From a virus: 31,790 nucleotides of DNA. The translations under genes were made by a program, and so were the position numbers. Positions 1-31,790 of the stretch are shown here, piece by piece. The notes beneath the pieces are model-generated. The model ran no database searches, was not told where the DNA came from, and worked only from the letters and a program-made list of their open reading frames with translations. Each line of letters starts with the position of its first letter. Position 1 is the stretch's first letter. The stretch lies in IMG/VR virus record IMGVR_UViG_3300017753_003568, positions 1-31,790 of that record; one strand, written 5' to 3'.

Positions 1-2
1 CT

Positions 3-605
3 CGTGTAACAACAGTAAAACCTTCAGGAACTAGTTCATTAGTATTAGGAACTTCATCAGGGATTCATGCTTGGCATAATGATTTTTATGTAAGACGTAT
101 GAGATTAGGAAAAAATGAAGCACTCTATCAATATCTTTCTCAATCTCACCCAGAATTAGTTGAAGATGATTTCTTTAAACCTGATATTCAAGCTGTAGTT
201 TCAGTTCCACAAAAAGCACCTAAGGGGGCAATTTATAGAACAGAAAGTCCAATGGATCTATTAGAAAGAACTAAAAAGTTTAATATGGAATGGGTAAAAG
301 CAGGCCATAGAAAAGGAGCAAATACAAATAATGTTTCAGCAACAATATCAGTTAAACAAGATGAATGGGACTCAGTTGGAGAATGGATGTGGGAAAATAA
401 AAATACATTTAATGGTTTATCTGTATTACCTTACGATAATGGTTCATATACTCAAGCTCCTTTTGAAGATATTTCAGAAGAAAAATTCTTAGAAATGGAA
501 AGTCATTTAAATAATATTGATTTAAAAAAGATAATTGAAATGACTGATGAAACAGATTTAAAGGATCAAGCAGCTTGTGCTGGGGGTGCTTGTGAAGTAG
601 TGTAA
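3..605 (+). CDS. nrdJ: Adenosylcobalamin-dependent (class II) ribonucleotide reductase, C-terminal part
   Basis: The reading frame is open from the window edge, so the start lies outside. The visible ~200 residues contain the reductase barrel signature TVKPSGT...SSGIH followed by YVRRMR, then a C-terminal tail ending in CAGGAC plus three residues. This layout matches the monomeric Lactobacillus-type ribonucleoside-triphosphate reductase (RTPR), whose tail has a very similar C-x4-C pair that passes electrons from thioredoxin to the active site. The enzyme makes deoxynucleotides for phage DNA and uses vitamin B12 rather than oxygen or a second subunit. Thioredoxin at 18110-18370 is a plausible reductant (inference). 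An internal ATG at 99 is not a real start because the conserved domain continues upstream of it. Confidence 0.9.
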   Translation, partial: RVTTVKPSGTSSLVLGTSSGIHAWHNDFYVRRMRLGKNEALYQYLSQSHPELVEDDFFKPDIQAVVSVPQKAPKGAIYRTESPMDLLERTKKFNMEWVKAGHRKGANTNNVSATISVKQDEWDSVGEWMWENKNTFNGLSVLPYDNGSYTQAPFEDISEEKFLEMESHLNNIDLKKIIEMTDETDLKDQAACAGGACEVV

Positions 606-623
606 TATAATCCTTTATATTAG

Positions 624-656
624 TTTACATATTCCTAGTTAGTCTCCATATATTTA
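624..656 (+). promoter_or_regulatory. Candidate promoter, TATATTTA type
   Basis: TATATTTA at 649-656 lies 15 bases before the small gene at 671, with a weak TTTA at 624-627 as the upstream box. The 21 bases from 647 to 667 recur exactly at 9154-9174, before another gene. The upstream box is poorer than in the strong promoters of this window, so this may be a different promoter class. Confidence 0.45.
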
Positions 657-670
657 TAACAAAATATTTT

Positions 671-796
671 ATGGAAAAATTAATTCAATTTTGGAATTGG
701 TTATTTGGGAAAAAAACTAAAGTAGTAAAATCTTCATGGGAAACTAATAAAGGCAGGCCTGCACCTAAAAGAAGGGGTAGACCTAAAAAAAAATAA
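671..796 (+). CDS. 41-residue basic protein with AT-hook-like tail
   Basis: This short gene begins MEKLIQFWNWLFGKK and ends in a strongly basic segment with two GRP cores (KGRPAP and RRGRPKKK). GRP flanked by Arg/Lys is the core of the AT-hook, which binds the minor groove of AT-rich DNA. The N-terminal third is aromatic and amphipathic. It sits between the reductase and the outer-membrane-like gene at 798, with one base between stop and next start, and has a TATATTTA box 15 bases upstream. The function is unknown; DNA or membrane association is only a guess from composition. Confidence 0.6.
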   Translation: MEKLIQFWNWLFGKKTKVVKSSWETNKGRPAPKRRGRPKKK

Positions 797-797
797 A

Positions 798-1841
798 ATG
801 AAAAAATTATTATTTTTAATTCTTATATTTAGTACTTTTAATTCTTATAGCCAAGACTTAAAAAAAATATTTAAATTTGCTACATTCTATACAGCAGCAA
901 ATGGGGGAACATCTATTTCTGATGTAGATGTATATTCTGTTACTGATGGTTTACAAACAACTACAATTGAAACCCCTTTTGATTATTCTTTAACTGCAGG
1001 TATTAGAAAAATAGCTAGATTTGGTTATGAAAATCGTGCAAACACTTTTTATGATGGAACTGAAAAATCATTTTCTGATGCTACTACAGTAGGTAAAGTA
1101 AAAGGATTTGAATTTTTATTTGAAGTTGATTATAAAAGACAACAAGGTGAAAATTATTTAGATCAACATCATTTTTTAAGATATGTTGATGATAAGTGGA
1201 TAGCTAAAATTGAATACTTAGCGGATGGTTTTGCAGATATTAAGTATTTTGAATCATCACAACGTTATAGATACAAACATAATCCAAAATTGTCATTTAA
1301 TATAGGTGCAGTGCAACGTTTATCTGAACCTTATGGTTATGATCCTTTAGAAGAATGGAAATTATCAAATGGAAATTTACATTATACATTTTTAGCACTA
1401 GAAGAAGGTTATACTATGATATTTGATGGACAAGGTAATGTAGAATATTTTGATCCATCAGGAAACTCTGTTGCAACTTCAACTGAAGTGTGGGAAGCAA
1501 TAGCTATACCAGAAATGTTATCAAATTATACAGAGAAAAAAAGAAATCAATTAAATAATACAATACAACATTCATTAATAATAGGATTTGATTATTACCA
1601 TTACACAAAAACATTTTGGTTACATTCATGGGGGAATTTAATGCCTTATCATTTAGATCAAGGGGGAGAATTTTCATATCATGAATATAATGAAGGTCAA
1701 TGGTATGATTATTCAGGGGGATTAATATTAGGGTATAAATTTGATAAACATTTAGGAGTATTTGCTGAGGGGAAATATAATAAATATTGGAATAGAGAAT
1801 GGCATGATTTTTCTATTGGGATGAATTATGTAATATTCTAA
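798..1841 (+). CDS. Secreted, outer-membrane-barrel-like protein
   Basis: The 347-residue protein opens with a clear signal peptide (MKKLLFLILIF... ending SYSQ|D), a cleavage context common in Bacteroidota. The mature part is rich in aromatic residues and alternating hydrophobic/polar segments (GFEFLFEVDY, HSLIIGFDYYHY, GGLILGYKF, LGVFAEGKY). It ends in an aromatic-terminated strand, FSIGMNYVIF, typical of outer-membrane beta-barrels. I do not recognise the family. It is the first of several exported proteins (798, 2235, 2591, 6001), so roles in altering the infected cell surface, lysis or a virion component are all open. Confidence is high for export and moderate for the barrel. Confidence 0.7.
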   Translation: MKKLLFLILIFSTFNSYSQDLKKIFKFATFYTAANGGTSISDVDVYSVTDGLQTTTIETPFDYSLTAGIRKIARFGYENRANTFYDGTEKSFSDATTVGKVKGFEFLFEVDYKRQQGENYLDQHHFLRYVDDKWIAKIEYLADGFADIKYFESSQRYRYKHNPKLSFNIGAVQRLSEPYGYDPLEEWKLSNGNLHYTFLALEEGYTMIFDGQGNVEYFDPSGNSVATSTEVWEAIAIPEMLSNYTEKKRNQLNNTIQHSLIIGFDYYHYTKTFWLHSWGNLMPYHLDQGGEFSYHEYNEGQWYDYSGGLILGYKFDKHLGVFAEGKYNKYWNREWHDFSIGMNYVIF

Positions 1842-1845
1842 TTAA

Positions 1846-1962
1846 ATGAATTATGAACCTTTAAGTAAAAAAATATTATTAGAAAGGGGATATTGTTGCA
1901 AAAATGGTTGCAAAAATTGTCCATATAAAACAAAAGATAAAGATGGCAAAAGAATTAAATGA
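1846..1962 (+). CDS. DUF5522-like cysteine miniprotein
   Basis: This 38-residue protein starts MNYEPLSKKILLERGYCC and contains the cluster GYCCKNGCKNCPYK. The pattern YCC-x-x-GC-x-x-CPY is the hallmark I associate with DUF5522, a small family common in Bacteroidota chromosomes. Four closely spaced cysteines suggest metal binding, which is inferred. It begins 4 bases after the preceding stop, and its end overlaps the start of the next gene by 20 bases. The family's function is not known. It is short, but the motif makes it convincing. Confidence 0.72.
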   Translation: MNYEPLSKKILLERGYCCKNGCKNCPYKTKDKDGKRIK

Positions 1963-2227
1963 AGATACAACTTTAAAATTAAGTATAAAAACTCTAGTAG
2001 GTATAGGAGTATTAATTTTTACTCTAGTAGGTATGTGGTTTACATTACAAGCAGATATAGCTGAAGCTAAAGAACTTCCCATCGCACCACCACCTGATGT
2101 CACTAGAATGGAATATGATATGAAAGATCAACTCATTAGACAAACTATTATGACAACTCAAGATGATGTTAAAGAGTTAAAAGAACGCCTTGTTAGAATG
2201 GAAGAAAAGATTGATAAATTAAGATAA
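1943..2227 (+). CDS. Small single-pass membrane protein with coiled-coil tail
   Basis: The preferred start is ATG 1943 (MAKELNEDTT), with an A-rich leader. An earlier in-frame ATG at 1904 would add 13 residues that overlap the DUF5522-like gene more deeply. The protein has one strong membrane span at about residues 15-35 (TLVGIGVLIFTLVGMWFTL) and then a charged helical region with heptad character (DDVKELKERLVRMEEKIDKL). The form resembles small phage tail-accessory or lysis-associated (spanin- or Rz-like) proteins, but there is no specific signature. Unknown function. Confidence 0.65.
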   Translation: MAKELNEDTTLKLSIKTLVGIGVLIFTLVGMWFTLQADIAEAKELPIAPPPDVTRMEYDMKDQLIRQTIMTTQDDVKELKERLVRMEEKIDKLR

Positions 2228-2234
2228 AATTCTT

Positions 2235-2579
2235 ATGAAAAAATTATTTACATTACTATTATTTTTAATATTTTCTTTAGTAGTAAAATCCCAAGTAATA
2301 CCGAGTGAAGGATTAATTATAGCTGAATTTAATGCCCCTTTTTCAGGAACTCAATGTGAATATCTAGATAAATTAACTGATTGTGATTTAGCAAAAATAG
2401 ATATTTCAACCCAACCAAAATTACAATCAAAACACAAAATTGTAGTTGTACCAACTTTAATTGTGTTTTATGATGGGGAAGAAGTAGCAAGATTTCAAGC
2501 AAATATTATGATGAAGTTAGAAGTAACTAGAGAAGAAGTACAAGATAAGATTGATGAAACTATAATGTCAAACTTTTAA
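2235..2579 (+). CDS. Secreted thioredoxin-fold protein lacking the CxxC site
   Basis: A signal peptide (MKKLFTLLLFLIFSLVVKS|Q) precedes about 95 mature residues. The mature part fits a thioredoxin core: FNAPFSGTQCEYL where thioredoxins have FWAPWCGPC, then VVVPTLIVFYDGEEVARF, which carries the cis-proline (VPT) and the FxxGxxV strand turn. Only one cysteine aligns near the active site, so disulfide exchange is doubtful. A binding or structural role in the periplasm is more likely. It sits 7 bases after the preceding gene and 11 before the T9SS repeat protein. Fold assignment is inference from motifs. Confidence 0.65.
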   Translation: MKKLFTLLLFLIFSLVVKSQVIPSEGLIIAEFNAPFSGTQCEYLDKLTDCDLAKIDISTQPKLQSKHKIVVVPTLIVFYDGEEVARFQANIMMKLEVTREEVQDKIDETIMSNF

Positions 2580-2590
2580 TATAAAAAACA

Positions 2591-5500
2591 ATGAAAAAAC
2601 TACAGTTATTATTATTAATAATTTTAATACCTTTTTTAGGTTATACACAAAATTCTTGGATTCATATCCAATTAATGACAGATAATTATCCTTCTGAAAC
2701 AAGTTGGGATATTACCCCTCCAGGTGGTTCACCTATTATTATAGAAAATGATAGCAATATGCTACCTAATACTTTATATGATACTATTGTTCAACTTGGT
2801 GGAACTATTATTGCAAGCATATATGATGAATATGGTGATGGTTTATCTTCCTCACAATTTGGTGGTACTGATGGTTGGTTTATGATTAGTAATTCATGTC
2901 AAGATACAATTATGTATGTTGCAGGTAATTTTGGAGATAGTTTAGTACAAACATTAACTATTGCTCCTTGTGCTCCTCCTCATGGAGGTTGTTTAGACCC
3001 AATAGCATTAAATTATGACTCTACAGCTACATTTTCAGATAGTTCTTGTATTTATCCTTTATGTAGTGGGTTAGATACTTTTTGGGTAGAAAATTTTTGT
3101 AATGTAGGTCAAAATAAAGTTTGGTACCATTGGAGTAATATGCCTAATCCTAATTGTAGAATGGCTTATTATACTAGAACAACAGATCCTAATACTCTAG
3201 GTAATACTTGGTATCCATACCCTATAAATTTTTCAAACACAGGTTTATTGTATAGTAACAGCCAACCAAATACTACTTATTACTTTTTAGGAATGTTAGC
3301 TGATTCAAGTTTAACAGATACTTTAGTAATAACAACAGGAGAATGTATTCCTGGTTGTATGGATCCAACAGCTTTGAATTATAATCCTTGGGCAAATACA
3401 GATGATGGTTCATGTCAAGCACCTCCTGCAAATTGTGTAAATGGAGAATCTAATATTGTAATAACAATTACACCAGATACTTATGCTGGAGAAACTTCTT
3501 GGGAAATTGCAGATACAACAGGTACAGTATTAGCAACATCACCTAATTATACTATAACAGGAGTACCTGTAATATCAGAAATATGTGTACCAAATGGTAC
3601 TGTAATAGAATTTACTTTATTTGATTCTTTTGGAGATGGTTTATGTGGTTCATGTTATGGTGGAGTAGATGGTACAGCATTAGTTCAAACTTTATGTGGT
3701 GATACTTTATTATCAATATTACCAGGTAATGCAAATTTTGGAAATGATACTTCTGTAATTTATACTGTAACTCCTTGTACACCTAATATTATTTTAGGAT
3801 GTACTACTCCAGGATTTACAGAATATAACCCACAAGCTAACACTGATGATGGTTCTTGTTTAACTCCTATAGTAATTGGTTGCATAGACTCAACTTCACC
3901 TGATTATGACCCATTAGCAAATACAATGGATATAATTCCTAGTTGTGATTATACTTTAGTAATTACAGATGAAGCAGAAGATGGATGGTTTGGTGCATGG
4001 GTTGGTATATTACAAGATACTACAATATTAGGTCCTTTTATGATGGGCCCTAATGATGGTTATTCAGAATCTTTTACAATTACTTTAAGTGCTTTAAATC
4101 CAGTTGAATTAATGTTTTTTGCTCCAGGCAATTCATCAACAACAGCAAATCAATGTGGATTCTTTTTAATAGGTCCTGAAGGTGATACTACATTATCTGG
4201 TGGTACTAATCCTTGGACAGATCCTATGTTACAATTTCCATATAGATATAATAATGTACCTTATTGTGGAGATTATTGTACACCTGGAGTTTTAGGTTGT
4301 ATGGATCCTACAGCATTAAATTATGATAGTCTAGCTAATATGCCTGATACTTGTACTCCAGTTATTTTAGGTTGTACAAACAGTTTAGCATTTAATTTTA
4401 ATCCAACTGCAAATGTAGATGATGGATCGTGTGAACCTATAATAATAGGATGTATGGATTCAACTGCATTTAATTATAATCCTTCAGCAAACACAAATGA
4501 TCCTTTGTCTTGTATACCTGTAATATTAGGATGTATGGATGATACACAATTTAATTATAACCCAGCAGCAAATACAGATGATGGTAGTTGTATTCCAATA
4601 ATATTTGGTTGCACTGACCCATTAGCTTATAATTTTGATTCATTAGCTAATACTAATAATGGTTCATGTATACCAGTTATTTTAGGTTGTACTGACCCAA
4701 CAGCTTTTAATTATAGTACTAATGCTAATACAGATGATGGTAGTTGTATTCCTGTAATAATTGGTTGTACTGACCCAACAGCATTAAATTATGATTCTTT
4801 AGCTAATACTAATAATGGGTGTATTTATCCAATTCTAGGTTGCACAGACCCTAATGCTTTTAATTTTAATGTAAATGCAAACACAGATGATGGTTCATGT
4901 GTACCTGAAGTTTTAGGATGTACTGATCCTACAGCTTTAAACTATGATTCATTAGCAAACATAAATATAGGTTGTATTTACCCAATTTTAGGTTGTACTG
5001 ACCCAACAGCATTTAATTATAATGTAAATGCAAATGTAGACGATGGTTCATGTGTACCCTATATTTATGGATGTACCGATTCTACAGCTTTTAATTTTAA
5101 CCCAACAGCAAATACAAATGTAGGATGCATTTACCCAATTTTAGGTTGTACAGATCCTACAATGTTTAATTTTGATCCATTAGCAAATACAGATGATGGT
5201 AGTTGTATTCCTTTTATCTATGGTTGTATGGATCCTATAATGTTTAATTATGACCCTAATGTTAATACTGATAATGGTTCGTGTATTCCTTTCATATATG
5301 GATGTACAGACTCAACGCAATATAATTTTGACCCAACAGCAAATACAGACAATGGATCTTGTATACCCTACATATATGGTTGTACCGATAATACAGCACT
5401 TAATTTTAATATACTAGCAAATACACTAGATAATTCTTGTTGTTATATAGGAGGTTGTACTGACCCAACAGCAGTAAATTATGACCCAGATGCTTGTTTT

Positions 5501-5992
5501 GATGATGGGTCATGTGTTACACCAATTTCAGGTTGTACTGACGTGTCTGCTTATAATTATGATCCTACAGCAAATGTTTCAGATACAACAGCTTGTTTAT
5601 ATGATGCTGGTTGTTATGGAGGACCTGGAATACCTTATTGGTTAAATGATGGATGTTATGCTTGGGTAATTGATGTTGATAATTATTGTTGTACTAATGA
5701 CTGGGATGTAAGTTGCCAATCAATGTATAATTATTGTGAATTAGGTTGGCCTACTTCACTTGAAAATTTATCTACATTAGGTATAAGAGTTTATCCTAAT
5801 CCTGCACAAGATATAGTAAATATTGATACTCGTTTAAATATTAAAGTAGAATTATATAATATAACAGGAGAATTAATATTAAAAGAAGAAAATTGTAAAA
5901 GAATTAATATGAGTGATTTTCCTTCTGGTATTTATCACGTGATAATAATTTATCAAGAAAAAAGATTTATAAATAAAATAATTAAACAATAA
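2591..5992 (+). CDS. Large Cys-repeat surface protein with T9SS sorting domain
   Basis: The 1133-residue protein has a signal peptide (residues 1-19, ending GYTQ|N) and two related DGDG-type domains (EYGDGL near 100, SFGDGL near 350). A third related region follows near 470 (EDGWFGAW). About 21 copies of a 25-residue motif GC-[TM]-DPTAxNY-x5-ANTDDGSC are present, 17 of them in tandem at residues 569-1002. A CCTNDWDVSCQ module lies near 1040. The last ~75 residues are a type IX secretion (TIGR04183-like) domain: RVYPNPAQD, VELYNITGE, PSGIYHV, KIIKQ. T9SS exists only in Bacteroidota, so the protein is built to be exported and anchored or released by the host. Adhesion, aggregation or superinfection blocking are possible roles (inference). 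Confidence 0.9.
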   Translation: MKKLQLLLLIILIPFLGYTQNSWIHIQLMTDNYPSETSWDITPPGGSPIIIENDSNMLPNTLYDTIVQLGGTIIASIYDEYGDGLSSSQFGGTDGWFMISNSCQDTIMYVAGNFGDSLVQTLTIAPCAPPHGGCLDPIALNYDSTATFSDSSCIYPLCSGLDTFWVENFCNVGQNKVWYHWSNMPNPNCRMAYYTRTTDPNTLGNTWYPYPINFSNTGLLYSNSQPNTTYYFLGMLADSSLTDTLVITTGECIPGCMDPTALNYNPWANTDDGSCQAPPANCVNGESNIVITITPDTYAGETSWEIADTTGTVLATSPNYTITGVPVISEICVPNGTVIEFTLFDSFGDGLCGSCYGGVDGTALVQTLCGDTLLSILPGNANFGNDTSVIYTVTPCTPNIILGCTTPGFTEYNPQANTDDGSCLTPIVIGCIDSTSPDYDPLANTMDIIPSCDYTLVITDEAEDGWFGAWVGILQDTTILGPFMMGPNDGYSESFTITLSALNPVELMFFAPGNSSTTANQCGFFLIGPEGDTTLSGGTNPWTDPMLQFPYRYNNVPYCGDYCTPGVLGCMDPTALNYDSLANMPDTCTPVILGCTNSLAFNFNPTANVDDGSCEPIIIGCMDSTAFNYNPSANTNDPLSCIPVILGCMDDTQFNYNPAANTDDGSCIPIIFGCTDPLAYNFDSLANTNNGSCIPVILGCTDPTAFNYSTNANTDDGSCIPVIIGCTDPTALNYDSLANTNNGCIYPILGCTDPNAFNFNVNANTDDGSCVPEVLGCTDPTALNYDSLANINIGCIYPILGCTDPTAFNYNVNANVDDGSCVPYIYGCTDSTAFNFNPTANTNVGCIYPILGCTDPTMFNFDPLANTDDGSCIPFIYGCMDPIMFNYDPNVNTDNGSCIPFIYGCTDSTQYNFDPTANTDNGSCIPYIYGCTDNTALNFNILANTLDNSCCYIGGCTDPTAVNYDPDACFDDGSCVTPISGCTDVSAYNYDPTANVSDTTACLYDAGCYGGPGIPYWLNDGCYAWVIDVDNYCCTNDWDVSCQSMYNYCELGWPTSLENLSTLGIRVYPNPAQDIVNIDTRLNIKVELYNITGELILKEENCKRINMSDFPSGIYHVIIIYQEKRFINKIIKQ
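4295..5596 (+). repeat. Tandem coding repeat, 17 copies of about 75-78 bp
   Basis: Each unit encodes GC-[TM]-DPTAxNY-x5-ANTDDGSC followed by IPxI or IYPI. The units are in frame inside the 2591-5992 gene. Copies differ at the DNA level, but stretches such as GGTTGTACTGACCCAACAGC recur almost unchanged, which would allow copy-number change by recombination. Each unit carries two cysteines, and acidic DDGSC turns suggest calcium binding (inference). Confidence 0.9.
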
Positions 5993-6000
5993 AAACAAAA

Positions 6001-6552
6001 ATGAAAAATTTATTTACCCTTATATTAACAACATTCTTAGTTATTGGATGTGGAAGTGATAAAAAAGTAGACCCAGCTTTAGCTGGAATGATACAAGAAG
6101 ATGGTTCAATTTTAAATGTAAAAATGGATCCTGCAACAGTTACTTTATATGTAGTAAACAATACAGATCAACTAATTTATTGGCACAGAACTATGGGTAT
6201 GGATAAAAATGATGTATATGATACTATTGCTATAGGTGATACATTACTTTCAAATTCAAATACTCAACCATTAGCAGGGGCAACTTCATTTATAGGTACA
6301 ATTTTACCTCCAAAAGGATTAACTAGTATATCTCCTAGTAATGGTAATTGGAATTATGAATATGGATTTGATGGTAGTAATACTATGAAAATAAATAACG
6401 AAAATGATGGTGGAGGACCAATGCCAGGTAATGCTACAGCAAGATCAGCAACTTGGGTATATGAAACAGAATTTAAAGATGGAAACCCATCATCAATTAA
6501 TAATACTATAACATTTACAACTTCTGTATGGCCTAAACCTACAGTTAAATAA
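6001..6552 (+). CDS. Putative lipoprotein
   Basis: The 183-residue protein has a lipoprotein signal peptide: MKNLFTLILTTFLVIGC with the lipobox VIG|C at residue 17, followed by GSDKK. The mature part is Asn/Gly/Thr-rich with predicted beta character (ATVTLYVVNNT, NTITFTTSVW). I recognise no enzymatic motif. It begins 8 bases after the T9SS repeat protein stop and appears to be in the same unit. Membrane-anchored phage lipoproteins often block superinfecting DNA entry, but nothing in the sequence shows this specifically. Confidence 0.72.
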   Translation: MKNLFTLILTTFLVIGCGSDKKVDPALAGMIQEDGSILNVKMDPATVTLYVVNNTDQLIYWHRTMGMDKNDVYDTIAIGDTLLSNSNTQPLAGATSFIGTILPPKGLTSISPSNGNWNYEYGFDGSNTMKINNENDGGGPMPGNATARSATWVYETEFKDGNPSSINNTITFTTSVWPKPTVK

Positions 6553-6584
6553 TATGTTAGATTATAACTTATTAAATATATTAA
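6553..6584 (+). promoter_or_regulatory. Weak candidate promoter before the lysis pair
   Basis: TATATTAA at 6577-6584 followed by TTATAAAATAAAA closely resembles the box before folE (20564-20571). The expected upstream box at 20-base spacing is only TATG (6553-6556), so confidence is low. Confidence 0.3.
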
Positions 6585-6601
6585 TTATAAAATAAAAAAT
6601 T

Positions 6602-6817
6602 ATGTGGTCAATATTTAAAAATGATAATGAGTGGAATGAAAAAACTGTAGTAGGTTTTATTGCATTTTTAGTAATGGTATTATTTGCTTTATTAGATTTA
6701 TTAACTGGATACACAGGTAAAGATTTAGTAATTAATGAAACAATATATGATTCATTTACATGGGTTGTAATAGGTTGTTTTGGAATAGCAGGAGTTGAAA
6801 AATTTGCAAAAAAATAA
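6602..6817 (+). CDS. Small two-span membrane protein, probable holin
   Basis: The 71 residues contain two hydrophobic segments, about 18-36 (VVGFIAFLVMVLFALLDLL) and 50-66 (FTWVVIGCFGIAGVEKF), with a charged N-terminus and a basic KFAKK end. Size and topology fit a class II-type holin. It lies 7 bases upstream of a putative peptidoglycan-acting enzyme (6825-7433), the usual holin-endolysin order. A small structural or tail-associated membrane protein is the alternative. Assignment rests on topology and context, with no family-specific motif. Confidence 0.55.
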   Translation: MWSIFKNDNEWNEKTVVGFIAFLVMVLFALLDLLTGYTGKDLVINETIYDSFTWVVIGCFGIAGVEKFAKK

Positions 6818-6824
6818 TTAAATT

Positions 6825-7433
6825 ATGAGTTGTTATACAAGAGAACAAATTGAAGAAACGATGATTAGTAAGGGTTATAAATACTTTACTGGTGGAGATT
6901 ATGATGTTAATATTATAGGTGTAAGAAATTCAAAAACTAAAAATAGAGTTACTAATGCATTTGATGATTGTATAACTTTATCTTATAAATTAGATAATGA
7001 ATGGAAATTTCATTGCTTTAAATGTACAACAGACCCAGGGACACATTGGGTAGAAAATTTATTAAACCCAAATGGTGTAGCAATTTTAAAACCAGGACAA
7101 TACAGAAGTTCTCATAAAATTGGTTTACATCAAGGAAAATATGAGGCATTAAGACAAGCTAAACCTTTAGAAGTTTATCGTGATGATAATACTGATGGAG
7201 TTTATGATTGTTTAGAAGAAGATATTGAAAAAGGTATTTTTGGGATTAACATCCATAGAGCAACAGCTAAAACAGGAGGTAAATCAACTCGAGTAGATAA
7301 ATGGTCGGCTGGTTGTCAAGTAATTGCTTCAAATGAAGATTTTGCGGTGTTTATGAAAATTTTACGCCAAGCTAGAGATGTTTGGGGTAATTCATTTACT
7401 TATACTCTTATTGAGTCTAAAGATATTGTTTAA
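6825..7433 (+). CDS. Putative endolysin with L,D-transpeptidase/YkuD-like catalytic motif
   Basis: The C-terminal half holds GINIHRAT, then 16 residues after the His the motif SAGCQV. The L,D-transpeptidase (YkuD) signature is H-x(14-17)-[ST]-HGC-x-N. Here the His and the Ser-x-Gly-Cys nucleophile segment match, while the inner His is Ala. The family makes or breaks bonds in peptidoglycan stem peptides. There is no signal peptide, as expected if a holin releases it, and a holin-like gene lies directly upstream. The N-terminal ~100 residues are unassigned. Lysis function is inferred from motif plus context. Confidence 0.6.
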   Translation: MSCYTREQIEETMISKGYKYFTGGDYDVNIIGVRNSKTKNRVTNAFDDCITLSYKLDNEWKFHCFKCTTDPGTHWVENLLNPNGVAILKPGQYRSSHKIGLHQGKYEALRQAKPLEVYRDDNTDGVYDCLEEDIEKGIFGINIHRATAKTGGKSTRVDKWSAGCQVIASNEDFAVFMKILRQARDVWGNSFTYTLIESKDIV

Positions 7434-7447
7434 TTAAAAAATTAGTT

Positions 7448-8683
7448 ATGTGGAAAAATATTCAAATAAGATTATTTCCTTTAATAATTGCATTCTCCGC
7501 ACTATCAGTCTCTATTTCAGCAGCATTTTATTCTGTTAGTGGTTTAAGTAAATTATTTGCAGGAGCAGCTGTTGCAGTTATAGTAATGGCAGCGTCATTA
7601 GAAATTGCTAAACTAGTTATAGCATCTTTATTATATCAATATAGAAAATCCTTACCAAAATTTTTAAAGTGGTATTTATCTATAGCTTGTTTTATTTTAA
7701 TTTTAATAACTTCTATGGGTATTTATGGATTTTTATCTGCAGCATACCAAGAAACATCTTCAAAATCTGGAAATATAGATGCACAAATTACTCTAATAGA
7801 AACTAAAAGGGATAACATAAAAGAACAGTTAATTGTATATAATGAAGAAAAATCAAGTATAAATAAATCCGTAACAAGTTTACGAAATGGTTTAAGTAAC
7901 AATATAATACAGTATACAGACACAAGTGGTAATATAGTTACAACAACTTCATCATCAACTCGTAGAGCTTTAGAAAAACAATTAGATCAAGCTATTGAAA
8001 GACAAACAATAATAAATGCTAAAGTTGATAATTTAAATGATAAAATATTTCAATATGAAACTGAAATAGTTGAAGTAAGAACTAGTGATGCTGTTTCTAG
8101 TGAGTTAGGCCCTTTAAAATATCTATCAGGATTAACAGGAATACCTATGGATCAAATTATTAATTATTTATTATTGACTATTATATTTGTATTTGATCCT
8201 TTAGCTATTGCTTTAGTAGTAGCAGCTAATTTTGCTTTTGAACAGATAAAAACAACATCTTTTATTCCTAAATCTATAAAAATAAGACAACCTAAAAAGG
8301 TAAAAATGTCTGTTCCTGAAGGTATGGAGTTTGATAAATCTTATCCTTTACCTAAAATGTATGAACCTTCAGAAGTTAAAGTTGAAGTTATAAACCAAAA
8401 ACCTAAATCAAAAAAACAATCTCCTGATTTTGAATTAGCTACAAGTGAGAGTCAAAATAGATTAATAGATAAAGATGAAGAAAGGATAAATATTATAGGT
8501 CAAAATGGTAATGATGGTTTACATTATGATAAATTAGATTTAAATAAAGATGGGGTTGTTGATGATAATGAACGTTTATTAGTAATGCAAAAATTAAAAT
8601 CTTTAGCTCATGAAGCTAAAATGAGTGGAAATACTGCCTTATATGAAGTTTATCTATCTCAAATCAATGAAATTAAATCTTAA
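7448..8683 (+). CDS. Multi-span membrane protein with coiled coil and EF-hand-like loop
   Basis: The 411 residues begin with three hydrophobic spans (about 8-30, 38-62, 76-100). A long polar helical region of coiled-coil type follows (about 110-215, including RALEKQLDQAIERQ), then another span near 235-265 (INYLLLTIIFVFDPLAIALVVAANF). The cytosolic tail is Lys/Pro-rich. Near residue 362 is DLNKDGVVDDNE, a good match to the 12-residue EF-hand or dockerin-type calcium loop D-x-N-x-D-G-x-[VI]-x-x-x-E. The function is unknown. Position after the lysis pair suggests a role in membrane or DNA-entry processes, but this is speculative. Confidence 0.65.
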   Translation: MWKNIQIRLFPLIIAFSALSVSISAAFYSVSGLSKLFAGAAVAVIVMAASLEIAKLVIASLLYQYRKSLPKFLKWYLSIACFILILITSMGIYGFLSAAYQETSSKSGNIDAQITLIETKRDNIKEQLIVYNEEKSSINKSVTSLRNGLSNNIIQYTDTSGNIVTTTSSSTRRALEKQLDQAIERQTIINAKVDNLNDKIFQYETEIVEVRTSDAVSSELGPLKYLSGLTGIPMDQIINYLLLTIIFVFDPLAIALVVAANFAFEQIKTTSFIPKSIKIRQPKKVKMSVPEGMEFDKSYPLPKMYEPSEVKVEVINQKPKSKKQSPDFELATSESQNRLIDKDEERINIIGQNGNDGLHYDKLDLNKDGVVDDNERLLVMQKLKSLAHEAKMSGNTALYEVYLSQINEIKS

Positions 8684-8715
8684 TTTGGTTTATTAAAAAA
8701 TTTTTCGTATATTTA
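8684..8715 (+). promoter_or_regulatory. Promoter, TTTG-N20-TATATTTA
   Basis: TTTG at 8684-8687 and TATATTTA at 8708-8715 are separated by 20 bases. The spacer ends in TTTCG, as in several other promoters of this window. The geometry matches the Bacteroidota primary sigma consensus (TTTG, about 20 bases, TAnnTTTG). It would drive the gene at 8739, with a ~20-base leader ending AATAAAAGTTATG. Confidence 0.75.
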
Positions 8716-8738
8716 TCCTATAAACAAAAATAAAAGTT

Positions 8739-9149
8739 ATGAGAGGTAGACCATCTGAAAACATTGAACGTAAAACAAAGTATACATTAGAATTTTTTGA
8801 TTATCCATCAAAACCAGAATTAGGTGGAAGATCTATATGGCATTTTGATGATAAAAAGTCTAAAAAAGGTGCTTATAAAGTAGAACAATTTTACTCTAAA
8901 GATAAAAAATATAAAAAAATAAAAATAGAAAAAGGTAAAGCATACGGTAAAATGCCTGTAGTTATGGTTTTTAAAACTTCAAATCGTTCAAATGCTAAAA
9001 CTAAAATAAAGATATGGAACAATGAAAATGTAGATTATATTCTATTAGCTAAAAAACTACCAGGAGTACCTGAAAAGGCAGAAATATTAGAAATTGGCGT
9101 AGGTTTATCACTTATTAATTACTGTCGAGAAAAATATAATCTAACTTAA
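8739..9149 (+). CDS. Unknown basic protein
   Basis: The 136-residue protein begins MRGRPSENIERKTKYTLEFF and is rich in Lys and aromatic residues (KKYKKIKIEKGKAYGKMP). It ends in a more hydrophobic segment (EILEIGVGLSLINYCREKY). The start is fixed by the AATAAAAGTTATG context used at three other genes here. The basic N-terminus with RGRP resembles a DNA-contacting tail, but no domain is recognised. It is preceded by a strong promoter and followed by a different promoter type, so it may be a single-gene unit. Confidence 0.6.
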   Translation: MRGRPSENIERKTKYTLEFFDYPSKPELGGRSIWHFDDKKSKKGAYKVEQFYSKDKKYKKIKIEKGKAYGKMPVVMVFKTSNRSNAKTKIKIWNNENVDYILLAKKLPGVPEKAEILEIGVGLSLINYCREKYNLT

Positions 9150-9153
9150 TTTT

Positions 9154-9174
9154 CATATATTTATAACAAAATAT
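9154..9174 (+). promoter_or_regulatory. Candidate promoter element shared with 647-667
   Basis: TATATTTA at 9156-9163 is embedded in 21 bases identical to 647-667. No TTTG box is present at the usual distance (9132-9135 reads AAAT). The exact recurrence before two genes suggests a real element, possibly a second promoter class. Confidence 0.45.
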
Positions 9175-9180
9175 AAAAAC

Positions 9181-9726
9181 ATGGATAATTTTGACCTTAA
9201 AAAGTTTGTTAGCGGAAAAACGTTATTAAACGAAAACGCCCCAGGATATGATACTAGAAAAACTGGAGAACCGTTACCAACCCTAGAAAGTGTAAAAGCA
9301 GCTTATGAAGCTAAAAATACTGAATCCTTAAATGAAGGTAAAAAATCTGAATTAGATAAAAAATTAGCTGAAATTGATAAAGCAGGAGCTATTACTACTT
9401 TAGAAGCTAAAATTAATGCTATTGATGAAGCTATTGAAGCTAAAAATAGTAGAATTAATATGGTTCAAGAAGATGAAAATCTATCAGAATTAATAGATAA
9501 AAAAAGAGTTAAAGAAATGCAAAGAGAAATTAAACTCTTAGAAAGATCTAAAAAATTATATGAAAAGCAATTAGATAAAGCAAACGGTAAGAAAAAAGCT
9601 AAAAAAGAAATTGTAGACGAATATAATGTAGAACCACATGATGCTCCAGATGCATCAGCTGATATGGAAATGAGTGAAATGAAATCCGATATATCTGATG
9701 ACCCAGATGATTTTGGAAAATACTAA
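9181..9726 (+). CDS. Coiled-coil protein with acidic tail
   Basis: The 181 residues start MDNFDLKKFVSGKTLLNE. Residues ~55-140 are almost purely charged helix with heptads (LDKKLAEIDKAGAITTLEAK, KRVKEMQREIKLLERSKKLY). The last 35 are acidic and Met/Asp-rich (DAPDASADMEMSEMKSDISD). This resembles phage scaffold, neck or tail-assembly proteins in form only. Its stop shares a base with the start of the next small gene (TAATG), suggesting coupled translation. Confidence 0.6.
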   Translation: MDNFDLKKFVSGKTLLNENAPGYDTRKTGEPLPTLESVKAAYEAKNTESLNEGKKSELDKKLAEIDKAGAITTLEAKINAIDEAIEAKNSRINMVQEDENLSELIDKKRVKEMQREIKLLERSKKLYEKQLDKANGKKKAKKEIVDEYNVEPHDAPDASADMEMSEMKSDISDDPDDFGKY

Positions 9727-9869
9727 TGGCTAAAAAAAGGAAATTAAATAGTAAAAATCCTAAATATTGGGATAAAAGTCTTTTAGTTGAAGAAGAAATT
9801 AAAAAAAAAGTATTAATTAAGGATGTTGATGGTGTTAAAATATCAGCAGTTTGGTATAAATCAAAATAA
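9726..9869 (+). CDS. 47-residue basic protein
   Basis: The ATG overlaps the preceding stop in TAATG. The product starts MAKKRKLNSKNPKYWDKS and ends VKISAVWYKSK. It is Lys-rich and has no recognised motif. Tight coupling to both neighbours (2 bases before the next start) supports it as a real gene. Confidence 0.6.
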   Translation: MAKKRKLNSKNPKYWDKSLLVEEEIKKKVLIKDVDGVKISAVWYKSK

Positions 9870-9871
9870 AA

Positions 9872-10753
9872 ATGGCAACAAGAGCACTTATAGGATATTT
9901 AGATGACAATAAAGTATTAACTTCTACTTATAATCATTATGATGGTTATCCTGATCATTTAGGAAAAATGTTAGATAAACATTATAATAGTGATGAAAAA
10001 GCAAAATTCGTAGCAAACGAAGGTTATATTTCATATATAACTGATGATGGTACTATAGAAGCTAAAAATAAAATGAATCCTGAAAAAACAAGACTTGATA
10101 AAGAATGGGAGGATGCATTATATGATATGGCTGGTCAAATTGATAGCTATGGTGCCGATTATGCTTATATTTGGTATGAAGAAGATGGTGATTGGGTTGA
10201 AATAAAAAATACAGGAACTAGAAGTATGATAGACCAATTAGCTAATCAATTAGCATCTGCAGCTACAATGTTTGGTCCTGTTGATGAAGAAAAATCAATG
10301 AAAGAAAGAAGAGCAGTCCCTTCAGACAGAGCAAATCATAAATTAATGGATAAAGCAATCGATAAAGATGAAAAAATAAAAGATATGAAAAAAGAAAATA
10401 TAGATTATAGATTAGATCCTTATGATGATAAAGAGGAAGTTGAAGGAATGATAATAAAATTAGTTGTGGGTAAAAGAGGTGTAGATGCTGATATAGCTAA
10501 ATCTTTTATCGATACCCACTACGAAGATATTATAAATGCAGATGGTACTGATGGTATACTTGATGAATTTGATGAGTTTATGTCAGTTAACACAGAATAT
10601 GTAAGAGAAGAAGATAACATAGAAGTTGATTCTAGTGATGCAGCAGCAGGGGATGATGCTATAGAAAGAGAATCAGCGTCAGGTGCATTTGAAGAAGCAG
10701 TAAATTGGAGAGGTGAAACTCTTAAAGAACAATTTAAAAGATTATCAAAATAA
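9872..10753 (+). CDS. Conserved phage protein with YNHYDGYP motif
   Basis: The 293-residue protein opens MATRALIGYLDDNKVLTSTY followed by NHYDGYPDHLGKMLDKHY. I recognise this opening as typical of a family widespread in phages and bacteria that has no assigned function. Residues ~100-115 are aromatic/acidic (DYAYIWYEEDGDW). The second half is acidic helical with an EFMSVNTEYVREEDN segment, and the C-terminus is RGETLKEQFKRLSK. A terminator follows 10 bases after the stop, so this is the end of the transcription unit. Confidence 0.6.
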   Translation: MATRALIGYLDDNKVLTSTYNHYDGYPDHLGKMLDKHYNSDEKAKFVANEGYISYITDDGTIEAKNKMNPEKTRLDKEWEDALYDMAGQIDSYGADYAYIWYEEDGDWVEIKNTGTRSMIDQLANQLASAATMFGPVDEEKSMKERRAVPSDRANHKLMDKAIDKDEKIKDMKKENIDYRLDPYDDKEEVEGMIIKLVVGKRGVDADIAKSFIDTHYEDIINADGTDGILDEFDEFMSVNTEYVREEDNIEVDSSDAAAGDDAIERESASGAFEEAVNWRGETLKEQFKRLSK

Positions 10754-10763
10754 AGTTATGAAC

Positions 10764-10794
10764 TACGCGTTGTTCACAATTGCGTAAGTTTTTT
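10764..10794 (+). terminator. Rho-independent terminator
   Basis: TACGCGTTG (10764-10772) pairs with CAATTGCGTA (10777-10786), with one bulged T and a TTCA loop, followed by AG and six T residues (10789-10794). It closes the unit ending at 10753. Confidence 0.75.
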
Positions 10795-10801
10795 AATTTA
10801 G

Positions 10802-10833
10802 TGTGGCTATACAAAAGTAATTTTGTATATTGT
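10802..10833 (+). promoter_or_regulatory. Promoter for the structured leader and outer-membrane gene
   Basis: TGTGG (10802-10806) and TATATTGT (10826-10833) have the same 20-base spacing as the strong promoters of this window, and the spacer ends in TTTTG as at 16044-16048. It begins just after the terminator and would start a transcript near 10840, giving a ~150-base leader. Confidence 0.55.
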
Positions 10834-10842
10834 ATAAATACA

Positions 10843-10964
10843 TTTGGAAAAAATGTACACAATGCCACATAAAAAGTGGCATTCGCTACGTTTTCCCAAA
10901 AAAGTATTAAAAGCATATGTGGGATAGTCCCATATATTAACATATGTAAGATGGTCTTACATAT
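10843..10964 (+). promoter_or_regulatory. Structured 5' leader RNA with twin hairpins
   Basis: Three folded parts lie between the promoter and the gene at 10989. Part 1 is a long stem, TTTGGAAAA (10843-10851) with TTTTCCCAAA (10891-10900), one bulged C, enclosing GTA/TAC and a perfect hairpin AATGCCAC/GTGGCATT (10861-10868/10876-10883). Part 2 is ATATGTGGGA (10915-10924) with TCCCATATAT (10928-10937), loop TAG. Part 3 is ATATGTAAGA (10942-10951) with TCTTACATAT (10955-10964), loop TGG. Parts 2 and 3 share design and a common 5' half, but their inner base pairs differ in a compensating way (GGGA/TCCC against AAGA/TCTT). It is probably an RNA stability or translation-control element. An independent small RNA is an alternative. 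Confidence 0.6.
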
Positions 10965-10988
10965 TATTTATTAATTAAAATCAAAAAA

Positions 10989-11399
10989 ATGAAAAAAATG
11001 ATTTTGAGTTTAGCTTTAGGACTAGGATTAGTACTTGGAGTAAACGCACAGGAGAAAGGTGACTTCTACATAGGTACAGGTGACATTTCTAACACAGCAT
11101 GGACTGAATGGTCTATAAGCCCAACAGTAGGGTATGGTTTAACTGATAAGTTAATGGTAGGTTTAAATATCTCCCAAGCTGATTCAACTGTTGACCAAGT
11201 TATTGATGTACATGCAAGATATTTTCTTAGAGGATATTTTGTATATGCTTCAGCACCAAATTTAGAAACAGATAATCTAAGTATTGGTATTGGTAAATTG
11301 TTTACTATTCACAAAGGAGTGTTTGTAGATCCTAAGGTTGTTTATAACTCAGGTGACAAAACGACTAACTTAACGTTAGGCGTAGGTCTTAAATTTTAA
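10989..11399 (+). CDS. Small outer-membrane beta-barrel protein
   Basis: The 136-residue protein has a signal peptide (MKKMILSLALGLGLVLGVNA|Q). The ~115 mature residues alternate in barrel fashion: FYIGTGDIS, WSISPTVGYGL, LMVGLNIS, NLSIGIGKLF, GVFVDPKVVYNSG and the terminal NLTLGVGLKF, ending in Phe as outer-membrane proteins do. Size and style fit an 8-strand barrel of the OmpW/porin-like group. It has its own promoter and a long folded leader, so strong or tightly controlled expression is likely. Phage-encoded barrels may alter receptor access or membrane integrity (inference). Confidence 0.75.
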   Translation: MKKMILSLALGLGLVLGVNAQEKGDFYIGTGDISNTAWTEWSISPTVGYGLTDKLMVGLNISQADSTVDQVIDVHARYFLRGYFVYASAPNLETDNLSIGIGKLFTIHKGVFVDPKVVYNSGDKTTNLTLGVGLKF

Positions 11400-11426
11400 A
11401 CTAGTATTAATTAAAAAACTAAAAAA

Positions 11427-11654
11427 ATGGAAAAAGTATTTTCTTATTTAAATGGATTTTTAGGTGGATTAAGCGCGTTGTTTTTAGCTTTTATCCCAGT
11501 AACAATCCTATGGTACGTATTAACAGGTGGTGCAATATTTAATTTTGATGTTGTTACTAACCTTACAGCTCTTGTAAGCTCATTAGGTAATGGTGGGTTT
11601 GTTGGTTTAGTTGTTTTAGTTCTTATTGCTTCATTCTTCACTGCGAAGAAATAG
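11427..11654 (+). CDS. Small two-span membrane protein
   Basis: The 75 residues contain two long hydrophobic spans, about 10-32 (FLGGLSALFLAFIPVTILWYV) and 52-70 (VGLVVLVLIASFF), a Gly-rich connection (LTGGAIFNFD), and a basic end AKK. Proteins beginning MEKVFSYLNGFLGG are, as I recall, seen in other marine T4-like phages without a function. It is cotranscribed with the barrel protein and closed by a strong terminator. A second holin or a membrane-remodelling role is possible but unsupported. Confidence 0.65.
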   Translation: MEKVFSYLNGFLGGLSALFLAFIPVTILWYVLTGGAIFNFDVVTNLTALVSSLGNGGFVGLVVLVLIASFFTAKK

Positions 11655-11671
11655 TAATATAAATACATCAG

Positions 11672-11706
11672 TTAGAAAGGCGTCCTAAGGACGTCTTTCT
11701 AATTTT
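11672..11706 (+). terminator. Strong rho-independent terminator
   Basis: A 14-base-pair stem (11672-11685 with 11689-11702, one G-T pair) has a TAA loop, starts with A-rich sequence and is followed by TTTT. It ends the 10989-11654 unit, and a new promoter begins 13 bases later. Confidence 0.88.
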
Positions 11707-11718
11707 CCCGCGAAAATA

Positions 11719-11750
11719 TTTGGATACCTGAAATATCTTTCGTATATTTA
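11719..11750 (+). promoter_or_regulatory. Promoter, TTTG-N20-TATATTTA
   Basis: TTTG at 11719-11722 and TATATTTA at 11743-11750 have a 20-base spacer ending ATATCTTTCG. The spacer is nearly identical to the promoter at 14609-14640. It drives the unit beginning at 11801. Confidence 0.82.
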
Positions 11751-11800
11751 CCATGTAAATAAGGCAGAACGCCGGAAAACAATAAATAAAGGTTATAAAA

Positions 11801-11980
11801 ATGTTAAATTTAATTTTAAAAGAACAAAAAAGATTAAAAGCTTCTGGATGGAAGCCTAAATTTAGAGGTGATACTGGTGTAAACATAGCTCAACTAATGG
11901 TAGATAATAAAGTTGAATTACGTAATGATTGGGATAGATCATTTGTAGATACATTTAAAAACTTAAAAAATAAAAAATAA
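11801..11980 (+). CDS. 59-residue basic protein
   Basis: It starts MLNLILKEQKRLKASGWKPK, contains FRGDTGVNIAQLMVDNKVEL, and ends in a Lys/Asn-rich tail. It is the first gene after a strong promoter, with an A-rich leader (GGTTATAAAAATG). I recognise no domain. Small early genes in this position often act on host machinery, but no evidence points to a target. Confidence 0.62.
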   Translation: MLNLILKEQKRLKASGWKPKFRGDTGVNIAQLMVDNKVELRNDWDRSFVDTFKNLKNKK

Positions 11981-11985
11981 AAGTT

Positions 11986-12417
11986 ATGCCTATAGTAGAA
12001 TTTTCTAATTTAAACAAATATGGTAATCTTCGAACTAGAAGATTTTATCAAGAAAAAAGTAATTTTAGTATTAATCCTAAAGGGTTTGGTCCATTTGTTT
12101 CTTTTAAATTATTTAAATATGATTATGAACATCATATACCCCCCGCATTAACAAATGTTGGAGGAAAAAAATATATTGTACCTATATGGCAAGAAGTACT
12201 ACCTGAAACTACGTTAAATGATATAAATTGGATTAAACCTAAATTAAAAGTAAAATCAAAACCAGTAATTAAAACTCATATAAGTGGAAGTGGGTTAGGT
12301 GAATATACAACAAAGTATTACCCTGAATCTGGTAAATATCATTGTACTTGTCCTGGTTATTGGAGGTCAAGTGGCAATTGTAAACATGTAAAAGAAATGA
12401 AAATTAACCAAAAATAA
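11986..12417 (+). CDS. SWIM-type zinc-finger protein
   Basis: The 143-residue protein ends with YHCTCPGYWRSSGNCKHVKE, a match to the SWIM zinc finger C-x-C-x(n)-C-x-H with C-T-C as the first pair and C-K-H as the second. SWIM domains bind DNA or proteins and occur in recombination and DNA-processing factors. The upstream ~95 residues are basic and aromatic and may be a second binding region. The AATAAAAGTTATG start context supports the start. It lies immediately before DNA ligase, so a role in replication or repair is plausible but inferred. Confidence 0.75.
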   Translation: MPIVEFSNLNKYGNLRTRRFYQEKSNFSINPKGFGPFVSFKLFKYDYEHHIPPALTNVGGKKYIVPIWQEVLPETTLNDINWIKPKLKVKSKPVIKTHISGSGLGEYTTKYYPESGKYHCTCPGYWRSSGNCKHVKEMKINQK

Positions 12418-12422
12418 AAGTT

Positions 12423-13700
12423 ATGGAACCAATGGAAGAATTAAATAAATTTATAGAAGAAATGAGGAGTACTAGTAGTGCTACCGATAAAATTGCGATT
12501 ATAGCGCGTAGTAGTACGTTTATACATAAAGTACTAGAATATACTTATAACCCCTACAAACAATATTATACTACAAGTAAAACGTGTAAGAAAAATAGTG
12601 ATAAATGTTATTATGATGGTGGAGATTTATATCCATTTGAATTATTAGATTCATTATCAGATAGAAAATTTACAGGTCATGAAGCAATTACATTAGTAAA
12701 TGGTTGGGTAGAAAATAATGAATATGGAAAATTATTATATAGAATTATTGATAAAAACTTAGATATAAGAGCGGGAGATAAAGTAATTAATAAAGCTGTT
12801 CCAGGTTTAATTCCTACTTTTTCTGTTGCATTAGCTCAAGAATACAAAGGTAAATGTGATTGGGATGATAATTGGTATGCTTCAAGAAAATTAGATGGTG
12901 TACGTTGTTTAGCAGTTACAGATACTGAAGGTAAGTGTACATTATATAGTAGAATGGGTAAAGAATTTACTACATTGAATAAAATTAAATATGCAATTGA
13001 AGCTACAGGTGTTATTAATTATGTGTTTGATGGCGAAATATGTTTATTAGACGAAGATGGTAATGAAGATTTTCAAGGTGTAATGAAAGAACTTAGACGT
13101 AAAGATCACCAAATTAAAAATCCTACGTTTATGATATTTGATATGATTCATAAAACTGAATTTGATAAAGGTAAATCAACAGATACCCTATCAGAAAGAT
13201 TACACACATTAAGAACATGGTTAGGTCCTAGATATGATACTAAAGAAACATTACGTTATTTAGACCAATCAGTTATTACTAATGAAACACATTTTAATAA
13301 TTGGAATCAAATGGCAAGTGATAATAATTGGGAAGGATTTATGTTACGTAAAGACACTGAATATGAGGGTAAACGTAGTAAAAATTTACTTAAAGTAAAA
13401 TCGTTTTATGACGCTGAATATGAAGTATTAGGTTTTGATGTTGATAATCATGAAGTAGTTAGAGAAGGTAAGTCAGTATCAATGACAATGTTATCACAAG
13501 TATGGATTGAACATAAAGGTCATTTAGTAAAAGTAGGTAGTGGGTTTACTCAAGAACAACGTTTAGAATACATGGATGGATCTATTGTTGGTAAAGTAAT
13601 AACTGTTCAGTATTTTGAGGAAACAAATAATCAAGAAGGAGGAATTTCATTACGTTTTCCAACTGTAAAAGTAATACATGGAGATAAAAGAGAAGTATAA
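12423..13700 (+). CDS. ATP-dependent DNA ligase (T4 gp30 type)
   Basis: All nucleotidyltransferase motifs are visible: motif I KLDGVR, with the adenylated Lys at about residue 156; motif III VFDGEICLLDEDG; motif IIIa FMIFDMIH; motif IV EGFMLR; and motif V LLKVK. A C-terminal OB-fold region follows (EVLGFDVD... VKVGSGFT). At 425 residues it is slightly shorter than T4 ligase (487). It seals nicks in phage DNA during lagging-strand synthesis and repair. The start follows the AATAAAAGTTATG context. The end overlaps the next gene by 23 bases. Confidence 0.95.
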   Translation: MEPMEELNKFIEEMRSTSSATDKIAIIARSSTFIHKVLEYTYNPYKQYYTTSKTCKKNSDKCYYDGGDLYPFELLDSLSDRKFTGHEAITLVNGWVENNEYGKLLYRIIDKNLDIRAGDKVINKAVPGLIPTFSVALAQEYKGKCDWDDNWYASRKLDGVRCLAVTDTEGKCTLYSRMGKEFTTLNKIKYAIEATGVINYVFDGEICLLDEDGNEDFQGVMKELRRKDHQIKNPTFMIFDMIHKTEFDKGKSTDTLSERLHTLRTWLGPRYDTKETLRYLDQSVITNETHFNNWNQMASDNNWEGFMLRKDTEYEGKRSKNLLKVKSFYDAEYEVLGFDVDNHEVVREGKSVSMTMLSQVWIEHKGHLVKVGSGFTQEQRLEYMDGSIVGKVITVQYFEETNNQEGGISLRFPTVKVIHGDKREV

Positions 13701-14178
13701 TAAAATAAATAAAGTACTAGATTATATTGAAAATGTATTAGAAATACCTAGGAATGAATATAATGGTATGTCTGCTTGTCCTTTTGCTAAAAAAGAACGT
13801 GAAAACGATAATCTTTATATAGATGTTATAAATAAAGATAATGGGTTTTTTAATTTAATGGATAAATTTTTTAAATCAGGTAAAGATAATGCTATTTTTA
13901 TTAATGAAATTGATATAGATAATACAGATACAAGACGTTATCAAGTTTTTTTAAATAAAGAATTAAAGAAAAAATCAATTACAACTCATAAAGTATTATG
14001 TATAAACCCAAAAGATAAACTATCAGTTGAGGGGTTTAATGTGAGAGCAAAATCACCTTATTTTTTAATTTTAGTAAATAATCAAAAAGAAATAAACCAG
14101 GCCCATAATAAATTATTAAAAACAAATTATTTTGATAAAATGGATAATAATTATAAACATTACCTAGGAATAAAATGA
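13678..14178 (+). CDS. Unknown protein with MSACPFAKKER motif
   Basis: The 166 residues overlap the ligase end by 23 bases. The segment NGMSACPFAKKEREND looks conserved in style (Cys-Pro-Phe plus a basic run). The rest is Lys/Asn-rich alpha/beta sequence (KKSITTHKVLCINP, PYFLILVNNQKEIN). I do not recognise the family. Its stop overlaps the next start as ATGA, suggesting coupled translation. Confidence 0.6.
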   Translation: MEIKEKYNKINKVLDYIENVLEIPRNEYNGMSACPFAKKERENDNLYIDVINKDNGFFNLMDKFFKSGKDNAIFINEIDIDNTDTRRYQVFLNKELKKKSITTHKVLCINPKDKLSVEGFNVRAKSPYFLILVNNQKEINQAHNKLLKTNYFDKMDNNYKHYLGIK

Positions 14179-14621
14179 GAATACCTAAAAAACCAAGTGG
14201 AAGACGAGCACTACCTTTTTATTGGTGGAGGCGTTTTAGAACACATAAATCATTACCATATAAATCACCACTAATTAATAAAATTAGAAATGGTGATTTT
14301 GAATGTTCTCCTTTTTTTGAACAAGCTAAATGGGAATTACATTGGATGAAAGAAGAACAAGAAGAATTTATTAGTAGTTATCAAGGTAAAGATTATGAAC
14401 TCGATAATCTATATACAGAAATTGAAATTAGAGCAAGAAAACGTTATAATAAATTATATGAAGATGGGATGAAAGATGAATTTGATAGAATGGATAGATT
14501 AGTAAATGGTTTAAGTAAATATTTTAAAATTAAAAAGGATAATATTAAAAATATAATGGAAAAATTTGATGGTACTACTGAAGAACTTTTTCTTTTTATG
14601 CAGAAAAATTTGGTTTCCTGA
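14175..14621 (+). CDS. Unknown basic helical protein
   Basis: This 148-residue product begins MRIPKKPSGRRALPFYWWRR with a strongly basic, aromatic head. A mostly helical charged body follows (WELHWMKEEQEEF, EIEIRARKRYNKLYEDGM). It starts in ATGA overlap with the upstream gene. The 3' end of the gene contains the -33 box of the next promoter (14609-14612). No family is recognised. Confidence 0.58.
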   Translation: MRIPKKPSGRRALPFYWWRRFRTHKSLPYKSPLINKIRNGDFECSPFFEQAKWELHWMKEEQEEFISSYQGKDYELDNLYTEIEIRARKRYNKLYEDGMKDEFDRMDRLVNGLSKYFKIKKDNIKNIMEKFDGTTEELFLFMQKNLVS

Positions 14622-14640
14622 GATATCTTTCGTATATTTA
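14609..14640 (+). promoter_or_regulatory. Promoter, TTTG-N20-TATATTTA
   Basis: TTTG at 14609-14612 and TATATTTA at 14633-14640 are 20 bases apart, with the spacer ending ATATCTTTCG. The upstream box lies inside the end of the preceding gene. It serves the unit starting at 14663 (AATAAAAGTTATG context). Confidence 0.82.
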
Positions 14641-14662
14641 CGTATATTAAAAAATAAAAGTT

Positions 14663-14854
14663 ATGAGACTACAATTAGAAATTTTAGCAAAATGGTTAAA
14701 AGACCATAAAGAAAGTTGGGATGAAAGAGATGGTGTCCTAGAATCAGCAATTAAACGTAGTAAAGAAGATACTATGTTTCAAATAGGTGATTTACTAGAT
14801 GAAATCCTACAAATGGATCCTGATCAAATTGATGACGAAAGACGAGACAAATGA
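14663..14854 (+). CDS. 63-residue acidic helical protein
   Basis: It reads MRLQLEILAKWLKDHKESWD and ends DPDQIDDERRDK. It is charged, helical and amphipathic, and no motif is recognised. It is the first gene behind a strong promoter and overlaps the UV endonuclease start in ATGA, so the two are probably translated together. Confidence 0.62.
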   Translation: MRLQLEILAKWLKDHKESWDERDGVLESAIKRSKEDTMFQIGDLLDEILQMDPDQIDDERRDK

Positions 14855-15747
14855 ATTTAGGATACGCTTGCATTAATACGGATTTAAAAAGTAAAGGTAT
14901 ATTTACAAATAGAACAATGCGTAGAAAAACGTTTGATTCTAAAGGTTTAGATTATGTTTCTGACTTATCACTTCAAAATGTAAAAGATCTTAAAACACAT
15001 ATTCTTTGGAATAATGAATTTAAAATTAAATTATTTAGATTATCATCTCAAATATTCCCTTGGATGGAGGAATACAATTGGGAGGATCTAAAAGATTGGG
15101 AGGAAATTAAATCATTAATGTTAGAATGTGGTAACATAGCTACTGAATCAGGACAAAGACTTACTATGCATCCTGGCCCTTATCATTGTTTAGCTTCTCC
15201 AAATCCTAAAGTTGTTAAAAGAACAGTTATTGGACTTGATAAACATGCTGAACAATTTGATATGATGGGATTTACACCCAGTCATTATAATAAAATTAAT
15301 ATTCATGTGGGTGGGGCTTATGGGGATAAAGAAGCAGCATTAGAAAGGTTTTGTAAGAATTTTGAATTATTGGGTGATAGTACTAAAAAAAGATTAGTAG
15401 TAGAAAATGATGATAGCCCAAACGAATATTCAGTGGCTGATTTATTTGATTTTGTTTACTTAAAAATCAAAACCCCAATTACATTTGATTATTTCCACCA
15501 CAAGTTTAATACTGGTGGTTTAACTGAAAAACAGGCATTAGAAACTGCTTCTATTACATGGCCTAAAGGTATAACTCAATGTTGTCACTATTCAGAAAGT
15601 CGTAGAAAAGAAAAATTAGATGAGTCAATTCGTCCTCAAGCTCATTCTGATTTAATTTATGAAAAAATACAAACATATGGTCTTGAACCAGATATTGTAA
15701 TTGAGGCAAAATTAAAAGAACAATCAATTTTTAAAAGAGTAATATAA
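14851..15747 (+). CDS. uvsE: UV-damage endonuclease (UvdE/UvsE)
   Basis: The 298 residues match the UVDE TIM-barrel family: MNLGYACINTDLKSKG at the start, LTMHPGPYHCLASPN (metal-binding His), NIHVGGAYGDKEAALERF, RLVVENDD (metal-binding Glu), TPITFDYFHHKFN (Asp-x-x-His-His) and QCCHYSESR. These enzymes nick DNA 5' of UV photoproducts and other lesions. Sunlit marine phages commonly carry such repair genes in place of T4 DenV. It is translationally coupled to both neighbours. Confidence 0.93.
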   Translation: MNLGYACINTDLKSKGIFTNRTMRRKTFDSKGLDYVSDLSLQNVKDLKTHILWNNEFKIKLFRLSSQIFPWMEEYNWEDLKDWEEIKSLMLECGNIATESGQRLTMHPGPYHCLASPNPKVVKRTVIGLDKHAEQFDMMGFTPSHYNKINIHVGGAYGDKEAALERFCKNFELLGDSTKKRLVVENDDSPNEYSVADLFDFVYLKIKTPITFDYFHHKFNTGGLTEKQALETASITWPKGITQCCHYSESRRKEKLDESIRPQAHSDLIYEKIQTYGLEPDIVIEAKLKEQSIFKRVI

Positions 15748-15944
15748 TGGCAAAATTAACAAGAACAGTAAATTACTGTAATTACAGATGGGAAGAATAT
15801 GTGTTAACAGATGAACAATTAGCAAAGTGGAAAACAGGTGATGAAGATATCCAACAAGAAATCATAGATGATGCAGATTGGGACCTAGTAAGAGATAAAC
15901 CAATTGATGATTACGGAGACGTAGAATTCGTAGAAGAAGACTAA
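15747..15944 (+). CDS. 65-residue acidic protein
   Basis: It starts at the stop of uvsE (TAATG). The product begins MAKLTRTVNYCNYRWEEYVL and ends in a very acidic tail (YGDVEFVEED). A basic head and acidic tail suggest a small binding protein or DNA mimic, but no family is recognised. The stop overlaps the next start, again as TAATG. Confidence 0.65.
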   Translation: MAKLTRTVNYCNYRWEEYVLTDEQLAKWKTGDEDIQQEIIDDADWDLVRDKPIDDYGDVEFVEED

Positions 15945-16087
15945 TGGTAGAATTTTTAAGACACGCACTTGGGTTTTGTGGTGAACATTGGCACCCAAAT
16001 ATTTGGACTATTCTTTTAGGTGGGCTTGGTTTACAACAATCTTTTTTGTATATTAAATATAAAATAAAGGAATATGCCAAAAACTAG
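15944..16087 (+). CDS. 47-residue conserved membrane-like protein (HALGFCGEHWHPN)
   Basis: The start overlaps the preceding stop in TAATG. The product begins MVEFLRHALGFCGEHWHPNI, then the hydrophobic WTILLGGLGL and a basic end YIKYKIKEYAKN. I recall the GFCGEHWHPN opening from small proteins of other marine phages, with Cys/His residues that could bind metal. Its 3' third contains a promoter (16025-16056), and it overlaps the next gene start by 14 bases. Confidence 0.68.
   Translation: MVEFLRHALGFCGEHWHPNIWTILLGGLGLQQSFLYIKYKIKEYAKN
16025..16056 (+). promoter_or_regulatory. Promoter inside a small gene, upstream of the 7-deazaguanine cluster
   Basis: CTTG at 16025-16028 and TATATTAA at 16049-16056 have 20-base spacing, and the spacer ends TTTTTTG. 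The transcript would start near 16062 and directly feed the TGT-like gene at 16074 and queC. Confidence 0.65.
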
Positions 16088-16865
16088 TCACGAATTACCT
16101 GTAAATATGCTTTCTAGAAGTTATGATATTAATGACTATGAGTATTGTTTACCTCATTTATTAGATGAAAATGAAATGTATAAAAATCATTTTTATAAAG
16201 CTAAAAAAGATGGTAGATATATCATAATGGATAATTCTCTTCATGAATTAGGTGTAGCATATGATTCTGATAGGTTAATGTATTGGATTAATGAATTAAA
16301 ACCTAATGAATTTATAGTACCTGATGTTTGGCAAGACCAAACAGCAACATTAGTTAATGCTAAAAAATGGATGTCTATAGAATTACCAGAAGGAGTAACT
16401 AAAGTAGCAGTTGTTCAAGCACAAAATTATCATGAAGCATTTCAATGTTATAATATATTAAAAATACAAGGTTATAAAAAAATAGCATTTAGTTATGGTG
16501 CAGATTGGTATGCTAAAGAATTTCCTCATCCTAATCCGTTAGTTGGTAAAATGATGGGTCGTATAATGACTATATCTAAGATGTATAAAAGTAATTTAAT
16601 AGAAAAAAGTGATAGAGTACATTTATTAGGATGTGCTTTACCTCAAGAATTTGCTTATTATAATGATTTTCCTTTTATTGAATCAATTGATACTTCTAAT
16701 CCTATTATACATGGTTTAGAAGGGGTTAAATATAGTTCTAATGGGTTATACACTAAATCATCAACTAAGATTGATAAATTAGGATTAATACCCCTAAGCC
16801 AAGAAACATTATATAATATTAATCACAATTTAACACAATTTAAAAAATTTAAAGAATGTCAATAA
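16074..16865 (+). CDS. TGT/DpdA-like base-exchange protein (candidate 7-deazaguanine inserter)
   Basis: The 263 residues show a TIM-barrel-like pattern resembling tRNA-guanine transglycosylases and their phage DNA-acting paralogs (DpdA). IIMDNSLHELG at 50-60 sits where TGTs have an active-site Asp segment. EFIVPDVWQDQTATLVNAKKW at 79-99 resembles TGT's barrel-strand sequence after the catalytic region. VTKVAVVQAQNYHEAFQCY and KIAFSYGADWY are further barrel strands. It overlaps queC by 10 bases and leads a cluster with queC, queD, queE and folE. Expected role: exchange guanine in phage DNA for a 7-deazaguanine. The enzyme class is inferred from weak similarity plus strong context. A tRNA-directed TGT is the main alternative, but it is shorter than bacterial Tgt (~375) and no TGT zinc site is evident. 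Confidence 0.6.
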   Translation: MPKTSHELPVNMLSRSYDINDYEYCLPHLLDENEMYKNHFYKAKKDGRYIIMDNSLHELGVAYDSDRLMYWINELKPNEFIVPDVWQDQTATLVNAKKWMSIELPEGVTKVAVVQAQNYHEAFQCYNILKIQGYKKIAFSYGADWYAKEFPHPNPLVGKMMGRIMTISKMYKSNLIEKSDRVHLLGCALPQEFAYYNDFPFIESIDTSNPIIHGLEGVKYSSNGLYTKSSTKIDKLGLIPLSQETLYNINHNLTQFKKFKECQ

Positions 16866-17644
16866 ATAAAAAACAAGCAGTATTATCGTTATCAGGTGGA
16901 ATGGATTCAAGTACAGTACTATTACATTTGTTAGCAAAAGGTTATAAAGTAACAGCAGTTGGTTTTGATTATGGTCAAAAACATGATATTGAATTAGAAA
17001 GAGCAAAAGAATTAGTTAAATATTTAAATATAAATAATCAAACAGTAAGTTTTCAAATAATTAAATTAGATGGTTTAGTAGATTTATTAAACTCAAATTT
17101 AGTTAAAGGTGGAAATGATGTTCCAGAAGGACATTATGAAGAAGATAACATGAAAGATACAGTTGTACCTAATAGAAATAAGATGTTTTCATCTATTATT
17201 CAAGCTGTGGCATTATCAATCGCTCAAGAAAAAGGAGGAGAGGTTAGAATAGCAATGGGAATACATGCAGGAGATCATGCAATTTATCCTGACTGTAGAC
17301 AAGAATTTAGAGATGCAGATTATGAAGCATTTAAACAAGGTAATTGGGGAGCAGATAAAGTAAATTATTATACACCTTATTTAAATGGTGACAAATTTGA
17401 TATTTTAAAAGATGGTGAAGTATGTTGTAAAATATTAAAATTAGATTTTGATGAAGTTTACAAAAGAACAAATACATCATATAAACCAGATGCTGAAGGT
17501 AGATCAGATTACAAGTCAGCTTCATCAGTAGAAAGAATTGAAGCATTTATTAAATTAGGAAGAAAAGATCCAGTTAATTACATTGATGGGTGGGAAGTAG
17601 CAAAAAAACACGTTGAACAATTATTAGCTGAACATTCAGCTTAA
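16856..17644 (+). CDS. queC: QueC-like 7-cyano-7-deazaguanine synthase, zinc cysteines missing
   Basis: The 262 residues carry the ATP pyrophosphatase loop LSLSGGMDSST, FDYGQKHDIELERA, VVPNRNKMF and GIHAGDHAIYPDCRQEF, all diagnostic of QueC. QueC converts 7-carboxy-7-deazaguanine to preQ0 using ATP and ammonia, through an amide intermediate. The C-terminal zinc knuckle, normally C-x8-C-x2-C-x2-C before VERxEAF, reads TSYKPDAEGRSDYKSASS here. Residues S208, D218, S221 and S224 occupy the four cysteine places. The fold may be stable without zinc, or chemistry may stop at another product. It overlaps the TGT-like gene and is followed by a tRNA. Confidence 0.88.
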   Translation: MSINKKQAVLSLSGGMDSSTVLLHLLAKGYKVTAVGFDYGQKHDIELERAKELVKYLNINNQTVSFQIIKLDGLVDLLNSNLVKGGNDVPEGHYEEDNMKDTVVPNRNKMFSSIIQAVALSIAQEKGGEVRIAMGIHAGDHAIYPDCRQEFRDADYEAFKQGNWGADKVNYYTPYLNGDKFDILKDGEVCCKILKLDFDEVYKRTNTSYKPDAEGRSDYKSASSVERIEAFIKLGRKDPVNYIDGWEVAKKHVEQLLAEHSA

Positions 17645-17650
17645 CATAAA

Positions 17651-17723
17651 TGTCCTGTGGTGTAACTGGCAACACGTCTGTTTTTGGTGCAGAAGAGTCT
17701 AGGTTCGATCCCTAGCGGGACAA
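17651..17723 (+). tRNA. tRNA-Gln (anticodon TTG)
   Basis: A complete 73-base cloverleaf: acceptor TGTCCTG/CGGGACA, D arm GTG/CAC, anticodon stem TCTGT/GCAGA with loop TTTTGGT (anticodon TTG at 17684-17686), 5-base variable region, T arm CTAGG-TTCGATC-CCTAG, discriminator A. CCA is not encoded. It reads CAA, the glutamine codon favoured by this AT-rich genome. It sits 6 bases after queC, inside the base-modification cluster. Confidence 0.93.
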
Positions 17724-17739
17724 CTAAAAATAAAAAAAA

Positions 17740-17898
17740 ATGTTTGAAATAAAAAATAAAGTAACAATTAATGAATTAGATAGTATAGTAAATGTACTAC
17801 AAAATATAGATGCAACTTTAAATGCTCTTGTATTGGTAAGTATTGTATTTGTAACATGGAAAATAATAAGATATATAGTATCTGATTTTATAAAATAA
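17740..17898 (+). CDS. 52-residue single-span membrane protein
   Basis: It starts MFEIKNKVTINELDSIVNVL, contains a hydrophobic span at about 33-50 (LNALVLVSIVFVTWKIIRYI) and ends VSDFIK. It has an A-rich leader and lies between tRNA-Gln and another small membrane protein. No family is recognised. Confidence 0.6.
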   Translation: MFEIKNKVTINELDSIVNVLQNIDATLNALVLVSIVFVTWKIIRYIVSDFIK

Positions 17899-17907
17899 AT
17901 AAATAAA

Positions 17908-18093
17908 ATGGAAAAAAAAGAAATGAAATCAAAAATAGATAAATTACCTGATCCAAAGCTTCATCAACAGATTAGTTTTGTAAAATCTGGCATTAGAATA
18001 ATAGGTTACGCAGCTATTCTTTTTAGTTTGGGTTGGGCAGTTACTTTTCTTATCTTAAGTGAAGTAATAGGTATAATAGAAGAACTAGTATAA
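17908..18093 (+). CDS. 61-residue small membrane protein
   Basis: The charged N-terminus MEKKEMKSKIDKLPDPKLHQ is followed by a hydrophobic region from about 27 to 57 (GIRIIGYAAILFSLGWAVTF, LILSEVIGIIEELV). It is probably one or two spans. It is 9 bases after the previous small gene and 16 before thioredoxin. Function unknown. Confidence 0.62.
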   Translation: MEKKEMKSKIDKLPDPKLHQQISFVKSGIRIIGYAAILFSLGWAVTFLILSEVIGIIEELV

Positions 18094-18109
18094 ATTAAAA
18101 ACAAAAATT

Positions 18110-18370
18110 ATGAATAAAGGAATATTATTTTTTAATGCACCTTGGTGTCAACCATGTCAGGTATTAAAACCCGTAATAGAACAAATAGGTAGAGATGGTA
18201 TTAATGTAAAAAGTATCAATACCGAGTATGATGCTTCAAATACAGAAAAATATCAAGTTAAAAGCATTCCACTTTTAGTATTAACTGATTTAAATGGGAA
18301 CGAAATTAAAAGAACTCAAGCTGGAGGATGGACTAAAGAACAAGTATTGACTTGGTTTCATAATGGGTAA
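18110..18370 (+). CDS. Thioredoxin
   Basis: This compact 86-residue thioredoxin has NAPWCQPCQVLKP (CxxC with Gln-Pro inside), IPLLVLTDLNGNEIKR (cis-Pro) and GGWTKEQVL. It lacks the first strand and helix of E. coli thioredoxin (109 residues), as phage and glutaredoxin-sized forms do. It likely supplies electrons to the class II ribonucleotide reductase at the window start or to other disulfide enzymes. Its end overlaps the queD start by 8 bases, tying it to the deazaguanine operon. Confidence 0.9.
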   Translation: MNKGILFFNAPWCQPCQVLKPVIEQIGRDGINVKSINTEYDASNTEKYQVKSIPLLVLTDLNGNEIKRTQAGGWTKEQVLTWFHNG

Positions 18371-18851
18371 ATTTCAATCAAGTAAAGTATTTGACGGGTT
18401 TAGCACAGTATTTCGTCAATGGAAAGCAGAAGATACACATTGTAGATTTTTACATGGTTATGGTATTTCATTTAAAATTTATTTTGAAGGTGAATTAGAT
18501 CATAGAAATTGGGTTTGGGATTTTGGTGGTATGAAACGAGCTAAAACTCAAATTAATGGTAAATCACCCAAAGAATGGATGGATTATATGTTTGATCATA
18601 CGGTAATAATTGCTGAAGATGATCCATTATTACATGAATTTAAAATGTTAGATAATCTTCCTAACTTAGGAAACAATAATAAAGGTGGTCTGCAATTAAG
18701 AATAATCCCAGCTACTGGTGCAGAGAAATTTGCTCAATATATTTATAGTAATATAAATGAATTTGTAAAAACTGAAACTAACAATAGAGTTAGGGTTACT
18801 AAAGTTAAATTCATGGAACATGGAAAAAATGCCGCTTATTATAGCGAGTAA
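18363..18851 (+). CDS. queD: QueD-like 6-carboxytetrahydropterin synthase, altered zinc site
   Basis: The 162 residues show the PTPS/QueD fold: C27 in THCRFLHGYG, FEGELDHRNWVWDFGGMKRAK, FDHTVIIAEDDP and a C-terminal EHGKNAAYY with the catalytic Glu-His. QueD converts dihydroneopterin triphosphate to 6-carboxytetrahydropterin, step 2 of preQ0 synthesis. In E. coli QueD the zinc ligands are H16, H31 and H33; here H31 is kept, but the others align to Phe17 and Tyr33. Catalytic Cys27 is in the same place. Metal binding may use other residues (H26 is nearby). Overlap with thioredoxin and adjacency to queE support the pathway role. Confidence 0.85.
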   Translation: MGKFQSSKVFDGFSTVFRQWKAEDTHCRFLHGYGISFKIYFEGELDHRNWVWDFGGMKRAKTQINGKSPKEWMDYMFDHTVIIAEDDPLLHEFKMLDNLPNLGNNNKGGLQLRIIPATGAEKFAQYIYSNINEFVKTETNNRVRVTKVKFMEHGKNAAYYSE

Positions 18852-18862
18852 ATAAGTTATTA

Positions 18863-19678
18863 GTGAATGAAAAACCACTTAAAAAAATTAACAATATGCA
18901 CAAACAATTAAAAAGGATAGAGGACTATAATAAAACTCTTCCAATATTAGAAGTATATACAGCAGTACAATCAGAAGGTAGCCGTCAAGGTTATCCAACT
19001 ATTGTAGTTAGAACAACAGGCTGTACTCACAGATGTTATTTTGGTGAAGGAGGATGGTGTGATAGTTGGTATACAAGTATACACCCAGAAAAAGGAACAT
19101 ATTCATTTCAAGATATAATAGATACTTATGATCAACATCCCCATATTAAAGAAATGATGTTAACAGGAGGATCCCCTACAATGCATTCTAAATTAGTTAA
19201 TGAATTAACCCACTTTGCACATGAAAGGGATATTTTTATTACTATTGAAACTGAGGGATCTCATTTTCTTCCTACCGATTATCCTATTAATTTACTTAGT
19301 ATTAGTCCTAAGTTTTCTAATAGTGTTCCTGTTATAGGTGCTATCACTCCTAATGGAGCTGAGGTAGATGAAAGAATGATTAAAACACATAATAGATTAA
19401 GATTAAATTATGAAGTAATAAATAAATCTATTGAATATCATTCTGATTATCATATTAAACCCGTATTAGATAAAAATTTATCTATGATAGAAGAAGTAGA
19501 AGAATTTTTAAAGGTATGTAATATACCAGATAATAAAGTTTGGGCAATGCCTGCAGGTGATACTAGAGAAAGTTTAATGGAATCATACCCTGAAGTAATG
19601 AATTTTGTAAGAGATAGAGGTTGGAGATTTACAGGTAGATCTCATATTATAGCTTTTAACACTGAACGTTGTGTCTAA
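18863..19678 (+). CDS. queE: QueE-like 7-carboxy-7-deazaguanine synthase (radical SAM)
   Basis: The 271 residues contain ILEVYTAVQSEGSRQGYPTI (substrate-binding opening of QueE), VVRTTGCTHRC...WCD, MMLTGGSPTMH, IETEGSHFLP and LSISPKFSNS. QueE rearranges 6-carboxytetrahydropterin to 7-carboxy-7-deazaguanine using S-adenosylmethionine and a 4Fe-4S cluster. The cluster cysteines are C54, C58 and C66, a CX3CX7C spacing instead of CX3CX2C. Five residues are inserted before WCD; other QueE proteins with spread clusters are known. An ATG at 18896 (residue 12) is an alternative start. It follows queD by 11 bases. Confidence 0.9.
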   Translation: MNEKPLKKINNMHKQLKRIEDYNKTLPILEVYTAVQSEGSRQGYPTIVVRTTGCTHRCYFGEGGWCDSWYTSIHPEKGTYSFQDIIDTYDQHPHIKEMMLTGGSPTMHSKLVNELTHFAHERDIFITIETEGSHFLPTDYPINLLSISPKFSNSVPVIGAITPNGAEVDERMIKTHNRLRLNYEVINKSIEYHSDYHIKPVLDKNLSMIEEVEEFLKVCNIPDNKVWAMPAGDTRESLMESYPEVMNFVRDRGWRFTGRSHIIAFNTERCV

Positions 19679-19805
19679 AGAAGAGGCACTTGAAATATTA
19701 GAGGAAATAGAAGAAAATGTTGGTATATGTTGTGCCGTAACTATGGAACCAGATGAAGTATTAATATTAATTGATAAACTTAAAGAATATATAAAAAATG
19801 TATAA
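19671..19805 (+). CDS. 44-residue acidic protein, GTG start
   Basis: GTG at 19671 overlaps the end of queE. The product is VSKEEALEILEEIEENVGIC and continues to KLKEYIKNV, overlapping the nuclease start by 8 bases. The composition is helical and acidic with a CC pair. It fills an otherwise unexplained 120-base gap in a tightly packed operon, which is the main argument for it. The start codon is uncertain. Confidence 0.5.
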   Translation: MSKEEALEILEEIEENVGICCAVTMEPDEVLILIDKLKEYIKNV

Positions 19806-20091
19806 ATATAACGCAAAATTAGATAGAGTAGTTGATGGCGATACGGTTGATGCTCTTGTAGACTTAGGATTTAACACTTGGAAAAAAGTAAGGATTAGAA
19901 TGATGGGTATGAATGCCCCAGAATCAAGAACTAGAGATTTAGAAGAAAAAAAATTAGGTTTAGCTGCTAAAGCAAGACTTATAGAAATGTTGGATGATGG
20001 AGAATTTATTCTTCAATCTCATGGGGTAGGAAAATATGGTAGATGCTTAGGAGAAATTTTTAAAGAAGATAAAGTAAGTATTAACAGATAA
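19798..20091 (+). CDS. Staphylococcal-nuclease-like (thermonuclease) protein, cut by an in-frame TAA
   Basis: The 97 residues match the SNase domain: RVVDGDTVDALVDLG (metal-binding Asp), VRIRMMGMNAPESRT (catalytic Arg and Glu), EKKLGLAAKARL and GVGKYGRCLGEIF (second catalytic Arg). The ORF stops at TAA 20089-20091 after VSINR. The same frame continues with LINEGHATEYFGGKR and a second TAA at 20137-20139, which is precisely the expected SNase C-terminus. The gene is therefore either interrupted by one nonsense codon, read through, or affected by a sequence error. The family cleaves DNA and RNA. Catalytic residues are intact upstream of the stop. Confidence 0.85.
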   Translation: MYKYNAKLDRVVDGDTVDALVDLGFNTWKKVRIRMMGMNAPESRTRDLEEKKLGLAAKARLIEMLDDGEFILQSHGVGKYGRCLGEIFKEDKVSINR

Positions 20092-20139
20092 TTAATTAAT
20101 GAAGGTCATGCAACAGAATATTTTGGAGGGAAAAGATAA
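20092..20139 (+). other. In-frame continuation of the nuclease gene after the TAA codon
   Basis: Codons after the TAA encode LINEGHATEYFGGKR and then stop. This resembles the usual SNase ending (NxxLIxEGHAxxYFGG). No other gene uses this stretch convincingly: an ATG at 20099 in another frame would extend the next gene backward with non-conserved sequence. Confidence 0.75.
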
Positions 20140-20140
20140 T

Positions 20141-20539
20141 ATGGAAAATAAAATTTATGTAGGATGGAATGAAGTTGAAGAATTAGTTGATAAATTATGT
20201 TATCAAATTAAAATTTCATATCCAGAAATTAAATATGTTCATGGATTAAAAAGAGGAGGTTTAATTCCTGCTGTTTTAATTTCACACATTTTAGATTTAG
20301 AATATATAGATATTCCTAAACATTATGAACCTGATGAATGTCTGATAGTAGATGATATATGTGATAGTGGGGTAACTCTTAATAATTGGAAGGATTATAC
20401 TACTGCTGTTTTACATTATAAACCTCATACTGCATGTGTTACTCCTTCAATGAATGGATTTATACATGAAGGAGATGAATGGGTAATTTATCCTTGGGAG
20501 AGAGATGATAGTGAAACTATACAAGATTATCTAAAATAG
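20141..20539 (+). CDS. Phosphoribosyltransferase-like protein
   Basis: Starting at ATG 20141 gives 132 residues, MENKIYVGWNEVEELVDKL onward. The type I PRTase PRPP loop is clear: CLIVDDICDSGVTL. HGLKRGGLIPAV is the upstream PPi-binding loop (KRGG), and WVIYPWERDD near the end resembles xanthine/hypoxanthine PRTases (Gpt-like). Such enzymes join a base to PRPP. In a cluster making 7-deazaguanine it could salvage purine bases or a modified base (inference). An upstream ATG (20099) lies within the nuclease tail and is rejected. A promoter starts at its stop codon. Confidence 0.82.
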   Translation: MENKIYVGWNEVEELVDKLCYQIKISYPEIKYVHGLKRGGLIPAVLISHILDLEYIDIPKHYEPDECLIVDDICDSGVTLNNWKDYTTAVLHYKPHTACVTPSMNGFIHEGDEWVIYPWERDDSETIQDYLK

Positions 20540-20571
20540 TTTGGTTTCCTAATAAAATGTTCGTATATTAA
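20540..20571 (+). promoter_or_regulatory. Promoter for folE, TTTG-N20-TATATTAA
   Basis: TTTG (20540-20543) and TATATTAA (20564-20571) are 20 bases apart, and the spacer begins GTTTCCT as at 14613 and ends TGTTCG. It starts right at the preceding stop and gives folE its own transcript. Confidence 0.8.
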
Positions 20572-20589
20572 TATAAAATAAAAGTAAAG

Positions 20590-21288
20590 ATGGCAAAAAA
20601 CAAAAATACTAAAATTCACGAAAAATTAGAAGTTGTACAAAAAGGTTTTGCAAATGGAGTTGCAACTAATTTTCCTTTAAATGATAAACAAAAGGAACAA
20701 ATGATAGAAAGAGCTACTAAAGCATATGGAGAATTTTTAGATGCATTAGATTGTGATTGGAAAAATGATCCAAATTCAGCTGATACTCCAAGAAGAGTAG
20801 CTAAAGCATATGTAAATGATTTATGGGCGGGTAGATATACTCCAATGTCTCCTATTACATCATTTCCATCTGATGGTTATGATGGAATTATTATTGAAAG
20901 AAATATCCCATTAACATCAATGTGTTCTCATCACCATCAAACAATTAGTGGTGTAGTTCATATAGGTTATATAGCTGGAGAAGATGGTCAGGTAGTTGGA
21001 TTATCTAAATTAAATAGAATAGTTGAATTATTTGGACGAAGAGGAGCTATTCAAGAACAATTAACCTCAGCTATTCATAATGCTGTACATAAAATTACTG
21101 AAGGTAATAGAGGTGTTATAGTAACTATAGTTGCAGGACATAATTGTGTTTCTTGTAGAGGAGTAAAACATCAAGGAGCAGGTATGGTAACTACTAAAGC
21201 ATCAGGTGTATTTAGACAAAATACTAACTTAGCTAGAAAAGAATTTTTTGATAGCTTAAAAATTAATAACGGAGGACATCAAATATAA
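20590..21288 (+). CDS. folE: GTP cyclohydrolase I (FolE)
   Basis: The 232 residues contain all hallmarks: DTPRRVAKAYVNDLWAG, MCSHHHQTISGVVHIGYIA (zinc Cys and active-site His), VVGLSKLNRIVELFGRR, EQLTSAIHNAV and GHNCVSCRGVKHQGAGMVTT (second zinc Cys). FolE opens GTP to dihydroneopterin triphosphate, the first step toward preQ0 as well as folate. With queD, queE and queC on the same strand, the deazaguanine route is complete. The length matches the family. It is the first gene behind its own promoter. Confidence 0.96.
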   Translation: MAKNKNTKIHEKLEVVQKGFANGVATNFPLNDKQKEQMIERATKAYGEFLDALDCDWKNDPNSADTPRRVAKAYVNDLWAGRYTPMSPITSFPSDGYDGIIIERNIPLTSMCSHHHQTISGVVHIGYIAGEDGQVVGLSKLNRIVELFGRRGAIQEQLTSAIHNAVHKITEGNRGVIVTIVAGHNCVSCRGVKHQGAGMVTTKASGVFRQNTNLARKEFFDSLKINNGGHQI

Positions 21289-21293
21289 AAACA

Positions 21294-21806
21294 ATGGATA
21301 ATAAAAAAGAAAAATTAGGTAATAAATATTGGAATGTACCTTTTGTAAATGAGGTAGAAACATTTAATGAAACATTTGGTAAACCAAATAATTATGAACC
21401 AACAATTGGTAAAAAGAAGGAATGGAAATTTGTATATGATTTTATTCTTGAGGAATTAGAAGAATATAAAGAAGCATGTGAAAAAGGAGATATAATAGGT
21501 ATATTAGATGCATTATGTGATATTACTTATGTTTCATTAGGTAATGGAACAATGTTACATGGTTTGAAAGGTCATATTTGGAAAGCATATCAAGAAGTTC
21601 AAGCATCTAATATGTCTAAGTCTTGTGCAACTAAAGAAGAAGCTGAGGAAACAGTTAAAGTAAGATCTGAAGAAAAAGGTCATCCTTGCCATTGGGAAAA
21701 AATTGGTAATCGTTATGTGGTGTATCGTTCAAGTGATAGAAAAGTAATGAAATCTATAAATTATTTTGCTCCAGATTTAAATCAATTTTTTGATAAAGAA
21801 GATTAA
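21294..21806 (+). CDS. MazG-like nucleotide pyrophosphohydrolase
   Basis: In the 170 residues, FILEELEEYKEACEKGDIIG followed by ILDALCDITYVSLG forms the EExxE...DxxxD metal-binding pattern of the all-alpha NTP pyrophosphatases (MazG, dUTPase-2, HisE). The extra C-terminal part (WEKIGNRYVVYRSSDRK) is common in phage versions. The role is to hydrolyse (d)NTPs or alarmones and clean nucleotide pools. Being 5 bases after folE, it may remove unwanted GTP/dGTP derivatives or adjust pools for modified DNA (inference). Confidence 0.8.
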   Translation: MDNKKEKLGNKYWNVPFVNEVETFNETFGKPNNYEPTIGKKKEWKFVYDFILEELEEYKEACEKGDIIGILDALCDITYVSLGNGTMLHGLKGHIWKAYQEVQASNMSKSCATKEEAEETVKVRSEEKGHPCHWEKIGNRYVVYRSSDRKVMKSINYFAPDLNQFFDKED

Positions 21807-21831
21807 TTAATTTTTAAATCTTTAAATAAAT

Positions 21832-21863
21832 GTTGATATGTATAATCAAGTAATATATATATT
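21832..21863 (+). promoter_or_regulatory. Candidate promoter before the 21885 gene
   Basis: GTTG (21832-21835) and TATATATT (21856-21863) have the 20-base spacing. The box lacks the TATATTTA consensus, but the 79-base gap and the separate terminator downstream suggest this gene has its own transcript. Confidence 0.4.
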
Positions 21864-21884
21864 AATAATTTAAAATTTTAAAAA

Positions 21885-22457
21885 ATGGCAATAAACACAA
21901 TCCCGGCAGGAGCTGATTTTGCTTATGTAAATGGTCAAAATAACCTAAATAGGGTATCAAGAAGATTAGATATTATAGGTTCATTTGTAAGAAACACAGC
22001 AGCATGCTCTGTTGTATCCAACATGATAACAATTCCAGTAGCTGCTTCAAACAACGATGTTGAGGTGATAGACAGTAGAAATACAAAATTCATCCCAGCA
22101 AATTCCTTAGTAACATCTATAGGTATCTTTTTTACAGAAGTATGTGATGTAGGAGCATCAGGAGTATTAAAAGTTGGATTTGGTCCAACAACAGGAGATG
22201 AATCAATTGTAGGTCAAACAACACTAAATGGTGCTGGTAATGACATAACAATTAATTCTTTCATTTCTACTTCTAATGGTGCAGTAGCAGCTGCCAGTGG
22301 TACTGCTGGTGGTTTAGCAATAAAAACAGGAGCTGCAACATATTTTGCAAATGCTTCATCTTTATTCCTTAGAACTAATGTATCAGGAAATGTATTAACA
22401 TCTACTTGTCAAATAAAAGTAGTAGCAGAATTTATACCTTACGTTACAAATTCATAA
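21885..22457 (+). CDS. Possible virion structural or surface protein
   Basis: The 190 residues are rich in Ala, Gly, Ser, Thr, Asn and Val and poor in Lys, unlike the neighbouring genes. The pattern is beta: SVVSNMITIPVAASNNDVEV, GVLKVGFGPTTGD, GGLAIKTGAATYFANASSLF, CQIKVVAEFIPYV. There is no signal peptide. Such composition fits head-decoration or fiber proteins of marine phages, but I cannot name the family. It forms its own transcription unit, with a candidate promoter and a clear terminator. Confidence 0.6.
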   Translation: MAINTIPAGADFAYVNGQNNLNRVSRRLDIIGSFVRNTAACSVVSNMITIPVAASNNDVEVIDSRNTKFIPANSLVTSIGIFFTEVCDVGASGVLKVGFGPTTGDESIVGQTTLNGAGNDITINSFISTSNGAVAAASGTAGGLAIKTGAATYFANASSLFLRTNVSGNVLTSTCQIKVVAEFIPYVTNS

Positions 22458-22487
22458 TAAAAGAATTAAAATTTATTAAAAGTAATT

Positions 22488-22520
22488 AAGGCTTAGCTTG
22501 GAAACATGCTAAGCCTTTAT
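22488..22520 (+). terminator. Rho-independent terminator sharing bases with a promoter
   Basis: AAGGCTTAGC (22488-22497) pairs perfectly with GCTAAGCCTT (22508-22517), with loop TTGGAAACAT, followed by a T-rich tail. It ends the 21885-22457 unit. The upstream box of the polymerase promoter lies at the end of the stem and in the loop. Confidence 0.8.
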
Positions 22521-22528
22521 TATATTTA
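22497..22528 (+). promoter_or_regulatory. DNA polymerase promoter nested in the terminator
   Basis: CTTG (22497-22500) and TATATTTA (22521-22528) have the standard 20-base spacing. The -33 box sits at the stem end and loop of the terminator, and the -7 box begins in its T-tail. It drives the gene at 22547 with a very short leader. Confidence 0.68.
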
Positions 22529-22546
22529 CGTCAAAATAGGTTATTA

Positions 22547-24226
22547 ATGTACAAAAAAGCATTTGCAAGACGTATTAAAGGAAATAAACATTTAATACAT
22601 TTATGGACTGATGAAGGTTATGAGAAGGTAGAATGGGATAATCAAGCTTATATTGAATGTCCTGATCATGAAGCAACTTTTACTGGATTAAATGGTGAGC
22701 CTTTAAAGAAAACTAAACACTGGAATAATGAAGATAGTAGAATTCATTTTGGTGATATGCCTGCTCATCAAAAATTCTTAATTGAAAAATATGGCATTGA
22801 TGATACTCCATCTACAACCCACAGAGAATTATTTTTTGATATTGAGTGTGAAATGGGGGATGCTTTAACTCCTGAATATATTCAAAGTGCTCCCAAAAGA
22901 ATTACTTCAATTGCCTGGTATGATAAACAAATGGATCAGTGGGGTATTGTTATTTTAGATGAAAAAAAGCAATTAAAACACACTAAAACTAAAAATAATA
23001 AAGAAATTATTCCTTGTGGGGATGAAACTGAATTATTAAGTAAATTTTTAGAGCGATTTAGAGACATTGATCCTGATATTATTGTAGGATGGAATAGTGA
23101 TTATTTTGATATCCCTTACTTATATTACAGATTATGTAATGTTTTGGGTCAAGATTTTGCTAGGTTTTTATCTCCAATAGGTTATGTAAGAGAAACACCT
23201 TGGTACAAAGATCAATATATTCAAATATGTGGGGTTGAATCTTTAGATTATATGCGTTTACATAAAAAATATAGTTGGGCAGATGAACCCTCAATGAGAT
23301 TAGATGCAATTGGAGAGAAATATGTTGGTATGAATAAAATTGAATATGAAGGTAATTTAGATGACTTATTTAATACTGATATTCAAAAATTCATTAGGTA
23401 TAATTTTGTGGATGTTGAAATATTAAAATTACTAGATGAAAAATTGGATTATTTAGCTTTAACTAAAAATCTAGCTCATAAGGGAAAACATAATTATAGT
23501 GAAGTATATGCTAATACTAAAACCCAAGATGGAGCAATCTCAGCTTATTTATTAAGTAAGAAAATAATACCACCTGCTAAAGATCGTAATCCTATCCATA
23601 AAAAGGGATATGCTGGTGGTTATTTATTCTGCCCCCAAGCTGGTTTATACAATTATATGTTTGATGAGGATTTAACATCACTATATCCTTCAATTATTAT
23701 GACTGTTAATATTGGTAAGGAAACAATGGTAGCTAGAATTATTGATGCTGATGATAGAAATAACAGATTAGGATTAAATGATTTAAAAGCTAAGGATCCT
23801 AAAGAAGAAATATTAATTGAAAATATTAAACGTAAACGTACTAAAGTTACTATAGGAGATTTAATTGGATTTATTGAATCTAATAAGTGGGCTATTTCAG
23901 CAAATGGTGTTATGTTTAGTACAAATCGTGAGTCAGTATTATCAACTATATTAAATAAATGGTTTGATGAAAGAGTATTGTATAAGAATGAAATGAAAAA
24001 AGCATATAAATTAGGTAATAAAGAACTAGGTGCTGCTTATCATATGAAACAATATACTATGAAAATTTTATTAAATAGTTTATATGGTGCTACTGCATTA
24101 GGTTCGTTCAGATATGGTAATGTAGTGTTATCTGAAGCCATTACATTAAGTGGTCAGCGTATTATCCAAGAAAGTGCTTTATGCGCTAATAGACATATGA
24201 ATAAAGTAATTAAAGGTAAGATATGA
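22547..24226 (+). CDS. DNA polymerase family B, N-terminal part (gp43 A: exonuclease, motifs A and B)
   Basis: The 559 residues hold the exonuclease sites LFFDIECEMG (Exo I), IVGWNSDYFDIPYL (Exo II) and YNFVDVEIL (Exo III). Polymerase motif A (FDEDLTSLYPSIIM) and motif B (MKILLNSLYGATALGSFRYG) follow. It ends at KVIKGKI with TGA, just before where motif C should come. The next gene, starting in ATGA overlap, carries motif C and the thumb. Together they make ~868 residues, close to T4 gp43 (898). Split gp43 polymerases (43A/43B) are known in some T4-like Aeromonas phages. The two chains presumably assemble into one enzyme. Confidence 0.95.
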   Translation: MYKKAFARRIKGNKHLIHLWTDEGYEKVEWDNQAYIECPDHEATFTGLNGEPLKKTKHWNNEDSRIHFGDMPAHQKFLIEKYGIDDTPSTTHRELFFDIECEMGDALTPEYIQSAPKRITSIAWYDKQMDQWGIVILDEKKQLKHTKTKNNKEIIPCGDETELLSKFLERFRDIDPDIIVGWNSDYFDIPYLYYRLCNVLGQDFARFLSPIGYVRETPWYKDQYIQICGVESLDYMRLHKKYSWADEPSMRLDAIGEKYVGMNKIEYEGNLDDLFNTDIQKFIRYNFVDVEILKLLDEKLDYLALTKNLAHKGKHNYSEVYANTKTQDGAISAYLLSKKIIPPAKDRNPIHKKGYAGGYLFCPQAGLYNYMFDEDLTSLYPSIIMTVNIGKETMVARIIDADDRNNRLGLNDLKAKDPKEEILIENIKRKRTKVTIGDLIGFIESNKWAISANGVMFSTNRESVLSTILNKWFDERVLYKNEMKKAYKLGNKELGAAYHMKQYTMKILLNSLYGATALGSFRYGNVVLSEAITLSGQRIIQESALCANRHMNKVIKGKI

Positions 24227-25152
24227 AACATTTAGAAGATACTCCGTGGTGGATTTGTGATCCAGGTGACACAAATTACTGTGCTTATGTTGATACAGAT
24301 TCTAATTATTTTAATGCAGAACCTTTACTAAGACATTTATATCCTAATTTTGATGAAATGTCAGATTCAGAACGAGATAGTGTTTTAGAAAAAGAAGCAC
24401 TCAAATATCAAGATATTATAACTGAAGATTATGATAGATTAGCTCAAGATTGTTTTAATGTTTCTACTCATAGATTAGAAATGAAAACTGAGTGTGTAAT
24501 CAGATCAGCTTATTTTAGAGCTACAAGACGTTATGCACAGTGGATTACTAAGCAGGAAGGCATTGAAAATGAAACATTAGATGTAAAAGGGTTAGAATTT
24601 AAGAAAGCTAATTTTCCTCCTGTATTTGGTAAGTTTTTTAAAAGTTGTTTAGAACAAGTACTTAAAGGAGTACCTAAACATGAAATTGATTCTCAATTAT
24701 TAGAATTTAGAAGACAGATACTAAGTGGAGAAATACCTTTAGAAAAAATTGGTAATCCCCAAGCAGTAAAAAAATTAAATAAGTTTACTGAACGTAAAGC
24801 TAGAGCTGGGGAAATGTTTTCTTCAATAGGTAAAGGTGCTCCTGCAGCTGTTAAAGCAGCTATAATTTATAATGATTTACTAAGATTTTGGAAATTAGAT
24901 AAAAAATATAATTACATTACACAAGGAGAAAAAATTAAATGGATTTATTTAAAAAATAATCCCTATAGAATTGAAGCAATTGCTTTTCTAGACTATGATA
25001 TACCAAAAGAAATTCGTACATTCATTGAGAAATATGCTGATAGACAAAAAGTATTTGAAAGTATTTTATTAAATAAATTAGAGGGATTTTATAATGATTT
25101 AGGTTGGTCATTAAATTTAAACCCTCATAGAAATAAATTTTTTAATTTTTAA
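24223..25152 (+). CDS. DNA polymerase family B, C-terminal part (gp43 B: motif C and thumb)
   Basis: The 309 residues begin MKHLEDTPWWICDPGDTNYC and contain motif C, AYVDTDSNYF, with the catalytic Asp pair. They continue through RSAYFRATRRYAQWITKQEG (the KKRYA-like region), LDVKGLEFKKANFPPVFGKF and the thumb, ending SLNLNPHRNKFFNF. It is one frame back from the N-terminal part and starts in a 4-base ATGA overlap, which suits translational coupling. The C-terminal tail, like T4 gp43's, may bind the sliding clamp (inference). Confidence 0.93.
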   Translation: MKHLEDTPWWICDPGDTNYCAYVDTDSNYFNAEPLLRHLYPNFDEMSDSERDSVLEKEALKYQDIITEDYDRLAQDCFNVSTHRLEMKTECVIRSAYFRATRRYAQWITKQEGIENETLDVKGLEFKKANFPPVFGKFFKSCLEQVLKGVPKHEIDSQLLEFRRQILSGEIPLEKIGNPQAVKKLNKFTERKARAGEMFSSIGKGAPAAVKAAIIYNDLLRFWKLDKKYNYITQGEKIKWIYLKNNPYRIEAIAFLDYDIPKEIRTFIEKYADRQKVFESILLNKLEGFYNDLGWSLNLNPHRNKFFNF

Positions 25153-25153
25153 T

Positions 25154-25531
25154 ATGGCTAAAGATAAACCTGATATGTTTGCTGATAAAAAAGCTATTAT
25201 GCCCTATGGGGATAGTGTAGCAGCTCCTAAAATAGATTTACCAAATACTAATGCTTGGGTAACTCAACAATCAATAGATGTTAATAACTATTTGTCTACT
25301 AAATTTATAGAATTAAAGGAAGAATATGCAAAGCTTATATCTTTATACAAATGGAATGAATTAGTTAATAAATCTGAATTTAGTTTTATTCCTATTAAAG
25401 GACATACCTACTATCTTTATCAAAGAGAAGATGAAAAATTATTTTTATCTTTAATTGAACCTGAATATTGGGATCAATTATTTGTAGGAGAAGTGATTTT
25501 AGACTCAGATAATAAATGGATTAAAAAATAA
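25154..25531 (+). CDS. DUF2452-like protein
   Basis: In the 125 residues, the C-terminal half SEFSFIPIKGHTYYLYQRED then LSLIEPEYWDQL follows the pattern F-x-P-x-x-G-x-x-YYLY...LSLI-x-P-x-W, which I associate with DUF2452, a family of unknown function in bacteria and phages. The N-terminus is polar (MAKDKPDMFADKKAIM). It is one base after the polymerase and 5 bases before the clamp gene, so a replication-linked role is possible. Confidence 0.6.
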   Translation: MAKDKPDMFADKKAIMPYGDSVAAPKIDLPNTNAWVTQQSIDVNNYLSTKFIELKEEYAKLISLYKWNELVNKSEFSFIPIKGHTYYLYQREDEKLFLSLIEPEYWDQLFVGEVILDSDNKWIKK

Positions 25532-25536
25532 AAAAA

Positions 25537-26283
25537 ATGATAAATAAATCAAAATTACAATCAATAATATCAAAATATTACTTAAATGGCTTAGTCCAAT
25601 CAGTAAGATGGTTAACTGAAAAAAATAAACTAAGTATTAGTTTTACGTCTGAAAATAAAGATATAGCCGGAGATTTAGTATGCGATACATCCCCAGTTGA
25701 AGACAGTGAAATAGCAATATTTGATACAGCACAATTAAATAAATTAATATCAGTTACAAATGGAGAATTATTACTTACTTTAGAAAAAGAACATAAAGTA
25801 TTTTCTAAATTACACATTCAAGATAATTCATTTAATGTAGCTTATTCTTTAGCAGATTCATTATTAGTACCAAAGAGAGGAACTATTAATTTCCCAACTG
25901 AATATGATGTTATAATAGAATTAACACCTGAAATTGTAAGTAATTTTATTAAAGCTAAAAGTGCATTAACAGACATAAGTGATGTAATGATTAGTACTGA
26001 AGAAGATCCTGATAGAGGAACTATAGTACAATTTGCATTTGGAGATTTAAATAACTTTTCAAATAAAATTAAATATATTGTAGATGAAAATATAACAATA
26101 AATAAAGAATTAAAATTACCATTCAATTCAGACTCATTTAAAAATATATTAGCAGCAAATAAAGATTTAGAAAGTGGTAAACTTTCATTAACTGAAGAAG
26201 GATTTATGAAATTAGAATTTCAATCAGAAGATATAAAGACTTTATACTATATGGTAAGAAAAGAAGATGCCACATATGTATAA
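25537..26283 (+). CDS. Sliding clamp (T4 gp45-like)
   Basis: The 248 residues match the phage clamp pattern: AIFDTAQLNKLISVTNGELLLTL, a central LTPEIVSNFIKAKSAL, IVQFAFGDL, and the C-terminal domain with LPFNSDSFKNILAANKD and LKLEFQSEDIKTLYYMVRKE-type sequence. T4 gp45 is 228 residues and forms a trimeric ring that holds the polymerase on DNA and also activates late transcription. Gene order (polymerase, clamp, later clamp loader) supports the call. Confidence 0.85.
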   Translation: MINKSKLQSIISKYYLNGLVQSVRWLTEKNKLSISFTSENKDIAGDLVCDTSPVEDSEIAIFDTAQLNKLISVTNGELLLTLEKEHKVFSKLHIQDNSFNVAYSLADSLLVPKRGTINFPTEYDVIIELTPEIVSNFIKAKSALTDISDVMISTEEDPDRGTIVQFAFGDLNNFSNKIKYIVDENITINKELKLPFNSDSFKNILAANKDLESGKLSLTEEGFMKLEFQSEDIKTLYYMVRKEDATYV

Positions 26284-26290
26284 TAAATTG

Positions 26291-26302
26291 ACCTAAGGGC
26301 GC
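26291..26302. repeat. Left arm of an inverted repeat flanking hsp20
   Basis: ACCTAAGGGCGC at 26291-26302 is the inverse of GCGCCCTTTAGGT at 26789-26801, apart from one extra T. The two arms bracket the hsp20 gene. The GC-rich core stands out in this AT-rich DNA. Confidence 0.6.
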
Positions 26303-26359
26303 AAGTTTTAAATTATTTATTAACCGCTGATCTTAATGACAGCATAAAAACAAAGTGAT

Positions 26360-26782
26360 ATGAGTACACATTTTTTAGAGAGATCACACCATCCGTTTGA
26401 TCTATTATTTCGAAACCTGTTTGAAACAGGAACCCAATTTACACCGGCTACTGAAGCCAAACAACAATACCCAATTAATATTTTTGAAGATGATATAGGT
26501 TTAACTTTTGAGTTAGCTTGTACTGGCATTCCTAAGGATGCTATTGAAGTTAAATTAGAAGGAGATCTAATCAGTTTTAATTATGATAAGGAGAAAACAC
26601 CAGAATCTTCTTCTCGAAACTATATCCATAGAGGAATTGCAAAACGTTCTTTTAATTTAGGATATAAAGTAGGAACTAAGTTTGACCTTAAAAAAGCAAC
26701 AGCTAATTTTCATGATGGTTTACTAATTGTGACAATTCCATTTGCAAAAGAAGCTATGCCAAAAGTTTTAAAAATTAACTAA
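26360..26782 (+). CDS. Small heat-shock protein (Hsp20/alpha-crystallin)
   Basis: The 140 residues contain an alpha-crystallin domain at ~45-130: YPINIFEDDIGLTFELACTG, IPKDAIEVKLEGDLISFNYD, YIHRGIAKRSFNLGYKV and the signature FHDGLLIVTIPFAK. A C-terminal I/V-x-I-like anchor (VLKIN) follows. sHSPs hold unfolding proteins for refolding by ATP-driven chaperones. Phage Hsp20s are frequent in marine T4-like phages. Here it is close to groES/groEL, forming a folding set. A 12-base GC-rich inverted repeat flanks the gene. Confidence 0.92.
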   Translation: MSTHFLERSHHPFDLLFRNLFETGTQFTPATEAKQQYPINIFEDDIGLTFELACTGIPKDAIEVKLEGDLISFNYDKEKTPESSSRNYIHRGIAKRSFNLGYKVGTKFDLKKATANFHDGLLIVTIPFAKEAMPKVLKIN

Positions 26783-26788
26783 CCAAAA

Positions 26789-26801
26789 GCGCCCTTTAGG
26801 T
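26789..26801. repeat. Right arm of the inverted repeat flanking hsp20
   Basis: GCGCCCTTTAGGT mirrors 26291-26302. It lies just after the hsp20 stop, within a weak hairpin AACCAA (26781-26786)/TTGGTT (26801-26806), and abuts the next promoter. Confidence 0.6.
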
Positions 26802-26831
26802 TGGTTTATTAAAACTATTTTCGTATATTAC
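26800..26831 (+). promoter_or_regulatory. Promoter for the chaperonin unit
   Basis: GTTG (26800-26803) and TATATTAC (26824-26831) are spaced by 20 bases, and the spacer ends ATTTTCG. It drives 26857, groES and groEL. Confidence 0.72.
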
Positions 26832-26856
26832 ATCATAATTAAAAAATTAAAGTTAT

Positions 26857-27153
26857 ATGACTATTATTAGAGACCCATTATTAGAGCCTTATTTTATAGG
26901 CAAAGATGCATATTGCTATACAGCGTATGAAGTGATAACACCACAAAAAAAATATTTAGCTGAAGGTAGCAAAGGCAAAAATTATGAAAAACCAATAGGC
27001 CATTATGCTGATTTTGGTAATGCTCTAGAAGCAATTATGAAAGCTCAATTAAACGAAAAAAATGGAGAATATTCATCCATCCAAGAATATTTGGATAAAT
27101 GGAATAAAATAAAATCAAATTTAAATAACATTAAAGAAAAAATTGGAATATGA
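26857..27153 (+). CDS. Conserved small phage protein (DPLLEPYFIG)
   Basis: The 98 residues begin MTIIRDPLLEPYFIGKDAYC, then AYEVITPQKKYLAEGSKGKN, GHYADFGNALEAIMKAQLN and SIQEYLDKWNKI. I recall this layout from other marine T4-like phages, always without an assigned function. It is the first gene of the chaperonin transcript and overlaps groES by ATGA. Translation coupling suggests a related need, but nothing indicates chaperone activity. Confidence 0.72.
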   Translation: MTIIRDPLLEPYFIGKDAYCYTAYEVITPQKKYLAEGSKGKNYEKPIGHYADFGNALEAIMKAQLNEKNGEYSSIQEYLDKWNKIKSNLNNIKEKIGI

Positions 27154-27488
27154 ATTTAGAAGCATTATTTAACGCTGTTATAGTTAAACCAATTGAAGCA
27201 GAAGAAACAAAGTATGGTTCAATTGTAGTCCCTGATATGGGAAAAGATGTAAATGAACATGGAGAAATAATAGCAGTAGGACCTGGTCAACACACAATTT
27301 CAGGTACATTTATTGAAACTATGAGTAAAGTTGGAGATATAGTAATATTACCAACTCAAGGATTTACAAAGTTACAACATGATGGGGAAGATTATTATGT
27401 TGGTCCTGAAAATCAAATCTTAGCTAGAGTAAAAAAAGAAGTTGATTATGAAAAAATATTAGAAGAAACTGAACCTTTAAAAGAATAA
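27150..27488 (+). CDS. groES: Co-chaperonin GroES
   Basis: The 112 residues fit Cpn10: LFNAVIVKPIEAEETKYGSI, VVPDMGKDVNEHGEIIAVGP (the mobile-loop region is shortened and altered), KVGDIVILPTQGFTKLQHDG and EDYYVGPENQILARV. An extra ~15-residue acidic tail follows. It caps the GroEL ring. T4 itself encodes only a GroES analogue (gp31) that uses host GroEL; here the phage has both partners side by side (2 bases apart), so they may function as a dedicated pair for phage proteins. Confidence 0.9.
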   Translation: MNLEALFNAVIVKPIEAEETKYGSIVVPDMGKDVNEHGEIIAVGPGQHTISGTFIETMSKVGDIVILPTQGFTKLQHDGEDYYVGPENQILARVKKEVDYEKILEETEPLKE

Positions 27489-27490
27489 AA

Positions 27491-29134
27491 ATGAGTAAAA
27501 TTATAGAATTTGGCCCTGAGGGGAGAAATAAATTAGTAAAAGGAATTGATACATTAGCTAATGCTGTAGTATCTACATTAGGACCCAATGGGAGAAATGT
27601 AGTAATTGAAAGACCTAACCAGTCACCTATATCTACAAAAGATGGAGTTACAGTAGCAAAACATATAAATGTAAGTAATCCTGTAGAAAATTTAGGTGTT
27701 AACTTAGTTAGAGAAGCATCTATAAAAACAGCAGATAAAGCTGGTGACGGTACAACTACATCTACTTTATTAGCTAGAGAAATGATCAAAGATGGTTTAC
27801 AACATTTAGCTAATGGAGCTAATGCTGTTGAAATTAAAAGAGGAATTGATAAAGCAGTAAAAGAAGTTGTCAATAATTTAAGAGAAAATCTATCAGAAGA
27901 TATTTCAGATGAAAATCAATTAGAACAAATTGCAACTATTTCTGCTAATAATGATCCTGAAGTAGGTAAGTTAATAGCTACGGCTATGGATAAAGTAGGA
28001 GTTGAAGGGGTAGTACATATTGAAGAATCTAAAACAGGTGATACCTATTTGGAAACTGTTGAAGGAATGCAATTTGATAGAGGTTATTTATCACATTATT
28101 TTGTCACTAATAATAGTACAATGACTTGTACTTTAGAAGATCCTTACATTTTGGTACTTAATCAAAAATTATCTCAAGTTAAAGACTTATTACCTATGTT
28201 AGAAGCAGTTTCTAACACTAATAAATCATTACTTATTATAGCTGAGGATGTTGATAGTGAAGCATTAGCAACCCTTATTGTAAACAAAGCTAGAGGTACA
28301 ATTAAAGTAGCTGCTGTTAAAGCACCTGACTTTGGTGATAGAAGAAAATTAATCTTAGAAGACATAGCATCAGTAACAGGAGGTCAAGTATTTGATAAAG
28401 ATAAAGGAATGAAACTTGATAAATTTTCTTGGGAATGGTTTGGTGAAGCTCGTACTGTAACTATCTCAAAGGAAAAAACAACTATTATTGATGGTAAAGG
28501 AGATGAAGAATCTGTTAAACAACGTCTAGAAGAACTTACTACCCAAATTGATAAAGCACAATCTTCATTTGAAACTGAAAAGTTACAAGAAAGATTAGCT
28601 AAAATGGCTGGTGGTGTTTCTATTATTCATGTTGGAGGTTATACTGAAACTGAAATGAATGAAAAGAAAGATAGAGTTGATGATGCTTTACATGCAACCA
28701 AAGCTGCTATTGAAGAAGGTATTGTACCTGGAGGAGGAGCAGCTCTATTATATGCAAGAGAAGCAATACCAGTTTCAAGTAAATGTAATAATTGTATAGG
28801 GGCTGATATAGTTTATAATTCATGTGGTAAACCTTTTGAACAAATTTTAGTTAATGCTGGTAAAGATTCAGTTGAAGCCCAAATGATAGGAAAATACAAT
28901 TTAGTAGATTCAGGTAATGATACATGGGCGGGATATAATATTAAAACTGGAGTAGTTACTGATATGAAAAAAGCAGGTATTATTGATCCTACTAAAGTAA
29001 CTAGAACAGCACTTGAAAATGCTGCCTCAGTAGCAGGAACTGTATTACTTACAGAATGTATAGTTGTTGATGAACCTAAAGAAGAAAATAACCAACCACA
29101 ATTAGATCCATCAATGATGGGGATGGGCATGTAA
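27491..29134 (+). CDS. groEL: Chaperonin GroEL
   Basis: The 547 residues are full length. The ATP-binding elements are TLGPNGRNVVIE, STKDGVTVAKHI, KAGDGTTTSTLLARE and the equatorial VPGGGAALLYA. The intermediate/apical part has ATISANNDPEVG, GVVHIEESKT, GMQFDRGYLSHYFVTN, VKAPDFGDRRKLILEDIA and AKMAGGVSIIHVGG. The tail ends SMMGMGM, the GGM-type repeat. An unusual cysteine-rich stretch (SSKCNNCIGADIVYNSCGKP) lies at about residues 428-447. It assembles as a ring that folds proteins with GroES. A complete phage-encoded GroEL-GroES pair is uncommon. Confidence 0.96.
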   Translation: MSKIIEFGPEGRNKLVKGIDTLANAVVSTLGPNGRNVVIERPNQSPISTKDGVTVAKHINVSNPVENLGVNLVREASIKTADKAGDGTTTSTLLAREMIKDGLQHLANGANAVEIKRGIDKAVKEVVNNLRENLSEDISDENQLEQIATISANNDPEVGKLIATAMDKVGVEGVVHIEESKTGDTYLETVEGMQFDRGYLSHYFVTNNSTMTCTLEDPYILVLNQKLSQVKDLLPMLEAVSNTNKSLLIIAEDVDSEALATLIVNKARGTIKVAAVKAPDFGDRRKLILEDIASVTGGQVFDKDKGMKLDKFSWEWFGEARTVTISKEKTTIIDGKGDEESVKQRLEELTTQIDKAQSSFETEKLQERLAKMAGGVSIIHVGGYTETEMNEKKDRVDDALHATKAAIEEGIVPGGGAALLYAREAIPVSSKCNNCIGADIVYNSCGKPFEQILVNAGKDSVEAQMIGKYNLVDSGNDTWAGYNIKTGVVTDMKKAGIIDPTKVTRTALENAASVAGTVLLTECIVVDEPKEENNQPQLDPSMMGMGM

Positions 29135-29135
29135 T

Positions 29136-29408
29136 ATGGAAATAAAAGAAACTGAACATAATAAGCTTATTGCTACTAGAGTACCACCTGGAGACAAGTG
29201 GACTCTAGTAGATGATAAGAAAAAGGTAGTACATGAAACTTTAACTGATACTTTAGAGGCACATTTTAAATCTACAGGTAACCCTTGTGAATTTAGATTA
29301 TCTCCTTTAGATAGTAAGTTATATGCTATTGAAACTCACCAATATGAAGTCCCTGAAGAAAAACCTAAAGAATTTAGTATGTATGGGGAATTTAAACAAG
29401 GAAGATAA
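29136..29408 (+). CDS. 90-residue unknown protein
   Basis: It begins MEIKETEHNKLIATRVPPGD, continues KWTLVDDKKKVVHETLTDTL and ends KEFSMYGEFKQGR. It is mixed alpha/beta, charged, with one Cys, and no family is recognised. It is one base after groEL and likely on the same transcript. The next promoter starts at its stop. Confidence 0.6.
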   Translation: MEIKETEHNKLIATRVPPGDKWTLVDDKKKVVHETLTDTLEAHFKSTGNPCEFRLSPLDSKLYAIETHQYEVPEEKPKEFSMYGEFKQGR

Positions 29409-29440
29409 TTTGGATTCCTTAATAAAAGTTATTATATTTA
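29409..29440 (+). promoter_or_regulatory. Promoter for the clamp loader, TTTG-N20-TATATTTA
   Basis: TTTG (29409-29412) and TATATTTA (29433-29440) are separated by 20 bases. The box ends only 4 bases before the ATG at 29445, so the transcript would have almost no leader. Confidence 0.78.
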
Positions 29441-29444
29441 CAAT

Positions 29445-30368
29445 ATGAAAAAACATAGTTTACTAGTTGAAAAATATAGACCTACTAATATAGATAATTA
29501 TGTAGGTAATGAAAGTATTAAAAATACTATTAAAAGTTATATTGACCAAAATGATATTCAAAATTTATTATTTTATGGTCCTGCAGGAACTGGGAAAACT
29601 ACATTAGCTAAATTAATTGCTAAAAATATTGATTGTGATCTATTATATATTAATGCTTCAGATGAAAGAGGTATTGAAACTATTAGAGATAAAGTATCAG
29701 GATTTGCTAGTACAATGTCTTTCAAAGCATTAAAAATTGTTATTTTAGATGAAGCAGATTTTTTAACTATGATGGCTCAAGCATCTTTAAGAAATGTTAT
29801 TGAAACCTTTTCACGTTCAACTAGATTTATATTGACTTGTAATTATCTAGAAAGAATTATTGACCCTTTACAATCAAGATGTCAAACATTAAAAATAATA
29901 CCTCCAGATAAATTAGAAATTGTTAACCATTTAATGAAAGTTGTAAATAAAGAAAAAATTAAATGTAGTGTAAATGATTTAGAAACTATTACAAATAACA
30001 ATTACCCTGATGTACGTAAAATGCTTAATACTATACAGGTATCTACCGCAAATAACACATTAAAATTAGATACAGACACACTAATAGGAAGTAATTATCA
30101 AGATCAAATATTAGAAGAATTAAAAACAAAAAAACCAAATTGGAGAACAATTAGACAAATAATAGCAGATTCTAATGTTAAAGATTTTGAAGGATTTTAT
30201 CGTTTTCTTTACGATAATAGTAGTAAATATGCTCCTGGAAAGGAAGGTATGATAGCATATTATGTAAATGAATACTCATACCAATCAAATTTCAGAATAG
30301 ATAAAGAAGTAAATTGTATGGCTTTAATATCTAAAATTATAGAAACAATTAAACCAAATATTATTTAA
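29445..30368 (+). CDS. Clamp loader ATPase (T4 gp44-like)
   Basis: The 307-residue AAA+ protein has LLVEKYRPTNIDNYVGNE, Walker A GPAGTGKTT, Walker B VILDEADF, FILTCNYLERIIDPLQSRC (sensor 1 and the SRC arginine finger) and NNYPDVRKMLNTIQ (sensor 2). It opens the sliding clamp with gp62. Length and the following gp62-like gene match T4 gp44 (319 residues). The N-terminus is conserved from LLVEKYRP, so the ATG at 29445, very near the promoter, is right. Confidence 0.94.
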   Translation: MKKHSLLVEKYRPTNIDNYVGNESIKNTIKSYIDQNDIQNLLFYGPAGTGKTTLAKLIAKNIDCDLLYINASDERGIETIRDKVSGFASTMSFKALKIVILDEADFLTMMAQASLRNVIETFSRSTRFILTCNYLERIIDPLQSRCQTLKIIPPDKLEIVNHLMKVVNKEKIKCSVNDLETITNNNYPDVRKMLNTIQVSTANNTLKLDTDTLIGSNYQDQILEELKTKKPNWRTIRQIIADSNVKDFEGFYRFLYDNSSKYAPGKEGMIAYYVNEYSYQSNFRIDKEVNCMALISKIIETIKPNII

Positions 30369-30379
30369 AATTATTAATT

Positions 30380-30628
30380 ATGCAAAATGGAATGCAACAA
30401 CCAAACATTGATTTAAAAAACACAACCGCTATTGAAACAGAAGATGGAGGAAGAATATGGCAACAAGGAGCTTTATTACGTAAAGTATCTAAATTTGTAA
30501 CAGGAACTGACTCTGATGCTGTTATGCCTATCCCTGTTTTTTATGATCCTGAAACAAATAAAATTTTAGAAGATTCACTTCCAAAAGAATTAAGAGAGGA
30601 ATATAAGGATGTCCTTGTTAAATCCTAA
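30380..30628 (+). CDS. 82-residue conserved unknown protein
   Basis: It starts MQNGMQQPNIDLKNTTAIET, contains EDGGRIWQQGALLRKVSKFV and PIPVFYDPETNKILEDSLPK, and ends YKDVLVKS. It lies between the two clamp-loader genes and overlaps the gp62-like start by 20 bases. No fold or family is recognised, but position suggests a replication role. Confidence 0.65.
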   Translation: MQNGMQQPNIDLKNTTAIETEDGGRIWQQGALLRKVSKFVTGTDSDAVMPIPVFYDPETNKILEDSLPKELREEYKDVLVKS

Positions 30629-31043
30629 AAATATTTTTGAATGGCTAAATGAACTTACTGATAAAAAGTCAAGTTTAGATAGTTTTGAAGAAAGTGCTTG
30701 GGGAACTTTTAATGCCTATATGGTACATAGATTTGTATCAATGTATCAAGGTTATATTGAAATCGCTAACCTAGCACAAAAATTTTCTCCAACAGATAAA
30801 AAAGGAATATACAATTTTTATTGTGAAATGCTTCCTAGAAAAAAAATGTTTTTGAGATATATTAAGTCAAAAACAAAACAAAATACAAAAGAAATATTAG
30901 AACCTATTGTTAAATATTTTGAATGTAGTTTTGTAGAAGCAAATGAGTATATAAATCTTTTAAATAGGGAGGAAATTAAAGATATTCTTATTAAATTAGG
31001 AATAAATAGTAAAGAAATTAAAAAATTAATTAAAAAATTATAA
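30609..31043 (+). CDS. Clamp loader small subunit (T4 gp62-like)
   Basis: The 144 residues are all-helical. NPKNIFEWLNELTDKKSSLD, YMVHRFVSMYQGYIEIANLA and GIYNFYCEMLPRKKMFLRYI resemble gp62's conserved WLN, MVNRFLS-type, NxY and PxRK positions. T4 gp62 is 187 residues and binds gp44 in a 4:1 complex. The position just after gp44 is the same as in T4. Similarity is modest in sequence but convincing with context. Confidence 0.8.
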   Translation: MSLLNPKNIFEWLNELTDKKSSLDSFEESAWGTFNAYMVHRFVSMYQGYIEIANLAQKFSPTDKKGIYNFYCEMLPRKKMFLRYIKSKTKQNTKEILEPIVKYFECSFVEANEYINLLNREEIKDILIKLGINSKEIKKLIKKL

Positions 31044-31044
31044 A

Positions 31045-31263
31045 ATGGCACAATATAAAGTAATAACAGCACTTAAAACTCAAGCAGAAGCTGATAAATC
31101 AAAAGCATTAATGGCATTAGAATTATTAACTGAATGTTCAGTAGGAATAGGAGACCACACTGCAGATGATTTTCTTAAAGATGCAACTAAAAGCCTAAAA
31201 TTATTAGCTTCAGCTGAAGAGAGATTAGATATAATAGAAAAGTACTATGGAACAAATTCATAA
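31045..31263 (+). CDS. 72-residue helical phage protein
   Basis: It reads MAQYKVITALKTQAEADKSK with further helix ALMALELLTECSVGIGDHTA and SLKLLASAEERLDIIEKYY. It is probably a small helical bundle. It is one base after gp62 and overlaps the next gene by 17 bases. The function is unknown; similar short genes occur at this place in other marine T4-like phages as I recall. Confidence 0.65.
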   Translation: MAQYKVITALKTQAEADKSKALMALELLTECSVGIGDHTADDFLKDATKSLKLLASAEERLDIIEKYYGTNS

Positions 31264-31603
31264 AGAACAAACAGTAAAAATATTCGAAAAAGAATACCCA
31301 GAATTATCTGAAGAATTTAAAAAGATAAGTAATGAAATGTATGTAATGTTTGCAGCTAAACATATGGATTATGGGTTAAATAATATAGCTTTAGGTGGAG
31401 ATATTTTAAATAATGATAATGATAAAACATTTTCACTTACTGGGCTATGTATCAGATTAACAGATAAAATTAGTAGACTAAAAAATCTATTATTAAATGG
31501 TAGAGCATTTGTTAAAGGAGAAGGAATGGAAGATACTTTTATTGATATAGCTAATTATGGCATTATTGGGTTATTAGTAGGACGTAATAAATGGAAAAAA
31601 TAA
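31247..31603 (+). CDS. Nmad1/DUF1599-type protein (nucleotide-modification associated)
   Basis: The 118 residues contain FAAKHMDYGLNNIALGGDIL, LTGLCIRLTDKISRLKNLLL, EGMEDTFIDIANYGIIGLLV. This is the pattern KHxDYG..N / GLxIRLxDKIxRLxNL / EDTxxDIANYGI of DUF1599, also named nucleotide modification associated domain 1. The fold is related to all-alpha NTP pyrophosphatases. With the deazaguanine cluster in this genome it could act on modified nucleotides (inference). ATG at 31247 overlaps the previous gene by 17 bases. Confidence 0.82.
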   Translation: MEQIHKEQTVKIFEKEYPELSEEFKKISNEMYVMFAAKHMDYGLNNIALGGDILNNDNDKTFSLTGLCIRLTDKISRLKNLLLNGRAFVKGEGMEDTFIDIANYGIIGLLVGRNKWKK

Positions 31604-31607
31604 TACT

Positions 31608-31790
31608 TTGGCCACAAAAATACCCCCCATTGTAAAAATAATTAGAAATTATAAACCTGAACCTATTAATTTTGGCTATCAGAAAAATATTTCTTACTCC
31701 CAACTTTCAATGTTTAGAAGTTGCCCCCAAAAATGGGCTCTTCAATATAAAGAAGGACATAAAAGACAATCTCCTAGTATTCATACTGTA
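31608..31790 (+). CDS. PD-(D/E)XK (RecB/Cas4-like) nuclease, N-terminal part, TTG start
   Basis: The frame runs off the window end. It starts at TTG 31608 if the predicted opening (M)ATKIPPIVKIIRNYKPEPIN is right; no in-frame ATG precedes the conserved region. NISYSQLSMFRSCPQKWALQ is the N-terminal Cys/SYSxLxxFxxCPxKW motif of RecB/AddB/Cas4 nucleases. The catalytic D/E-x-K residues would lie outside the window. It is probably an exonuclease for phage recombination or replication. Confidence 0.82.
   Translation, partial: MATKIPPIVKIIRNYKPEPINFGYQKNISYSQLSMFRSCPQKWALQYKEGHKRQSPSIHTV

What the first reader, a model, noticed from the sequence alone, without database searches (positions are those of the whole stretch)
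24200..24310. DNA polymerase split between motifs B and C with ATGA coupling
The first chain ends after the motif B helix region and the second starts ~42 residues before YVDTDS. No intron or homing endonuclease lies between them; only a 4-base overlap. Split gp43 is known in a few T4-like phages, but a seamless overlap rather than an inserted element is notable.
Basis: partly seen in the sequence, partly recalled or inferred. Interest (0 to 1): 0.6.

Follow-up and report, generated by a model that had tools for sequence, protein, structure and literature searches.

The report
Two-piece replicative DNA polymerase, marine phages
This virus, and every one of about 200 uncultured relatives examined, builds its T4-type DNA polymerase from two separately translated proteins that divide the active site between them, and in many relatives unrelated genes have moved into the gap, so the break is a long-fixed feature and not a sequencing slip.

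Summary
The split is real. Chain A (22547-24226, 559 aa) carries the exonuclease and polymerase motifs A and B. Chain B (24223-25152, 309 aa) carries motif C, thumb and tail. They overlap by ATGA. One correction: B starts 21 residues before YVDTDS, not 42.

Among 198 non-redundant IMG/VR and MAG relatives none is fused. 67 have the ATGA overlap, 9 TAATG, 4 short gaps, and 118 carry 0.2-2.7 kb of other genes between A and B (nucleotide-sugar and amino-acid enzymes, small unknown genes, five endonuclease genes). Chain B's N-terminus (MKHLEDTPWWICD) is almost invariant and starts exactly 21 residues before motif C in 106 of 106 loci measured. Both chains are under strong purifying selection. Frameshift, intein, intron and sequencing-error readings were tested and fail. 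In seven contigs of 111-164 kb the pair is the only DNA polymerase above family cut-offs.

Best explanation: an obligate two-chain T4-type PolB, co-translated by termination-reinitiation where the genes touch. Reconstitution is inferred, with precedent in Aeromonas phage 25. Known splits lie elsewhere (44RR: between motifs A and B) or use inteins (MIJ3, L121: at motif C). New variant of a known kind, with an unusual gene-acquisition site inside a replicative polymerase.

The parts
22547..24226 (+). Chain A of split PolB (559 aa): N-terminal region, 3'-5' exonuclease, polymerase motifs A and B
   Evidence: phrog_262 residues 11-556 E 2.7e-116; Pfam DNA_pol_B and DNA_pol_B_exo1; AlphaFold model matches RB69 gp43, E 4e-30
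24223..25152 (+). Chain B of split PolB (309 aa): motif C (YVDTDS), RRYAQW block, thumb, C-terminal FFNF tail
   Evidence: phrog_262 profile positions 565-844 E 2.6e-48, directly continuing chain A's 16-567; model matches RB69 gp43 E 8e-8
24223..24226 (+). ATGA stop/start overlap (A stop TGA, B start ATG)
   Evidence: sequence; literal ATGA in 63 of 63 loci with a -4 junction in the earlier census
24223..24261 (+). Conserved new N-terminus of chain B, MKHLEDTPWWICD
   Evidence: near-invariant in 106 loci, always exactly 21 residues before the motif C tyrosine
22838..22846 (+). Exo I motif (D98-I-E100); Exo II is WNSDYFD and Exo III YNFVD further on in chain A
   Evidence: invariant columns D98 I99 E100, N183 S184 D185 F187 D188, Y285 N286 F287 D289
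23669..23689 (+). Polymerase motif A, DLTSLYP (residues 375-381)
   Evidence: invariant in 47 relatives
24062..24088 (+). Polymerase motif B, KILLNSLYG (residues 506-514)
   Evidence: invariant in 47 relatives; aligned to RB69 KLLINSLYGA
24286..24303 (+). Polymerase motif C, YVDTDS (residues 22-27 of chain B)
   Evidence: Y22 D24 T25 D26 S27 invariant in 57 relatives; aligned to RB69 YGDTDS
25154..25531 (+). DUF2452 gene downstream of B; in some relatives its homologue sits between A and B
   Evidence: Pfam PF10504 E 1.8e-8; L020, L169 and L185 junction genes match it at 45-51%
29445..30368 (+). Clamp loader large subunit (T4 gp44 type), replisome neighbour
   Evidence: phrog_168 E 2.3e-78
30609..31043 (+). 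Clamp loader small subunit (T4 gp62 type), replisome neighbour
   Evidence: phrog_225 E 9.7e-17

Best explanation
The two ORFs are the two subunits of one T4-type family B replicative DNA polymerase. Shown: chain A holds the exonuclease, the palm strand with motif A and the fingers with motif B; chain B holds the palm hairpin with motif C and the thumb, so each chain alone lacks part of the catalytic centre. Shown: the break sits in the linker between the helix after motif B and the motif C hairpin (RB69 residues about 607-613), removes no conserved residue, and comes with about 16 extra residues. Shown: the break is fixed in every relative examined, both chains are under strong purifying selection, and no other polymerase passes family cut-offs in long contigs. 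Inferred: the chains fold together into an active heterodimer; where they overlap by ATGA, B is translated by ribosomes that finish A and restart, giving about equal amounts; and the invariant N-terminus of B serves as the docking segment against A. Also inferred: one ancestral break, later used repeatedly as an insertion site for other genes, including homing-type endonucleases.
For: The PHROG profile continues from A (16-567) into B (565-844). Exo and pol motifs are invariant. Both models match RB69 gp43; two of the lowest-confidence parts of A (302-320, 350-375) lie upstream of motif A, which I read as a palm missing the part carried by B. 198 of 198 non-redundant relatives are split at the same place. 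The split maps as a single change against unsplit outgroups, while contact versus insert state changes at least 9 times. B's start is fixed 21 residues before motif C in 106 of 106. dN 0.004-0.036 against dS 0.18-0.55 for both chains in near relatives. A and B distances track each other, Spearman 0.88. The pair is the only polymerase above cut-off in seven contigs of 111-164 kb. Precedent: 43A and 43B of Aeromonas phage 25 co-purify and are active (PMC2988022).
Against: No experiment shows that A and B associate or are active in this clade. The contigs may be fragments, so a further polymerase elsewhere cannot be fully excluded; one contig (G005) has a sub-threshold PolA-like match. Chain B's first 10 residues are predicted with low confidence when B is modelled alone, so the docking role is a guess. 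Outgroup branches in the tree are long, so the single origin of the split is only as good as that tree.
Confidence: 0.87

Rival explanations
1. Sequencing or assembly frameshift in an intact gene.
For: An ATGA overlap is what a 1-base indel can leave behind; one relative (L049) does have an apparent stop inside B.
Against: 198 non-redundant loci share the break, 118 of them with 60 nt or more, mostly whole genes, between A and B. B's start is conserved to the residue.
Confidence: 0.01
2. A -1 programmed frameshift (or other recoding) joins A and B into one chain.
For: B is in the -1 frame of A at the overlap.
Against: The B frame is closed by a stop 3-27 nt upstream of its ATG in all 55 ATGA loci tested, and no slippery heptamer is present in that space. 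It cannot apply to loci with genes in between.
Confidence: 0.02
3. The break was created by a mobile element (homing endonuclease, or a split intein at motif C) that was later lost, leaving a scar. This is a rival about origin, not about present function.
For: Five relatives carry homing-type endonucleases in the junction (GIY-YIG in L168 and L227; HNH/DUF723-like in L251, L351 and L415). A divergent PolB (L121) is split at motif C by a split intein with a separate ORF between the halves. Jumbo phage MIJ3 has a split PolB with intein and HNH gene (PMC6892783). Split archaeal PolB is ascribed to erratic intein excision (PMC4104785).
Against: L168 sits closest to ATGA loci and L227 beside L056/L057, none of which has the element, so these look like later arrivals. 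No intein remnant is found in A's tail or B's head. The current break is about 26 residues upstream of the L121 intein site.
Confidence: 0.4
4. The pair is a degenerate or accessory enzyme and another polymerase replicates the genome.
For: The contigs may be incomplete; a weak PolA-like match exists in one.
Against: All catalytic residues are invariant; selection is strong; no second PolB, PolA or PolIII alpha passes the family cut-off in seven contigs of 111-164 kb; clamp-loader genes lie nearby in the window.
Confidence: 0.04

Closest known systems
Split gp43 (43A/43B) of Aeromonas phages 44RR2.8t and 25
   Same: T4-type PolB encoded as two adjacent genes; the phage 25 chains co-purify and are active (PMC2988022).
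   Different: The 44RR break is in the fingers, before motif B: its 43B still contains NSLYGALG and YIDTDS. An untranslated spacer (44RR) or a seg endonuclease (25) is associated with the split; here the break is between motifs B and C, often with a 4-nt overlap, and fixed in a large clade.
Split PolB with split intein in jumbo phage MIJ3 (and locus L121 here)
   Same: PolB broken close to motif C (in L121 right at it), with a gene between the halves (PMC6892783).
   Different: There the halves carry intein pieces and are expected to be trans-spliced into one chain; here no intein is present and two chains must remain.
Split PolB3 of Methanobacteriales
   Same: A lineage-wide split family B polymerase, thought to follow erratic intein excision (PMC4104785).
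   Different: Archaeal cellular enzyme; the break position was not compared here.
Unsplit PolB of Microcystis phage Mel-JY01
   Same: Closest annotated relative in the phage collection, 34-35% identical to A and B.
   Different: Single 848-aa chain with 55 residues from the start of motif B to motif C, against 71 summed over A and B here.

Membership tests
T4-type family B DNA polymerase (gp43) | Exo I-III and polymerase motifs A, B, C all present | tested here: met
   Invariant in 47 (A) and 57 (B) relatives
T4-type family B DNA polymerase (gp43) | Profile and fold match to gp43 over the whole length | tested here: met
   phrog_262 16-567 plus 565-844; Foldseek to RB69 gp43 for both chains
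T4-type family B DNA polymerase (gp43) | Polymerase activity of the assembled chains | not testable with these tools
   needs expression and assay
Aeromonas 43A/43B split type | Break between motifs A and B, in the fingers | tested here: not met
   44RR 43A ends and 43B begins before motif B; here the break is 45 residues after motif B
Fractured gene with split intein | Intein N-part on A and C-part on B | tested here: not met
   A ends 4 residues after the helix, B begins 21 residues before motif C, no room for intein parts; contrast L121
Gene interrupted by group I intron | Intron between exons, splicing to one ORF | tested here: not met
   4-nt overlap in the window; no Rfam intron in the window or seven further loci
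Split gene with a homing endonuclease at the break | Endonuclease gene at the break | tested here: not met
   none in the window; five of the 118 relatives with 60 nt or more in the junction have one
-1 programmed frameshift | Slippery heptamer and open B frame upstream of the overlap | tested here: not met
   no heptamer, B frame closed within 27 nt in 55 loci

The most novel reading that the evidence does not exclude
The clade has made the two-chain state permanent. The replicative polymerase is an obligate heterodimer with a dedicated docking segment (MKHLEDTPWWICD) on chain B, and the gap between its two halves has become a stable gene-acquisition locus, so that sugar and amino-acid metabolism genes are co-expressed from inside the polymerase gene.
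Probability: 0.4. Interest if true: 0.7.

Novelty: new variant of a known kind. Interest (0 to 1): 0.55.

Why it matters
Replicative polymerases are usually seen as too tightly constrained to be cut through the catalytic palm. Here a large phage group lives with that cut, and repeatedly gains and loses other genes inside it. This gives a natural design for a split polymerase that needs no intein, a test case for how split essential genes become fixed, and a practical warning: annotation that expects one PolB ORF, or repairs apparent frameshifts, will mis-score these genomes.

Tried and rejected
Sequencing error, programmed frameshift, intron and split intein were each tested and rejected. I first suspected that the endonuclease in L168 marked the origin of the break; the relatives most like L168 have the bare ATGA junction, so it is better read as a later insertion. 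The common 88-aa junction gene (130 matches between A and B over all fetched loci, duplicates included) was considered as a possible polymerase partner; in several ATGA genomes its homologue lies several kb upstream of A, so it is not tied to the junction, and Pfam and PHROGs give no convincing family. Searching for a relative among annotated phage records gave none above 36% identity. The break position of the Methanobacteriales PolB could not be compared. A joint AlphaFold model of A plus B was not run, since the tool folds single chains and takes no altered copies. L049 shows an apparent stop inside motif C of B; a single record, not pursued. dN/dS for L007 and L064 chain A is unusable (most likely an indel in my ungapped comparison) and was discarded. 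The first script for the pattern-search loci returned nothing because of a wrong option and was rerun.

Full report
WHAT IS THERE. The window is a virus record of 31,790 bases. Two forward ORFs, 22547..24226 (559 aa) and 24223..25152 (309 aa), overlap by ATGA at 24223-24226. Together they cover one T4-type family B DNA polymerase: PHROG 262 matches A at profile positions 16-567 and B at 565-844. A has Exo I (DIE), Exo II (NSDYFD), Exo III (YNFVD), motif A (DLTSLYPS) and motif B (KILLNSLYG); B has motif C (YVDTDS), the RRYAQW block, the thumb and a terminal FFNF. The key motif residues, apart from the terminal FFNF, are invariant or nearly so among 47 (A) and 57 (B) relatives.

WHERE THE BREAK LIES. 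Chain A ends just past the long helix after motif B (predicted 526-555). In sequence alignments A residue 554 falls on RB69 residue 608 and B residue 10 on RB69 residue 607. The break is therefore in the linker between that helix and the motif C hairpin, and no catalytic residue is lost. From the start of motif B (NSLYG) to motif C there are 55 residues in the unsplit PolB of Microcystis phage Mel-JY01 and 71 summed over A and B here, i.e. 16 extra. AlphaFold models of A and B made separately match RB69 gp43. Confidence is lowest in A at 239-249, 302-320 and 350-375; the last two lie upstream of motif A, which I read as a palm missing the part held by B.

IT IS NOT AN ERROR. 80 IMG/VR relatives of A (66-100% identical) were fetched first; every one with enough sequence shows the same break. 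Further scans raised the set to 198 loci that differ in the start of B. None is fused; 67 have the 4-nt overlap, 9 TAATG, 4 gaps under 60 nt, and 118 have 60 nt or more (up to 2,687) between A and B. Close genomes differ in state: L004, 94-95% identical to the window in both chains, has a 342-nt insert with a cupin-like remnant. On a tree rooted with unsplit relatives the split is one change, while contact versus insert state needs at least nine (outgroup branches are long).

WHAT SITS IN THE JUNCTION OF RELATIVES. Junction genes fill most of the space and are mostly not mobile elements: an 88-aa protein of unknown family (most common), DUF6165, a mannose-6-phosphate isomerase-type cupin, an Smr-domain protein, DUF2452 (which follows B in the window), a PALP/cysteine-synthase-type enzyme, a cytidylyltransferase, an FkbM methyltransferase and a DegT aminotransferase. 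Five loci carry homing-type endonucleases: GIY-YIG/SegE-like in L168 and L227 (76% nucleotide identity over 882 columns covering the end of A and the element), HNH/DUF723-like in L251, L351 and L415. L168's nearest relatives have the bare ATGA junction and L227's have other genes, so these look like later invaders.

HOW IT WORKS. Alternatives that would give one chain fail. There is no slippery heptamer, and the B frame is closed by a stop 3-27 nt upstream of its ATG in all 55 ATGA loci tested. There is no intron in Rfam, and no intein sequence in A's tail or B's head. B's first residues (MKHLEDTPWWICD) are nearly invariant and start exactly 21 residues before motif C in 106 of 106 loci, whereas A's tail varies in length and sequence. 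Both chains evolve under strong purifying selection (dN 0.004-0.036, dS 0.18-0.55 against L002-L005) and their distances correlate (Spearman 0.88). In seven contigs of 111-164 kb no other PolB, PolA or PolIII alpha passes the family cut-off (a sub-threshold PolA-like match in one). I conclude that A and B form an obligate heterodimeric replicative polymerase. Heterodimer formation, translational coupling at ATGA and docking by B's N-terminus are inferred, with precedent in phage 25, whose split chains co-purify and are active (PMC2988022).

COMPARISON. The split gp43 of Aeromonas phage 44RR was read directly: 43B begins upstream of motif B, so its break is between motifs A and B. A divergent phage PolB found here (L121) is interrupted at GDTDS by intein halves with a separate ORF between them, similar to what is described for jumbo phage MIJ3 (PMC6892783). 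Lineage-wide split archaeal PolB (Methanobacteriales) is thought to follow erratic intein excision (PMC4104785). The present case matches none of these in position and mechanism together. A marine/Bacteroidota setting is suggested by MAG names (three of five genome hits are Flavobacteriales or Flavobacteriaceae) and a T9SS sorting domain in a window protein; it is not proven. The paper searches were limited to open-licence papers, so an earlier description of this clade cannot be ruled out.

VERDICT. Real, lineage-wide and well supported; a new variant of a known kind. The surprising parts are the position in the catalytic palm, the fixed new N-terminus and the repeated occupation of the junction by metabolic genes.

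Noticed in passing
window 2591-5992: 1133-aa protein ends in a Por_Secre_tail (type IX secretion C-terminal sorting) domain, E 1.2e-11: a phage protein with a Bacteroidota secretion signal, which also hints at the host.
   Followed up: partly
window 26360-29134: Chaperone cluster: Hsp20 (26360-26782), GroES-like (27150-27488) and a cpn60/GroEL-type chaperonin (27491-29134) between the polymerase and clamp-loader genes.
   Followed up: no
L121 4001-8081: Divergent phage PolB split at motif C: GDTDS followed by an intein N-part, a separate ORF between the halves, and an intein C-part on the second chain.
   Followed up: partly
L083 2-6852 (LR756508): Huge-phage PolB that appears to carry inteins at both motif B and motif C and is also broken between them, with other ORFs in the gap.
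   Followed up: partly
L049 4884-5816: Apparent stop plus two-codon insertion inside motif C (YSDT*ADS) of chain B; single record, error or decay not distinguished.
   Followed up: no
L019 3020-3286 and relatives: 88-aa protein family with no convincing Pfam or PHROG match, the commonest gene between A and B; in some ATGA genomes it lies several kb upstream of A.
   Followed up: partly
L154 against window, L007, L064: Chain B about 13 points more similar than chain A (e.g. 93% against 80%), suggesting recombination near the A/B junction.
   Followed up: no
window 14851-15747 and 20590-21806: UvdE UV endonuclease, GTP cyclohydrolase I and a MazG-like pyrophosphohydrolase.
   Followed up: no
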